Below, piece after piece: positions 1-64,000 of a DNA stretch of 64,000 bases (the first letter of the stretch is position 1; every line of letters starts with the position of its first letter). The translations under genes and the position numbers were made by a program. The stretch is from Alphaproteobacteria bacterium (GTDB lineage Bacteria > Pseudomonadota > Alphaproteobacteria > Micropepsales > Micropepsaceae). The notes beneath the pieces are model-generated. The model ran no database searches. It was given only the letters and a program-made list of their open reading frames with translations, and was not told the DNA's origin. The stretch lies in NCBI GenBank assembly GCA_947462105.1, contig CANHNJ010000013.1, forward strand, positions 1-64,000. The letters are read 5' to 3'.

Positions 1-167
1 CCCAGGAAACGCTGTTCGACCAATATGGGCGGGTGCGTGACATCAAGCTGGGCCCGGATGGCCTGCTCTATGTCCTGGTGCAAAATCCCACAGGGCGCGG
101 CACGGCAGTTCCCGTGATGTCGGCGGCGTCGCCCGGCATCGTGATGCGGCTGGTGCCGGTCAACTGA
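1..167 (+). CDS. PQQ-dependent sugar dehydrogenase, C-terminal fragment (cut by window edge)
   Basis: Only the last 54 codons are in the window, read from base 3 to the TGA at 165-167. The peptide contains RVRDIKLGPDGLLYVLV, the kind of propeller-blade repeat found near the C-terminus of soluble glucose/sorbosone dehydrogenases, which oxidise aldoses in the periplasm with PQQ and calcium. It ends in RLVPVN. The family call rests on this one blade, so another propeller enzyme is possible. Its position before a TonB receptor and a secreted aldose epimerase fits a sugar-handling neighbourhood. Confidence 0.6.
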   Translation, partial: QETLFDQYGRVRDIKLGPDGLLYVLVQNPTGRGTAVPVMSAASPGIVMRLVPVN

Positions 168-272
168 CCGGTGCCAGCGCGGTCATGTCCGCGCGATGGA
201 CATCAGATAAAACTTTGGGTAGGTATGACTATTGCCGACTTCAGGCTCAAAAGCCTGGAGCCAGGCGGGGCG

Positions 273-310
273 TTGGACCACCTTCGCATGGCAATGCTAT
301 TATATTAGCA
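273..310 (+). promoter_or_regulatory. possible promoter with a short palindrome over the -10
   Basis: TTGGAC at 273-278 and TATTAT at 298-303 are separated by 19 bp, a long spacer. The -10 lies in an inverted repeat, TGCTA at 295-299 and TAGCA at 306-310. It sits about 60 bp before the GTG of the TonB receptor and could be its promoter with an overlapping operator. This is a visual match only. Confidence 0.25.
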
Positions 311-364
311 GCAGGGACCTGTCGGCGTGCGCCGTAATGGCAACTGCACGCTGCGGGGTTTTGT

Positions 365-2485
365 GTGGAGCCGTCCGGACGCAAGTTGCTGGCCTGCCTT
401 GCCGCCACCGTGGCGTTGGTGGGGTTTGCGTCGTTCCCCGGCAAGGCCATCGCGCAGGAAAACCCGCCCGAAGATGCCGTAACCCTGGCGGATGATGCCG
501 AGACCGTTACCGATGCCGATACGGGCGTTACCTCGTATGTTCCGGCCTTCTTTCTCGAATCCAATCCCGCCAATGCGCGCGATATGGTCGGGCGTTTGCC
601 CGGCTTCATTTTCAACGGCGGCAATGCCTCGACCCGGGGTTTTGCTGGCAGCGCCGGCAATGTGCTAATCGACGGGGCGGGAGCCTCGACCAAATCCGTC
701 AGCCTGAACGACGTCCTGCAGCGCATTCCGGTCAGCAATGTCGAACGCATCGAAGTGATCCGGGGCGGCGCGCCCGGCATCGACATGAAGGGCTTCCCCG
801 TCGTCGCCAACGTCATCCGCAAGACGGCACAAACGACCGGCGGCGCGATCCAGGCCACGCCATCCATCAACCAGCTCGGCAATGTTCATGTGCAAAACAG
901 CCGGGCTGAAATCTCCCACCGCACCGACCATTTCTCGTTCGATGGCGCGATTTCCACCGACAGCAATGCCTTTGGCGGCAACGGCACCGGCGGCAATTCT
1001 TATGGAACCCAGGCGCGCTACGACAGGTTCGGCCGCCTCCGCGACTCCGGCGACTATCGGGCGCCGGGCTACGAGAACAATTATTCCGGCAACGGCGTGG
1101 CGGAATATCGTCATGACTGGCTGGGAACATTCCGTCTCAACGCCAGCGCCAGCGCCGGCAAGGAAGCCCTCGAAACCAACTATTATGCCGTTGATACGCT
1201 GGGCGTCACCACGCTGAGGGACAGCCCTTCGCGCAGCCGCAGCACGGGTTACGAATTCGGCGCCGATTATGACGGCGAGTTTTATGGCTATCGGGCCACG
1301 CTGCTGGGGCTTTATCGCCGCAGCTTTCCGCAGAGCAGTTCCCGAAACAACTCCACCGCGACGGAATCCGGGAACAGGTCCCCGAACGGCGAAACCATCG
1401 CGCGGGCCACCCTGCGCAACGAACTCACGCCCTGGCTGACGCTGCAGGCCGGCGCAGAAGGGGCGCTCAATTTCCGCGACACGAAATCCTTCCTGACCAT
1501 CGGCGGCGTTGCGCAGCGGCTGCCGAACGCGAATGTGCGGGTCGAGGAAAACCGTGCCGAATTCTCCGGAACAGCCAATATCGTTTTCTGGCCGGAGTTC
1601 CGTGCCGAAATTGGCATGAGATACGAGACTTCGGTCATCAGCCAGATCGGCGACACCAACCGGAAGCACGCCTTCACCTTCGGCAAGCCGATGGGGATTC
1701 TCACTTACGATCTCGCGGAGGGAACACAGCTGCGCTTGCGGTTGGAGCGGCGCGTTGGACAACTGGATTTTGGCTCCTTCGCCGCGTCCAACGACGCCGT
1801 GCTGGAAACGGTCACTGCTGGCAATGCCGATCTCGAGCCGGAACGGGCCTGGGGTTACGAAGCCGCCATCGAGCAGAACTTCTGGGGCAAGGGCGCCATT
1901 ACGCTCAGCTATCTCCATTCCAATGTCGAAAAGATCAATGATCGCATCGTGGTCATCACGCCGACCTCCATTTTCGATGCGCCCGGCAATATCGGTGACG
2001 GCACGCGCGACCTGGTCTCCCTCGACGCCACGATACCCTTCGACAGGCTGGGCCTGAGGAATTTTCGCGCGACGCTGGATTTGAACTGGAAATGGTCAGA
2101 GCTCACCGATCCGGTGACCGGCGTCTCGCGCGGGGCTAGCGGCGAAAGTCCTTTTGGCGGCAACATCTCCCTGATCCAGGACGTCCCGGCTTGGAATTCC
2201 AGCTTTGGCATCCAGGGCGTCATCATGCCGCGCACCACGACCTACCTTTTGCACGAATTGCGGCAGGAACAGACCCTGGTGCCCCGGAACGTTATCTACT
2301 GGAGCTGGCAGGCCCGGCCGGACTTCCAGCTGCGTCTGACGGCTGAAAATCCCCTCCGGCGCGAACGGGTGCGAAACCGGACGCTCTTTACGACCAGCCG
2401 CGCGGTGGCCGATTTTTCCGGCAGTGAAACCTTGCGGACAGCGTCCTATCCGGTCTTTCGCCTCCTGCTGCGTAAGACATTCTAG
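365..2485 (+). CDS. TonB-dependent outer-membrane receptor
   Basis: The 706-residue protein starts at GTG. Residues 1-30 look like a signal peptide, with cleavage after AIA before QEN. Residues about 55-153 form a TonB plug domain: GRLPGF, then a GNVLIDG segment, then RIPVSNVERIEVIRGG, the conserved plug end. The rest alternates polar and hydrophobic residues as in a 22-strand barrel and ends in phenylalanine (RKTF), the usual outer-membrane insertion signal. The family imports siderophores, vitamin B12, nickel or oligosaccharides using TonB energy. The nearby secreted aldose epimerase and cytochrome make a carbohydrate or plant-derived ligand plausible, but that is inference. No clear TonB box is seen. 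A truncated relative lies at 4826-5209. Confidence 0.88.
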   Translation: MEPSGRKLLACLAATVALVGFASFPGKAIAQENPPEDAVTLADDAETVTDADTGVTSYVPAFFLESNPANARDMVGRLPGFIFNGGNASTRGFAGSAGNVLIDGAGASTKSVSLNDVLQRIPVSNVERIEVIRGGAPGIDMKGFPVVANVIRKTAQTTGGAIQATPSINQLGNVHVQNSRAEISHRTDHFSFDGAISTDSNAFGGNGTGGNSYGTQARYDRFGRLRDSGDYRAPGYENNYSGNGVAEYRHDWLGTFRLNASASAGKEALETNYYAVDTLGVTTLRDSPSRSRSTGYEFGADYDGEFYGYRATLLGLYRRSFPQSSSRNNSTATESGNRSPNGETIARATLRNELTPWLTLQAGAEGALNFRDTKSFLTIGGVAQRLPNANVRVEENRAEFSGTANIVFWPEFRAEIGMRYETSVISQIGDTNRKHAFTFGKPMGILTYDLAEGTQLRLRLERRVGQLDFGSFAASNDAVLETVTAGNADLEPERAWGYEAAIEQNFWGKGAITLSYLHSNVEKINDRIVVITPTSIFDAPGNIGDGTRDLVSLDATIPFDRLGLRNFRATLDLNWKWSELTDPVTGVSRGASGESPFGGNISLIQDVPAWNSSFGIQGVIMPRTTTYLLHELRQEQTLVPRNVIYWSWQARPDFQLRLTAENPLRRERVRNRTLFTTSRAVADFSGSETLRTASYPVFRLLLRKTF

Positions 2486-2588
2486 CCTTCGCGCTTTTAT
2501 CTGGCCGTCAGGCATAAGCCTGCCGGACTCAGCCTAGCTCCCAGGCGCAAGGACGGTTAGCGTGGGGCCGCTTTCCGGGCGGATCGCC

Positions 2589-3605
2589 ATGAAAAAAACG
2601 GCTGGAGCCGAACTGCTGTTCGTCTCGCTTGCCATGCCTGCCATCGCCGCAGAATCGTCCAAGCCGGATTGGGCTTATGCCGTTCCTGTTCCGGGCCAGC
2701 CCGCGCTGCCGAAGATCCATGAAGACGGTAAGCTTTATGGCGTGCCCGGCTCGAAGCTGCGATTTACCCGAAACAAGGTCCAGGGCCTCAATGATGACGG
2801 AAAGCGCACCCGGGTCGTGGCGGCGGACTGGTTTCCGGGCGAACATCACCGCATGCCCAGGATCGTGGCCGATGGTGACGCTGGCCGGAAAATCGTCGCC
2901 TGCGCTCTGTGCCATTCGCCCAACGGCAGGGGGCGGCCGCAGAATGCCGGCATCGCGGGACTGCTGGCCGAGTATTTCATCGGGCAACTGCGCGACATGC
3001 GCGCCGGCTTGCGCCACAGCGCCGAGCCGCGGAAGAAAAATGCCCATGCGATGATCGATTTCGCCAAGGCCATGACCGAACGGGAAATGCGCGATGCCGC
3101 ACTTTATTATGCTGCGCTGCCCTGGACGAGTTGGGTCAGGGTAGTCGAAACCGACACGGTGCCCAGATCGGTCAGCGCCGATGGCATGATGCTGCCGCTG
3201 GCCGGTACGGGCCGCGAGAAGCTGGGCAACCGGATTGTCGAAACGCCTGCAGATGTCGCGCGCACCGACCTGCGCGATCCCCTTTCCGGCTTCATCGCAT
3301 ATGTGCCCAAGGGCGCGGTGGCGAAGGGTCGCCAGATCGTTACCACGGGCAAAAACGGCAAAACGCTGCCCTGTGCCGTCTGTCATGGGCAGAATTTGAA
3401 TGGCGTCGGGCCGATCCCGGGCATTGCTGGCCGCTCGCCCCGCTACATGGCGCGCCAGCTTTACGATATGCAGCGGGGCGCCTGGCACGGCGCCATGGCC
3501 AGCATGATGAAGCCGGTTTTCGCCAAGCTCACGGCGCAGTATATCATCAATGTTGCCGCCTACACCGCATCGGTGCCGGTCGCAGCACAAGGCAAGCCGC
3601 GATAA
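2589..3605 (+). CDS. secreted di-haem cytochrome c
   Basis: I chose ATG 2589 over GTG 2562 because it puts a normal signal peptide (KKT, hydrophobic core, AIAA) at the very N-terminus. The mature protein of about 317 residues carries two haem-binding CxxCH motifs, CALCH at 105-109 and CAVCH at 262-266. Each is followed by a glycine-rich stretch and a GIAG segment, so it looks like two class I cytochrome c domains in tandem, with NAHAM and MASMM as possible axial methionines. Such proteins accept electrons from periplasmic dehydrogenases. It lies between the TonB receptor and galM, 35 bp before the latter, and could serve the PQQ dehydrogenase at the window start. Confidence 0.85.
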   Translation: MKKTAGAELLFVSLAMPAIAAESSKPDWAYAVPVPGQPALPKIHEDGKLYGVPGSKLRFTRNKVQGLNDDGKRTRVVAADWFPGEHHRMPRIVADGDAGRKIVACALCHSPNGRGRPQNAGIAGLLAEYFIGQLRDMRAGLRHSAEPRKKNAHAMIDFAKAMTEREMRDAALYYAALPWTSWVRVVETDTVPRSVSADGMMLPLAGTGREKLGNRIVETPADVARTDLRDPLSGFIAYVPKGAVAKGRQIVTTGKNGKTLPCAVCHGQNLNGVGPIPGIAGRSPRYMARQLYDMQRGAWHGAMASMMKPVFAKLTAQYIINVAAYTASVPVAAQGKPR

Positions 3606-3639
3606 ACGGCCAAAAGATCAAAGACAGGGGAGAACAGCG

Positions 3640-4794
3640 ATGAAACGGTCTTCAATCAGCAATAACCTGCGCACCGCAGGCCTGACGCTGGCGCTGCTGG
3701 CGGGCCTTGCCGCGCCGGCTGCTGCCGCCAATATCACCACGAAGGATTGGGGCACCACCGCCAAGGGCGAGACGGTCCAGCTCTTCACCCTGAAGGGCGC
3801 GCGGGGACTGGAAGCGCACATCACCAATTTTGGCGGCGTCATCGTCGATCTGCTGGTTCCGGCCAAGGGCGGGCGCAAGGTCGATGTCATGCTGGGCTAT
3901 GACGATTTTGCCAGTTACGAGAAGGGCGGCGTCTTTGGCGCCCTGATCGGCCGCGTCGTCGGGCGCGTCAGCAATGGCGGCACTTTTCCGCTCGACGGCA
4001 AGACCATCCAGCTTGAGAAAACAAACCCCGCCGCCAAGTTCGTGATCCATGGCGGCACCGCCGGATTCCAGAAAAAACTCTGGCATGCGGAGATGGAAGA
4101 CGGGCCGGAGCCCAAGCTGATCCTGACCCTGGCCAGCTCGGATGGCGCGGGCGGCTTTCCCGGCCTGCTGGTCACCACCGTCACCTATACCGTGACGCGC
4201 AACAACAGCCTGAAGCTGGACTACAGCGCTGTCGCAACTGCGCCCACCATCGTCAATCTCACCAACCACGCCTATTTCGCCATCCAGGGCGAGGGCAATG
4301 GCGATGTCTCTGGCCAGACGCTGCAGGTCTTTGCCGACAAGTATATGGAGCAGGATGCGGATATCCTGATCACCGGCGCCACGCCGTCGGTGGATGGCAC
4401 ACCGCTGGATTTCCGCAAGCCGGTGCGGATCGGCGAGGTGCTGAACGCACCCTTTCCGCAGATCGCCATGCGCGGCGGCGGCCTAGACATCGGCATGATC
4501 ATCAACGGCAAGCCGGGCACCCTGCGTCCTGCGGCACGGCTCAGCGATCCCAATACCGGCATCGTGATGGATATCGCCACCACCCAGCCCACAATGCAGC
4601 TTTACAGCTATGGCATCGGCACTCGCACCAACATCGGCAAAGGCGGAAAGACCTATCGCTCGTTCTATTCCATGAGCCTGGAGACGCAGGGCTATCTGGA
4701 TGCGTCCAACCACCCGAATTTCCCCAGCAATGAATTGCGGCCGGGCCAGCTCCTCCACGAAGTGACGACCTTCCGGTTCGGACTGGCGCGCTGA
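3640..4794 (+). CDS. galM: secreted aldose 1-epimerase (galactose mutarotase)
   Basis: This 384-residue enzyme interconverts alpha and beta anomers of aldoses. ATG 3640 is preceded by a good ribosome site, AGGGGAG, and opens a signal peptide ending near residue 30 (PAAAA), so it acts in the periplasm. Family landmarks are HGG at 137-139, the catalytic histidine in LTNHAYF (H210) and the catalytic glutamate in SLETQ (E348), followed by SNHPNFPSNEL. The usual GRxGNRI substrate loop reads GRVVGRV near residue 104, so the conserved asparagine is glycine, which may change substrate preference. It follows the cytochrome gene closely and is probably co-transcribed with it. Confidence 0.9.
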   Translation: MKRSSISNNLRTAGLTLALLAGLAAPAAAANITTKDWGTTAKGETVQLFTLKGARGLEAHITNFGGVIVDLLVPAKGGRKVDVMLGYDDFASYEKGGVFGALIGRVVGRVSNGGTFPLDGKTIQLEKTNPAAKFVIHGGTAGFQKKLWHAEMEDGPEPKLILTLASSDGAGGFPGLLVTTVTYTVTRNNSLKLDYSAVATAPTIVNLTNHAYFAIQGEGNGDVSGQTLQVFADKYMEQDADILITGATPSVDGTPLDFRKPVRIGEVLNAPFPQIAMRGGGLDIGMIINGKPGTLRPAARLSDPNTGIVMDIATTQPTMQLYSYGIGTRTNIGKGGKTYRSFYSMSLETQGYLDASNHPNFPSNELRPGQLLHEVTTFRFGLAR

Positions 4795-4825
4795 CCCGAG
4801 CATCCTTCAGGGCGGCAGAGTAATT

Positions 4826-5209
4826 TCACCAGTCCCTGTCGGGGCGGATCAGCTCCACGCGCTCCACCGAGGCGATCGGAATGCGCTTGAGGATATCTTC
4901 CAGCTTGTCCTGCTTGCTGGCAGGCGGGCTGCCATCGATCAGGACATTGCCGACGGCGCCGAAATAGCCGCGCACGGTGGCGTCGCCTTCCACCAGGCTG
5001 AAGCCGGGCAACAGGCGCACCATCTCCAGGGCCGAAGGCGGGCGCGTTTCCGCGAAATGGTCCGGCGCGAAGCTGTTCACGGAGGCGCGGATTTCCGCCT
5101 GCGCTAGGGCCGGGGCCAGCGGCGCTGTCGCCACCAGAAACAGGAACGAAGGGACAAGCAGGCACCTGGCGCTGCGGCCGTTCCACTGTTCCAGGATTGT
5201 TCGGTGCAC
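4826..5209 (-). pseudogene. truncated TonB-dependent receptor (signal peptide and plug only)
   Basis: With a GTG start at 5209 (an ATG at 5290 is also in frame) the product has a signal peptide ending ALAQ and then a plug domain: RLLPGF, VRGYFGAVGNVLIDG and RIPIASVERVELIR. This matches the plug of the receptor at 365-2485 almost segment for segment. Reading stops with PDRDW and TGA exactly where that receptor continues as RGGAPGI, so the whole barrel of about 550 residues is missing. The stop lies 31 bp from the end of the convergent galM. A deletion that joined galM to a decapitated receptor is the simplest reading. Confidence 0.7.
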
Positions 5210-5394
5210 GGTTGTGACATTCCAAAGAAAGAGCCCGGCGTGTATACAGCGCGCCGGGCTTGCGAAGTCTCGATCCTCGCCAATACGCACGTCATTACGG
5301 CAAATTTCCAGCCGCTACATGGCCGCACTCTCATTCTTTGAATTTTTGCCCTAGTATCTCTTTCCCGCTATCACCGGCAAAGGACGACAAATCC

Positions 5395-5700
5395 ATGACC
5401 AAGGATGAAATCACCGCCTGGGCGCTCGCCAGCGGCTGGCAGGTGATTGCGGGGTTCCCCAGCCTCACCAAGCCGTCCAGGCCAAACGAGGCCATTGTGC
5501 GCCTGGTGCTCAAGACGACGGTCGCGTCGCTGGAGATCAAGAAACCCGCTGGCAAATGGGAAAAGATGGCCAGCGAAAGCTATTCCAAGATCGAGGCCGA
5601 TCCCCATACCGGCATCCCGGGCGGCCTGGGACTGAACACCATCTCGGGGCTGACCATGCTGATGCAGGACAACAAGGACAGACTGTTGTTCAAGAAATAG
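5395..5700 (+). CDS. small hypothetical cytoplasmic protein
   Basis: This is a 101-residue protein with no signal peptide or membrane segment. ATG 5395 has AAGGA about 10 bases upstream. It starts MTKDEITAWALASGW, is basic and mixed alpha/beta in appearance, and contains two short lysine-rich segments (EIKKPAGKWEKM and NKDRLLFKK). I do not recognise a family. It converges on the esterase at 5758, with two small hairpins in the 57 bp between them. Confidence 0.6.
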   Translation: MTKDEITAWALASGWQVIAGFPSLTKPSRPNEAIVRLVLKTTVASLEIKKPAGKWEKMASESYSKIEADPHTGIPGGLGLNTISGLTMLMQDNKDRLLFKK

Positions 5701-5717
5701 GTGCAGGCAGGACCACG

Positions 5718-5777
5718 CCGCGCGTCAGCGCGGATAAGCTTTCCCCCTATCCGCGCGTCAGCGCGGATAACCTTTCC
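5718..5777. repeat. 27-bp tandem direct repeat forming two hairpins
   Basis: Bases 5718-5744 and 5751-5777 are identical except for one base (AAGC versus AACC). Each contains CCGCG and CGCGG around a CGTCAG loop. In the second copy the stem extends to TATCCGCG/CGCGGATA (5749-5770). The second copy includes the last codons and stop of the minus-strand esterase. The pair probably arose by duplication of the gene's 3' end and may act as a two-way transcription end. Confidence 0.7.
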
Positions 5778-6786
5778 AGGTCCACTCGATCGATTCCGGG
5801 AAGGTCTGCGCCATCACCCGGGCGTCGCAATGGGCGGCGCCGCGCGAGAAGACATAACGATAGTCATAGCCCTTGGCCTTCAGCGCCGCTGCCATGCGCT
5901 GGTTGGCCATCGGCCAGTTGTGCCAGCTCTGTTCCGGATCTTCGAAATGCAGGTCCTTTTCGCCCACCTGCATCCAGATGCGGAACGGCTTCTTGGGTGA
6001 ATTGGGGATCAGGCTGGCGTGATACTCCCAGGCGCCGCGCGGCGTCGCTGCAACCTGCGGCGAGGCCTGGTTCACGAAGGTGCCGGAATAGCTCAGCACC
6101 CGGCTGTACCATTCGGGGTGATACCAGGCCATGCTCAGCGCCGCCGCCGCGCCGCTGCTGCAGCCGGCGGTGGCGCGGCCGGCGCGGTCGGTGGTGAAGG
6201 TGATGTTGGCTTCGCGCGCCGCGCGTGGCAGCACTTCGGTTTCGATGAACTCGGCATACTTGCCGTCCATCGCGTCATACTCCAGGCCGCGCTGCGAGTT
6301 CTGCGCATCGCTGCCGCCGGAATTGACGAAGATCACGGCGATGGCGGGAATGCGCTTCTGCGCGATCAGGCTGTCCAGTACCGGCACCATGCGCGCGACA
6401 TAGGAGCTGCCATCCTGCACCACCATGAAGGGCAGGGCCGGGCGCATGGCGCCACGGCCCAGCGGCTGCTGCAGCGGCGGCACATAGACGGTGACGCGGC
6501 GCGAATAGGCTTGCGCCCGCGCATTGCCTTCCAGCGGCGCGGCCAGGCGATTGCCCCAGGCGTCGCGGCGCGCCATCGTTTCATTGTCGATGCGCGCGAT
6601 GCCCGGATAGATCTTGCTGTCGGTCGACTCCATGGCGAAGCCGATGATGTTGCCGTGGGGAATCGCCAGCTCCGGAACCGGGGTGTAATCCGGCCCGATG
6701 GTCGCTTCCGACTGGTCCACCGGCTGGGCCAGCAGCGGCGTTGCCGCCAGCAGCACCAGCGCCGAAACGCTCGCAAACCTCTTCAT
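5758..6786 (-). CDS. secreted alpha/beta-hydrolase esterase (enterochelin-esterase-like)
   Basis: The 342-residue product has a signal peptide (MKRFASVSALVLLAATPLLA, cleavage near residue 20). The fold is that of the putative esterase family (PF00756 type): strand segment VTVYVPP, the FMVVQDGSSY segment, then the nucleophile elbow GCSSG with S210 and the helix AAAALSMAWYHPEWY. A late catalytic histidine, H319, lies in RGAAHCDARV. The family cleaves ester bonds in siderophores, feruloyl-polysaccharides or acyl carriers. The protein at 17890 is a clear paralogue sharing the GPDY, KIYPG, QRG-EYD and AWYHPE segments. It is divergent from the DUF1592 gene across 227 bp. The substrate is unknown. 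Confidence 0.85.
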   Translation of the reverse strand: MKRFASVSALVLLAATPLLAQPVDQSEATIGPDYTPVPELAIPHGNIIGFAMESTDSKIYPGIARIDNETMARRDAWGNRLAAPLEGNARAQAYSRRVTVYVPPLQQPLGRGAMRPALPFMVVQDGSSYVARMVPVLDSLIAQKRIPAIAVIFVNSGGSDAQNSQRGLEYDAMDGKYAEFIETEVLPRAAREANITFTTDRAGRATAGCSSGAAAALSMAWYHPEWYSRVLSYSGTFVNQASPQVAATPRGAWEYHASLIPNSPKKPFRIWMQVGEKDLHFEDPEQSWHNWPMANQRMAAALKAKGYDYRYVFSRGAAHCDARVMAQTFPESIEWTWKGYPR

Positions 6787-6932
6787 GATGTTCCCCTGTT
6801 TTTCCGCAAACGTTCTAATGCGGCGGATTTTGGTAAAACGGCCCTACGCGGCATGTAATTTCGCAACTGCAGCAAAAACCCTGTGGGCCCTGGCCAACTC
6901 TCGCGTTGTTCTCACTGGATAAAAGACAGATA

Positions 6933-6945
6933 CTTGTCTGACAAG
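6933..6945. promoter_or_regulatory. candidate operator, palindrome CTTGTC-T-GACAAG
   Basis: This perfect 6-1-6 palindrome lies in the 227-bp divergent region, 69 bp before the DUF1592 gene and 147 bp from the esterase start. A near-copy (TTGTC-A-GACAA) is at 12114-12124 in front of the ThuA gene. The short half-sites around one central base resemble GntR-family operators. No such regulator gene is in the window. Confidence 0.45.
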
Positions 6946-7013
6946 AAGGCGATACACGCCTGAGAAAGACAAGGGCCGGCGGTTGGGAGCTGACCGGCGC
7001 GAGGAAGCACACC

Positions 7014-9437
7014 GTGACGGCAGGGCATAACAGGCATTTCGGGCTGGCCAAGGCATTGATGGCGTCGTCCTGCGCGGTGCTACTCGCTGCCAGCGGCGTC
7101 GCGTTGCTGGGCCGCGCCACGGCGCAGACCACTGCGCCGCCCGATCACCAGCGGGTGCTGACGCAATATTGCCAGGGCTGTCACAACGACGTTTCCAAGA
7201 TTGGCAATTTCTCGGTGCAGGGTTTGCGCACCGACAATCCCGCCGCCAACGCCGCCGCCTTCGAGAAGGTGCTGCGCAAGGTGCAGCTGGGCGAGATGCC
7301 GCCGCGTGGCCGCCCTGCGCCGCCGAAACAGACCCTGCAGCAATTCACCTCCTATCTGGCCGGCAATCTGGACCGCGCCGCCGCCACCCGGCCTGATCCG
7401 GGCAAGGCGACGCTGCGCCGCCTCAACCGCGTGGAATATGCCAATGCGGTGCGTGACCTGCTCGATCTCGATATCGATGTCAGCAAGGATCTGCCCGCCG
7501 ACGATTCCGGCTATGGCTTCGACAACATCGCCGAGGTCCTCACCGTCTCGCCGACCCTGATGGACCGCTACATCCGTGTCGCGGGCAAGGTCAGCCGCAC
7601 CGCCACCGGGTTGGCGTCGAAGGCGCCCGTCACCACCGATTTCAAGCCGTCGCAGGATGCCTATATCAACCAGCGCGCCAGCGATGCGCTGCCGCTGGAT
7701 TCGCGCGGCGGCGGCGCCTTCAATTTCTATGCGCCCTATGACGCCACCTACAGGATCACGGTGGACATCAACCAGGCCTCGGGCACCGAGACGCGCCGCC
7801 TGGCCGAAAACCGCATCGAAGTGTCGGTGCCGCTGACGGCGGGCCAGCACAGTATCGGTGCATCCTTTCCGCGCCGGCTGACGCTGGAGCAGTCGCTGGT
7901 ACCGCTGACGCCACAAACGCTGCGCGGTCCCAAGCAGGCCGCCCGGGCACCGGATATCGCGCTGGACATCCATGTCGATGGTGCGCGAGTGAAACGCCAG
8001 ATGGTGGCGGCGCATGCTTCGGGCGTGATCGACACCGGCGAGTTGTCGCCGCAGGTGATCTATGCCCGCGATGTGCAGCAGATCTCGGTGCAGGGCCCGT
8101 TCAATCCGAAGGGCGCGGGCAACACGCCCAGCCGCCGCCGCATCTTCAGTTGCCGGCCCTCCGCTAGGCCGGCGGAAACAGCTTGCGCCCGCAGCATTCT
8201 CAGCCGCCTGGCGCGCATGGCCTATCGCCGCACGGTGAGCGATGCCGAGATGGTGCCGCTGCTGAAGATGTATGATGAAGGCCGCAAGGATGGCAGCTTC
8301 GAGAATGGCATCGAGGCGGCGATCCAGATGGTGCTGGTGTCGCCGCATTTCCTCTTCGTGCGCGAAGGCGATCCGGCAGGCTCCAAGCCCGGCGCCGTGC
8401 ATCCGCTCAGTGACCTGGAACTGGCGACGCGCCTGTCATTGTTCCTGTGGAGCAGCATCCCGGACGCCCAGTTGCTGCAGGCGGCAGAAAAGAACCAGCT
8501 CAGCCAGCCTGCGATCCTGAAGCGTGAAGTCACGCGCATGCTGGCAGACCCGAAGGCGTCGGCGCTGACCGAGAATTTTGCCGGCCAGTGGCTTTACCTG
8601 CGCCGTCTGGAATTCCAGACCCCGGACAAGCTCAATTTCCCGGACTTCGACACGCGATTGCGCGCGGCGATGCTGACCGAGACCAACATGTTCTTCGACT
8701 CGGTGGTGCGCGAAAACCGTCCCGCCACCGACTTCCTGGATGCCGACTACACCTTTCTCAACCAGCGGCTGGCCGAGCATTACGGCATTCCCGGCATCTA
8801 TGGCGCGACCTTCCGCCGGGTGAAGCTGGACCCCGCCACCAATCGCGGTGGCCTCCTGGGCCAGGGCAGCATCCTGACGGTGACCTCGTACAACAACCGC
8901 ACATCCATCGTGCTGCGGGGCAAGTGGATCCTGGACAATCTGCTGGCCGCGCCGCCGCCGCCGCCACCGCCCAACGTGCCGGCGCTGGAAGAGGTGAAGG
9001 GCGCCAAGGACCTCACCGTGCGCGAGCAGATGGAATTGCACCGCGCCAACCCGGTCTGCGCCTCCTGCCATTCCAAGATGGACCCGCTGGGCTTCGCGCT
9101 GGAAAATTTCGACGCCGTTGGTGCCTGGCGCAACCGGCAGGGCGGCAAGCTGATCGACGTTGCCACCGAGATGCCCGATGGCACGAAATTCACCGGTCCC
9201 GGCGGCCTGCGCGACGTGATGCTGGGCCACAAGGATGAATTCGTCGAAGCCTTCACCGAACGGCTGATGATCTATGCCCTGGGCCGGGGCGTCACCGCCG
9301 CCGACATGCCCGCCATCCGGGCCGTGCGCGCCGGCGCGGGACGCGACAATTTCCGCCTCCATGCCATAATCATGGGTATCGTCCAGAGCGTACCTTTCAC
9401 GATGAGAAGGACACCGCAGAATGATGATCACACGTAA
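7014..9437 (+). CDS. exported DUF1587/DUF1592/DUF1588/DUF1585 protein with two haem-binding CxxCH motifs
   Basis: This 807-residue protein has a GTG start and a signal anchor (ALMASSCAVLLAASGVALLG) ending in RATAQ. CQGCH at 53-57 with a following GEMPPRG loop makes an N-terminal cytochrome domain. RRLNRVEYANAVRDLL (about 135) is typical of DUF1587. CARSILSRLARMAYRR starts the DUF1595/1592 region, the LDADYTFLNQRLAEHYG segment marks DUF1588, and CASCHSKMDPLGFALENFD is a second CxxCH. The C-terminus matches DUF1585. Such proteins are common in Planctomycetes and some Proteobacteria and nearly always sit beside a DUF1552 gene, as here. Their biochemical role is not established; a periplasmic oxidoreductase role is inferred. 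Confidence 0.85.
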   Translation: MTAGHNRHFGLAKALMASSCAVLLAASGVALLGRATAQTTAPPDHQRVLTQYCQGCHNDVSKIGNFSVQGLRTDNPAANAAAFEKVLRKVQLGEMPPRGRPAPPKQTLQQFTSYLAGNLDRAAATRPDPGKATLRRLNRVEYANAVRDLLDLDIDVSKDLPADDSGYGFDNIAEVLTVSPTLMDRYIRVAGKVSRTATGLASKAPVTTDFKPSQDAYINQRASDALPLDSRGGGAFNFYAPYDATYRITVDINQASGTETRRLAENRIEVSVPLTAGQHSIGASFPRRLTLEQSLVPLTPQTLRGPKQAARAPDIALDIHVDGARVKRQMVAAHASGVIDTGELSPQVIYARDVQQISVQGPFNPKGAGNTPSRRRIFSCRPSARPAETACARSILSRLARMAYRRTVSDAEMVPLLKMYDEGRKDGSFENGIEAAIQMVLVSPHFLFVREGDPAGSKPGAVHPLSDLELATRLSLFLWSSIPDAQLLQAAEKNQLSQPAILKREVTRMLADPKASALTENFAGQWLYLRRLEFQTPDKLNFPDFDTRLRAAMLTETNMFFDSVVRENRPATDFLDADYTFLNQRLAEHYGIPGIYGATFRRVKLDPATNRGGLLGQGSILTVTSYNNRTSIVLRGKWILDNLLAAPPPPPPPNVPALEEVKGAKDLTVREQMELHRANPVCASCHSKMDPLGFALENFDAVGAWRNRQGGKLIDVATEMPDGTKFTGPGGLRDVMLGHKDEFVEAFTERLMIYALGRGVTAADMPAIRAVRAGAGRDNFRLHAIIMGIVQSVPFTMRRTPQNDDHT

Positions 9438-10749
9438 GCCGCTCGGCCGCCGCACCCTGTTGCGCGGCCTGGGCGCCAGCCTGGCGCTGCCGGTGCTCGA
9501 AGCGATGAGCACGACCGTGAAGGCGGCCGAAGCCGCCGCCGCGTCGCGCAAGCGGCTGCAGGTGCTCTACACGCCCAACGGCATGATCATGCAGAACTGG
9601 TCGCCGGCCCAGCTGGGCGCGGACTATACCATTTCGCCCATCCTCAAGCCGCTGGAGCCGTTCCGCGACAAGTTCGTCGTCATCAAGAACCTGGACCATG
9701 TCATGGCCGAGGCGATGGGCGACGGCGCGGGCGACCATGCCCGCTGCTGCGCCACCTTCCTCACCGGCGTGCACATCTACAAGAGCGACTCGGTGCTGCT
9801 GAACGGTCCGTCGATGGACCAGATCGTGGCGAAGTCGTTCGGCCAGTACACTCAGATCGCTTCGATGGAGCTGGGCCTGGACCAGCCCAGCATGGTCGGT
9901 TCCTGCGACAGCGGTTACAGCTGCGCCTACAACAATACCATGTCCTGGACCGGGCCGAAGACGCCGCTGCCGATCACGGTCAATCCGCGCGAAGTGTTCG
10001 AGCGCATGTTCGGTGATGGCGACCTGGCCGATGCCGCCACCCGCCGCCGCCAATTGCTGCGCCAGGCCAGCCTGCTGGATTTCGTGGCCGAGGATGCCAA
10101 GCGGTTTGCTTCCAATCTGGGGGCGGGCGACCGGCAGAAGCTGGAAGAATATATGACGGCGGTGCGCGATGTGGAGCGCCGCATCCAGATGGCGGAAACC
10201 CAGAACGCGGTGGCGCTGCCGCAAATGACGCGCCCTTCGGGCATTCCGGAATCCTTCTCGGCCTATTCGCGCATGATGATCGACCTGCAGGTGCTGGCGA
10301 TGCAGGGCGACCTGACGCGCGTCGGCACCTTCATGTTTGGCCGCGAATCCGGCGCACGCTCCTATCCGGAAACCGGCGTGGCGGACGGGCATCATCCGCT
10401 CAGCCACCATGTCAACAATCCGGAAAAGATGGCCAACCTGACCAAGATCAACACCTATCACATGGAGCAGGTGGCCTATTATTTCCAGAAAATGGCCGAG
10501 ACGAAGGACGGCGAAGCCAGCCTGCTCGACAGCACGATGGTGCTGGCGGGCGCGTCGCTGGCCGATCCGAACCGCCATGAGCATCGCGATCTGCCGATCA
10601 TCGTTGGCGGCGGCCTGTTCAAGGGCAATCGCCACATCGACGCCAAGAGTGTTCCGATGAGCAACCTGATGCTCACCATGATGGATACGCTGGGCGTCAG
10701 GGAAGAAAAGCTGGGCGACAGCAGTGGCCGCATGGCCGGCCTGGTCTGA
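9421..10749 (+). CDS. exported DUF1552 protein
   Basis: The 442-residue product starts at ATG 9421, inside the last 17 bases of the preceding gene, so the two are translationally coupled. The N-terminus GRRTLLRGLGASLALPVLEAM looks like a twin-arginine export signal, suggesting a folded or cofactor-bearing protein. Family-typical segments include YTPNGMIMQNW, the DHARCCATFLTG stretch, and late HHPLSHHVNN plus GGGLFKGNRHID. The many histidines and the conserved DGHHPLSHH suggest metal binding. It is the standard partner of DUF1592 cytochromes; neither partner has an established reaction. Confidence 0.85.
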   Translation: MMITRKPLGRRTLLRGLGASLALPVLEAMSTTVKAAEAAAASRKRLQVLYTPNGMIMQNWSPAQLGADYTISPILKPLEPFRDKFVVIKNLDHVMAEAMGDGAGDHARCCATFLTGVHIYKSDSVLLNGPSMDQIVAKSFGQYTQIASMELGLDQPSMVGSCDSGYSCAYNNTMSWTGPKTPLPITVNPREVFERMFGDGDLADAATRRRQLLRQASLLDFVAEDAKRFASNLGAGDRQKLEEYMTAVRDVERRIQMAETQNAVALPQMTRPSGIPESFSAYSRMMIDLQVLAMQGDLTRVGTFMFGRESGARSYPETGVADGHHPLSHHVNNPEKMANLTKINTYHMEQVAYYFQKMAETKDGEASLLDSTMVLAGASLADPNRHEHRDLPIIVGGGLFKGNRHIDAKSVPMSNLMLTMMDTLGVREEKLGDSSGRMAGLV

Positions 10750-10760
10750 GCGGACGGGAC

Positions 10761-12077
10761 ATGAAGAAGGTTTTCGCCGCTGCCCTGTTGTTGCTGGGCA
10801 CCACGCCTGTTTTCGCGGGGCCGGCGGAAATGCGCCTGGCACAGGCGGTGCGCGCCAACGACCTGCGCGGCATCCGTGCTGCGCTGGCGGCCAAGGCCAA
10901 CGTCAATGCGCCGCTGCCGGACCAGTCCACGGTCCTGGCCTGGGCGGTGGACCGCCAAAGCGAAGAGGCGGTGAAGCTGCTGCTGGCGGCGGGGGCGCTG
11001 CCACACGCGCTGGTGCCCGTCGCGCCCGCGCCGCTGGCGCTGGCCTGTGAGCTCGGCAACCCCGCCATTGTCACCGCGTTGCTGAAGGCAGGCGCGGACG
11101 CAAGATATGCTCGCCCTGCCGGTGCCTCGGCGCTGGCGCTGTGCGCGTCCGCTGCCACGCCCGTCGCCCTGGCGGCGATGCAGGCGAAGGGCGCCAGCGT
11201 CAACGCAACGGACACACAGGGCCAGACGCCGCTGATGTGGGCGGCGATGTACGGCAATACCCAGAATATCGCCTGGCTGCTCCGGCATGGCGCCAGGGTG
11301 AACATCGTGGACAAGCGCGGATTCACGCCGCTGTTCTTTGCCCTGCGCAGCAAGACGCCACAGGCCGCCACGCTGCTGATGGATGCGGGCGCCAGCGTCA
11401 ATGCCATCCTGGTGGATGGTACCTCGGTGGTGCAGGCGGCGGTGCTGGTGGGCAATGTGCCCTTCGCAATCCAGGCGGTGCAGCATGGCGCGGATGTGAA
11501 ACGCATGGACAAGGACGGCAAGCAGGTGATCCACCTTGCCGCGTCCACCGGCGATGCCGATTTCGTCAAGGCCGTGCTGGCCAAGGGTGTTGATCCCAAC
11601 ATCCTGACGGAGCGCCCGCCGATTGCTGCGGGGCGCGGCCCCGGCCCGACGCCGATGCCGATAGCCGCGACGCCGCTGCAGTTCGCCGCCCGCGCCGGTT
11701 CGCCGGCGGCGATGAAGGCGCTGGTCGATGCCGGCGCCAGGCCCGACATCAAGGGGCCGGACGGCATGACCGTGGCGGTGGCGGCTGCGGGCAGCGGCAA
11801 GCTGGAAGCGATGCAGTATGCCTATGAGCTGGACCCGCACCTGGATGTGCGGGTGCGCGGTGGGCGCAGCCTGATGCATGTCGCCGTGGCGGCGCGCGGC
11901 ACGCAGCAGCCGCTGGAAGTGATCCAGTTCCTGGTCGACAAGGGTGCGCCGCTGGCAATCGCGGACGACAGCAAGGACACGCCGGGTGACGCGCTGAACC
12001 GCAATGGCGACCAGGCGATCCGCGAGTTCTACATCAAGCTGCTGCGCGAACGCGGCATCGTCAGCGAGAACCACTAG
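10761..12077 (+). CDS. secreted ankyrin-repeat protein
   Basis: The product is 438 residues with a signal peptide (KKVFAAALLLLGTTPVFAG). Repeats of about 33 residues run from near residue 20 to the C-terminus, with the hallmark TPLMWAAMYGNTQNIAWLLRHGA and weaker units such as DLRGIRAALAAKANVNA and ALVDAGARPDIK. Ankyrin stacks bind other proteins. It starts 11 bp after the DUF1552 gene and looks like the third gene of that operon, so it may scaffold the exported complex. A hairpin with ACAATTT and AAATTGT arms follows at about 12092-12117. Confidence 0.85.
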   Translation: MKKVFAAALLLLGTTPVFAGPAEMRLAQAVRANDLRGIRAALAAKANVNAPLPDQSTVLAWAVDRQSEEAVKLLLAAGALPHALVPVAPAPLALACELGNPAIVTALLKAGADARYARPAGASALALCASAATPVALAAMQAKGASVNATDTQGQTPLMWAAMYGNTQNIAWLLRHGARVNIVDKRGFTPLFFALRSKTPQAATLLMDAGASVNAILVDGTSVVQAAVLVGNVPFAIQAVQHGADVKRMDKDGKQVIHLAASTGDADFVKAVLAKGVDPNILTERPPIAAGRGPGPTPMPIAATPLQFAARAGSPAAMKALVDAGARPDIKGPDGMTVAVAAAGSGKLEAMQYAYELDPHLDVRVRGGRSLMHVAVAARGTQQPLEVIQFLVDKGAPLAIADDSKDTPGDALNRNGDQAIREFYIKLLRERGIVSENH

Positions 12078-12113
12078 GCTGTTCGCTGCCGCACAATTTC
12101 TGCGTTTCGCAAA

Positions 12114-12124
12114 TTGTCAGACAA
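12114..12124. promoter_or_regulatory. candidate operator, palindrome TTGTC-A-GACAA
   Basis: It lies 93 bp before the ThuA-like gene and has A/T flanks (AAATTGTC and GACAAATA). It matches the core of the palindrome at 6933-6945. Two such sites before two exported-protein transcription units suggest one shared regulator. Confidence 0.45.
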
Positions 12125-12216
12125 ATAAGCGGCGGATTCGACCCATGTCTGGGGATTGAAGGGCCTTGGGGCGGGTGTATGATGCCGCCATACAAACAAC
12201 TGCCCAGGGGAGATTC

Positions 12217-13497
12217 ATGAAGCTTCGTTTCAGTCGCGCGTCCAAGCGCGCAATGACAATCGTTTCCATGCTCGGAACGGCCGTCGCCGGCGCCCTGCTG
12301 GTTGGCGGCGCCTTCGCGCAGCCCGCCGCGCCGCTGGTGAACCCGCCTGGCGTTTCAATTTCGCGCGCGCCGCTCAACACCGATCCCAGCACCTGGGTCG
12401 GCTGCAGCCATGTCGCCAAGGGTGGTCCCGCTGGCGTTCCCGGCATGCTCTGCGCGCCGTCGATCCAGACCGGCACGCCGGCGATCCAGGCCCAGCTGAC
12501 GGCGCAGCGCGACGCCTATCTCGCCGCCAACCCGCCGCCCGCGCCCGGCACGCCCAATCCCGCCGCTGCTGCTGCGGCTGCCGCCGCCACAGCGCCGGTC
12601 GTTTGCGGTCCCAATCCGTATGTCACTGCTGCTCCGGCGCCTGCCGGTGGCCGTGGTCCGGCCCGCATGCCGCAGAACGGTCGCGGTCCGATCCGCGTCG
12701 CCTTCATCACCCAGGGCCATGAGTATGAGCGCGAGCAGCTCGCGCAGATGCTCGATTGCCTGGGCGATGACATCAAGTACAGCCACATCGAATACCCGGC
12801 GGCTGAACTGGCGCTGACCCCGGCAGCAGGCAAGAACTTCTTCGACGTCTATGTGTTCTTCGACCTGGGTGGTCCGGGCGTTGGCGTGCCGGGCCCCAAG
12901 GGTGAACCCGGCTATCGCTTCTATCCCGATCCGTCGCCGGCGCTGAAGCGCAACTTCGAAGCGCTGGTGAAGTCCGGCAACTCCGGCATGGTGTTCCTGC
13001 ACCACGCCGCCGCTGCCTGGGCCCATACCTGGCCGGAATATTCGGAAGTGGTGGGCGGCGCCTGCGACTGGTACGCCCCGGTCACCGTGCGCGGCATCCT
13101 CGATCCGCATCACGGCTACTACGGCAATACCCAGCAGACGCTGACGATCCAGGACCGCAATCACGCCCTGGCGCGCAACCTGCCTGCCACCTATCAGGTG
13201 ACCGACGAGGCCTATGCCTGCGCCTGGTTCCCGGAATCGGTGAAGCCGTTCGCGACCACCTCGTTCGCGCCGCCGGATCCGCTGGTGAACCTGAACCCCA
13301 AGCGCCAGTTCTCGAACCTGGCGGCCTGGTACAAGGCCTCGGAAAACACCCCGGTCTTCTACACCCAGGTCGGTCACGGCAATTCGCCGTGGCGCGTGGC
13401 GGAGTATCAGCTGATGATCCGCAACGCAATCCGCTGGGCCGCGTCGCCGGAAGCCCATGCCTGGGCCAAGGCCAACCGCAGCCGCATCTGGAAGTAA
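12217..13497 (+). CDS. secreted ThuA-like protein
   Basis: The protein has 426 residues. ATG 12217 follows AGGGGAGA, a strong ribosome site; upstream in-frame starts lack this. A signal peptide ends at GGAFAQ. An alanine/proline-rich linker (about residues 95-155) leads to the ThuA domain, a class I glutamine-amidotransferase-like fold: IRVAFITQGHEYEREQL, FDVYVFFDLGG, MVFLHHAAAAWAHTWPEY, then PVTVRG and a late TQVGHGNSPWRV. ThuA is named from trehalose utilisation, but most members have no proven reaction and lack an obvious catalytic triad. It is likely transcribed alone, with its own candidate operator and a strong terminator. Confidence 0.8.
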   Translation: MKLRFSRASKRAMTIVSMLGTAVAGALLVGGAFAQPAAPLVNPPGVSISRAPLNTDPSTWVGCSHVAKGGPAGVPGMLCAPSIQTGTPAIQAQLTAQRDAYLAANPPPAPGTPNPAAAAAAAAATAPVVCGPNPYVTAAPAPAGGRGPARMPQNGRGPIRVAFITQGHEYEREQLAQMLDCLGDDIKYSHIEYPAAELALTPAAGKNFFDVYVFFDLGGPGVGVPGPKGEPGYRFYPDPSPALKRNFEALVKSGNSGMVFLHHAAAAWAHTWPEYSEVVGGACDWYAPVTVRGILDPHHGYYGNTQQTLTIQDRNHALARNLPATYQVTDEAYACAWFPESVKPFATTSFAPPDPLVNLNPKRQFSNLAAWYKASENTPVFYTQVGHGNSPWRVAEYQLMIRNAIRWAASPEAHAWAKANRSRIWK

Positions 13498-13515
13498 CAC
13501 CAGACGCACGGAACA

Positions 13516-13557
13516 GGGCCGGGGGACGGGAAACCGTCCGCCGGCCTTTTCCTTTTG
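13516..13557 (+). terminator. rho-independent terminator after the ThuA-like gene
   Basis: Stem GGCCGG/CCGGCC (13517-13522 and 13541-13546) continues as GGACGG/CCGTCC with a single G opposite G, closed by a GAAA tetraloop at 13530-13533. A TTTTCCTTTT tract follows. Confidence 0.85.
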
Positions 13558-13651
13558 TAATGCCACATTCACGCCGCAGCTCCGGCATTGACGCCGCCCG
13601 GTCATGGGGCACTATGGCTGCGGAGCGCGTCCACAGTTGGAGAATGTCGGG

Positions 13652-16462
13652 ATGAACCCTTTCAACACGCGCGCCACTTTTCTTCGCACCGCCGTCGTCG
13701 CTGCCCTGCTGATTGCCGTTCCGGCGTTCGCAGCCGAATGGCCCAGGAGCGACCTGCCACCCGATCCCACCGTCACCTTCGGCACGCTGGCCACCGGTAT
13801 GCGCTACGCCATTCGCCACAACGCCACGCCGTCGGGCGAAGTCTCGGTCCGGTTCCGCATTGCCGCCGGTGCGCTGCAGGAGGCGCCGCAGCAGCGCGGC
13901 CTGGCGCATTTCCTGGAGCACATGGCCTTTCGCGGCTCGGCCAAGGTCAAGGACGGCGAATATTCCCGTATGCTGGAGCGCATCGGCTTGCGCTTCGGTT
14001 CCGACACCAACGCCTCGACCGGCCAGGAAGAGACGATCTACCAGTTCGACCTGCCGCGCTCCGACGATGCCTCGGTGGACACCGCCTTCACCTTGTCGCG
14101 CGAGATCGCGGGCAACCTCACGATCGCGGCCGACGCAGCGAAGGCGGAATCCGGTGTGGTCGGATCGGAACTGCGGCTGCGCGACGTGCCATCGTTCCAG
14201 TCCGGCCTGGTACGGCTGGAATTCCTGCTGCAGGACAAGCGTGCCGCGCAGTTGCCGCATGGCGACGCCGCCGTGATCGCCAAGGGTTCGGTGGACGATC
14301 TGCGCGCCTATTATCACGCCTATTACCGGCCCGAGCGCGCCACCCTGGTGGTGGTGGGCGATATCGATGTGAAGAAAATCGAAGCCAAGATTCGCCAGAC
14401 CTTCTCCGACTGGAAGGGTGTTGGCCCCGCCATCGCCGATCCGGCGCTGAACATTCCGCGCAATCGCGGACTGGAAGTGAAGACCTTCACCGGCAAGGGC
14501 GTCTCCAACACGGTTTCGCTGACCTGGATGCAGGCACCCAAGAAGATGCCCTCAACGCAGGTGACGGAACGCGAGCAGCTGGTGGAGATGATCGCCCTGC
14601 GCGTCCTCAACCGGCGCTACCAGGAAGAATCGCTGACGCCGGAACGGCCCTTTACCCGCGCCGGCGTTTCGACCGGCCAGAGCTATGATGCCGTGCGCAT
14701 GACATCGCTGACGGTGGGGTACCAGCCCGGCCAGTGGAAGACGGCACTGATCACCGCCGAGAAAATGCGGCTGGCCATCCTGGAAACCGGCGCGAGCCAA
14801 GCCGAACTGGACCGCGCCCTGGTCGAATTCCGCGCTGGTATCGAACAGCGCGCCGAGACGGTGGCGACACGGCCCTCGCGCGCCATTGTCGGCTCCATCC
14901 TGCAGGCGCTGGAAGACAACGAGGTCTATACCAGTGATACCCGCGACCTGGCGGCCTATGACGGCTATGTCCGCACCCTGACACTGGACGAGGTCAACAA
15001 GGCGCTGCGCGCGGCCTTCATCGGCGGCGGGCCGCTGATCTTCGCCAGTGGTGAAGAAGCCTTTGAAGGGGGCGACGCGGCGGTGCAGGCTGCCTTTGTG
15101 GAAGCGCAGAAGGCCGACCGTGGCGTGGTGGCGGCGCAGACGGTCAAGCCCTGGCCTTACACCGACTTCGGTACGCCCGGCACGGTGGCCGCGACCCGCA
15201 CGGTTGCCGATCTGGACGCGACCTATGTGCGCTTCGCCAACGGCGTGCGGCTGACGGTGAAGCCGACCAAGTTCCGCGCCAACCAGATCGAAGTGCAGGT
15301 GAAGGTCGGCAGCGGCCGTCTCGAATTGCCCCGTGACCGCATCAACCCCACCTGGGCGGGCGGCACGGTGATTTCCGGCGGCCTGAAGCAACTGACCCAG
15401 ACCGAGATATCGCGCACCCTGGCCGGGCGGCAGGTCGGCACCGGTTTCGGCGTGGGCGAAGACGGCTTTCTCTTTTCCGGCGCCACCATTCCGCGTGACC
15501 TGCAATTGCAGATGGAAGTGATGGCGGCCTATGTCCGCGAACCCGCCTTCCGGCCTGACAGCTTCGAGCGTGCCCGTACCGCCTATCTGGAACGCCTGCG
15601 CAATGCCGGTACCAGCCCCGGCGCGGTGATGGGTCTGGCGATGCCGGAGATTCTGCATGATGGCGACAAGCGCTGGGCCTCTGCCGGCATGGCCGAAGTC
15701 GAGGCAGCCCGGATCGAGGATCTGCGCGACCTGCTGATGCCGGTGCTGGCGAACGGCCCGATCGACGTCACCATCGTGGGCGATGTGACGCTGCAACAGG
15801 CGATCGACGTCACGGCCCGCACCTTTGGCGCCTTTGTGCCGCGCACCGGTGCGCGCATTGCCACCAGCGCCGCCAACACCACGCGCTTCCCCGCTGGCGC
15901 CAAGGAGACGACGCGGTTGGTCACCACCGACCAGAAGGGGCAGGAGATCGCCGTCGTGGTATGGCCGACACAAGGGCGTTTCCCCGATCTCAAGGCCAGC
16001 ATCACGCTGCAAATTCTGGGCACTGTGGTGAATGACCGCCTGTTCGACCGGCTGCGCGGCATGGGCACGGTCTATAGCGCGCAGGTGGGCGCGACCTCAT
16101 CCAAGGTATTCGACTATGGCTATGTCCAGGCGCTGGCGCAGCTGACGCCCGCCGCCAATGCGGTGTTCCACGAGGAGCTGGCCAAGATCGTCTCTGACCT
16201 GCAGGCGGGCAACCTCACTGAAGATCAACTGACGCGGGCGCGCGAACCGGCGCTGGAAGCGCTGCGCAAGGCACGCGAGACCAATGATTATTGGGTCTCG
16301 GTGCTGGACGACACCGAATATAATCCCGCCAAGCTCGAGCTGGCGCGGCAGTATGAGCCGATCCTGCGGAGCCTGACGGCTGCTGATATCGTCGCGGCGG
16401 CGAAAAAGTATCTGACCGATGCCAAGGCGATCCGCGTGTCGGTGGGGCCGCCGGCTTCGTAA
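13652..16462 (+). CDS. secreted M16 family zinc metallopeptidase
   Basis: The 936-residue protein begins at ATG 13652; the signal peptide ends near residue 28 (PAFAA). The N-terminal catalytic module has the inverted zinc motif HFLEH at 86-90 and a downstream glutamate (E166, in AESGVVGSEL) as third ligand. This is followed by YHAYYRPERATLVVVGDI, typical of pitrilysin/insulinase enzymes. A second M16 module follows from about residue 540 (RFANGVRLTVKP) without the zinc motif, as usual for two-domain members. It degrades peptides in the periplasm. It is a single gene converging on the phosphofructokinase gene, with a hairpin between them. Confidence 0.9.
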   Translation: MNPFNTRATFLRTAVVAALLIAVPAFAAEWPRSDLPPDPTVTFGTLATGMRYAIRHNATPSGEVSVRFRIAAGALQEAPQQRGLAHFLEHMAFRGSAKVKDGEYSRMLERIGLRFGSDTNASTGQEETIYQFDLPRSDDASVDTAFTLSREIAGNLTIAADAAKAESGVVGSELRLRDVPSFQSGLVRLEFLLQDKRAAQLPHGDAAVIAKGSVDDLRAYYHAYYRPERATLVVVGDIDVKKIEAKIRQTFSDWKGVGPAIADPALNIPRNRGLEVKTFTGKGVSNTVSLTWMQAPKKMPSTQVTEREQLVEMIALRVLNRRYQEESLTPERPFTRAGVSTGQSYDAVRMTSLTVGYQPGQWKTALITAEKMRLAILETGASQAELDRALVEFRAGIEQRAETVATRPSRAIVGSILQALEDNEVYTSDTRDLAAYDGYVRTLTLDEVNKALRAAFIGGGPLIFASGEEAFEGGDAAVQAAFVEAQKADRGVVAAQTVKPWPYTDFGTPGTVAATRTVADLDATYVRFANGVRLTVKPTKFRANQIEVQVKVGSGRLELPRDRINPTWAGGTVISGGLKQLTQTEISRTLAGRQVGTGFGVGEDGFLFSGATIPRDLQLQMEVMAAYVREPAFRPDSFERARTAYLERLRNAGTSPGAVMGLAMPEILHDGDKRWASAGMAEVEAARIEDLRDLLMPVLANGPIDVTIVGDVTLQQAIDVTARTFGAFVPRTGARIATSAANTTRFPAGAKETTRLVTTDQKGQEIAVVVWPTQGRFPDLKASITLQILGTVVNDRLFDRLRGMGTVYSAQVGATSSKVFDYGYVQALAQLTPAANAVFHEELAKIVSDLQAGNLTEDQLTRAREPALEALRKARETNDYWVSVLDDTEYNPAKLELARQYEPILRSLTAADIVAAAKKYLTDAKAIRVSVGPPAS

Positions 16463-16471
16463 CGCCATGTG

Positions 16472-16498
16472 TCATGGCCCACGATAAGTGGACCATGA
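16472..16498. terminator. hairpin between convergent genes
   Basis: TCATGG-C-CCAC (16472-16482) pairs with GTGG-A-CCATGA (16488-16498) around GATAA, with one mismatch. There is no T tract, so it is a weak or rho-assisted terminator candidate for both neighbours. Confidence 0.45.
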
Positions 16499-16515
16499 CC
16501 ATGTCGTGTACGGAC

Positions 16516-17730
16516 CTACTTCTTCAAAATCTTTGCCACGCGCGCGCCTGCCAGGCGTGATGCCACCGGCATGTCCGAGCCCAGTAGCGGTGCCAGATAG
16601 TCGTGGAAGGCCGGCGTGACGCCGTTGGCCGCTGCATTGATGAAGCTGTCGGGCATCACCTTGGTCAGGCCCGCAATCTGCTTCAGATCCGTGAGCTGAT
16701 ACTCGGCGGCATAATTGCCGGCGCGGTGGATGGAGATCGAGCCGTCGCGGCCGCTCCACATCGCATGCTGCACCGCCTTTTCGCCCACCTCGCGCGCCTC
16801 GCGCTGGTCAACATCGCTGACGCAGCCCAGGAAGCTGCGCTGGACATAGCCGAAAGTGTCGCCGCGCACGCGCTTGAGGCCAAGCTTTTCCTTCACCACC
16901 TTGGTGAGCATGTCGGCCAGGGCGCCGCCGGCCAGTTCGACATTGCCATGCGGGTCCTTGTCCAGCGTGCCGAGCGTGGCGGCGATGGGGGTGTGATCGG
17001 CATCGGCGATGCCTTCCGACACGGCGATGACGCAGCGGCCGTGGCGGTCCATCTTCGCCTTCACATCACCGAGGAACTTGTCCACGTTGAAGGCGCGTTC
17101 CGGGACATAGATCAGGTGCGGGCCGTCCTCGGGATAGAGGCTACCCAGCGCGGCGGCGGCGGTGAGGAAGCCGGCATGTCGTCCCATCACCACGCCGATA
17201 TAGACGCCGGGCAGGGCGCGGTTATCGAGATTGGCGCCCGCGAAGGCCTGCGCCACGAACTTGGCGGCGGACGGAAAGCCCGGCGTGTGATCATTGACCA
17301 TCAGGTCGTTGTCGATGGTCTTGGGAATGTGGATGCAGCGCAGGTCGTAATTGGCCTTCTGCGCTTCCTCGGAAACGATGCGCACCGTGTCGGAGCTGTC
17401 ATTGCCGCCGATATAGAAGAAGCTGCCGATACCGTGCGCCTGCACGCTCTTGAAGATTTCCTGGCAGTATTTCAGGTCGGGCTTGTCGCGGGTCGAGCCC
17501 AGCGCCGCTGACGGCGTCACAGCCACGCGCTCCAGGTTGGCCATCGTCTCCTGCGTCAGGTCGACGAAATCCTCGTTGACGATGCCGCGCACGCCATGCA
17601 GCGCGCCATAGACCTTGCTGACGTTTGCGAACTTGCGGGCTTCCACTACCACGCCGACGAGCGACTGGTTGATGACAGCGGTGGGGCCGCCGCCCTGGGC
17701 GACCAGGATTTTCGAAGCGTTGGACGACAC
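16516..17730 (-). CDS. 6-phosphofructokinase, pyrophosphate-dependent type by active-site residues
   Basis: The 404-residue enzyme phosphorylates fructose 6-phosphate in glycolysis. The start is GTG 17730 (SSNASKILVAQGGGPTAV follows), with AGAGGG upstream; a longer open frame beyond it has no family similarity. YIGGNDS at 106-112 replaces the ATP-enzyme GGDGS, placing aspartate where ATP enzymes have glycine, and PKTIDND at 136-142 has the lysine of PPi-dependent enzymes instead of glycine. MGRHAGF near 185 is the fructose-phosphate site. The length also fits PPi-type enzymes better than the 320-residue ATP form. The donor assignment is by motif and not proven. Confidence 0.85.
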   Translation of the reverse strand: MSSNASKILVAQGGGPTAVINQSLVGVVVEARKFANVSKVYGALHGVRGIVNEDFVDLTQETMANLERVAVTPSAALGSTRDKPDLKYCQEIFKSVQAHGIGSFFYIGGNDSSDTVRIVSEEAQKANYDLRCIHIPKTIDNDLMVNDHTPGFPSAAKFVAQAFAGANLDNRALPGVYIGVVMGRHAGFLTAAAALGSLYPEDGPHLIYVPERAFNVDKFLGDVKAKMDRHGRCVIAVSEGIADADHTPIAATLGTLDKDPHGNVELAGGALADMLTKVVKEKLGLKRVRGDTFGYVQRSFLGCVSDVDQREAREVGEKAVQHAMWSGRDGSISIHRAGNYAAEYQLTDLKQIAGLTKVMPDSFINAAANGVTPAFHDYLAPLLGSDMPVASRLAGARVAKILKK

Positions 17731-17889
17731 GGTAGGCCCTCTTTTTATGTTGCAGCGCCGAAGAAAAGCCCGGCGCATCGGCTTGGCGCCGGGAGTCCTA
17801 CGACGGAAGTTAATCGTTGTCAGCCGCGACTTTTTGCTATGCTCAGACAATGGCCGGATTTGAACCGGCAACCTTGGGAGGAATAGTCC

Positions 17890-19023
17890 ATGAAAATCCG
17901 TCTCGCCATCGCCTCGCTGGCTGTTCTGGGCGCTTTCACGCTCGCCCTGGCGCAGACGCCCCCGCCGCCGCCGGGCCCTGCCGCCCCGCCGCCGCCGCCA
18001 CAATTCCCCGTGGGCGGCACCGACAATATTTCCAATGGCGATACCGTGATCGGGCCCGACTATGCGGTCGCCGACGAATTGCGTTCGCATCCCGCCTGGG
18101 CCACTGGCGAATTGCACCAGTTCGTCATGCTGGCCAAGGACAGCAAGATTTACCCCGGCCGCAAGCGCAAGCCCGGCTATCGCGCTGACCCGGCCAAGGC
18201 GCCGGGCGGCCCGGGCAATGCCGTGCCGGGCGATGTGCAGTGGGAGGACGCGCCCTACGAGCCGCGTCCCGTCTGGGTCTATGTCCCCGCCGGCACCAAT
18301 CCGCGTACCCCCATGCCGGTGATCATCGTGCAGGATGGCCGCGGCTATCAGGACCAGGTACGCCGCGCCATCGACGCCGGCATCGCACAGAAGAAAATTC
18401 CGCCCATGGTCATGGTGGCGTTGCAGCCCGGTTCGGTGCCGCTGGGTGCCGTGAATGCCGAGGACGCGCAGGGCAGCCAGCGCGGCCATGAATACGACAC
18501 CATGTCGGGCCGCTACAGCGACTTCATCGAGACCGAAGTGCTGCCGCTGGTTTCCAAGAAGTACAACATCACTTTCACCAAGGATCCCGAAGGCCGCGCC
18601 ACGCTGGGCGGCTCATCGGGGGCGGCGGCGGCGTTCAGCATGGCCTGGTATCACCCGGAGCGGTATCGCCGCACGGTGATCTTCTCGCCGACCTTCGTGA
18701 ACCAGCAATCGCCGGTCGATCTGGCAACGCCGCGCGGCGCGTGGGAATATCACGCCACGTTGATCCCCAACACGGCGAAGAAGCCGATCCGCATCTGGAT
18801 GGAAGTGGGCGAGCGCGACAACCGCTACCAGGACGAGGAAGGCACCTGGCACAATTGGGTGCTGGCGGCGAACCGCACGGCGGCGGCACTGAAGGCCAAG
18901 GGTTATGATTACCGCTATGTCTTCGCCAAGGATGCCGGTCATACCGATGGCCGTGTGCGCGAGCAGACCATGGCGGCGGCGCTGGAATATGTCTGGCAGG
19001 GTTACCAGCCGACAGGCCGTTAG
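17890..19023 (+). CDS. secreted alpha/beta-hydrolase esterase with proline-rich N-terminus
   Basis: This 377-residue protein is preceded by GGGAGGA. The signal peptide ends ALAQ, followed by a proline/glycine stretch (about residues 23-38) that probably acts as a flexible linker. The core is of the enterochelin-esterase-like family: VWVYVPAGT, VIIVQDGRGY, GGSSG with nucleophile S242, then AWYHPERY, and a late histidine in DAGHTDGRV. It is a paralogue of the esterase at 5758-6786, with the same order of segments and the shared MSGRYSDFIETEVLP-like helix. The ester substrate is unknown. It is monocistronic and divergent from the phosphofructokinase gene. Confidence 0.85.
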   Translation: MKIRLAIASLAVLGAFTLALAQTPPPPPGPAAPPPPPQFPVGGTDNISNGDTVIGPDYAVADELRSHPAWATGELHQFVMLAKDSKIYPGRKRKPGYRADPAKAPGGPGNAVPGDVQWEDAPYEPRPVWVYVPAGTNPRTPMPVIIVQDGRGYQDQVRRAIDAGIAQKKIPPMVMVALQPGSVPLGAVNAEDAQGSQRGHEYDTMSGRYSDFIETEVLPLVSKKYNITFTKDPEGRATLGGSSGAAAAFSMAWYHPERYRRTVIFSPTFVNQQSPVDLATPRGAWEYHATLIPNTAKKPIRIWMEVGERDNRYQDEEGTWHNWVLAANRTAAALKAKGYDYRYVFAKDAGHTDGRVREQTMAAALEYVWQGYQPTGR

Positions 19024-19107
19024 CACGGTTCTTTTGCGTCCTGCGTGCGTTGTTCGTCGCTCATGGGCTTATGTTTGCCCATATCGCTTCGCGCGCCTGA
19101 AAGCCGG

Positions 19108-19308
19108 TCAGCGATAGTCGGGCGGTGGCTGCTCGCCACGCCGCACCCGGGGAATGACCGCCCTCACATGCCGCCAGCTATTGGCGGCGAACAATTCCCC
19201 CAGCGATTCCAGCAGCGCGATTTTGGCATCGCATTCGGTCTCGGCCTTGTCAGTGAAGTCGCGCACGAACTGCCGTGCTTGCGTCCAGATCTGTATTCTT
19301 GTGAGCAC
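19108..19308 (-). CDS. small hypothetical protein
   Basis: The open frame has 66 codons, starting at GTG. It is charged, with amphipathic helices (RQFVRDFTDKAETECDAKIALLESLGELF, then SWRHVRAVIPRVRR). The pattern of a tryptophan early, a helix and a closing W-x-x-V segment faintly resembles the small DUF6961-type proteins of sphingomonads, but I cannot confirm it. The ribosome site is weak. It is convergent with the esterase, 84 bp away. Confidence 0.4.
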   Translation of the reverse strand: MLTRIQIWTQARQFVRDFTDKAETECDAKIALLESLGELFAANSWRHVRAVIPRVRRGEQPPPDYR

Positions 19309-19309
19309 G

Positions 19310-19341
19310 TGGATCCCCGGTCTGAGGCCGGGACTTATGAC
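19310..19341. repeat. degenerate copy of a GTCAT-CCCG type dispersed palindrome
   Basis: TGGATCCCCGG ... CCGGGA and TTATGAC read, on the other strand, as GTCAT, CCCGG, then CCGGGGATCCA. This is the general form of the repeat at 54061-54087 and of a palindrome common between genes in many Proteobacteria. Confidence 0.4.
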
Positions 19342-19467
19342 ATTGCGGTCAAGTTAACAATGGCCACACGTAATATTATTACGTCTCCACCCCGTTCAGG
19401 GGAATTGTCTTCATCCTTTGCTCACCCTGTCGGCTCCCGATGCGCGACTGTGGCGTGAAAGACGCAG

Positions 19468-19485
19468 GAAAAGCCTAGGCTTTTC
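19468..19485. promoter_or_regulatory. 18-bp perfect palindrome upstream of an outer-membrane-like gene
   Basis: GAAAAGCCT is followed directly by its complement AGGCTTTTC, with no spacer, 61 bp before the ATG at 19547. It could be a dimeric regulator site or an early-forming RNA hairpin in the leader. No known consensus is matched. Confidence 0.35.
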
Positions 19486-19546
19486 TTGGCCGGACCTCCC
19501 ACCTCTGCTAGGTTGTTTTCCAGTTGAAGCGAGGGTTTTTCGTCTT

Positions 19547-20635
19547 ATGCCGGTCGTTGCGCGCGCCATTGCCGCCTGCTCGATCCTTGCCGCCTTTGCG
19601 GCCGGGACGGCCTTTGCTGCGCCCGCCCAGCATGCTGCACCGCTGACCATCACCGCGTCCAGCGTCACGTCCTTTGGTGCCCCGCGCGCCCTCACCGCCA
19701 CCGAATTTGCCAGCGTCCCGGCGCTGGTCAACGCCACGCATGACACCGGCGCGCTGACCCTGTCGTCGGACGGGTTTGCCGCCAGCACGGCGCTGTCGCC
19801 CACCCTGGCGCTCGACAGCGCCTATCGCGGCGACCTGTCGGCGCGCTTCACCAGCTTTGACCGCACCGCCCAGCCCATGCTGGGCAATGGTGCCTCGTTC
19901 CTCGCGCTGGCCAATGCCGGACGCTATGGCGGCCTGACCTATGTGCCGTCGGCCGATCTTAAGCTGCGACTGGGCGTCAGCGCCTGGAATGGCCGTCTCG
20001 ACAATGTGAGCTTCGATGTCCCGGCAGCGACCGGCATGCCCTTCGCCATCGATCGCAGCTCGGTCACCACGGTGATGGCTGGCCTGTCCTGGAAACCCGC
20101 CGAGTGGATGAGTCTGGGGCTGAACGCCGTTTCGTCCTATCGCCGCAACACGCCGCTCGCCTATGGCGTGGCGTCGCCGCTGGGCCAGTCGTCGCGCACC
20201 CAGGGCGTGGAACTTTCCGCCAGCTTCAAACTGGCCAAGGACTGGGTCACCACCACCCATTTCGCGCTAGGCTTCACCCAGCTCAACCAGCGCAGTGGCG
20301 CGGCGGGCACCAGCTTTGACGGGAAGGCCTATTCCATCACCGTCGCCAAGCAGGGCGTGTTCGGCGATGACGCGCTGGGCTTCACGCTCAGCCGTCCCGC
20401 GCCCGGCATGATCAGCAGCTTCACGGCTTTCAGCGCGGCAAGTGAATTGCCGCCCATTATGCTGGCCGCCGGCAAGAACACCGCGCCGGAAACCGACCTG
20501 CAGATCGGCTATGTCACCAGCTTCCTGAATGGCCGTTTGGCCTTGCAGACCAATGCCGGCTACCAGATGAACGCGCAGGGCCAATCCGGCGCCAGCGCGG
20601 TGTCGGTGCTGTCGCGCGCGAAGATCAACTTCTGA
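19547..20635 (+). CDS. probable outer-membrane beta-barrel protein, uncharacterised
   Basis: The product has 362 residues. ATG 19547 opens a signal peptide (ARAIAACSILAAFAAGTAFAA). The mature part shows many alternating strands with serine/threonine-rich turns, for example LKLRLGVSAWNG, TTVMAGLSWKP, MSLGLNAVSSY and LALQTNAGYQMN. It ends in KINF, the C-terminal phenylalanine typical of outer-membrane barrels. I recognise no specific family. Its stop codon overlaps the codon at which the following gene could begin, so the two are likely one operon. Confidence 0.6.
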   Translation: MPVVARAIAACSILAAFAAGTAFAAPAQHAAPLTITASSVTSFGAPRALTATEFASVPALVNATHDTGALTLSSDGFAASTALSPTLALDSAYRGDLSARFTSFDRTAQPMLGNGASFLALANAGRYGGLTYVPSADLKLRLGVSAWNGRLDNVSFDVPAATGMPFAIDRSSVTTVMAGLSWKPAEWMSLGLNAVSSYRRNTPLAYGVASPLGQSSRTQGVELSASFKLAKDWVTTTHFALGFTQLNQRSGAAGTSFDGKAYSITVAKQGVFGDDALGFTLSRPAPGMISSFTAFSAASELPPIMLAAGKNTAPETDLQIGYVTSFLNGRLALQTNAGYQMNAQGQSGASAVSVLSRAKINF

Positions 20636-20652
20636 AGCGCATTTTTCTTCTC

Positions 20653-21366
20653 GTGAGCGTTGCCGTCGCGGTGCTGCTGCTCAGTGCTGTGTTCTGGATC
20701 ATGCCGGACGGCCTGCGCCTGACGCCGCATGCGGTCGCAGCACCACCGCCGCTGCAGGGCTATACTATCGCCGTCATCGCCGACCTGCATGCGGGCGCGT
20801 CCTTCATCGACGAAGGCAAGCTGGACGCGATTGTGCGCCAGACCAATGCCGCCAATCCCGACCTGGTGCTGCTGGCGGGTGATTTTTCCGGCGGCATGCA
20901 GGCCGACATCATCGCGGCGCACCTATCGCGGCTGGAGGCAAGGCTGGGGGTCTATGCCGTGCTGGGCGCGGGCGATGTGCCACAAGACGACGAAGCGCCC
21001 ATGATCGGCCCCGCGCTGGAGAAGGTTGGCATCTTCGTTCTGGGCGGTTCCTATATCGTGCTGGGAACAGCGCGTGGTCCGGTGATCCTGACCGGGCTGG
21101 GCGAAGGTCGTCCGATCCGGCTTCCGCCGGGCGGCACGGTTTTGTGCCTTGCCGCTGCGGTGCCGGATCTGGCCAATGTGCCGGCGCGCTGTGCGCTGAC
21201 CATTTCCGGCCCGCCCCATGGCGACCAGCTTGCCCTACCGTTCCTGCGCGCGGCGCCGGTGCGCCGCGATGGCGGGCGGACGCTGTTCGTCAGCCCCGGC
21301 ATTGGTGGCGCGACCCTGTCTGCGCGCCTGGACACGCCCGAGATTTCACTGCTGAAAATCCAGTAG
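20653..21366 (+). CDS. metallophosphoesterase-like protein with degraded metal site
   Basis: With GTG 20653 the product is 237 residues; the frame extends back to a CTG at 20632 that would give a better membrane anchor (LKRIFLLV). A transmembrane helix at residues 1-18 is followed by a YkuE-like calcineurin fold: IADLHAG (D44, H46), LLAGDF (D77), LFVSPGIG and PEISLL. The GNHD motif is replaced by GAGD (105-108), the HNPD-type motif by AAVPD, and GHTHGGQ by GPPHGDQ (186-192). Three metal or catalytic histidine sites are therefore lost. It is probably membrane-anchored and may be inactive or act as a binding protein. Confidence 0.7.
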   Translation: MSVAVAVLLLSAVFWIMPDGLRLTPHAVAAPPPLQGYTIAVIADLHAGASFIDEGKLDAIVRQTNAANPDLVLLAGDFSGGMQADIIAAHLSRLEARLGVYAVLGAGDVPQDDEAPMIGPALEKVGIFVLGGSYIVLGTARGPVILTGLGEGRPIRLPPGGTVLCLAAAVPDLANVPARCALTISGPPHGDQLALPFLRAAPVRRDGGRTLFVSPGIGGATLSARLDTPEISLLKIQ

Positions 21367-21419
21367 CGACGGGCCCCGTGCCCCGCTAAAACCGCATCGC
21401 TTTCGCAAGGAAAACCATC

Positions 21420-23078
21420 ATGGCCGGCCCCCAGTTCGTCTACTACATGAAGGACCTGTCCAAGACGTATCCGGGCGGCAAGCAGGTTCTCAAGAACATC
21501 TACCTGTCCTTCTATCCGGGCGCCAAAATCGGCATCGTCGGCGTCAATGGCGCGGGCAAGTCCACCCTGATGAAGATCATGGCAGGCATGGACACGGAAT
21601 ATACCGGCGAGGCCTGGGCCGCCGATGGCGTCCGCATGGGCTATCTCAGCCAGGAGCCACATCTCGATCCGGCCAAGACCGTCCGCGAGAATGTCATGGA
21701 AGGCGTCGCCAAGAAGCAGGCGCTGGTGGACCGCTACAACGAGATCGCCTCCAACTATACCGACGAGACCGCCGACGAGATGGCGAAGCTGCAGGACGAG
21801 ATCGAAGCCCAGGGCCTGTGGGATCTCGACAGCCAGGTCGACCAGGCGATGGACGCACTCCGCTGCCCCGATGGCGATGCCGCAGTGGAAACGCTGTCAG
21901 GCGGCGAGCGCCGCCGCGTCGCGCTATGCAAGCTTCTGCTGGACGCGCCCGACATTTTGCTGCTGGACGAACCCACCAACCATCTCGATGCCGAGTCGGT
22001 GCAATGGCTGGAATCGACGCTGAAGGACTATAAGGGCTGCATCATTCTGGTCACCCATGACCGTTATTTCCTGGACAATGTCACCGGCTGGATCCTGGAA
22101 CTGGATCGCGGCAAGGGCATTCCGCATGAAGGCAACTACACGTCTTTCCTGGAAGTGCAGGAAAAGCGCCTGAAGCAGGAATCCAGCGAAGAGCAGGCGC
22201 AGCAGCGCACGATCGCGCGCGAACGCGAGTGGATCAAGCAGTCGCCCAAGGCGCGCCAGGCCAAGTCCAAGGCGCGCATCAACTCCTATGAGGAGCTGGT
22301 GGCCAAGTCGCAGGAACAGCGCACCGGCACCGCCACCATCATGATCCCGGTGGCGGAGCGGCTGGGCGACCTGGTGATCGAGGCTGAAGGTCTCGCCAAG
22401 GGTTATGACGACCGCCTGCTCTACGAGAATGTGAACTTCAAGTTGCCGCCGGGTGGTATTGTGGGCGTCATCGGCGCAAACGGTGCCGGCAAGACGACGC
22501 TGTTCCGCATGCTCACGGGGCAGGAAAAGCCCGATGCCGGTACGCTCAAGGTCGGTTCCACCGTGCAGATCGGCTATGTGGACCAGAGCCGCGACTCGCT
22601 CGATCCCAAAAAGACCGTGTACCAGGAGATTTCCGGCGGCACCGACTTCATCGAGTTCGGCAAGACCAAGATCAACGCGCGCGCCTATTGCGGTCATTTC
22701 GCCTTCAAGGGTGGCGACCAGCAGAAGATGGTCGGCCAGTTGTCGGGCGGTGAGCGCAACCGCGTCCATCTCGCCAAGATGCTGCGCTCGGGCGCCAATT
22801 TGCTGCTGCTCGACGAACCCACCAACGATCTGGATGTTGACACACTGCGCGCACTGGAAAGTGCCCTGGAAGAATTCGCCGGTTGCGCCCTGATCATCAG
22901 CCATGACCGCTGGTTTCTGGATCGCATCGCCACCCACATGCTGGCCTTTGAAGGCGACAGTCATGTCGAATGGTTCGAAGGCAATTTCCAGGATTATGAG
23001 GCCGACAAGAAGCGCCGCCTGGGTGTGGATGCCGACCAGCCGCACAAGATCAAGTACAAGCGCTTCACCCGCGCCTGA
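21420..23078 (+). CDS. ettA: energy-dependent translational throttle protein EttA (ABC-F)
   Basis: The 552-residue length is typical of EttA. It has two ABC domains and no membrane segment. The first has Walker [10 protein letters not shown] (about 41-49), signature LSGGERRR and DEPTNHLDA. The second has [17 protein letters not shown] and DEPTNDLD. The linker between them ([16 protein letters not shown] to [15 protein letters not shown]) is the tRNA-contacting P-site motif region. The protein binds the ribosomal E site and gates the first elongation step according to ATP/ADP. It is a single gene. Confidence 0.93.
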
Positions 23079-23186
23079 TCAGGCCGGCAAGTCTTCAGGG
23101 CGTTGCTGGAAGAAGCCGAACCGGTTGCGGTACGGGCATGAAAAAATCCGCTCCTGCGGGCGCGGCTCTTCTCAAGGATGCCGCTC

Positions 23187-23810
23187 TTAAGACCGGAACT
23201 GCTTGGCGAGCTCGCTGAGATGCGAAATCAGCAGTTTCACGTTGCCATTGTTCTGGCCCAGGAAGGCGACGAACTGGTCGCGCTGCTGCAGCGACAGCCA
23301 CACGCCTTCCACCGAGATGTCGGTCACCACCGGCTTGGCGCCATCGGTGCGGACGCGGAAGCTGACTTCCAGCGGCTGGCCCGACTTGGCCGGATCGATC
23401 AGCTGGGTGGAGACGATGTAGTCGGTCGGAGCCCGCTGGGTAGAGCCCGTCACCTTCAGCGTCTGGCCGGAATATTTCGAGAAATAGAACTGATAGACCG
23501 ACACGGCATAGTTCTGGAACGCGCTTTCGAACCCGGCCACATCGGCGGGTGAAGCGCTGCGGCGATACTGGCCCAGCGTGAAGTCGGCAATGCGCTTGAG
23601 GTCGGTGAGGCCGGTGAGGAACTGCTCGAACTGGTCGCGCTTGGCCGCTGGCGTCAGCGTCTTGCTGTTGAGACGCGCCAGGCCCCTCTGGATATTGTCC
23701 GAGACGAAGGTTTCCGCTGGGTCCGCAGCCAGGGCGGGCGCTGTCAGGAATGGCACCACAAGGGCGGTGGCCAGGAGCGTGCGGCGGGCCAGGGAGAAGG
23801 GGGTGCTCAT
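23187..23810 (-). CDS. mlaC: MlaC/Ttg2D-type periplasmic phospholipid-binding protein
   Basis: The protein has 207 residues, with a signal peptide ARRTLLATALVVPFLTAPALAA. Family features are AETFVSDNIQRGLARLN near the start, FTLGQYRRSASPADVAGFESAFQNYAVSVYQFYFSKYSG in the middle and GVWLSLQQRDQFVAFLGQNNGNVKLLISHL at the end. MlaC shuttles phospholipids between the MlaA-porin complex and the inner-membrane MlaFEDB transporter; in hopanoid producers the homologue is called HpnM. It lies 78 bp downstream of mlaA on the same strand, so the two probably form an operon. The transporter genes are not here. Confidence 0.85.
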   Translation of the reverse strand: MSTPFSLARRTLLATALVVPFLTAPALAADPAETFVSDNIQRGLARLNSKTLTPAAKRDQFEQFLTGLTDLKRIADFTLGQYRRSASPADVAGFESAFQNYAVSVYQFYFSKYSGQTLKVTGSTQRAPTDYIVSTQLIDPAKSGQPLEVSFRVRTDGAKPVVTDISVEGVWLSLQQRDQFVAFLGQNNGNVKLLISHLSELAKQFRS

Positions 23811-23888
23811 ACTAATGTCTCTCGCAACTATACGTGCAGAATTGCGGTTTGCTGCGGCAGTTTCAAGGCTGAACGGGCCCGATTTTTC

Positions 23889-24617
23889 TCAGAAATCCGG
23901 CAATTCCGCCGCCGGATTGGCCACGCCGTCGCGAATTTCGTTGTCGCGCGCCTGGCGGTAAAGGTTCCGCAGGGCGGCATAATAATCCACCGAGCTGCGC
24001 TCGATACCCTGCAGCGTGTCGAAGGTCTGGGATCGCAGGTCCAGCACGTTGAGATATTGCCGCCCTGCCGCCCACCAGAAATGCTGCTTGAAGTGGATAT
24101 GGTTGGTGGGATCGATGCCGAACGTGTCCACCATCAGTCCCGCCGTGTCGCGCGGGTTGCTGGGCCCCAGCAGCGGCAACATCACGAAGGGGCCTTCGCC
24201 CGCGCCCCACACCGACAGCGTCTGGCCGAAATCCTCGCCGTGATAGAGCATGCCGATGGGTGTGGCGGGATCGAAAAGGCCGCCCACTCCGATGCTGGAA
24301 TTGATCACGAAGCGCGCCACGGTGCGGCCTGCCCGGCCGGGCTTGGCCTGCAGCAGGTCGTTCACGAAGATGGTGGGCAGCGCCAGGTTACGCAGCAAAT
24401 TGTGCACGCCGGTGCGCATGAATTCCGGCAGCGCCCGGTAGCGTTCCAGCGTGTGGATGAAGACCAGCCGGTCCACTTCCTGGTTCAGCACCATGATGTT
24501 GCGGTTGGCCGGCTCATAGGGGTCGTTAGCAGCCAGCGCCTCGGGTGAGGCGGTGCTGGCGCAGCCCGCCAGCGCCAGTCCATAAAGCCCCAGCAATAGC
24601 GCCCGAAAGCCGCGCAT
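23889..24617 (-). CDS. mlaA: MlaA (VacJ) outer-membrane lipoprotein
   Basis: The 242-residue product starts at ATG 24617; the longer open frame begins in non-family sequence. The signal peptide ends in the lipobox LALAGC, so C19 is lipidated. The family core is DPYEPANRNIMVLNQEVDR, LRNLALPTIFVNDLLQ, RFVINSSIGVGGLFDPA, GEDFGQTLSVWGAGEGPFVMLPLLGPSNPRD and the LRSQTFDTL-YAALRNLYRQ tail. MlaA removes mislocalised phospholipid from the outer leaflet and hands it to MlaC, encoded next. It is divergent from the ArsR-methyltransferase gene across about 140 bp. Confidence 0.9.
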   Translation of the reverse strand: MRGFRALLLGLYGLALAGCASTASPEALAANDPYEPANRNIMVLNQEVDRLVFIHTLERYRALPEFMRTGVHNLLRNLALPTIFVNDLLQAKPGRAGRTVARFVINSSIGVGGLFDPATPIGMLYHGEDFGQTLSVWGAGEGPFVMLPLLGPSNPRDTAGLMVDTFGIDPTNHIHFKQHFWWAAGRQYLNVLDLRSQTFDTLQGIERSSVDYYAALRNLYRQARDNEIRDGVANPAAELPDF

Positions 24618-24725
24618 GATCGAACCGAATCCCAAGAGAATGACGGCTTTTTTGCCGTTTTTTGCGGTGCAAAATCCACCCCTTGATACGGGCTTTTTCC
24701 CTCTTGCAGCAAGGCTTTCCGTAAG

Positions 24726-24747
24726 CATATAAAGATATGTTTATATG
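24726..24747. promoter_or_regulatory. candidate operator of the ArsR-methyltransferase/metF/metH operon
   Basis: CATATAAA (24726-24733) and its exact complement TTTATATG (24740-24747) flank a 6-bp GATATG spacer. The site ends only a few bases before the GGAGG ribosome site (24752-24756) of the ArsR-methyltransferase gene. A/T-rich inverted repeats of this shape are typical ArsR-family operators, so autoregulation is likely. This is inferred from position and symmetry. Confidence 0.55.
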
Positions 24748-24761
24748 TTTTGGAGGCTTGG

Positions 24762-25724
24762 TTGGAGCGGTTGGTGGCCATGTTGCGTGCGGCGGGGGAT
24801 CCCACCCGCCTGCGCCTGCTGCTGCTGCTGCGGGAGGCCGAACTGACCGTGAGCGAATTGATCGAGATTGTCGGCCAGTCCCAGCCCCGTGTTTCTCGGC
24901 ATCTCAAGCTGTTGGGCGAAGCCGGACTGCTGGAGCGCTTCAAGGAAGGCAGCTGGGTTTTCTATCGCGCCGCCGGGCGTGGCACCGGCGCAGAACTGGG
25001 CCGCACGGTGGCGGAGCTTTCGGGTGGCCATGCCGCCGACCTGGCCCGGCTGAGCCATGTGCGGGCCCAGCGCGCCGCCCGCGCCGCCGACTATTTCAAG
25101 GCCAATGCGGCGGAATGGGCCCGCATTCGCGCCCTGCATGCGCCGGAAAAGGATGTAGAGGCGGCGATCCTGACCCGCCTGCCGCAAAAGATCGGCGGCC
25201 TGCTCGACATCGGCACCGGCACGGGCCGGATGCTGGAACTGGTGGCGCCGCGCGCCGCCCGCGCCATCGGCATCGATGTCAGCCCGGAGATGCTGGCCAT
25301 TGCCCGCGACCGGCTGCCTGGCGAGACGCTGGGCCATGTGCAGGTGCGGCTGGGCGATCTTTATCGCCTGCCCTTTACCGATGCCGGCACGGGCGAGAAT
25401 GAAGCGGGCTTCGACGTGGTGCTGTTCCACCAGGTGCTGCATTACCTTGATGATCCTGGCGCGGCGGTGGCGGAAGCTGCGCGCGTAATGACGCGGGGTG
25501 GCCGCCTGCTGATCGCGGATTTCGCGCCGCATGGTCTGGAATTCCTGCGCGACGAATATGCCCATCGCCGTCTGGGTTTTTCCGACCGCGAAGTGGAAGG
25601 CTGGCTGTCCGCTGCCGGGCTGACACTTTCCGCCACCGATACTATTGCCCCGGAACAGTCCGGGGCCGACAAGCTGACCGTCAAAGTGTGGTTTGCCACG
25701 CGCAACAAGAACGAAGCCCCATGA
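24762..25724 (+). CDS. ArsR-family regulator fused to a SAM-dependent methyltransferase (SahR-like)
   Basis: A TTG start at 24762 sits six bases after GGAGG; an in-frame TTG at 24750 and ATG at 24780 are alternatives. The 320-residue product has an ArsR winged-helix domain (AAGDPTRLRLLLLLREAELTVSELIEIVG, then QPRVSRHLKLL). A class I methyltransferase domain follows with LLDIGTGTGRML, IGIDVSPEML and FDVVLFHQVLHYLDDP. No metal-binding ELCVCDL-type cysteines are present, so it is probably not an arsenic sensor. Its TGA overlaps the ATG of metF. Regulators of this build next to SAM-cycle genes (SahR group) sense S-adenosylhomocysteine; that role is inferred here from context. Confidence 0.85.
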   Translation: MERLVAMLRAAGDPTRLRLLLLLREAELTVSELIEIVGQSQPRVSRHLKLLGEAGLLERFKEGSWVFYRAAGRGTGAELGRTVAELSGGHAADLARLSHVRAQRAARAADYFKANAAEWARIRALHAPEKDVEAAILTRLPQKIGGLLDIGTGTGRMLELVAPRAARAIGIDVSPEMLAIARDRLPGETLGHVQVRLGDLYRLPFTDAGTGENEAGFDVVLFHQVLHYLDDPGAAVAEAARVMTRGGRLLIADFAPHGLEFLRDEYAHRRLGFSDREVEGWLSAAGLTLSATDTIAPEQSGADKLTVKVWFATRNKNEAP

Positions 25725-26605
25725 GCCTCAAAGACCTGATCGCAACCGGCGGCGCACCCAGCGTGTCGTTCGAATTCTCCCCGCCCAAGAATGACGAGGC
25801 GGAGGCAGCCCTGTGGGTCGCGATCAAGCGGCTGGAGCCGCTGTCGCCCAGCTTCGTCTCCGTCACCTATGGCGCGGGCGGTTCCACCCGCGAGCGCACC
25901 CATGCCACGGTCAAGCGCATCGTGGACGAAACCACGCTCAAGCCCGCCGCGCACCTGACCTGCGTCGGGCACACCCGGGACGAGATCGGCGAGATCGTGC
26001 GCGGTTATTGGGACAATGGCATCAAGCATATCGTGGCGCTGCGCGGCGACATGCCGGGCATGGAAGGGCCCTACTGCGCCCATCCCGACGGCTACCAATC
26101 CACGCCGGAGTTGATCGCGGGGCTGAAGAAGATCGCGCCCTTCGAGGTCAGCGTCTCCTTCTATCCCGAGTGCCATCCCGACTCGCCCAGCCACGGCCAT
26201 GACATCGAATTGCTGAAGAAAAAGCAGGATGCGGGCGCGGCACATGCCTTGGGCCAGTTCTGCTATGACGACGACGCCACGGCGCGCTTCCGCGACGATG
26301 CGGCAGCAGCCGGCATCACTATTCCCATCGTGCCCGGCGTCATGCCCACCACCAATTTCCGTGCCGTCGAGCGCATGGCGGGCAAGGCGGGCGCGTCCAT
26401 TCCAGCCTGGCTGGCGCGCGCCTATGAAGGACTGGACGACGACGTCGAAAGCCGCCGCATCGTCGCCGCCGCCGTTCTGGCCGATCAGGTGCAGCAGCTG
26501 CGCGCCCGCGGCTTCGATCATTTCCATTTCTATACGCTCAACCAGGCCAATCTCAGCTATGCGGCCGCCCGCCTGCTGGGAATGCGGCCGAAGGATATCG
26601 CATGA
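25721..26605 (+). CDS. metF: 5,10-methylenetetrahydrofolate reductase
   Basis: The product is a 294-residue FAD enzyme that reduces methylene-THF to 5-methyl-THF, the methyl donor used by MetH. ATG 25721 overlaps the upstream stop (ATGA); the longer frame has no upstream start with a ribosome site. Motifs are [14 protein letters not shown] at the N-terminus, [35 protein letters not shown] and YPECHPDS, all standard for MetF. It ends in an ATGA overlap with metH, so regulator, reductase and synthase are translated in tandem. Confidence 0.95.
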
Positions 26606-29600
26606 GTTTCGACCGTTCCGTCCGCATTGACTGGATGAAGCAGGAAGCCAGGAAGCGCCTGTTGCTGCTCGACGGCTCCTGGGGCGTGATGATCCAGGGC
26701 TACACGCTGGGCGAGGATGATTTTCGCGGCCAGCGCTTCGGCAACCATCCCTCGGAGCTCAAGGGCAACAATGATCTGCTGACCCTGACCAAGCCGGAGA
26801 TCATCCAGAATATCGGCCGCATGTATCTGGATGCGGGCGTGGATTTCATTGAAACCAACACCTTCAACTCCAATTTCACCAGCCAGGAAGATTATGGCCT
26901 GGGCCACCTGGTCAGCGAGCTGAACGAGGCTGGTGCGCGGTTGGCGCGCGCGCTGTGCGATGAATATTCCACCGCCGACCGACCGCGCCTGGTGGCGGGC
27001 GTGCTGGGCCCGGCCAACCGCACTGCGACGATCTCGCCCGACGTCAACGACCCGGCCTTCCGCAACATCACCTTCGACCAGTTGCGCGAAACCTATCGCG
27101 ACGGCACGCGTGGCCTGATCAAGGGTGGCGCCGACGTCATCATGATCGAGACGGTGTTCGATACGCTGAATGCCAAGGCGGCGATCTATGCCATCGAGGA
27201 AGTCTATGAGGAGCTGGGCCTGCGCCTGCCGGTGTGGATTTCTGGCACCATCACCGACCTGTCGGGCCGCACTTTGACGGGCCAGACACCGGAAGCCTTC
27301 TGGCATTCGGTGCGCCACGCCAACCCCTTTGCCATCGGTCTCAATTGCGCCCTGGGCGCCAAGGAACTGCGTCCCTACATCGCCGAATTGTCGAACGCCT
27401 GTGACACGCTGGTGTCGGCGCATCCCAATGCCGGTCTGCCCAACGAGTTCGGTGGCTATGACGAGAGCCCCGAACAGATGGCGGAGATGATCCGCGAGTT
27501 CGCCACCTCTGGCCTGGTCAACATTGTCGGCGGTTGCTGCGGCACCAAGCCGGATCACATCGCCGCCTTCGGCAAGGCCATCAAGGATGTGCCGCCGCGC
27601 CAGATTCCGCAGAAGCCGAAATATATGCGCCTGTCGGGTCTGGAGCCGTTCACCCTGACGCCCGACCTGAACTTCATCAATGTCGGCGAGCGTACCAACA
27701 TCACGGGCTCGGCCAAGTTCCGCAAGCTGATAGTCGCCAATGACTATGAGGCGGCACTGAGCGTGGCGCGCGACCAGGTCGAGAATGGCGCCCAGGTCAT
27801 CGACATCAACATGGACGAGGGCATGATCGACGGCGAGGCGGCGATGACCCGCTTCGTCAACATGATGGCGGGCGAGCCGGACATTTCCAAGGTCCCGCTG
27901 ATGATCGATAGCTCCAAGTGGCATGTGATCCAGGCCGGCCTGAAATGCTGCCAGGGCAAGGTCATCGTCAATTCGATCTCGCTCAAGGAAGGCGAGGAGC
28001 AGTTCCTCAAGCACGCCAAGGAAGTCATGCGCTTCGGCGCCGCCGTGGTGGTGATGGCGTTCGACGAGGTCGGCCAGGCCGACACCAAGGAGCGCAAGAT
28101 CGAGATCTGCAAGCGCGCCTATGACATCCTGGTGCAGAAGCTGAATTTCCCGCCCGAAGACATCATCTTCGACCCCAACATCTTCGCGGTCGCCACCGGC
28201 CTGGAAGAGCATAACGAATACGGCAAGGCCTTCGTCGAGGCCTGCGAGGTCATTCGCCGCGAGAATCCGCATGCCCATATCTCCGGCGGTGCCTCCAACT
28301 TCTCCTTCTCCTTCCGGGGCAACGAGAAGGTGCGCGAAGCCATGCACAGCGTTTTCCTGTTCCACGCCATCAAGGCGGGCATGGACATGGGCATCGTCAA
28401 TGCCGGCCAGCTCACCGTCTATCAGGATATCCCGACTCCGCTGCGCGAAGGCATCGAGGATGTCTTCTTCAACCGCCGCCCCGACGCCACCGAAAGACTG
28501 CTGGAGCTGGCACAGCAATATCGCGGCGACGGCAAGGTTGCCGACGTGGCCGACGCTGCCTGGCGCAGCCTGCCGGTGAATGAACGCATTTCCCACGCTA
28601 TGGTGCAGGGCATCGACGCCTTCATCATCGAGGACACCGAGGAAGCGCGCCTGGCCGCCGAAAAGCCGCTGCATGTCATCGAAGGCCCGCTGATGGCGGG
28701 CATGAACGTGGTCGGCGACCTGTTCGGCTCGGGCAAGATGTTCCTGCCGCAGGTGGTGAAGTCGGCCCGCGTCATGAAGAAGGCGGTGGCACACCTGCTG
28801 CCCTTCATGGATACCGACAAGAGCCAGACGAAGGAGCCGGCAGGCAAGATCGTCATGGCGACGGTCAAGGGCGACGTCCATGATATCGGCAAGAACATTG
28901 TCGGCGTGGTGCTGCAGTGTAACGGCTATGAAGTGATCGACATGGGCGTGATGGTGCCCATGCAGAAAATTCTCGATGCCGCCAGGGAGCACAAGGCCAA
29001 CATCATCGGCCTGTCCGGCCTGATCACGCCGTCGCTGGACGAGATGGTGACGGTGGCGTCCGAGATGGAACGCCAGGGCTTTGACATTCCGCTGATGATC
29101 GGCGGCGCCACCACCTCCAAGGTGCATACGGCGGTGAAGATCGATCCGACCTATCGCCGTGGCCAGACGGTATACGTCACCGACGCCAGCCGCGCCGTCG
29201 GCGTCGCGTCCAGTCTGCTGCAGAAGGAAACCGGGGCGCAATACGCCGCCGGTATCCGTGCCGAGTATGAGAAGATGGCCGCCGGCCATGCCAACCAGCG
29301 TGCGGGCGGCAAGCGCCTGGCGCTGGCGGATGCCCGCGCCAACCGCGCCAAGACGGATTTCACCAAGACCGCGCCCGCGCCGACATTCTTCGGCACCCGC
29401 GTATACAAGGAATACGACCTGGCGGAACTGGCGAAGTACATCGACTGGACGCCCTTCTTCCAGACCTGGGAACTGGCGGGCCGCTATCCCGACATCCTGA
29501 CCGATGACAAGGTCGGCAAGGCCGCCAGCGATCTTTTCCGCGACGCCCAGGCGATGCTGCAGAAGATCATCGACGAGAAGTGGTTGGAAGCCCGCGCCGT

Positions 29601-30315
29601 GATCGGCTTCTGGCCCGCCAACAGCGACCCCAAGAATGTCGATGACATTCTGGTCTATGGCGACAAGGCGCGGAAATTCCCCATCCAGACGCTGCACACG
29701 CTGCGCCAGCAGATGACGCGCGAGGCGGGCCGACCCAACCTGGCGCTGTCCGACTTCATCGCCCCACCCGGCACCGACGATTATATCGGCGGCTTCGCGG
29801 TGACGGCGGGCATCGGCGAAGAGCCGCACCTGGAAGCCTTCCGCGCCGCCAAGGACGATTATTCCGCCATCCTGCTGTCCGCCCTGGCCGATCGCCTGGC
29901 CGAAGCCTTTGCCGAGCGCCTGCATGAAAAGGTGCGCAAGGACTATTGGGGCTATGCCGCCGACGAGGCCTTCAGCAACGACGACCTGATCAAGGAAGCC
30001 TATCAGGGCATCCGCCCCGCACCGGGCTATCCCGCCCAGCCGGAGCACAGCGAGAAGGGCACGCTCTTCAAGCTGCTGGATGCGGAAGACAAGATCGGCG
30101 TCAAGCTGACCGAAAGCTATGCCATGTGGCCAGGTTCGTCGGTGTCGGGCTTCTATTACGCCCATCCCGAAAGCCGCTATTTCGGCATCGGCAAGATTGA
30201 GCGCGACCAGGTGGAGGATTATGCCCAGCGCAAGGGCTGGGACATGGCCACCGCCGAACGCTGGCTTGCCCCGCTGCTGAACTACAATCCGCGCGCCCTG
30301 GACGCCGCCGAGTGA
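26602..30315 (+). CDS. metH: cobalamin-dependent methionine synthase
   Basis: At 1,237 residues this is full length. Domains in order are the homocysteine-binding barrel ([12 protein letters not shown] to the zinc site GGCCGT near 312-317, with an earlier cysteine in GLNCALG), the pterin-binding barrel ([31 protein letters not shown]), the cap, the B12 domain with the cobalt-ligating DVHDIGKN near residue 755, and the C-terminal SAM-dependent reactivation domain ([32 protein letters not shown]). Many alphaproteobacteria split MetH into two proteins; here it is a single chain. It overlaps metF before it and the TVP38-type gene after it by four bases each. Confidence 0.96.
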
Positions 30316-30941
30316 GGCTGGCGCGCATCATCGCGCTTGTGCTGGTGGCGGCAGGCATCGTGCTGGCCGTGTTCTATCGCGACCGGATCGATCCGATGGC
30401 GATCTCGCGCACCATCGCGGCGCAGCCGCTGGCGCCGCTTTACTTCATCCTGCTGCAGGTGGCGGCCAGTCTGCTGTTCATCCCGCGTACCGTGCTGGGC
30501 ATCGCGGCCGGACTGGTCTTTGGCCTGTTCTGGGGGGCGCTGTGGGCGCTACTCGGCGCAATGGCGGGCGCGGCGGCCGGTTTCGCGCTGGCGCGCTGGT
30601 TCGGCGTCACCGGCATGCTCGATGCATCGCCCGGCATTGGCCGCATGGTGGAGCGGGCCGAACATGGCGGCTGGCGCGCGGTGGCGATCCTGCGCCTGAC
30701 GCCGGTGCCGCACAGCGTCGCCAACACGCTATTGGCCATGACCAACCTGCGCTGGCGCGATTACCTGCTGGGTTCCTTTGCGGGCATGTTGCCGATGACA
30801 CTGGCGCAGGTCGATATCGGCGCGTCCGGCAATGCAATCCTGGAAGGCGGGCAATGGATACTGGCCTGCCTGATGCTGGCTTTCGGTCTTCTCGCCAGCT
30901 TTCTGCTCAAGCGCTTCGGCCAGCCTGCGTCTGGCAAGTAA
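30312..30941 (+). CDS. TVP38/TMEM64 family inner-membrane protein
   Basis: The 209-residue product starts at GTG, overlapping the metH stop (GTGA). It has about five membrane segments (residues about 3-20, 42-70, 70-95, 150-175 and 180-200). The VTT (SNARE-associated) core is visible as [41 protein letters not shown] and [38 protein letters not shown]. Eukaryotic relatives are lipid scramblases; the bacterial role is not settled. The overlap suggests co-expression with metH but not a shared pathway. Confidence 0.85.
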
Positions 30942-30966
30942 GTTGAGGCCACGCTAGATTGACCCC

Positions 30967-31671
30967 ATGTCTGTCTGGGGAAAAGTCGGCGGCGCCGCCG
31001 CAGGTCTGATAGTGGGCGGCCCCGTGGGCGCGCTGGTTGGCGCTGTGGCGGGCCATTTCCTGTTCGATCGCGAAGCTGATCCCGGCGTGGTCTTCACCAT
31101 CGCCATCATCGCCCTGTCGGGCAAGATGGCGCGTGCCGACGGCATCGTCACCGACGAGGAATTCCAGATCTTCCGCCGCGTCTTCAACCTGCCGCCGCAG
31201 GATGAAGCCAGTGTGCGCCTCATCTTCAACCTGGCGCGGCAGGACATCGCCGGTTACGAAGCCTATGCCACCCAGATCGCGCGGCTGTTCGTCGGCAACC
31301 ACGCCATTCTGGAAGACGTGCTCGATGGCCTGTTCGAGATCGCCAAGGCCGATGGCGTGCTGCATCCGGGTGAGGCCGCCTTCCTGGAACGGGTGGCGGA
31401 AATCTTCGGCTTCGCCCCCAACGAGTTTCGCCGTATCCGCGCCAGCCATTTCGCGCCGGAACTGACCGATCCCTATGTCATTCTTGGCGTTTCCTATGTC
31501 GCCAGCGATGACGAGATCAAGCAGACCTATCGCCGCCTGGTGCGCGAGAACCATCCCGACAGCCTGATCGCGCGCGGCGTGCCCATCGAGTTCGAGAAAC
31601 TGGCCAACGACAAGCTGGCCTCGATCAACGCCGCCTATGAGCGCATCCTGGCGGAGCGGGGGCTGAAATGA
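30967..31671 (+). CDS. DjlA-like co-chaperone (TerB domain plus J domain)
   Basis: The protein has 234 residues. The glycine-rich N-terminal segment GGAAAGLIVGGPVGALVGAVAGHFLF is likely membrane-associated. A TerB/DjlA-type helical domain follows (TIAIIALSGKMARADGIVTDEEFQ, then LFEIAKADGVLHPGEAAFLERV). The last 70 residues are a J domain (PYVILGVSYVASDDEIKQTYRRLVRENHPD) with HPD at 196-198, needed to stimulate DnaK ATPase. It overlaps the amidase start by four bases. Confidence 0.88.
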   Translation: MSVWGKVGGAAAGLIVGGPVGALVGAVAGHFLFDREADPGVVFTIAIIALSGKMARADGIVTDEEFQIFRRVFNLPPQDEASVRLIFNLARQDIAGYEAYATQIARLFVGNHAILEDVLDGLFEIAKADGVLHPGEAAFLERVAEIFGFAPNEFRRIRASHFAPELTDPYVILGVSYVASDDEIKQTYRRLVRENHPDSLIARGVPIEFEKLANDKLASINAAYERILAERGLK

Positions 31672-32339
31672 AGCGCGTCGAGCGGCCTTCGCCCAATCAT
31701 GATGCGCGGGGTGCGCCCATCGACATGCTGGTGCTGCACTATACCGGGATGACGAATGCGCGAGCCGCGCTGTCGCGCCTCACCGATCCGGCGGCAAAGG
31801 TCTCGGCGCACTACACCATCGACGAGGACGGCACCATCTATGCCCATGTGCCGGAGGCGCAGCGCGCCTGGCATGCCGGCGTCTCGCACTGGGCGGGTGC
31901 CACCGACATCAATGCCCGTTCCATCGGCATCGAGATCGTCAACCCGGGCCATGAATTCGGCTATCGCCCATTCCCGGAAGACCAGGTCGCGGCGTTGATC
32001 ACGCTCTGCCATTCCATCCTGCTGCGCCACCCGATTCCGTCCTGGCGCGTGTTGGGGCACAGCGATGTCGCCCCGGCGCGCAAGGATGATCCGGGCGAAT
32101 ATTTTCCGTGGCGGCGCTTGGCCAAGGCGGGCATCGGCCTGTGGCCGGAACGCGCTGTCAGCCAACTGGATGCCAGCGCGCTGGCGCGCTTTGGCTATGA
32201 TCCCGCTGCGCCGTTGGACAAGGTGATTATCGCCTTTCAGCGTCATTTCCGTCCCAACCTGCTGAACGGGCTATGGGATCAGGAATGTGCGGAGCTGCTG
32301 CACGGGTTGCTGGATAAGTTCAGCCGTCCCGCGCTATAA
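31668..32339 (+). CDS. N-acetylmuramoyl-L-alanine amidase (AmpD-like)
   Basis: This 223-residue Amidase_2 protein has no signal peptide, so it probably acts on imported muropeptides in the cytosol. The domain shows MLVLHYTGM (H24 as first zinc ligand), VSAHYTIDEDGTIYAHVPE, RAWHAGVSHW, NARSIGIEIVNPGHE and VLGHSDVAPARKDDPG, which carries the second histidine, the third ligand aspartate and the catalytic lysine. A short C-terminal extension (QRHFRPNLLNGLWD) resembles a peptidoglycan-binding helix. ATG overlaps the stop of the J-domain gene. It could be named ampD or amiD; I leave the symbol open. Confidence 0.88.
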   Translation: MKRVERPSPNHDARGAPIDMLVLHYTGMTNARAALSRLTDPAAKVSAHYTIDEDGTIYAHVPEAQRAWHAGVSHWAGATDINARSIGIEIVNPGHEFGYRPFPEDQVAALITLCHSILLRHPIPSWRVLGHSDVAPARKDDPGEYFPWRRLAKAGIGLWPERAVSQLDASALARFGYDPAAPLDKVIIAFQRHFRPNLLNGLWDQECAELLHGLLDKFSRPAL

Positions 32340-32346
32340 CCTGCCG

Positions 32347-32706
32347 TCAGATGGCCGGGTGACCGCGGGCTTCGCAAGAAGTTCGAGGAAAGTCCGGGCT
32401 CCACGGAAAAACGGTGCCGGTTAACGACCGGCGGGGGCGACCCCAGGGATAGCGCCACAGAAATCAAACCGCCGAATTCCTTCGGGGATGGCAAGGTTGA
32501 AATGGTGCGGTAAGAGCGCACCGCGCGACTGGCAACAGAAGCGGCACGGCAAGCCCCACCGGGAGCAAGACCAAATAGGGACGGCAGGTTGCGTTTTCCG
32601 CGTAGCCGTCCGGGTCGGTCGCGTGAGGTGTTCGGTAACGGGCATCCCAGAGGAATGGTCACCACCACGCAAGTGGTACAGAACCCGGCTTACAGGCCAT
32701 CTGATA
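32347..32706 (+). ncRNA. rnpB: RNase P RNA, type A
   Basis: The catalytic RNA of RNase P trims tRNA 5' leaders. The ends pair as P1: CAGATGGCC at 32348-32356 with GGCCATCTG at 32695-32703. Conserved core blocks are present in order: GAGGAAAGTCCGGGCTCC (CR I), AGGGATAGCGCCACAGAAA (CR II/III) and the 3' block CAGAACCCGGCTTACAGG (CR V). Boundaries are set by P1 and may be off by a few bases. No protein-coding frame fits this stretch. Transcription probably ends in the T-rich ATATTTTATTTTT just after P1. Confidence 0.93.
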
Positions 32707-32711
32707 TTTTA

Positions 32712-32818
32712 TTTTTCAACCCCTCCGCCCTTCGCTGGCTTAACCGCCGCTTTGCGGCTGGCCAGCTACGGGCACCTCCCCTTCATGCGTGCTTCGCACG
32801 CGAAGTGGAGGCGGGTCA
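32712..32818 (+). repeat. dispersed intergenic hairpin repeat, copy A
   Basis: Shared blocks with copy B (54995-55087, opposite strand) are CAACCCCTCCG, TTCGC, GCTAC, CACCTCCCCTT, CATGCG, CTTCGC and a closing GGAGG. The right half folds as CACCTCCCCTT against GGAGG with an inner ATGCG-type stem. The next 55 bases to the gene at 32874 hold further short GC hairpins and no gene. Confidence 0.6.
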
Positions 32819-32873
32819 TGACTCGCGGATGGTCGCGCTGCGGCTTCGCTGCAGCGCTCGAGCCCGCCTAGGT

Positions 32874-34895
32874 TTAGCTAGGCAGCGCGAAGGCGTAGAG
32901 CATGTTGCCCGCCGTGACGGCGACGAACTGCTTGCCATTCACCGCATAGCTTACTGGCGTGCCTGCCATCGGCCCGGCGGCGCGGAAATTCCACAGCAGC
33001 TTGCCGCCCTTGGCGTCCAGCGCCACCGCCTGTCCATCGGCCAGGGTGGCAAAGACCGCGCCGCCACGCGTCGCCAGAAGCCCTCGCACCTCCGCGATCA
33101 TGGCGCTGCGCCACAACACCTTGCCGGTGCGCGAATCCACGGCCGCCACCGCCTTGCCCAGTCCGGCATAGAGAACATCGCTGCTGCGGTCGAAGGACAG
33201 CGACGGTGTTGCAACCCGCTCTTTGCTCAGCGATTGCGTCAGCACCGGCTTGGCCGTCATGCGGTCGAGAATGGTGAGCAGCCCGTCGCGGCCCAGATGC
33301 AGCAGCAGCGCCCGCTTGTTGCGGTCGGCCAGAACCACGCTGTCGCCGCCTGCGCCCGGTTGTAGCTTGTGTGACCAGGTCATGGCGCCGCTGTTGGCGT
33401 TCAGCGCGATGATCGCGTCGCTGTTCGCGCCGTCATCGCTGGCGCGCGTGGTGCTCCAGTAGAGCGTGACATTCTGTGCCTCATAGGCGCCCATCGCCGC
33501 CGTCATCGCGCCCGCCGCATTCTGCGGGACGGTATCGAAACGCCAGAGTGACTTTCCCGTGACGGGGTCGGATGCTTCCAGCCAGCCGCGCGCCTTGGGG
33601 CCTGCGCCCGCCACGCCCGTCACCACGCGCGTGCGCAAGGCCAGCGGCGCGCCGGTCATGGCGGTGCCGTCCAGCGTGCTGCCGGTCTGGCGTTCCCACA
33701 ATTGCCGCCCGCTGCTGGCATCCAGTGCGATCAGCTTGTTGTCGGCGGTGCCGACAAAGACGCGGCCTTCCAGCACGGCGACGCCGCGATTGCCGCCCAT
33801 GGGCGAGGGGTTCTCCAGCACCGGCCTGCGCTCGAAATGCCAGATCGGAATGCCGCTCTGCGCGTCGAAGGCATACACATTGCCCGCCGCGCCGGCGACA
33901 TAGATTACCCCATCCACCACCAGCGGCGTCGCGGCGGTGGCGCCGTCGCCTAACTGCGCGCTCCAGCGCGCCTGCAGCCGTGACGCGGTGGCGGCGCTGA
34001 TGCCCGGCAGGGTGGAGAAATTGCCGCCCTCCAGTCCACCGCGATGGGTCACCCAGTTGCGGAAATCCGGCGCGGCGATGCGCGCATAGGACAGTACCGA
34101 AGTCGGCAGCAGCTTGGCGGTTTCTGCCAAGTTGCGCGCCTTGCGCTGCGACAGATAGGCGACGAGATCGTCGATTTCCGTGTCGCTCATCGCCAGCGGC
34201 AACAGGGGATTGGCGTCGGCGATGCTGCGGATATTCGCCTTGGCCAGGATCGCCAGCTTGCCGTCGGGCTGCTTGAGATGCAGCGTGGAAAGGTCTTCGC
34301 CCCGCACGAAGCCGGAAAGACGCGGTCCCTGCGCCATCGTCACCGTGACAAAGCGCCGCGGTATCGGTTCATGCTTCAGGGCGTTGCGGATATCGGCGGC
34401 GGGTTTGAGCCCGATGGCCGAAAGATCGGACGCCAGGTCGTGCCCCAGCCCGTCAATTTCATGGCAGGCGGTGCAGCCGCCGCGCCCGAAAAAGAATTGC
34501 GCGCCTGCGCCGCCATTGGCGGCAGCGACCAGCGGTGTTGGCGCGCCCGGACTGGCACCGAGGCTGCTGATATAGCTGACGATGCGCCAGGTGTTTTCAT
34601 CCGACAACGCTGGGAAGGCCGGCATCTTTGTGTCGGCAACGCCTTCGCGGATGATGCGGAAAATGCCGGCCTCATCGGCGGCGCGGCTCAAGGTGCGGTT
34701 GAGCGGCAATCCTGCGCCGCCGATGCCGCCGCCGCCATGACAACCGGCGCAGGTGGAGTCATAGATCACCTTGCCTGCCGCCGCAGCCGCTGCGTCGTCC
34801 GCAAACGGATTGGCGGGCGGCGCATCCTGCGCCACGGCCAGGACTGCCGACAGCGCCAGCGCCGAAGCGGCGAGAGTGATCAGGAGCGCGCGCAT
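32874..34895 (-). CDS. exported di-haem cytochrome c fused to a PQQ-type beta-propeller
   Basis: The 673-residue protein has a signal peptide (RALLITLAASALALSAVLAVAQ). Two cytochrome c domains come first: CAGCH at 49-53 with MPAFP as axial loop, and CTACH at 141-145. From about residue 310 to the end runs a propeller of PQQ-like repeats, such as GVIYVAGAAGNVYAFDAQSG, RVFVGTADNKLIALDASSGRQLWER and AVDSRTGKVLWRS. Quinohaemoprotein alcohol dehydrogenases usually have the propeller first and the haem domain last; here the order is reversed with two haems. It resembles PQQ-binding c-type cytochromes of unknown substrate. It may form an operon with the dehydrogenase upstream, 12 bp away. Confidence 0.8.
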   Translation of the reverse strand: MRALLITLAASALALSAVLAVAQDAPPANPFADDAAAAAAGKVIYDSTCAGCHGGGGIGGAGLPLNRTLSRAADEAGIFRIIREGVADTKMPAFPALSDENTWRIVSYISSLGASPGAPTPLVAAANGGAGAQFFFGRGGCTACHEIDGLGHDLASDLSAIGLKPAADIRNALKHEPIPRRFVTVTMAQGPRLSGFVRGEDLSTLHLKQPDGKLAILAKANIRSIADANPLLPLAMSDTEIDDLVAYLSQRKARNLAETAKLLPTSVLSYARIAAPDFRNWVTHRGGLEGGNFSTLPGISAATASRLQARWSAQLGDGATAATPLVVDGVIYVAGAAGNVYAFDAQSGIPIWHFERRPVLENPSPMGGNRGVAVLEGRVFVGTADNKLIALDASSGRQLWERQTGSTLDGTAMTGAPLALRTRVVTGVAGAGPKARGWLEASDPVTGKSLWRFDTVPQNAAGAMTAAMGAYEAQNVTLYWSTTRASDDGANSDAIIALNANSGAMTWSHKLQPGAGGDSVVLADRNKRALLLHLGRDGLLTILDRMTAKPVLTQSLSKERVATPSLSFDRSSDVLYAGLGKAVAAVDSRTGKVLWRSAMIAEVRGLLATRGGAVFATLADGQAVALDAKGGKLLWNFRAAGPMAGTPVSYAVNGKQFVAVTAGNMLYAFALPS

Positions 34896-34907
34896 GGATC
34901 GCAGACT

Positions 34908-35780
34908 TCAGACGCCTGCTTTTTTCGCCGGCACTTCGCCGATGGCCGACCAGTCCTTGTCCTGCCAGCCCCAGCGCACGGCTTCGTCGTAATTGGTCTT
35001 CAGTAGGTCGGCGGTGGGCAGCGTCATGCCCAGGCCTTCTGCCGCCGCGCGGGCCAGGTTGACGTCCTTCAGCCCCAGCGTCAGGGCGAAGCCCGCCGGT
35101 TCATACTGGCGGTCCAGCACCATCTGGCCGTAATTCTTGAACACCGCGCCGGTAAAGAGGCGGCCCGCCAGCACATCATGGAACAGGGCGGGATCGACGC
35201 CGCCCTTGCGCAGCAGGGCGAAGGCTTCGCCGGTGGCCTGCATCTCACTGGCGATCATGAAGTTGCCCGCGATCTTGAACAGGTTCGCCTTCTCGGCGGC
35301 TTCGCCGACCGGCACGGTGCGGCTGCCGATCTTGTCGAAGACGGGCTGCATCGTCGTGATGGCCGCCATATCGCCGCCCGCCACCAGAACCAACTGTGCT
35401 GCCGCCGCCATTTCCGGGCGGCCGAACACCGGCGCGGAGATATAGGAAAGACCGGCCTTGGCGTGGGCCGCCTGCAGCTCGCGCGCCAGCGCGGCGGAAA
35501 TGGTCGCCATGTTCACATGGATCAGGCCCCTGGCGGCCTTTTCCAGCAGTGGACCGGCAAAGCCGACCTCGCGCATCACCATATCGTTGGAAAGCATCGA
35601 GAAGACCGCGTTGCCCTGCATCGCCGCTTCGGGCGTGGCGGCGGCCACTGCGCCCTTGGCCACCAGTGCCTGCACCGGGGCGGGCGAGCGGTTCCACACC
35701 GTCACGTCATGGCCTGCCTTCAGCAGGTTTTCCGCGACATGGCCGCCCATCCGGCCTAGGCCGACAAAGCCGATCTTCAT
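34908..35780 (-). CDS. NAD(P)-dependent beta-hydroxyacid dehydrogenase
   Basis: The 290-residue enzyme is of the 3-hydroxyisobutyrate dehydrogenase family. ATG 35780 places the Rossmann motif GFVGLGRMGGHVAENLLKAGHDVTVWNRS at the N-terminus, with AGCAGG as ribosome site. Other marks are the SMLSNDMV segment, the substrate-site stretch YISAPVFGRPEMAAAAQL and the catalytic lysine in KANLFKIAGNF. WNRS after the second strand favours NADP(H). It lies 12 bp before the cytochrome/PQQ gene on the same strand. The exact substrate is not evident. Confidence 0.88.
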   Translation of the reverse strand: MKIGFVGLGRMGGHVAENLLKAGHDVTVWNRSPAPVQALVAKGAVAAATPEAAMQGNAVFSMLSNDMVMREVGFAGPLLEKAARGLIHVNMATISAALARELQAAHAKAGLSYISAPVFGRPEMAAAAQLVLVAGGDMAAITTMQPVFDKIGSRTVPVGEAAEKANLFKIAGNFMIASEMQATGEAFALLRKGGVDPALFHDVLAGRLFTGAVFKNYGQMVLDRQYEPAGFALTLGLKDVNLARAAAEGLGMTLPTADLLKTNYDEAVRWGWQDKDWSAIGEVPAKKAGV

Positions 35781-36123
35781 CCTGCTGCTCTCCCTCATTC
35801 GTCCGAATCAGGGTCATTGGCCGCCCTGCGCGGGGCGCACCATAACGCCCGGCCGGGCCGGGTCGAGGGTGGCGGCGTTAACCTTTCGTTTACACAGGTC
35901 ACCACAGTCTTACGGCGTTGCGTTTTTGTTCCGTAAACCCCAACCCCTAGCGGGCCAGCGAGAGTCCAAATCTAGCCAAGCCCCTCAAAAATATGGGATT
36001 TTGGTTTGACCGATGCTCCTGTCCCATGCTATCCCATACTGTCCCATGGGCCTCAAAAGCCCGCCTTAGCCGCCGTCGGGGATCCGTCGGAGCAGGGGAG
36101 TGGGGAGGGGGTAGACGCTGGCC
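35781..36123. promoter_or_regulatory. 343-bp regulatory region before the dcw cluster, with MraZ-type repeats
   Basis: No gene fits here. Three TCCCA units at 36022, 36032 and 36042 (TGGGA on the minus strand) repeat with an exact 10-bp period, the spacing of MraZ boxes (TGGGN with 5-bp gaps). A further TGGGA is at 35994. A possible promoter overlaps them: TTGACC at 36006-36011 and TATCCC at 36030-36035, 18 bp apart. TTAA-N7-TTTA at 35878-35892 is one base off a CtrA box. The leader ends with a G-rich ribosome-site stretch. Confidence 0.6.
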
Positions 36124-36585
36124 ATGACCGTCCCGGTCCAGCCATTCATCACGACGTTCGCGGGCTCGCTGGATGCGAAGGGCCGGGTGTGCATCCCGGC
36201 TGCCTATCGCACCATCCTGACCGGGCAGGGCACGCCCGGTGTCTATGTCACCCCCAGCTTCATCGACGCGGCGCTCGATTGCTTCGGCCAGTTTCTGCTG
36301 GATGAAACCGCCGCGCGCCTCGCCGCGCAGGATCCGTTCCTGTCGCCGTCCTTCGACGACGAAGCCACCACGCTGATCGCCCGCACGCATATCCTCAGCC
36401 CCGACGAGAATGGCCGCGTCCGCCTGCCTGACGCGCTGATCGAACATGCGGCGCTGAAGGATCGCGTGGTCTTTGCGGGCAAGGTCAAGAAATTCCAGAT
36501 CTGGGATGCCGAGCGCTATGCTGCGCTGGAAGCCGAAGCGGTTGCGCGCATGAAGGCGCGCTATGCGGAAGGGCGCGGCACGTGA
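36124..36585 (+). CDS. mraZ: transcriptional regulator MraZ
   Basis: The 153-residue product has two AbrB-like swapped-hairpin domains: [15 protein letters not shown] near residue 16 and [20 protein letters not shown] near residue 92. MraZ forms a ring and binds the direct repeats upstream, repressing its own operon in E. coli. It overlaps rsmH by four bases. Confidence 0.93.
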
Positions 36586-37487
36586 GCGGCCATGTCCCGG
36601 TGATGCTGAACGAAGTGCTGGAAGCCCTGAGCCCCCGCGACGGTGCACACTATATCGACGGCACGTTCGGCGGCGGCGGCTATACCCGTGCCATCCTCGA
36701 AGCCGCCGATTGCAGCGTGCTGGGCATTGACCGCGACCCCGCAGCCATCGCCCGCGGCCAGGACCTGGTGCAGCGCTTTGATGGCCGCCTGACGCTGGTG
36801 GAAGGCGAGTTCAGCCGCATGAACGAGTTCGCGTCGCAGAGCGACGGCGTCGTGCTCGATCTCGGCGTCTCGTCCTTCCAGTTCGACCAGCCGGAACGCG
36901 GCTTCTCCTTCCGCGAGGATGGTCCGCTCGACATGCGCATGAGCCTGTCGGGCATGAGCGCCGCCGATTTCGTCAACACCGCCGAGCACAGCCTGCTGGC
37001 CTCGGTCATCGCCCGCTTCGGCGAAGAGAAGAATGCCCGCCGCATCGCCAGCGCCATCATCGCGGCCCGCCCCATCACCGGCACGGCGCAGCTCGCCGCC
37101 ATCGTGTTGCAAGCGCAGGGCCCCGCCGCGCTGCGTTTCGCCATCCACCCCGCCACCCGCACCTTCCAGGCGCTGCGCATCCATGTGAATGACGAGCTGG
37201 GCGAACTGACGCGCGGGCTGGAAGCGGCGCAGTCGATCCTGAAGCCGGAAGGCCGCCTGGTGGTGGTTTCGTTCCACAGCCTGGAAGACCGCATCGTCAA
37301 GCAGTTCCTCACCGGCCGTTCCGATGCCGCGCCGCGCGCCTCGCGCCACATGCCGGCGGTTATGGCGCCCGCGCCGCTGTTCCATCTCATCACCGCCAAG
37401 GCCCGCATTCCGGGCGAGGCCGAGATCGCCGCCAATCCCCGTGCCCGTTCCGCCAAGCTGCGGGCCGGCGAAAAACTTGCTGCATAG
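36582..37487 (+). CDS. rsmH: 16S rRNA (cytosine1402-N4)-methyltransferase
   Basis: The protein has 301 residues and a GTG start overlapping mraZ. It methylates N4 of C1402 in the ribosomal P site using SAM. Visible motifs are [13 protein letters not shown] at the start, the SAM loop [37 protein letters not shown], the [15 protein letters not shown] block and the late [14 protein letters not shown]. All match RsmH (MraW). It is the second gene of the dcw operon. Confidence 0.95.
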
Positions 37488-37495
37488 GAGCCGAC

Positions 37496-37852
37496 ATGGT
37501 CCGCATGCTCAACATCGCCTGTGTTGTCCTGATCACCCTGACGGTGCTGGGGCTCTACACCGTCTCGGAAAAGACGCGGGTGACGCGGCTGGATCTGAAC
37601 CGCACACAGGCGCAGATCTTGCACCAGCGCCGCGCCATCGCCGTGCTGGAGACCGAATGGCAAAGCGTTGCCGCCCCTGCCCGGGTGCAGCATTTCGCCG
37701 GCCTTCAGGGCATGAACGACGCGGCCTCGGTGCAGCTCTCCGCCTTTGACCAGTTGCCGCATCGTGGCGCGGATGAGCCGCTGAACGGCAGCCCGGTGCG
37801 CAACGCCAGCGTCGAAGCGCCTGCCACCCCCGCCAACAGCCACGGATTCTGA
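37496..37852 (+). CDS. ftsL: cell division protein FtsL
   Basis: This 118-residue bitopic protein has a membrane helix at about residues 3-22 (MLNIACVVLITLTVLGLYTVS). A short periplasmic coiled-coil-like stretch follows (TRLDLNRTQAQILHQRRAIAVLETEWQ), then a proline-rich tail. Sequence is poorly conserved in this family. The call rests on topology and on its place between rsmH and ftsI. FtsL joins FtsQ and FtsB and activates FtsWI. Confidence 0.88.
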   Translation: MVRMLNIACVVLITLTVLGLYTVSEKTRVTRLDLNRTQAQILHQRRAIAVLETEWQSVAAPARVQHFAGLQGMNDAASVQLSAFDQLPHRGADEPLNGSPVRNASVEAPATPANSHGF

Positions 37853-37859
37853 TCGCGCG

Positions 37860-39482
37860 ATGCAAGAGGCTCCCACCGTTTTCCAGCGGCGCATCGTGAT
37901 CGGTGCGGGAGTCTGTGTCGCCGCCTTCCTGCTGGTCGGTTTGCGCCTGATCGACGTCACGATGCTGAGCGGTGGTCACAAGGGTGGCGTCATTGGCATG
38001 GCCGCCGCTGCCCGTGCCGATCTCACCGACCGCAACGGCGAATTGCTGGCGCGCGACCTGCCGGTGAAGGATCTTTATGCCCGCCCCAAGGAATTCTGGG
38101 ACAAGGCCGCCGCCGCGCGCCAGCTCGCCGCCGCCACCGGCGCGGGCGAAGATCGCCTGCTGCGCGGCTTCACCACCGCCAAGTCGCCTTACGTGCTGGT
38201 GGCGCGGCAGATCACGCCGGATGCCGAGGCCCGCGTGATGAAGCTGGGCCTGCCGGGCCTGGAATTCGAAAACACTGCCAAGCGCTATTATCCCGATGGC
38301 CGCACCACGGCGCAGCTGGTGGGCGTGACCGATCCCGACAACAATGGCGTCTCCGGGCTGGAACTGGGCCTGGAACAGCAGTTGCACCGCGCCGCCGCGC
38401 GCGGCGAGGGGGCCGTTGCCACCTCGATCGATGCGCGGGTGCAGTTCATCCTGGCGCATGAAGTGGCGAAAGCGCGCAAGACTTTCAGCGCCAAGGCGGC
38501 GGGCGGCATCGTGATGGATGTGAAGACGGGCGAGATCATCGCCCTGACCTCGCAGCCCGATTTCGATCCCAACCAGCGCCGCCTGTCCGAGGGCGATTCC
38601 GCCCGCAACATGATGTCCCAGGACATTTACGAGCTGGGTTCGATCTTCAAGATCTTCGCCTTCGCGTTGGCGATGGAAGACCATACCGTCGGCCTCGACG
38701 AGACCCTGCCCATCGGTAAAAGCCTCCGGATTGGCAAATACAGCATCGGCGAAGCGCACCACATGCCCGCCGCGATGGCGGCACGCGATATCCTGGCCCA
38801 GTCCTCCAATATCGGCACGGCGCAGATCGCCTTGCGCTCCGGCGGAGCAAGGCAGCGCCAGTTCCTTACCAACATGGGCCTGTTGTCGCCGGTGAAAAGC
38901 GAATTGCCGGAAACGGCGCGTCCGCTCTATCCGCGCACACAATGGGGCACGATCGAAACCGCCACGATTGGCTTTGGTCACGGCGTTGGTGTCAGCCCGC
39001 TCAGTTTCGTCACCGCCATGTCGACGGTGGTCAATGGCGGCCGCCGCATCACGCCGACCTTCATCCGCCAGGACGCCGGCACCGACAATCGCGGCGCGCA
39101 GGTGATCAAGCCGGAAACCAGCGAGACCATGCGCAACCTGCTGCGCTATGTCGTGACCAACGGCACCGGCCGCTCCGCCGACGCCATCGGCTATGATGTC
39201 GGCGGCAAGACCGGCACTGCCGAAATGCCGGGTCCGCGCGGCGGCTATATCAAGAATGCGCTGATGACGTCTTTTGCGGCGGCCTTCCCAGCGCATGATC
39301 CGCGCTACATCGTGATGGTGCTGATGGCCCAGCCCAAGGCCACCAAGGAAACCTTTGGCTTTGCCACGGCGGGCTATACCGCCGCGCCGCAGACCGGCCG
39401 CATCATTGCCCGCATCGCGCCACTGCTGGGCGTGCCCAACGTGCCGCCCCCGGCCCGGGTTGCCGACGGACGGGCGCTATGA
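37860..39482 (+). CDS. ftsI: peptidoglycan D,D-transpeptidase FtsI (PBP3)
   Basis: The 540-residue product is septal cross-linking enzyme PBP3. One N-terminal membrane helix (about 13-32) is followed by the dimerisation module with RADLTDRNGELLARDL. The transpeptidase domain has nucleophile S261 in SIFK (261-264), SSN at 315-317 and KTG at 450-452. It acts with FtsW at the division site. ATG 37860 is 8 bp after ftsL; the stop overlaps murE. Confidence 0.95.
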   Translation: MQEAPTVFQRRIVIGAGVCVAAFLLVGLRLIDVTMLSGGHKGGVIGMAAAARADLTDRNGELLARDLPVKDLYARPKEFWDKAAAARQLAAATGAGEDRLLRGFTTAKSPYVLVARQITPDAEARVMKLGLPGLEFENTAKRYYPDGRTTAQLVGVTDPDNNGVSGLELGLEQQLHRAAARGEGAVATSIDARVQFILAHEVAKARKTFSAKAAGGIVMDVKTGEIIALTSQPDFDPNQRRLSEGDSARNMMSQDIYELGSIFKIFAFALAMEDHTVGLDETLPIGKSLRIGKYSIGEAHHMPAAMAARDILAQSSNIGTAQIALRSGGARQRQFLTNMGLLSPVKSELPETARPLYPRTQWGTIETATIGFGHGVGVSPLSFVTAMSTVVNGGRRITPTFIRQDAGTDNRGAQVIKPETSETMRNLLRYVVTNGTGRSADAIGYDVGGKTGTAEMPGPRGGYIKNALMTSFAAAFPAHDPRYIVMVLMAQPKATKETFGFATAGYTAAPQTGRIIARIAPLLGVPNVPPPARVADGRAL

Positions 39483-40909
39483 TCGCAGCCGATGTGCGGG
39501 AATTTTCCGGCCTTACCAGTGACAGCCGCAAGGTCGCGCCGGGCTATCTCTTCGCGGCGCTGTCGGGCTCGCAGACCGACGGCGGCAGGTTCCTGAAGGA
39601 TGCGGTGGCGCGTGGCGCCGCCGCCATACTGGGCACGCCCGATCTGGCGCAGGATGCCGCCGCGCTGAATGTGCGGTTCATTCCCGCCGCCAATCCGCGC
39701 CAGGCGCTGGCGCAGTTCGCGGCGGCTTTCTATGGCAAGCAGCCGCAAATCGTTGCCGCTGTCACTGGCACCAAGGGCAAATCCTCCATTGTCGCGTTCC
39801 TGCGCGAAATCTGGACCCGCAATGGCCACGCCGCCGCCAGCCTGGGCACCGTCGGCGTGATCGGGCCCAGGGGCGCGCTGCCGCTGTCGCACACCACGCC
39901 CGATCCGGTCGAAATCCATGCCCTGCTGGCGAAGCTGGCGGATGACGGCGTCGACCATCTGGCGCTGGAGGCTTCCAGCCACGGCCTCGACCAGCATCGG
40001 TTGGACGGCGTACGCATCCAGGCCTGCGGCTTCACCAACATCACCCGCGACCACATGGATTATCATTCCACCTTCGCGCATTACCTCGCGGCCAAGCTGC
40101 GGCTGTTCTCGCAGGTGGTGGAAGAAGGTGGCGTCGCGGTGGTCAATGCCGATGCCGAGCATAGCGAGAAATTCATTGCCGCTGCGCGTGGGCGCAATCT
40201 CAGGCTGATGACGGTGGGCGAGACGGGGGAGGCCATACGTCTCGCCGCCCGCAAAAGCCTGGGCGATTACCAACAGCTCCAGATCGAGCATGCCGGTCAG
40301 TCTTATGACGTGACGCTGCCGCTGGCGGGCGCGTTCCAGGCGTCGAATGCGCTGGTGGCGGCGGGCCTGGCCATTGGCCTGGGCGAGGACGCACAAAAGA
40401 CATTCGCCGCCCTGGCGACACTGAAGGGTGCGCCGGGCCGGATGGAGCGCGTCGCCTTCACCGCCAATGGCGCTTCCATCTATGTTGACTATGCCCATAC
40501 GCCGGATTCGCTGGAGAAGGTGCTGGAAGCTCTTCGCGCCCATACGTCAAAGCGCCTGCATGTGGTGTTCGGCTGTGGCGGCGACCGCGACAAGGGCAAG
40601 CGCCCACTGATGGGCGCCATCGCTGAGAAGTTGGCCGACCTGGTCATCGTCACCGACGACAATCCCCGCACCGAGAACGCAGCCCATATCCGCGAGGAAA
40701 TCCTGGTCGGCGCGCCGCATGCACGCGAGATCGCCGACCGCCGCGCCGCCATCCAGACCGCGGTGGGCGGGCTGGAAGAGGGGGATGTGCTGGTACTGGC
40801 GGGAAAAGGCCATGAAACTGGCCAGTATGTGATGGGCGAGGTGCTGCCCTTCTCCGACCGCGCCGAAGCGGTCAATGCGGCGATGATGCTGGGCGGGAGC
40901 GCGGCATGA
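39479..40909 (+). CDS. murE: UDP-MurNAc-tripeptide synthetase
   Basis: The 476-residue ATP-dependent ligase adds the third amino acid to UDP-MurNAc-L-Ala-D-Glu. The P-loop is VTGTKGKSS near residue 100, and the central domain has the HTTPDPVEIHALL segment and YHSTFAHYLAAK. DDNPRTENAAHI near residue 400 carries the DNPR motif that selects meso-diaminopimelate, so this is the DAP-adding form. ATG overlaps the ftsI stop, and the stop overlaps murF. Confidence 0.95.
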   Translation: MIAADVREFSGLTSDSRKVAPGYLFAALSGSQTDGGRFLKDAVARGAAAILGTPDLAQDAAALNVRFIPAANPRQALAQFAAAFYGKQPQIVAAVTGTKGKSSIVAFLREIWTRNGHAAASLGTVGVIGPRGALPLSHTTPDPVEIHALLAKLADDGVDHLALEASSHGLDQHRLDGVRIQACGFTNITRDHMDYHSTFAHYLAAKLRLFSQVVEEGGVAVVNADAEHSEKFIAAARGRNLRLMTVGETGEAIRLAARKSLGDYQQLQIEHAGQSYDVTLPLAGAFQASNALVAAGLAIGLGEDAQKTFAALATLKGAPGRMERVAFTANGASIYVDYAHTPDSLEKVLEALRAHTSKRLHVVFGCGGDRDKGKRPLMGAIAEKLADLVIVTDDNPRTENAAHIREEILVGAPHAREIADRRAAIQTAVGGLEEGDVLVLAGKGHETGQYVMGEVLPFSDRAEAVNAAMMLGGSAA

Positions 40910-42258
40910 CGCTGTGGAGTGCCACCGATGCGCAAGCCGCGACGCTGGGCAAGGCCAGTGCGCCGTTCGGCACCGGCGGCCTGAGCATCGACACCCGCAG
41001 TCTCAAGCCCGGCGACCTGTTCGTGGCGCTGAAAGGCGAGGCGCGCGACGGTCATGATTTCGTGGCGGCGGCATTCGCGGCGGGCGCAGGCGCGGCGCTG
41101 GTGTCGCGCGATGTGCCCAATGCCGGCGGTCCCCTGCTGATGGTGGCGCACACCCAGCGTGGTCTCGAAGACCTGGCCCGCGCATCGCGCGCCCGCACCA
41201 ACGCGAAAGTGATCGCGGTGACCGGCAGCGCCGGCAAGACCACCACCAAGGAAATATTGCGCGTGGCGTTCGATGCGCTGGGGCAGACCTATGCCTCGGC
41301 CGCCAGCCACAACAATCACTGGGGCGTGCCGCTGTCGCTGGCCTCGGCGCCGCGTGATGCCGTTTATGGCGTCTTCGAGGTCGGCATGAACCATTTCGGC
41401 GAGATCCGTGCCCTGGTGGACATGGTGCGGCCGCATCTGGCGTTGATCACCACCATTGCCCCGGCGCATCTGGAATTCTTCGGCAACTGTGAATCCATCG
41501 CCGACGCCAAGTCGGAAATCTTCGAAGGGCTGGAACCAGGCGGCGCCGCGCTGATCCCGTCGGATTCACCCTATGCGGATCGTCTCGCGGCCCGTGCGCA
41601 AAAGGCCCATGTCGCCACGCTGACCCGCTTCGGCGCGGTGGCGGGCAGCGACGCGCGGCTGCTGAGCCATGCGCATGACGGCGACGGCATGCGGCTGAAG
41701 GCCGACATCTTCGGCACCCTGGTCGATTGCAAGGTGGGTGCACCGGGCGGCCATATCGCCGCCAATGCCGTGGCGGCGCTGGCGTGTGTGCATCTGGCGG
41801 GCGGCGATCTGCTGAACGCGGCGGCTTCCCTGAAGAATTTCACCGCCCTCAAGGGCCGTGGTGCGCGGCTGGCACTGAAAGGTCTGACGATCATCGACGA
41901 AAGCTACAACGCCAATCCCGCTTCGATGGCGGCGGCGCTGGCGCTGCTGGGTGATGCAAAGGGACGTAAAATCGCCGTGCTGGGCGACATGCTGGAGATG
42001 GGCACGGGCGGCATCGCCCACCATGCCGGTCTTGCCGCCCCCATCGAACAGAACAGGGTCGATCTGGTTTTCGCCGCCGGCAGTCAAATGCAGGCGTTGT
42101 GGGATGCGCTGCCCGCGTCGCGCCGTGGCGCTTATGCCGAAACCGCCGCCGAACTGGCGCCACAGGTTACCGCCGCTTTGCAAGCGGGCGATACCATTCT
42201 CATCAAGGGGTCGAACGGCTCCCGCATGTCCCTCATTCTCGATGCGTTGAAGGTGTAA
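40906..42258 (+). CDS. murF: UDP-MurNAc-tripeptide--D-Ala-D-Ala ligase
   Basis: The protein has 450 residues. It completes the pentapeptide precursor by adding D-Ala-D-Ala, the product of Ddl. Mur-ligase features are [28 protein letters not shown] at the N-terminus, the P-loop [35 protein letters not shown] and the C-terminal [13 protein letters not shown]. It overlaps murE by four bases and ends 4 bp before mraY. Confidence 0.95.
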
Positions 42259-42262
42259 GCCG

Positions 42263-43354
42263 ATGCTGTCCTATCTCGCGCTCCTCACCCATACCGACCA
42301 GTTCGCCTTCTTCCGCCTGTTCGGCTACCTCACCTTTCGGGCTGGCGCGGCGGTGCTGACCGCGCTGGTGATCGCCTTCTGGATCAATCCCATCCTGATC
42401 CGTTGGCTGAAGCAGAAGCAGGGCAAGGGCCAGCCGATCCGGGCCGACGGCCCCCAGCGCCACATCATCGAGAAGGCGGGCACGCCGACCATGGGCGGCC
42501 TGCTGATCCTGATCCCCTGGATCGGCTCGACCCTGCTCTGGGCCAGCCTGTCCAACCGCTATGTCTGGATCGTGCTGCTTGTGACGCTGGCCTTTGGCGC
42601 GCTGGGCTTCATGGACGACTATTATAAAGTGACCAAGCGGACCTCGGACGGGCTGTCGAGCCGCTCGCGCCTGGTGATCGAGTTCGGCGTGGCCGCCCTG
42701 GCCACCTGGCTGATCATGCAGATCGAGGCGCCACACCTGTCGGGCATGCTGGCGGTGCCGTTCCTCAAGACTGCGCTGCTACCGCTGGGCCTGTTCTGCC
42801 TGGTGGTGGGCAGCCTCACCATCGCGGGTGCGGCCAACGCCGTGAACTTCACCGATGGGCTCGATGGGTTGGCCATCGTGCCGGTGATGATCGCGGCCGC
42901 GACCTTCACCCTGATCGCCTATCTGGTCGGCAACGAGGTCTTTTCAGGCTATCTGCAGATTTTCTATGTCGCCGGGTCGGGCGAGCTGGCCGTCTTCCTG
43001 GCGGCGCTGGTCGGCGCCGGGCTGGGCTTCCTCTGGTACAACGCGCCGCCCGCCATGATCTTCATGGGGGATACCGGTTCGCTGCCGCTGGGCGGCGCGC
43101 TGGGCGCAGTGGCGGTGGTGGTCAAGCACGAGATCGTACTGGCCATCGTTGGCGGTCTTTTCGTGGTCGAAACCCTGTCCGTCATCGTGCAGGTCATTTC
43201 CTTCAAGCTGACCGGCAAGCGCGTCTTCCGCATGGCGCCGATCCATCATCATTACGAGCAGCTTGGCTGGACTGAGCCCACCATCGTGATCCGCTTCTGG
43301 ATCGTGGCGGTGGTGCTGGCCCTGCTGGGTCTCGCCACCTTGAAGTTGCGGTGA
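42263..43354 (+). CDS. mraY: phospho-MurNAc-pentapeptide transferase
   Basis: The 363-residue polytopic enzyme has about ten membrane helices and makes lipid I on undecaprenyl phosphate. Signature segments are [14 protein letters not shown], the aspartate-rich FMDDYYKV near residue 117, the [11 protein letters not shown] loop, the [13 protein letters not shown] stretch and the cytoplasmic histidine loop [14 protein letters not shown]. Genes on both sides are cytoplasmic Mur ligases. Confidence 0.96.
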
Positions 43355-43361
43355 GAGCAGG

Positions 43362-44765
43362 ATGATCGTCGCCCACAGTTTTGCTGGCAGACGCGTCGCG
43401 GTGTTCGGGCTCGCCCGCACCGGGCTTTCTTCCGTTCTGTCGCTCAAGGCGGGCGGGGCGGAGGTGCTGGCCTGGGACGATAATGCCACTGCGCGTGAGC
43501 TGGGCAGCCAGGCAGGCGCAGACATCACCCCCTGGCGCGAATGGGGCTGGACCGGCATCGCCGCGCTGGTGCTGTCGCCCGGCGTGCCGCTGACCCATCC
43601 CAAGCCACATGAAGTGGTGCTGCATGCCCAGCGCGCCGGCGTGCCCGTGATCGGTGATGTCGAACTCTTCGCCCGTGAAATCCGTCCCGATGCCGGCAGC
43701 AAATGCCGCGCCCCGGTCATCGCCATCACCGGCACCAACGGCAAGTCCACCACCACCGCCCTGATCGGGCATGTGCTGGCGGGATGCGGTTTCGATGCCC
43801 AGGTCGGCGGCAATATCGGCAAGGCGGTGCTGGATCTCAATCCGCCCACCCCGCGCACGATCTATGTGATCGAGATGTCCACCTTCCAGATCGACCTGTC
43901 GCCGGGGCTCGCTCCTGATGTCGGCATCCTGACCAATCTCTCGCCCGACCATATCGACCGTCATGGCAGCATGGAGAACTATGCCGCCATCAAGGCGCGG
44001 CTGATGAAGGCCGTTGCGCAAGACGGCCTGACCGCTATCGGCGTCGATGACGAGTATAGCTCCGCGATCTTCACCTCGCTCGCTGGCACGAACGCCTCGC
44101 CGGTCTCGGTCGGCAAGGTGCTGGGCCGTGGCATCTTCGTGGTCGATGGCGTGCTGTATGACGCGCAGAACGGCGCGGTGGTAAAAGTCATGGCGCTGGA
44201 CGAGGCCCCGAACCTGCCCGGCGCGCATAACTGGCAGAACGCGGCGCTGGCCTATGCTGCGGTGAAGCCGTTCGTGAAGGAGCCGCGCGCCATCGCCGCC
44301 GCCATCGCCAGCTTCCCGGGCCTGGCGCATCGCATGGAAAGCGTCGGCGCCATCGGCAAGACCCGCTTCGTCAACGACTCCAAGGCCACCAATGCCGATG
44401 CCGCCGCCAAGGCGCTGTCGGTCTATCCCGACATCTTCTGGATCGCGGGCGGCAAGGCCAAGGAAGGCGGCATCGAGCCGCTGGCGCCCTTTTTCAACCG
44501 CATCCGCCGCGCCTACCTGATCGGCGACGCCGCGCCCCAGTTCGCCCGCACCCTGGATGGCAAGGCGCCGTATGTGATGGCAGGCACGCTGGAGAAGGCG
44601 GTAGAGCTTGCGGCAGCCGACGCCGAGACCAGCGCGGCGCCAGCACCGGTGGTGCTGCTGTCGCCAGCCTGTGCCTCCTATGACCAGTTCAAGGATTTCG
44701 AGCATCGCGGCGATGTCTTCCGGGATGCGGTGGCGAAGCTTCGCGCGCTGAAGGTGGCATCATGA
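43362..44765 (+). CDS. murD: UDP-MurNAc-L-alanine--D-glutamate ligase
   Basis: The 467-residue protein adds D-glutamate to UDP-MurNAc-L-Ala. RVAVFGLARTGLSSVLSLKAGGAEVLAWDD is the N-terminal Rossmann-like domain, ITGTNGKSTTTALIG the P-loop, NLSPDHIDRHGSMENY the central domain and FVNDSKATNADAA the C-terminal domain. It starts 7 bp after mraY and its stop overlaps ftsW (ATGA). Confidence 0.95.
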   Translation: MIVAHSFAGRRVAVFGLARTGLSSVLSLKAGGAEVLAWDDNATARELGSQAGADITPWREWGWTGIAALVLSPGVPLTHPKPHEVVLHAQRAGVPVIGDVELFAREIRPDAGSKCRAPVIAITGTNGKSTTTALIGHVLAGCGFDAQVGGNIGKAVLDLNPPTPRTIYVIEMSTFQIDLSPGLAPDVGILTNLSPDHIDRHGSMENYAAIKARLMKAVAQDGLTAIGVDDEYSSAIFTSLAGTNASPVSVGKVLGRGIFVVDGVLYDAQNGAVVKVMALDEAPNLPGAHNWQNAALAYAAVKPFVKEPRAIAAAIASFPGLAHRMESVGAIGKTRFVNDSKATNADAAAKALSVYPDIFWIAGGKAKEGGIEPLAPFFNRIRRAYLIGDAAPQFARTLDGKAPYVMAGTLEKAVELAAADAETSAAPAPVVLLSPACASYDQFKDFEHRGDVFRDAVAKLRALKVAS

Positions 44766-45901
44766 ACCGGGCGGATCGCAGCGGCTTCGCGGCCTGGTGG
44801 TTCTCGGTGGACCGGGTGGCGCTGTGCCTGATCCTGGCGTTGATGGGCATCGGCCTGTTGCTGGCCTTCGCCGCCAGCCCGGCTATCAGCGGCGGCCCCG
44901 GCACGGCGGGCGATTTCCGCTATGCCCTGCGCCAGCTTTCCTATGCGGTGATGGCGTTGGGTATCCTGGCGGCAACCTCGACACTCAATATTCGCCAGAT
45001 CAAGATCGTCGCGGCGGTGGTGTTCGCCGGTGCGCTGGTCGGCTCCTTCCTGGTGCTGCTGGTCGGCGACGAGATGCTGGGCGCCAAGCGCCAACTCAAT
45101 TTGGGCATCTTCAATCTCCAGCCCTCCGAATTTCTCAAGCCCAGCTTTGCCATTCTGGCTGCCGTCGTACTGGCGGATCGCGGCAAGCTGCCCGTACCGG
45201 CACCTGTTCTGACCTTCCTGCTGCTGCTGCCCGCGCTCGTCATCCTGCTGCTGCAGCCTGATGTCGGCCAGACCGGCCTGCTGCTGTCACTGTGGGGCGC
45301 GATGCTGTTTTTCTGGGGCCTGCCCTTCATCTGGGTTGCTGCGATGGCGGGCTGTGCCGGTGGCCTGGGCCTGGCGGCCTATACGATCTTCCCGCATGTC
45401 CATAACCGCGTGAACCAGTATCTCGGCCATTCGGAGATCGGCTACCAGGCTGGGCTGGGGCTGAAGGCCTTTGCCAATGGCGGCCTCACCGGCGTCGGTC
45501 CGGGTTCGGGCACCATCAAGTACCGCCTGCCGGATGCCCATGCCGATTTTGTCTTCGCCACGGCGGGGGAGGAGTTCGGCCTGCTGCTTTGCGCCACCAT
45601 CGCGGCGCTGTTTTGTGCCCTGACGGTACGGCTGCTGCTGCGGGCCGCCGCGGCGCGCGAAGGCTTCGCGCAGCTCGCGGGTGCGGGCCTGGCCATCGTC
45701 ACCGCCGTGCAGGCCTTCATCAACATGGGCGTGGCGGTGTCGCTGCTGCCCGCCAAGGGCATGACGCTGCCCTTCATCTCCTATGGCGGCTCGTCGCTCT
45801 TCGCTATGGCCCTGACGATGGGGCTGGCGCTGGCGCTGACGCGGCATCGCCCGAAAATCTCTGTGCGCGCCGACGGCGTGCTGCAATGGGCCAGAGCATG
45901 A
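44762..45901 (+). CDS. ftsW: septal peptidoglycan glycosyltransferase FtsW
   Basis: The 379-residue SEDS protein has about ten membrane helices and polymerises lipid II at the septum with FtsI. Markers are GAKRQLNLGIFNLQPSEFLKPSF, containing the conserved QPSE, and the GLGLKAFANGGLTGVGPGSG loop. The late LLPAKGMTLPFISYGGSSL is the family signature. ATG overlaps murD and the stop lies 4 bp before murG. Confidence 0.95.
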   Translation: MNRADRSGFAAWWFSVDRVALCLILALMGIGLLLAFAASPAISGGPGTAGDFRYALRQLSYAVMALGILAATSTLNIRQIKIVAAVVFAGALVGSFLVLLVGDEMLGAKRQLNLGIFNLQPSEFLKPSFAILAAVVLADRGKLPVPAPVLTFLLLLPALVILLLQPDVGQTGLLLSLWGAMLFFWGLPFIWVAAMAGCAGGLGLAAYTIFPHVHNRVNQYLGHSEIGYQAGLGLKAFANGGLTGVGPGSGTIKYRLPDAHADFVFATAGEEFGLLLCATIAALFCALTVRLLLRAAAAREGFAQLAGAGLAIVTAVQAFINMGVAVSLLPAKGMTLPFISYGGSSLFAMALTMGLALALTRHRPKISVRADGVLQWARA

Positions 45902-45905
45902 GAAA

Positions 45906-47006
45906 ATGGGTATGACAGGAACCATCGTCCTGGCAGCGGGCGGCACGGGAGGTCATCTCTTCCCGGCCCAGGCGCTTGCCGGGGTGCTGGCGCGGCGCGG
46001 CTGGAAGATCGTGGTGATGACCGATGCCCGCTTCGCCAACTATGCGACGCAGTTTCCGGGTGCGCGGACCCTGACCGTGCCGTCCTCGCCTTTCTCGTCC
46101 ATCCTGGCGCCGTTCAAGATCATGGCGGGCATCGTCACCGCCGTTGCCAAGCTGATGCGCCTTCAACCCGCCGCCGTGGTGGGCTTTGGTGGCTATCCCT
46201 CCGTGCCGGTGATGCTGGGCGCCGTGGCGGCCGGACTGCCCACCGCCGTGATCGAGCAGAATGCCGTGGCCGGCCGCGCCAACCGGCTGGTGATGAACAA
46301 GGTCCGGCGCGTGGCGGCCGCGTTCCCCATCGCCCGTTTCGCGCCCAATGACCGGGCCAAGATCGTGCTGACCGGCAATCCGCTGCGCCCGGAAGTCGAG
46401 GCGCTCTATGGCAAGCCCTATGAGATGCCGCAGGCGGGGGGTGGCTTACGCCTGCTGGTGTTCGGCGGCAGCCAGGGCGCCCGCGCTTTCAGCGAGATCG
46501 TGCCCGCCGCGCTCACCCGCCTGCCGCATGACCTGAAGCTGCGCCTGTCGGTGGTGCAGCAATGCCGCGCCGAAGACCTGGAGGCGGTAAAGACCATTTA
46601 TGCCAATGCCGAGATCCGCGCTGATCTGCGGCCCTTCTTCAACGACCTGCCCCAGCGCATGGCCGAGGCGCACCTGGTCATCGGCCGTTCCGGCGCCGGC
46701 ACGGTGGCGGAACTGATGGCCATTGGCCGCCCCGCCATTCTCGTACCGCTGCCCACGGCGATGGACGATCACCAGACCGACAATGCCGCCATCCTGTCGC
46801 GGGCCGGCGCGGGCTGGCTGGTGGCGCAGAAGACCCTGACCGCCGAGAGCCTGGCGGAACTTCTGCTGCAGCTTTTCCGCGATCCAGCACAGCTTGCGGC
46901 CAGGGCCGAAGCAGCCCACAAGCTCGCCATTCCCCATGCCGCCGAAAATCTCGCCGACATGGTGGAACAGCTCGCCAACTCTTCGGCATCAAGGAAGGCT
47001 GCCTGA
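45906..47006 (+). CDS. murG: UDP-GlcNAc:lipid I N-acetylglucosaminyltransferase
   Basis: The 366-residue GT-B enzyme converts lipid I to lipid II on the inner face of the membrane. The glycine loop [16 protein letters not shown] is near residue 12, [15 protein letters not shown] and [12 protein letters not shown] follow, and the donor-binding [24 protein letters not shown] is in the C-terminal half. ATG 45912 is an equally possible start two codons in. The final A of its TGA is the first base of murC. Confidence 0.95.
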
Positions 47007-48424
47007 TGGCATCGCCCGTCACCACCCGCGTTCCGCTCGATATCGGCGCCATCCATTTCATTGGCATTGGCGGCATCGGCATGAGTGGCATCGCCGAGAT
47101 CATGCACAATCTGGGTTACAAGGTGCAGGGTTCGGACGTTGCCGACAGCGCCAACGTCAAGCGCCTGCGCGCTATGGGCATCACCGTCCATGTCGGCCAT
47201 ACTGCGGAAAACCTGCAGGATGCCCACGCCGTGGTCTATTCCTCGGCGGTGAAGCCGGGCAACGTCGAATTCGACGAGGCTCGCCGTCTCGCCTTGCCGC
47301 TGGTGCGGCGCGCCGAGATGCTGGCCGAGATCATGCGCCTGCGCTCCTGCATCGCGGTGGCCGGTACCAACGGCAAGACCACCACCACCACGCTGGTGGC
47401 GGCGCTGCTGGATGCGGGCGGGCTCGATCCCACCGTGGTCAATGGCGGCATCATCAATGCCTATGGCACCAATGCCCGCCTGGGCGCGGGCGAATGGGTG
47501 GTGGTGGAAGCCGATGAGAGCGACGGCACCTTCCTGCGCCTGCCCGCCACGGTCGCCATCGTCACCAACGAAGACCCGGACCATCTCGATTATTACGGCA
47601 CCTTCGACAATATGCGCGACGCCTTCCAGCGCTTCGTCGAGAACGTGCCCTTTTACGGTTTTGCCGTGCTGTGCATCGACCATCCGGAAGTACAGGCCAT
47701 GGTCGGCCGCATCACCGACCGCAAGATGATCACCTATGGCTTCAGCCCGCAGGCCGACGCCCGCGCGGTGAATGTCAGCTTCGGTGCGGGCGCTTCGCGG
47801 TTCGACATGGTCTTCACCGATCGCCGCAGCGGCAGTGAAACACGGCTGGACGGCCTCAGCCTGCCCATGCCGGGCGAGCACAATATCCAGAATGCGATTG
47901 CCGCCATCGTGGTGGCGCGCCAGCTCGGCGTGCCCGATGTGGTGATCAAGAAAGGCCTTGCCGAATTCAAGGGCGTGGGCCGCCGGTTCACCAAGGTGGG
48001 CGAATGGAACGGCGCCGCCATCATCGACGACTATGCCCACAACCCCTTCAAGATCGCCGCCGCCGTGCGCGCCGCGCGCCAGGCCTATGACGGGCCCGTC
48101 GTCGCGGTGGTGCAACCGCATCGCTACACCCGCCTGCGCGATACCTTCGAGCAGTTCGCCACCTGTCTCAACGATGCCGATGTGGCGGTGATCGCGCCGG
48201 TCTATTCTGCGGGGGAGCCACCCATCACGGGCATCAGCCGTGATTCCTATGCCGAGGCGCTGCGCGCCCACGGCCACCGCAATGTCGTCACCATCGAGGG
48301 TGAAGCCGATCTGGCCGCCATCGTGAAGCCCTATCTCAAGCCGGGCGCAGTGGTGATCGGCACCGGCGCGGGCTCGATCACGGGCTGGATGCACAACCTC
48401 CAGAGCAAGCTGGAGGGCGCATGA
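47006..48424 (+). CDS. murC: UDP-MurNAc--L-alanine ligase
   Basis: The protein has 472 residues and starts the stem peptide. The N-terminus reads [29 protein letters not shown], a classic MurC opening. The P-loop is [11 protein letters not shown], with asparagine where most MurC have histidine (GTHGKT). [13 protein letters not shown] and [11 protein letters not shown] form the central domain, and [10 protein letters not shown] the C-terminal domain. It overlaps murG by one base and murB by four. Confidence 0.95.
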
Positions 48425-49335
48425 GTCCCCCAAAATCCAGTAATGTCTGCACCGCCCTGCCGCCGGTTCGGGGTTCGCTCACCCATGAAGCGCCGCTGAA
48501 GGACCTGGTCTGGTTTCGGGCCGGTGGTCCGGCGGAATGGCTGTTTCGTCCCGCCGACATGGATGATCTGGCGACGTTCCTCGCCGCCCGGCCCGGCGAC
48601 CTGCGCCTGTCGGTGATCGGTGTCGGCTCCAACCTTTTGGTGCGCGATGGCGGCATTCCCGGCGTGGTGATCCGGCTTTCTTCGGCCTTCGGCAAGATCG
48701 AGGCGCATGGCACGCGCGTGCGCGCCGGTGCAGCGGCGCTGGACGGTGCGGTGGCGCGGGCCGCCGCCGATGCCGGCATCGCCGGAATGGAATTCCTGCG
48801 CGGCGTGCCCGGCACCATCGGCGGCGCGCTGAAGATGAATGCCGGCTGCTATGGCCGCGAGATCAAGGATATCTTCGTCGAGGCGACAGCCCTGGATTCG
48901 CGCGGCAACAAGATCAAGCTGACGCCCGCCGACATGAATTTCGTCTATCGCAAGACCCAGGTGCGCGACGAACTGATCTTTATCGAGGCGGTGTTTGAAG
49001 GCACGCTGGACACGCCCGAGGCCATTCGCGCCCGCATGGAAGAGCTTTCCGCCAACCGCGAGGCCGCCCAGCCGATCAAGTCCCGCACCGGCGGTTCCAC
49101 CTTCAAGAACCCGCCCGGCCACAAGGTGTGGCAGCTTGTGGACGAGGCCGGCTGCCGTGGCCTGCGCCGTGGCGATGCCCAGGTGAGCGAAAAACACACA
49201 AATTTCCTCATCAATGTCGGTGAAGCCTCTGCCGCCGACCTGGAGGCGCTGGGCGAAGAAGTCCGCAAGCGCGTGAAGGAAAAATCCGGCGTCGAGCTGG
49301 AATGGGAAATCAAGCGCGTCGGAGTACCGGCATGA
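48421..49335 (+). CDS. murB: UDP-N-acetylenolpyruvoylglucosamine reductase
   Basis: The 304-residue FAD enzyme makes UDP-MurNAc with [21 protein letters not shown] and [22 protein letters not shown] form the FAD site. [24 protein letters not shown] follows. The catalytic serine is in [10 protein letters not shown] and the proton-donating glutamate in the final [12 protein letters not shown]. It is the compact form common in alphaproteobacteria. ATG overlaps murC and the stop overlaps ddl. Confidence 0.95.
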
Positions 49336-50255
49336 CCCTGTTCAAGCGTATCGCGGTGCTGATGGGGGGCCGTTCCGCCGAGCGCGAAGTCTCGCTGTCT
49401 TCCGGCCGTGGCGTGATGAAGGCGCTGGCGGAAGAAGGGTTCTATCCTGTCAGCATCGATCCCGGCGACAATCCGGGCCAGCAATTGTTCGAAGCCAGGC
49501 CGGATGCGGTGTTCAACGCCCTGCATGGCCGCTTTGGCGAGGATGGCACGGTGCAGGGCCTGCTGGAACTGATGCGGTTGCCTTACACCCATTCCGGCGT
49601 TCTGGCGTCGGCCATCGCCATGCACAAGGAACGCACCAAGGATATTTACCGCGCGGCGGGCCTGCCGGTGGTAAAATCCATCGTTGCCGATCGCCGCGAG
49701 GCGGGCGCGCGCCACCTGATGGAACCGCCCTATGTGCTCAAGCCGGTGAATGAAGGCTCCTCGGTGGGCATCTTCATCGTCAAGCGCGGCGCCAACCGCC
49801 CGCCTGCGGCGCTGCTGGCCGACGACTGGAATATCTCCGACGAGATGATGGTGGAGGAATTCGTGCCGGGCCGCGAACTCACCGTGGCGGTGATGGGCGA
49901 CCGGCCGCTGGGCGTTACCGAGATCACCACCGAACTGGAATTCTACGATTACGAGGCCAAGTATGCGCCGGGCGGATCGAAGCACATACTGCCTGCCGAC
50001 CTGTCGAAAGCCGTCAGTGACGAAGTGATGGACCTGGCGGTGCGCGCCCACAAGGCGCTGGGCTGCCGGGGCGTCAGCCGCACCGATTTTCGTTTCGACG
50101 AGACCGGCGCGAAGCCGCGCCTGATCCTGCTGGAAACCAACACCCAGCCCGGCATGACCCCGACCTCGCTGGTGCCGGAACAGGCCGCCCATATCGGAAT
50201 CTCTTACGCAAAACTGTGCCGCTGGATGGTGGAGGACGCTTCATGCGACCGGTAA
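49332..50255 (+). CDS. ddl: D-alanine--D-alanine ligase
   Basis: The product has 307 residues. I chose ATG 49332, which overlaps the murB stop (ATGA) and begins with [23 protein letters not shown] as usual. ATP-grasp features are [51 protein letters not shown] and the metal-site [18 protein letters not shown]. The D-Ala-D-Ala product feeds MurF, encoded upstream. Its last 13 bases overlap ftsQ. Confidence 0.95.
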
Positions 50256-51175
50256 CGGACCGCAAAACCCGCAGCCGCGCTGCGGCCCGCCAGGCCGTGC
50301 GCCCGGCGCGCGACTTGCCCAAGGTGCAGCCCGGCAGCGCCCGTCGCGGCGCCAAGCCCGCCCGGCAAGGCTTCTTCGCGCGGCTGATGCCGTCCAGGAC
50401 CATGATCGCGCTGACCGGTACCGGCGCGGTGATCACGCTGCTGCTGGCGCTGCTGGTCACCGGCGTGCTGGGCCGTGCCTTCCACGGCGTGAAGCTGGCG
50501 ACCGGCACGGTGGTCAACGATGCCGGCTTCACCATCCGCAACATCCACATCCGGGGCGGCCAGCGCACGCCCGCCGCCACCATCGCCGCCGCGCTCGACC
50601 TCAAGCCGGAACAGAGCATCTTCGCCGCCGACCTGGCCGCAGCGCGGGCCCGGCTGATGGGGCTGGACTGGGTGGCGTCCGCCGACGTGGTGCGCCGCTA
50701 TCCCGACAGCATCAGCGTCGCCATCGTCGAGAAGCGTCCCTTCGCCCTGTGGCAGATACCGCCCAATGCCAGTGGCACTGCGCCCATCGCGGTGGTGGAG
50801 CGCAATGGCCGCGTCATCACCACGCAAGGGGTCGAGCAGTTTGTCCGCCTGCCCAAGCTGGTGGGCGCCGGCGCGCCGCAGGCCTCCGCCGAGCTGGTCG
50901 ATGTGGTGCAGAACCATCGCGCCGTCTCGGCCCGCATCGCCTATTTCGAGCGCGTGTCGCAGCGCCGCTGGAACCTGATCCTGAATGACGGCGTCATCGT
51001 CAAGCTGCCGGAACAGAACTGGCGACAGGAAATCGACGCGCTGGAGCATCTGATCATCGACAAGGGCGTTCTGGAAAAGGACGTCGCCGAGATCGACCTG
51101 CGCTCGGCCACGCATTATTTCTTCCTGCTGCGCGGCGGCGAGCGCAAGGGTGTCGAACGGGGAAAAGAAACGTGA
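50243..51175 (+). CDS. ftsQ: cell division protein FtsQ
   Basis: The 310-residue bitopic protein starts at ATG 50243, within ddl. A basic, arginine-rich cytoplasmic tail (residues 1-52) precedes a membrane helix at about 53-76. The POTRA domain (FTIRNIHIRGGQRTPAATIAAALDL) and the beta domain (VRRYPDSISVAIVEKRPFALWQ, then RWNLILNDGVIVKLPEQ) follow. FtsQ recruits FtsB and FtsL. The stop overlaps ftsA by four bases. Confidence 0.93.
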   Translation: MRPVTDRKTRSRAAARQAVRPARDLPKVQPGSARRGAKPARQGFFARLMPSRTMIALTGTGAVITLLLALLVTGVLGRAFHGVKLATGTVVNDAGFTIRNIHIRGGQRTPAATIAAALDLKPEQSIFAADLAAARARLMGLDWVASADVVRRYPDSISVAIVEKRPFALWQIPPNASGTAPIAVVERNGRVITTQGVEQFVRLPKLVGAGAPQASAELVDVVQNHRAVSARIAYFERVSQRRWNLILNDGVIVKLPEQNWRQEIDALEHLIIDKGVLEKDVAEIDLRSATHYFFLLRGGERKGVERGKET

Positions 51176-52461
51176 GCGAGGCGCTGCGCCTGCGGGTGAA
51201 CAACGAGATTCCGGCCTATCGGCCTGGCCTGGTGGCCGCGCTGGATGTCGGCACCTCCAAGATTGTCTGCGTCATCGGCCGGGCCGAAGCGGGCACGCTG
51301 AAGGTGCTGGGCAGCGCCTTGCGCGAATCCGCCGGCCTGCGCGCCGGCACCGTCACCAGCCTGGACGCGGCAGAGGAAAGCATCCGCGATTGCGTCGCGG
51401 CGGCCGAAAACATGGCCGATGCCCGCATCCAGAACGTGCTGATCGGCGTCAATTGCGGCCAGCCCGTTTCGGTCACCAGCCGCGCCGTGATGGCGCTGGA
51501 TGGCGCCCTGGTCGAGGACGAACATCTGCGTGCGCTACTGCGCGAGGGCCGGGCGCGTGCCAAGCTGGAAGGCCATGAGATCATCCAGTCCGCGCCCACC
51601 GCCTATGTGGTGGACGAGGCGCGCGGAGTTAAGAATCCCAGCGGCATGTTCTGCCAGAAGATCGGCGTCGCTATGCATGCCGTGGCGGTGAAGCCCAGCC
51701 CGCTGCAGAATCTGCGGCTGGCGGTGGAGCGCACCCAACTCAACGTGGTGGGCTCGCTGTTCGGGGCCTATGCCTCGGGACTCGCGGTCCTGACCGAAGA
51801 CGAGAAGCAGATTGGCTGCACCGTGATCGACATGGGCGGCGGCGTTACGTCCATTGCCGTCTTCCTGGAAGGCAATCTGGTCCATGCCGATATCGTGCCG
51901 GTGGGCGGTTTTGCCGTGACCTCCGACATTTCCCGCATGCTGTCGGCGCCGCTTTCGGCCGCCGAGCGCGTCAAGACCCTGTTCGGCGCCGCGCTGGGCG
52001 AGATGGATGCCGGCACCGACGTCGTGGCGGTGCCCCAGATGGGCGAGCAGGGCGAAGACACCGCCTTGCGCGTGCCCCGCTCCATGCTCACCCGCATCAT
52101 CCAGGCCCGGCTGGAGGAAATCTTCACCGCCGTGCAGGAAAAGCTGGTGGCCTCTGGCTATGCCGTGGCGGCGGGCAAGCGCGCCGTGCTGACCGGCGGC
52201 GCCAGCCAGTTGGCGGGCAGCCGCGACCTGGCGGCCCGCATTCTTGGCAAGCAGGTGCGGCTGGGCCGCCCGCAGGCCTTTCCCGGCCTGGCGGCGGCCT
52301 CGGCGGGACCGGATTACGCCACCGTCATCGGATTGCTCATGGCCGGCGCGACCATGCCGCCAGAGCTCATCAACCCTGACCTTGCCGACAAGATGCATGC
52401 GGCGGGCACGAAAACGGGCTCTTCCTGGTTCTCGCGGTTGACCGGCCGGTGGCTGGGATGA
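51172..52461 (+). CDS. ftsA: cell division protein FtsA
   Basis: The 429-residue actin-like protein tethers FtsZ to the membrane. The start is GTG. ALDVGTSKIVCVIG is the phosphate-1 loop, a 1C subdomain runs over about residues 85-165, GCTVIDMGGGVTSIAVF is the phosphate-2 loop and AVLTGGASQLAGSRDLAARIL the adenosine motif. The tail SSWFSRLTGRWLG is an amphipathic helix for membrane binding. The stop overlaps the first of three GANTC sites before ftsZ. Confidence 0.95.
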   Translation: MSEALRLRVNNEIPAYRPGLVAALDVGTSKIVCVIGRAEAGTLKVLGSALRESAGLRAGTVTSLDAAEESIRDCVAAAENMADARIQNVLIGVNCGQPVSVTSRAVMALDGALVEDEHLRALLREGRARAKLEGHEIIQSAPTAYVVDEARGVKNPSGMFCQKIGVAMHAVAVKPSPLQNLRLAVERTQLNVVGSLFGAYASGLAVLTEDEKQIGCTVIDMGGGVTSIAVFLEGNLVHADIVPVGGFAVTSDISRMLSAPLSAAERVKTLFGAALGEMDAGTDVVAVPQMGEQGEDTALRVPRSMLTRIIQARLEEIFTAVQEKLVASGYAVAAGKRAVLTGGASQLAGSRDLAARILGKQVRLGRPQAFPGLAAASAGPDYATVIGLLMAGATMPPELINPDLADKMHAAGTKTGSSWFSRLTGRWLG

Positions 52462-52494
52462 TTCAACATTATGACGCGAATCAACGAGCGATTC
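52460..52494. promoter_or_regulatory. cluster of three GANTC (CcrM-type methylation) sites before ftsZ
   Basis: GATTC at 52460-52464, GAATC at 52478-52482 and GATTC at 52490-52494 lie within 35 bp, ending 61 bp before the ftsZ ATG. In Caulobacter such sites in the ftsZ promoter are methylated by CcrM and control timing through GcrA. The ftsA-ftsZ gap is one of the longest inside this cluster, so a separate ftsZ promoter is likely here. Confidence 0.55.
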
Positions 52495-52555
52495 GGGCAG
52501 GTCAAGGTGACTTAGGAAGAGCCACTTGGGCGAATGTCACTGAGGAGACTATAAA

Positions 52556-54055
52556 ATGGCGATCACTCTGAACGTTCCCGCAGCCAAGGAATTGCGCCCC
52601 CGCATCGTCGTGCTGGGCGTGGGCGGGGCCGGCGGCAACGCCGTCAACAACATGATCGACGCCCATCTCGAGGGGGTCGAGTTCATCGTCGCCAACACCG
52701 ACGCGCAGGCCCTGGCCGGGTCCAAGTGCCCCAAGCGCATCCAGCTCGGCGCCACTGCCACCGAAGGCCTGGGCGCGGGTGCCCAGCCTGATGTCGGCCG
52801 CGCCGGGGCGGAAGAGTCGCTCCCCGAAATCCTCGAGGCGCTGTCCGGCGCACACATGGTCTTCATCACCGCCGGCATGGGCGGCGGCACCGGCACTGGT
52901 GCGGCTCCTGTCATCGCCCGCGCCGTGCGCGAGGCCGGCATCCTGACCGTCGGCGTCGTCACCAAGCCCTTCGCCTTCGAGGGCGACAAGCGCATGCGCT
53001 CCGCCGAACGCGGCATCCAGGAGCTGCAGGCTTTCGTGCACACCCTGATCGTCATCCCCAACCAGAACCTGTTCCGCGTCGCCAATGACCGCACCACCTT
53101 CGCCCAGGCCTTCGCCATGGCCGATGAAGTGCTGCATGCCGGCGTGCGCGGCGTCACCGACCTGATCGTGATGCCGGGCCTGATCAATCTCGACTTTGCC
53201 GACATCAAGTCGGTCATCTCCGAGATGGGCAAGGCGATGATGGGCACCGGCGAGGCCGAGGGCGAGGACCGCGCCGCCAAGGCCGCCGACATGGCAATTT
53301 CCAATCCGCTTCTCGATGATGTGACGATGAAGGGCGCCAAGGGCGTTCTGATCAACATCACCGGCGGTCCGGACCTGATGCTGTTCGAGGTCGAGCAGGC
53401 CGCAAATCGTATCAGGGCTGAGGTCGATCCCGACGCCAACATCATCTTCGGCAACACCATCCTGGACGAGATGGAAGGCCGCATCCGCGTTTCCGTCGTC
53501 GCCACCGGCATCGATGCCGAGCAGATGGCGATGCCGGAAAAGAAGGTCACGCCGCTGCGTCCCGTCTTCAAGGCGCAGCCCTTCAAGAACCCCGCGCCGC
53601 AGCCCATGCCGGTCCATGCGCCGGTGCCGAGCCCTGTGCATGCGCAGGTCAATGCTCTGGCCGAAGAGCTGGGCGCGTCTTCGTCCGCACCCAGCCTGTC
53701 CGAGGACTACATCCTGGGCGGTTCGGATGCGCCGGAAATCCCGGCCGATGTGATCCCGGATGCGGCGCCGCGCTATGTCGCCACCGAGACGGTGCGTTCG
53801 CCTGCCGACATGCCGCTGGCGGCCAAGGCGCCGGAGCCCAAGAAGGGCGGCTGGGGCCTGTTTGGCCGCAAGAAGGCGGTCGCGGCCGACCTGCGCACCG
53901 AACCTGCCCCCGCGCCGCGCCAGCCGCAGGCGGCCCGCGCCAATGTGGCCCCGATGGAACGCCCGGCCACGCCGACGGACGACCTGTTCCCGGAGCATGG
54001 CAGCGACGAGCAGTTTGAAATCCCCGCTTTCCTGCGCCGCCAGTCGGGGCAATAA
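52556..54055 (+). CDS. ftsZ: cell division GTPase FtsZ
   Basis: The 499-residue tubulin homologue forms the division ring. [13 protein letters not shown] is near residue 21, the tubulin signature GGGTGTG is at 109-115, NTDAQAL at 47-53 and [14 protein letters not shown] is the T7 loop region. After about residue 320 comes a long, proline/alanine-rich disordered linker, typical of alphaproteobacteria. It ends in the conserved C-terminal peptide IPAFLRRQ that binds FtsA. GAGGAG precedes ATG 52556. Confidence 0.97.
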
Positions 54056-54060
54056 AACCT

Positions 54061-54087
54061 GTCATTCCCGCGAAAGCGGGAATCCAG
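54061..54087. repeat. GTCATTCCCG-type dispersed palindrome
   Basis: GTCATTCCCGC, GAAA and GCGGGAATCCAG form a perfect stem (CCCGC/GCGGG with ATTCC/GGAAT) between ftsZ and its terminator. Palindromes of exactly this form are common between genes in many Proteobacteria. Confidence 0.65.
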
Positions 54088-54090
54088 TCA

Positions 54091-54120
54091 AAAGGGCGGC
54101 GCAAGCCGCCCTTTTTCTCT
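54091..54120 (+). terminator. rho-independent terminator after ftsZ
   Basis: AAAGGGCGGC (54091-54100) and GCCGCCCTTT (54105-54114) pair perfectly around GCAA and are followed by TTCTCT. It ends the dcw transcript 14 bp before lpxC, so lpxC needs read-through or its own promoter. Confidence 0.88.
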
Positions 54121-54133
54121 ATAAAAAGACCGC

Positions 54134-54985
54134 ATGATCAGCCGCACCACCATTGCCCGCGAAGTCACCGCCACCGGCACCGCCCTGCATGCCGGGGTGG
54201 CCGTGACCATGACGCTGGCGCCCGCGCCGGCGGGGCATGGCGTGGTTTTCCATCGCGCCGATCTGGGCGGTGTCGCGATTCCGGCGCTGTATGACCGGGT
54301 GGGCGAGACCCGGCTGGGCACCGTGATCAGCCAGGATGGCGTCAGCATCGGCGTGATCGAGCACCTGATGGCGGCGGTGGCGGGGCTGGAGATCGACGAT
54401 CTCTGCGTGACGCTGGACGGACCCGAACCGCCCATCCTGGACGGCGACGCGCTATCCTATGCCGTGCTGCTGGAACAGGCCGGCCGCAAGGCGCAAGACG
54501 CCCCCCGCAATGCCATCAGGCTGCTGCGGGAGGTCTGGGTGGAAGACGGCAAGGCGCGGGCCTCGCTCGCACCCGCCGATCATCTCTCCTATCATCTGGA
54601 AATCAGCTTCCCCACCGCCGCCATCGGCACCCAGGCGTTCGACGTCACCGCCTCGCGCGCAGCCTTCCTGCAGCAGATCGCCCCGGCCCGCACCTTCGGC
54701 TTCCTGCACGAACTGGACTATCTGAAGAGCATCGACCGCGGTCATGGCGCCAGCCTTGAGAATACGCTGGCGATCCAGGGCGATGATGTCCTCAACCGCG
54801 ACCTGATGCGCTTCCCGGATGAATTCGTGCGCCACAAGATCCTGGACGCCATCGGCGACATGGCGCTGGCGGGGGCGCCGCTGATCGGGCGCTTCGAAGG
54901 CACCCGTTCCGGCCACGGCCTCAACAACGCCCTGTTGCGGCAACTCTTTTCCGACCCCCGGAATTATGAAGTTGTGGAACTTTGA
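54134..54985 (+). CDS. lpxC: UDP-3-O-acyl-N-acetylglucosamine deacetylase
   Basis: The 283-residue zinc enzyme catalyses the committed step of lipid A synthesis. Zinc ligand H77 is in VIEHLMAAVAG, and the second histidine and the aspartate are in RHKILDAIGDMAL near residue 235. ARTFGFLHELDYLKS and the late GHGLNNALLRQLF also match the family. It is somewhat shorter than usual because the C-terminal tail stops at YEVVEL. It shows that the organism makes lipopolysaccharide. It lies directly after the ftsZ terminator. Confidence 0.95.
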   Translation: MISRTTIAREVTATGTALHAGVAVTMTLAPAPAGHGVVFHRADLGGVAIPALYDRVGETRLGTVISQDGVSIGVIEHLMAAVAGLEIDDLCVTLDGPEPPILDGDALSYAVLLEQAGRKAQDAPRNAIRLLREVWVEDGKARASLAPADHLSYHLEISFPTAAIGTQAFDVTASRAAFLQQIAPARTFGFLHELDYLKSIDRGHGASLENTLAIQGDDVLNRDLMRFPDEFVRHKILDAIGDMALAGAPLIGRFEGTRSGHGLNNALLRQLFSDPRNYEVVEL

Positions 54986-54994
54986 CGGGATAAA

Positions 54995-55087
54995 GGTCAG
55001 GCCTCCCCTTTTGCGCGAAGCGCATGAAAAAGGGGAGGTGGCTGTAGCCCGCTCTCGGGCGGGCGAAAGCCGGAGGGGTTGTAAAAA
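54995..55087 (-). repeat. dispersed intergenic hairpin repeat, copy B
   Basis: Read on the minus strand it aligns with copy A at 32712-32818: CAACCCCTCCG, TTTCGC, GCTAC, CACCTCCCCTT, CATGCG and CTTCGC. CCTCCCCTTTT and AAAAGGGGAGG form the main stem. It fills most of the 220-bp gap between lpxC and bamD. Confidence 0.6.
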
Positions 55088-55205
55088 GTGACACTTTCCT
55101 GAGGGGCTTCCCCCCATGTATAAGGTGTCGATCGCGCGGCCAGCCAGAACATCGCCTTACCAAGGCCTTGTTTATGTTGTGAAAAATGCGCCATAAACGG
55201 AACAC

Positions 55206-56087
55206 ATGATGACGCTCCGCCTTCCGCGCCCTGCGCGCGCCGCCGTCCTGGTCCTGTCGCTGGCCGCTGCCAGCACCCTGTTGTCCGGCTGCTCCTGGCT
55301 CACCGGCGAGGACGACAACGAGAAGAACAACGTCAACCGCGACGCCGCCAACTACCGCGAGCGGCCCATCGACATGATCTATGGCGATGCCTGGGCAGCG
55401 CTGCGCAATGGCAACTGGGTCCTCGCGGCGGCTCAGTTCGACGAGATGGAGCGCCAGCATCCCTATTCGCCCTGGGCGCGCCGGGCCATGCTGATGAGCG
55501 CCTTCTGCTACTATCAGGCCAGCGGCAGCGGCTATGGCGAGGCGATTTCCCGTGCCGACCAGTACATCGCGCTGCATCCGGGCAGCAACGAAGTCTCGTA
55601 TGCCTTCTATCTCAAGGCCGTGTCGCTCTATGAGCAGATCGTCGATGTTGGCCGCGACCAGTCCAACACCCGCGACGCGCTGGTGGCGCTGCAGGACGTG
55701 GTGCAGCGCTTTCCCGACACCGAATATGCCCGGGACGCCAGCCTGAAGATCGACCTGACCATGGACCATCTCGCCGGCAAGGAGATGAGCGTGGGCCGCT
55801 ATTACCTCAACCGGCGCGATTATATCGGCGCCATCAACCGCTTCCGGGTGGTGGTGGAGCAGTACCAGACGACGCCGCAGATCGCCGAGTCGCTGGAGCG
55901 CCTGACCGAGGCCTATTACAGCCTGGGCCTGGACAACGAGGCCCAGACCGCCGCCGCCGTGCTGGGCGCCAATTACCCCGGTTCGGCCTGGTACCAGAAT
56001 GCCTACAACATCCTGCGCGGCCGCAATCTGCGCCCCGTGGAAGACAAAGGCTCCTGGATCAGTCAGGCTTTCCGCCGCATCCTCTAG
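55206..56087 (+). CDS. bamD: outer-membrane assembly lipoprotein BamD
   Basis: The protein has 293 residues. The signal peptide ends in the lipobox LLSGC, so C29 is lipidated. Five TPR-like repeats follow, with YGDAWAALRNGNWVLAAAQFDEMERQHPYSPWARRAMLMSAFCYYQ as the first two and YYLNRRDYIGAINRFRVVVEQY later. BamD is the essential partner of BamA in inserting outer-membrane barrels. The gene usually sits between lpxC and recN in alphaproteobacteria, as here. ATG 55209 is an alternative start. Confidence 0.93.
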   Translation: MMTLRLPRPARAAVLVLSLAAASTLLSGCSWLTGEDDNEKNNVNRDAANYRERPIDMIYGDAWAALRNGNWVLAAAQFDEMERQHPYSPWARRAMLMSAFCYYQASGSGYGEAISRADQYIALHPGSNEVSYAFYLKAVSLYEQIVDVGRDQSNTRDALVALQDVVQRFPDTEYARDASLKIDLTMDHLAGKEMSVGRYYLNRRDYIGAINRFRVVVEQYQTTPQIAESLERLTEAYYSLGLDNEAQTAAAVLGANYPGSAWYQNAYNILRGRNLRPVEDKGSWISQAFRRIL

Positions 56088-56119
56088 TTTTTTTATTGGT
56101 CGCATTTTCTGCGGGAAAG

Positions 56120-56145
56120 ACTTTGCCCGCCGAGTCGGGCAAAGT
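56120..56145. terminator. 10-bp perfect hairpin between bamD and recN
   Basis: ACTTTGCCCG (56120-56129) and CGGGCAAAGT (56136-56145) pair perfectly around CCGAGT. Only GTTCTCCTT follows, so termination would be weak; it could also protect the bamD mRNA end. Confidence 0.5.
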
Positions 56146-56180
56146 GTTCTCCTTGAAAATGCTTCCGGGGCCGGGCTGAC

Positions 56181-59998
<3,818 letters not shown>

Positions 59999-60016
59999 AT
60001 GGCCTCCATCGCCCCC

Positions 60017-60033
60017 GTCGCGCGTCGCGCGAC
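60017..60033. terminator. GC-rich hairpin between convergent ligA and pepP
   Basis: GTCGCGCG (60017-60024) and CGCGCGAC (60026-60033) pair perfectly around one T. There is no T tract on either strand, so it is at best a pause or rho-linked end. Confidence 0.4.
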
Positions 60034-60035
60034 AA

Positions 60036-61859
60036 TCAAATAGCCAAAGTCGCCCGTACCAGCCAGGCGCGGGTCTCTTCATCCACCAGATGCGACAGCG
60101 TCTCGCGCACGCGCGCATGATAGAGGTTGAGCCATTCGCGCTCTTCCGCCGTCAGCAGGTCGGGATCGACCAGCGCCAAATCTATCGGCGCCATCGTCAG
60201 GGTCTCGAAGCCCATCATCCGGCGGTCGCCGCCCGTCTCCTTCAGCGGCGTCACCACCACCAGATTCTCTATGCGGATGCCGAATTCGCCCGCCTTGTAA
60301 TAGCCGGGCTCGTTGGAGCAGATCATGCCGGGCAGCAGCGGCTGGCCCACCGGCCGCTTGGAAATGTTCTGCGGCCCTTCATGCACCGACAGGTACGATC
60401 CGACGCCGTGGCCGGTGCCGTGGTCATAATCCAGCCCGGCTTCCCACAGCGGCCGCCGTGCAAACGAGTCGAGCTGCATGCCGATGGTGCCTTCGGGGAA
60501 ACGCGCCGTCGCCAGCGCGATATGGCCCTTCAGCACGCGGGTGAAGCGGTCCTTCATCTCTGCGGTGGCGGTGCCGACCATGATGGTGCGGGTGACGTCG
60601 GTGGTGCCGTCGGGATATTGCGCCCCCGAATCCAGCAGAAAGATTTCGTCGCGGTTGATCTTGCGGTTGCTCGACCGCGTGACGCGGTAATGCACGATGG
60701 CGCCATTGCTGCCCGCCCCGGTGATGGAATCGAACGACAGGTCCGAAAGACAGCCGGTGGCGCGGCGAAAGCCTTCCAGCTTTTCCGCCGCGTCGATCTC
60801 GGTCAGCGCGCCATCCGCCGACGCCACCGCGAACCACGCCAAAAAGCGCGACAGCGCTGCGCCGTCGCGGATATGGGCCTTGCGCGTGCCTTCGATTTCG
60901 AGGCTGTTCTTGCAGGCCTTGGGCAACTGGCAGGGATCGGGCGCGCGCAGGATTCGCGCGCCCTGCTTGGTCAGCCGGTCGAACACGGCGTTGGCGGCGG
61001 TGGCCGGATCGGCCAGCACGGCATGGCCCGCCAGCGCATCCAGCGCGGCAGTGAAGTCTTCCGTGGCCCGCAGCCGCACGCCATCGCCCAGATGCGCCAA
61101 CAATTCCGGGCTGCGCTTCTTCTCGTCCAGGAAAAGCTCGCTGCGCCCATCGTCATGCAGAATGGCGAAGCCCAGCACGAAGGGCGTGTGCGGCAGGTCC
61201 TGTCCACGCATGTTGTGCAGCCAGCAAACGGAATCGGCCAGGGTGATCACTGCCGCCTGCGCCCCCAGCTTCTTCAAACCGTCCGCCAGTCGCGCCCGCT
61301 TGGCCGTCGCGTCCTCGCCCGCCAGGTTGAAAGCGTGCGGCACTGCGCGCCGCATCGGCGGCGCTGGCTGGTCGGCCCAGATCGCGTCGATGGGATTGGT
61401 TTCCAGCGCCACCAGCGTCGCGCCCGCCTGCTCGCAGGCCCGCGCCAGATGGGCCGCGCCATTGGCGGTGGACAGCCAGGGGTCATAGCCCAGCCGCGCG
61501 CCGCGTCCGATATTGCCGGGGATCCAGCCTTGCGGCCCTTCCGCCACCAGGTCGCGCGCCGCGAACAGCGACAGGTCGGTCTGGCCCTGCACCTGCAGCG
61601 TGTAGCGGCCATCGACGAAGATGGCGGCCCTGTCCATCAACACCACGGCCGCACCGGCCGAGCCGGTGAAGGCGGTCAACCAGGCCAGCCGCTCGTCATG
61701 GGGCGCCAGATATTCGTCCTGCTGCGCGTCGCTGTGCGGCACCACGAAGCCGTCCAGCCCGCGCCGGTGCAGTTCCGCGCGCAGCGCGGCCAGGCGCGGG
61801 GCGCACTGCGCCTTGTCGGAAACGTCGTCAAAGTTCTGGAGCGGAACATGCTGGTTCAT
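60036..61859 (-). CDS. pepP: Xaa-Pro aminopeptidase (M24B)
   Basis: The 607-residue cytosolic enzyme removes N-terminal residues before proline. It has the three-domain layout of the larger aminopeptidase P: two creatinase-like N-terminal domains (FVVPHSDAQQDEYLAPHDERLAWLTAFTGSAG) and a pita-bread domain. Metal ligands are visible in LLDSGAQYPDGTTDVTRT (two aspartates), GHGVGSYLSVHEGP (histidine), SNEPGYYK and FGIRIENLVVV (two glutamates). It is followed 9 bp upstream by prmA on the same strand. Confidence 0.93.
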   Translation of the reverse strand: MNQHVPLQNFDDVSDKAQCAPRLAALRAELHRRGLDGFVVPHSDAQQDEYLAPHDERLAWLTAFTGSAGAAVVLMDRAAIFVDGRYTLQVQGQTDLSLFAARDLVAEGPQGWIPGNIGRGARLGYDPWLSTANGAAHLARACEQAGATLVALETNPIDAIWADQPAPPMRRAVPHAFNLAGEDATAKRARLADGLKKLGAQAAVITLADSVCWLHNMRGQDLPHTPFVLGFAILHDDGRSELFLDEKKRSPELLAHLGDGVRLRATEDFTAALDALAGHAVLADPATAANAVFDRLTKQGARILRAPDPCQLPKACKNSLEIEGTRKAHIRDGAALSRFLAWFAVASADGALTEIDAAEKLEGFRRATGCLSDLSFDSITGAGSNGAIVHYRVTRSSNRKINRDEIFLLDSGAQYPDGTTDVTRTIMVGTATAEMKDRFTRVLKGHIALATARFPEGTIGMQLDSFARRPLWEAGLDYDHGTGHGVGSYLSVHEGPQNISKRPVGQPLLPGMICSNEPGYYKAGEFGIRIENLVVVTPLKETGGDRRMMGFETLTMAPIDLALVDPDLLTAEEREWLNLYHARVRETLSHLVDEETRAWLVRATLAI

Positions 61860-61868
61860 GCCCCGATG

Positions 61869-62726
61869 CTACCCTTGCGGCTTTTCCAGCACCAGCGCAC
61901 TCCAAGGCCCGTCGCGATGGCGGGAAACAAAGCGCAGCCCGGTATAGAAGCTGATCACCATCAGTTCCTGGTTCCGCAGCAGGCCCGACAGCACCAGCGT
62001 GCCGCCGGGGGCCAGCGCCCGCTGGATCGATGGCGCCAGCCGCGTCAGCGGGCTGGCCAGGATATTGGCCACGATCAGGTCATAGGGCGCGCCGTTTTTC
62101 AGCAGGGGATTGTCCAGCCCGTCCGCGACCACGGCCTGCACCCACGGCCCCACGCCGTTGGCCTTTGCATTCTCTCGCGTCACTTCCACCGCCACCGGAT
62201 CGATGTCGGACGCCAGCACCTTCTTCTTCCACAGCTTGGCGGCGCCGATGGCCAACAGGCCCGTGCCGGTGCCCAGATCGAGCACGTTGTGGTAGGCGGC
62301 CTGGCCCTTGGCCAGTTCGCTCAGCACCGCCAGGCACAGCGCGGTGGTCTCGTGATGGCCGGTGCCGAAGGCCAGCCCCGCCTCGATCTTCATGGGGATG
62401 ACGCCATGCGGCACCTGCCCGGCATCATGGGCGCCATAGACGAAGAAGCGCCCGGCGCGCACAGGCGGCAGGCCTTCCTGGGAGAGGCGAATCCAGTCCT
62501 GGTCGGGCAGGGGCGCCACCGCGACGGTGCGGGCCGCCACGCGGCTGAGAAAGGCGGCGTCGGGCTCTTCCGTGTACAGAGCTTCTACCATAGCGCTGTC
62601 GGCGAAGGGCTCCTCGGCGATCAGCACTGCCTGGGCGCTGCCTTCCAGTTCCAGCGCTGCCGCCAGGTCGGCCGCCTCTGCCTTGATGCAGGCGATAGAG
62701 GCTTTCCAGAGGGGCGGATTTGGCAT
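61869..62726 (-). CDS. prmA: ribosomal protein L11 methyltransferase
   Basis: The 285-residue protein trimethylates lysines and the N-terminus of L11. ATG 62726 is the first good start; the longer frame runs into a promoter region. The N-terminal substrate domain is followed by GLAFGTGHHETT, the SAM motif LDLGTGTGLLAIGAAKL, ASDIDPVAVEVTRENAKANGV and the catalytic-site DLIVANILASPL. All match PrmA. It is divergent from the cupin gene across 90 bp and probably transcribed with pepP. Confidence 0.92.
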   Translation of the reverse strand: MPNPPLWKASIACIKAEAADLAAALELEGSAQAVLIAEEPFADSAMVEALYTEEPDAAFLSRVAARTVAVAPLPDQDWIRLSQEGLPPVRAGRFFVYGAHDAGQVPHGVIPMKIEAGLAFGTGHHETTALCLAVLSELAKGQAAYHNVLDLGTGTGLLAIGAAKLWKKKVLASDIDPVAVEVTRENAKANGVGPWVQAVVADGLDNPLLKNGAPYDLIVANILASPLTRLAPSIQRALAPGGTLVLSGLLRNQELMVISFYTGLRFVSRHRDGPWSALVLEKPQG

Positions 62727-62816
62727 TGCAGCATACTTCCGGTGGTGGCGGGCGGTGGGTGGCGCGGGCGATATGGCGTGATAGTCTCCCGCCGTCAAAT
62801 AACAAGGGGAAACGCC

Positions 62817-63818
62817 ATGAAATCCTATCTTCTTGCCGCCGCGCTGATGCTGCCCGCCGCCGCCGTGCTGGCCCAGGCGCCCGCGCCGGCTGGCCGTGGC
62901 GCCGCGCCGGCACCGGCGCCGCTGGCGACCACCCGTGCCGCCGACGGCCAGGCCGTGATCGTCAGCGCCGAACAGATCACCGACATGGCGCGGCAGTCGC
63001 GCCAGGCCTATGCCGCCGCCACGACCAAGAATCCCAACGTGCGGACGATCATCATCGAGGGCACGCCCTATCAGCTGGGCCTGGAACACCGCATCGGAAA
63101 GGCCCCCGCCTCGGTCCATGCCGACCGCTCCGAGCTGATGATCATCCTGGAAGGCTCTGGCCTCTACACCACCGATGGCACGCTGGTGAATCCCACCGCG
63201 CCGGGCGCCAACATGACCGGCACCGACATCGCGGGCGGTACCACCCGCCAGGTGATCAAGGGCGACATGTTCATCGTGCCGGAAGGAAAGCCGCACATGC
63301 TGCTGCCCGAACCGGGCGGACCGCTGCTGGTGGCGACGATCCATGTGCCGCGCACCGGCGCCTGGGGCCCGCCCGCAGCGGGTGGCGGCCGTGGCGGTGC
63401 CGCCGCTGCGCCCAAGCTGTTCAACGCCGCTGCCGACATTCCGGCCATGGTGGCGCTGGCCCGTACCCAGTTGCCCGCTGCGGCGCGCTTCTTCTCCGGT
63501 GGCACGCTGATCTCGCTTGCGCCCTACCGTGTCGGGCTGGAGCTGCGCTCGGCCAAGGGCATCGCCTCGGTGCACAAGAACAATGCCGAGTTCATGTATG
63601 TCATCGACGGCGAAGGCATCATCGAGACCGGCGGCACCGTGGTGAACCCCAAGGACACCGGCGCCAACATCGATGGCGACAGCCAGGCCGGTTCGACCAT
63701 CAACCGCATGAAGAAGGGCGACTTCATCTTCGTGCCCAAGGGCGTGCCGCACCTGGCCCGCACCGAAGGCAGCACCTTCGTGCTGGCGACGATGCATGTG
63801 CCGGGCGGGGAGCCGTAA
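62817..63818 (+). CDS. secreted bicupin protein
   Basis: The product has 333 residues. ATG 62817 follows AAGGGGA; the frame is open far upstream but only as the antisense of prmA and pepP. The signal peptide ends VLAQ and an alanine/proline linker follows. Two similar cupin modules each carry parts of the metal site: VHADRSELMIILEG with PEGKPHMLLPE, and VHKNNAEFMYVIDGEG with PKGVPHLARTE. In both, the second histidine of the HxH pair is replaced (D, then N), leaving His-Glu-His. A glycine/alanine bridge separates the modules. The function is unknown; it might bind a small molecule in the periplasm. Confidence 0.82.
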   Translation: MKSYLLAAALMLPAAAVLAQAPAPAGRGAAPAPAPLATTRAADGQAVIVSAEQITDMARQSRQAYAAATTKNPNVRTIIIEGTPYQLGLEHRIGKAPASVHADRSELMIILEGSGLYTTDGTLVNPTAPGANMTGTDIAGGTTRQVIKGDMFIVPEGKPHMLLPEPGGPLLVATIHVPRTGAWGPPAAGGGRGGAAAAPKLFNAAADIPAMVALARTQLPAAARFFSGGTLISLAPYRVGLELRSAKGIASVHKNNAEFMYVIDGEGIIETGGTVVNPKDTGANIDGDSQAGSTINRMKKGDFIFVPKGVPHLARTEGSTFVLATMHVPGGEP

Positions 63819-63838
63819 TTTCTCAGACCTGAATGGAC

Positions 63839-63868
63839 AAAGGCGCTCCGGCAACGGGGCGCCTTTTT
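63839..63868. terminator. bidirectional rho-independent terminator
   Basis: AAAGGCGC-T-CCG and CGG-G-GCGCC pair around GCAA (63851-63854), followed by TTTTT on the plus strand; the AAA on the left arm gives a short T run on the other strand. It ends the cupin gene and, from the other side, the helicase gene. Confidence 0.8.
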
Positions 63869-63872
63869 CGTT

Positions 63873-64000
63873 TCACGCCCGGCTGACGAACTGGTCGATG
63901 ACCTTCTTCTCGCCCGCCTTGTCGAAATCCACCGTCAGCTTGTTGCCTTCGACCGCGATGATGCGGCCATAGCCGAACTTCTGGTGGAAGACCCGCTCGT
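63873..64000 (-). CDS. UvrD/PcrA-type DNA helicase, C-terminal fragment (cut by window edge)
   Basis: The last 42 codons are present, ending with TGA at 63873-63875. They read ERVFHQKFGYGRIIAVEGNKLTVDFDKAGEKKVIDQFVSRA, matching the C-terminal Tudor-like DUF3553 tail of UvrD/PcrA helicases in alphaproteobacteria, which contacts RNA polymerase in related proteins. The motor domains lie outside the window. Confidence 0.8.
   Translation of the reverse strand, partial: ERVFHQKFGYGRIIAVEGNKLTVDFDKAGEKKVIDQFVSRA

Follow-up and report, generated by a model that had tools for sequence, protein, structure and literature searches.

A probable SahR-type regulator and its conserved operator before metF and metH in Micropepsaceae

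In the work of Novichkov et al. 2014, the sensing domain of the regulator SahR reportedly resembles methylases, and S-adenosylhomocysteine (SAH) is said to release SahR from DNA. SahR is an SAH-responsive regulator of the ArsR family. In the portion of its description available, it is present in all alphaproteobacterial groups studied but not in every genome, its operator is a 20-bp palindrome and its core targets are sahR, ahcY, metH, metF and metK (PMC4239095). Micropepsaceae were not met among the lineages named in that portion. It also describes SamR of the Xanthomonadales, a SahR homologue adjoining metH genes and associated with a palindrome, whose regulons exclude SAM-cycle genes other than metK and whose effector is left open (PMC4239095). 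A second description, likewise available in part, concerns ArsR-M of Brevundimonas sp. M20, an ArsR-methyltransferase fusion whose 960-bp gene heads an arsRM-metF-HMT-metH operon. ArsR-M was studied by promoter mobility shift, a methyltransferase kit assay and higher arsenite tolerance in E. coli, and its proposed arsenic site consists of C134 and Q224-L229 (PMC10190100). The word SahR is absent from that paper. In the literature collection searched, no paper combined 'SahR' and 'arsenite methylation', and none combined 'Rhizomicrobium' and 'SahR'.

The window analysed here is a stretch of 64,000 nucleotides (bases 1-64000 of contig 13) from a Micropepsaceae genome of 2.17 Mb that is 98% complete and belongs among the relatives of Rhizomicrobium. 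It very probably carries an alphaproteobacterial SahR with an autoregulated operon, the regulator acting as a repressor that SAH releases. The features of the locus are as follows.

24726-24747, no strand assigned: operator, 22-bp palindrome CATATAAAGATATGTTTATATG, symmetric at 20 of 22 positions
24752-24756, plus strand: ribosome-binding site GGAGG, read from the sequence, 5 bp before the TTG at 24762
24762-25724, plus strand: regulator of 320 amino acids, very probably of SahR type (Pfam, NCBIfam, structure model, fold matches and conservation)
25721-26605, plus strand: metF, methylenetetrahydrofolate reductase (Pfam MTHFR, 7.6e-80)
26602-30315, plus strand: metH, cobalamin-dependent methionine synthase (NF007024 and TIGR02082, both above cut-off)

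The initial annotation had described a perfect inverted repeat with a 6-bp spacer before the ribosome site, and the coordinates bear this out: the arms CATATAAA (24726-24733) and TTTATATG (24740-24747) flank the spacer GATATG, and GGAGG begins 4 bp past the end of the operator. It had also described a fusion of an ArsR domain to a methyltransferase fold, which was recovered as matches to HTH_5 (5.5e-16) and Methyltransf_11 (3.3e-22) in a single open reading frame, with the winged helix at residues ~1-70 and a class I methyltransferase fold at ~102-316. The overlaps noted between the regulator and metF and between metF and metH are an ATGA at each junction, and MetH domains were matched by Pfam in the metH product. 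The start at TTG 24762 aligns with the start codons of relatives; an alternative TTG at 24750 is likewise open for the regulator. A scan for sigma-70-like promoters at the operator gave none. Upstream of the regulator and divergent from it are mlaA and mlaC (23187-24617, minus strand), so the operator lies within a shared intergenic region; many of the nearest loci from named genomes have mlaA at the same place. Elsewhere in the window are a protein in which a TerB domain is joined to a C-terminal DnaJ domain (30967-31671, plus strand) and a bacterial class A RNase P RNA (32347-32708, plus strand).

The bare repeat proves nothing, since perfect 8-bp arms around a 6-bp spacer occur six times in the window, and in one of these six neither arm has more than one G or C. 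Allowing up to 3 mismatches over the 16 bases of the arms, the 2.17-Mb genome gave no second copy, a search that is weak on its own because the pattern read backwards matched once too. These two counts are the case for a chance palindrome; part of an RNA element would be the other way for the repeat not to be an operator. It is conservation, rather than the repeat as such, that marks it as a real element. The 22-bp site was present with up to 3 mismatches in 54 of 60 genomes of the family and its backwards pattern in none of the 60. Two of the six genomes without such a site are without the regulator and the other four carry the site with more changes. The regulator was detected in 58 of the 60, the best matches in the remaining two, G048 and G031, being at E 3.5e-11 and 4.7e-7. 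All 58 family regulators have the palindrome no more than ~100 bp upstream (upstream DNA was read for 50 and coordinates were checked for the other eight).

Conservation extends beyond the family. Of 387 genomes across the class, 203 carry the regulator, and 86 loci from these 203 were read, two of them from the family. With a first matrix, which included some ahcY sites, was later replaced by one from regulator sites only and underlies the class-wide regulator counts and the named-locus scores, 79 of the 86 loci had a site scoring > 15, against 2 of 1720 dinucleotide shuffles. Next to the regulator was metF in 83 of the 86. No strong site was seen at seven class orthologues (L268, L270, L272, L296, L308, L315 and L321), two of which, L315 and L321, are also without metF. 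In a collection of named genomes the palindrome was present at all 80 loci (the best 80 of 188, partly repeating the family set and with some contigs ending early), with metF next in 77 and metH following in 74. In Rfam nothing matched at the loci of the regulator, ahcY and metK, which speaks against an RNA element there. With position and sequence kept in this way at the regulator, and with the conserved ahcY sites described below, chance or an RNA element is hardly credible as the origin of the repeat.

The regulator itself is also conserved in sequence. In 104 aligned sequences the recognition helix SQPRVSRHLKLL (Q39-L48, except V44) is at least 97% conserved, as are the SAM/SAH motif residues D149, G151, T152, G153, G155 and D172. 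The predicted structure has a mean pLDDT of 84 and supersedes an earlier model with 74. The methyltransferase domain of this model aligns with the structure of SAH-bound NodS at Z 22.0, with an rmsd of 2.5 Å over 188 residues. A PDB sequence search gave no chain spanning both domains among the 60 chains listed of 62, and a structural search with the regulator model gave no ArsR chain among the matches listed, the list being taken up by matches to the methyltransferase domain. Methyltransferases of the RdmB, DnrK and Rv2258c type, which have an N-terminal dimerisation domain before a class I fold, were among the best Foldseek matches, several of them with SAM or SAH bound. However, superposing both domains at once on these proteins fails (rmsd ~15-20 Å over both). 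They are described as enzymes, whereas the ArsR recognition helix and the conservation of the operator suggest that the window protein binds DNA.

The Brevundimonas operon appears to be of the same type as that in the window, and orthology with ArsR-M is suggested by architecture, length and operon. The fusions are of equal size, both operons are of metF-metH type and ArsR-M binds its own promoter (PMC10190100). The window protein might accordingly be read as a bifunctional ArsR and arsenite methyltransferase, one that uses SAM to methylate As(III) and in addition attaches to its own promoter. For ArsR-M, the available portion of the paper reports both promoter binding and a methyltransferase assay for a fusion heading a metF/metH operon (PMC10190100). 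Residues 224-229 of the window protein are QVLHYL, consistent with Q224-L229, and many relatives have cysteines, for example at position 193 in 75 of 104 sequences and at position 52 in 61 of 104. Known ArsM enzymes depend on cysteines. The window protein has none, one of 11 such sequences among the 104, and residue 134 is Ala; Cys134 was found in 0 of the 104, a set that does not include the Brevundimonas M20 protein itself. Of the As(III) site proposed for ArsR-M, an arsenite methyltransferase with C134 as described in the available portion (PMC10190100), the Q224-L229 part is present in the Cys-free window protein and C134 is not. The ArsR-M palindrome CTTTATATAAAG was found at 0 of 86 class loci. 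The setting also argues against an arsenite methyltransferase, with metF and metH as neighbours and with conserved sites at SAM-cycle genes; we consider this reading highly improbable here. Apparently one type of operon has been described in print both as encoding an SAH-sensing repressor and as encoding an arsenite methyltransferase. Members that lack cysteine, the window protein among them, permit a clean test between the SahR and ArsR-M descriptions.

Returning to SahR, the window regulator has an ArsR domain and fuses an ArsR-type DNA-binding domain to a domain of methyltransferase fold, as SahR reportedly does. As described for SahR, a palindromic operator of ~20 bp precedes the regulator's own operon (58/58 in the family, 79/86 in the class). 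The regulator heads or adjoins metF/metH, the core sahR-metF-metH forming one overlapping run behind the operator in an alphaproteobacterium, and there are sites at its own operon and at ahcY, with a weaker candidate at metK. Gene order, domains and the joint conservation of the regulator with its operator and the target genes are observed directly. The initial annotation had proposed SahR-like control of methyl-cycle genes, a proposal that is now supported: in architecture, in targets (metK being the weak one) and in its palindrome, the system matches SahR in the available portion of its description (PMC4239095). The gene-specific series of half-sites in Micropepsaceae, described below, is unlike SahR as published. 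As far as searches show, the lineage is a new one for SahR, the switch itself being of a known kind. The locus extends SahR-type control to Micropepsaceae, with sequence evidence for most of the core regulon.

By analogy with published SahR work, repression, SAH as the effector and sensing rather than catalysis are likely here too. A dimer would use its ArsR winged helices, with SQPRVSRHLKLL as recognition helix, to bind the 22-bp palindrome, and would shut the sahR-metF-metH promoter. At diverged copies of the site it would also shut the promoter of ahcY and probably that of metK. As SAH accumulates it would fill the pocket of the methyltransferase fold and the SAH-filled dimer would leave the DNA. 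AhcY, MetF, MetH and MetK would then rise, and SAH would be turned back into SAM.

Secondary sites are most regular before ahcY. A pattern search of the family gave 13 of them in 11 genomes, of which 11 are directly before ahcY and two before metE. The family sets for ahcY and metK were the best 30 of 56 and the best 30 of 59 genomes with a match, respectively. With the regulator-only matrix, 28 of 29 ahcY upstreams of relatives scored > 10, against 2 of 580 shuffles; L092 is the one without a site. The same matrix gave 12.8 at -123 before ahcY of the window's own genome, and a matrix from the relatives' ahcY sites gave 33.8 at -115, a score reached by 0 of 1000 shuffles. These two candidates overlap and the one at -115 is used in the half-site count below. 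Among 93 class genomes with ahcY, 21 full-length new ones with their locus were read, leaving out a second ahcY of G060, and 19 of these have the regulator. Outside the family, an ahcY site scoring > 5 was found in 15 of the 19 regulator-bearing genomes, against 0 of 380 shuffles, and in 0 of the 2 genomes without the regulator; the four class upstreams where it is absent are G167, G124, G122 and G170. G048 is an anomaly in having an ahcY site (L099) yet no regulator match better than the E-value given above.

At metK a related dyad, [CG]A[TC]AT[AG]-N10-[CT]AT[AG]T[CG], was found in 15 of 30 upstreams, that of the own genome included, compared with 1 of 6000 shuffles, and is missing from the other half. 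By the regulator-only matrix the score of the own metK site is low, at -4.5. With the first matrix, 15 of 1000 shuffles attained the score of the own metK site and 1 of 1000 that of the own ahcY site. The weakest link of the proposed regulon is metK. A relaxed dyad, SATAT-N12-ATATS, has four matches in the own genome and its reversed pattern two, counts that are only descriptive because the pattern was chosen after three own sites were known. Three of the matches are before the regulator, ahcY and metK. The fourth, on contig 24 (G000:C24:2964-2985; L140 1501-1522), is inside long open frames and was taken as chance.

The own ahcY and metK sites have diverged and were recognised through relatives. 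This bears on the expectation, raised with the first description of the repeat, that the same site would stand before other methionine genes. It does so before ahcY in 28 of 29 relatives and before metE in two genomes, and metK adds its related dyad in 15 of 30; near-identical copies in the own genome, which were also looked for, are not there. On comparative evidence from sequence, the operator does appear to control other SAM-cycle genes. A search for SAH riboswitches gave no match in the own genome and likewise none in 14 control genomes, so the negative carries no weight. At L190 a regulator 67% identical to that in the window is divergent beside metK and ahcY rather than before metF-metH, and this gene order is another link of the regulator to the SAM cycle.

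The distribution of sites also bears on the identity of the effector, which could be SAM rather than SAH if the switch were SamR-like, as proposed for the Xanthomonadales. The window regulator resembles SamR as a SahR homologue adjoining metH with a palindrome. The sequence of the pocket does not discriminate between SAM and SAH, metK carries the related dyad in half of the upstreams and the effector of SamR itself is left open in the available portion of its description (PMC4239095). However, it is ahcY, encoding the step that removes SAH, that has the most regular secondary site (28/29 relatives, 15/19 class-wide), whereas SamR regulons, in the same portion, do not take in SAM-cycle genes except metK (PMC4239095). 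A SAM-responsive switch is therefore unlikely, if less so than an arsenite methyltransferase, and SAH is the preferred effector.

Sites at different genes differ in their half-sites, which are of two kinds, A (CATATAA..) and B (CATATG..). Own-operon sites have A in both halves: none of the 25 distinct regulator site sequences of the family carries G at position 6. Of the 29 family ahcY sites, 23 have B as the gene-distal half and all 29 have A as the gene-proximal one. The 15 metK dyads found all have B in both halves, a result not forced by the search since the pattern allowed A or G at position 6, the sites having nonetheless been found with that pattern. Outside the family, class-wide ahcY sites scoring > 15 look A/A (0/14 with G6), but the matrix used to find them was built from A/A sites and may be biased towards these. 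It is possible, though we hold it doubtful, that the Micropepsaceae regulator reads a gene-specific operator code. The differences could reflect tuned operator strength; alternatively, the B/B dyad at metK could belong to a second regulator. If the code were true, graded affinity would order the release of methyl-cycle genes as SAH rises. The half-site series gives a specific proposal for how a single repressor might act on its targets to different degrees.

Two relatives carry, at metE, an operator of the SahR-site type and then a cobalamin riboswitch.

L065, before metE: site 2001-2022; cobalamin riboswitch 1765-1974, minus strand
L067, before metE: site 2001-2022; cobalamin riboswitch 2049-2260, plus strand

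With operator and riboswitch together, the B12-independent enzyme may in L065 and L067 be under dual control by SAH and B12. A second cobalamin riboswitch in L067 (1680-1889, minus strand) lies back to back with the first, before an open frame that may encode a ribonucleotide reductase, judging by how it reads.
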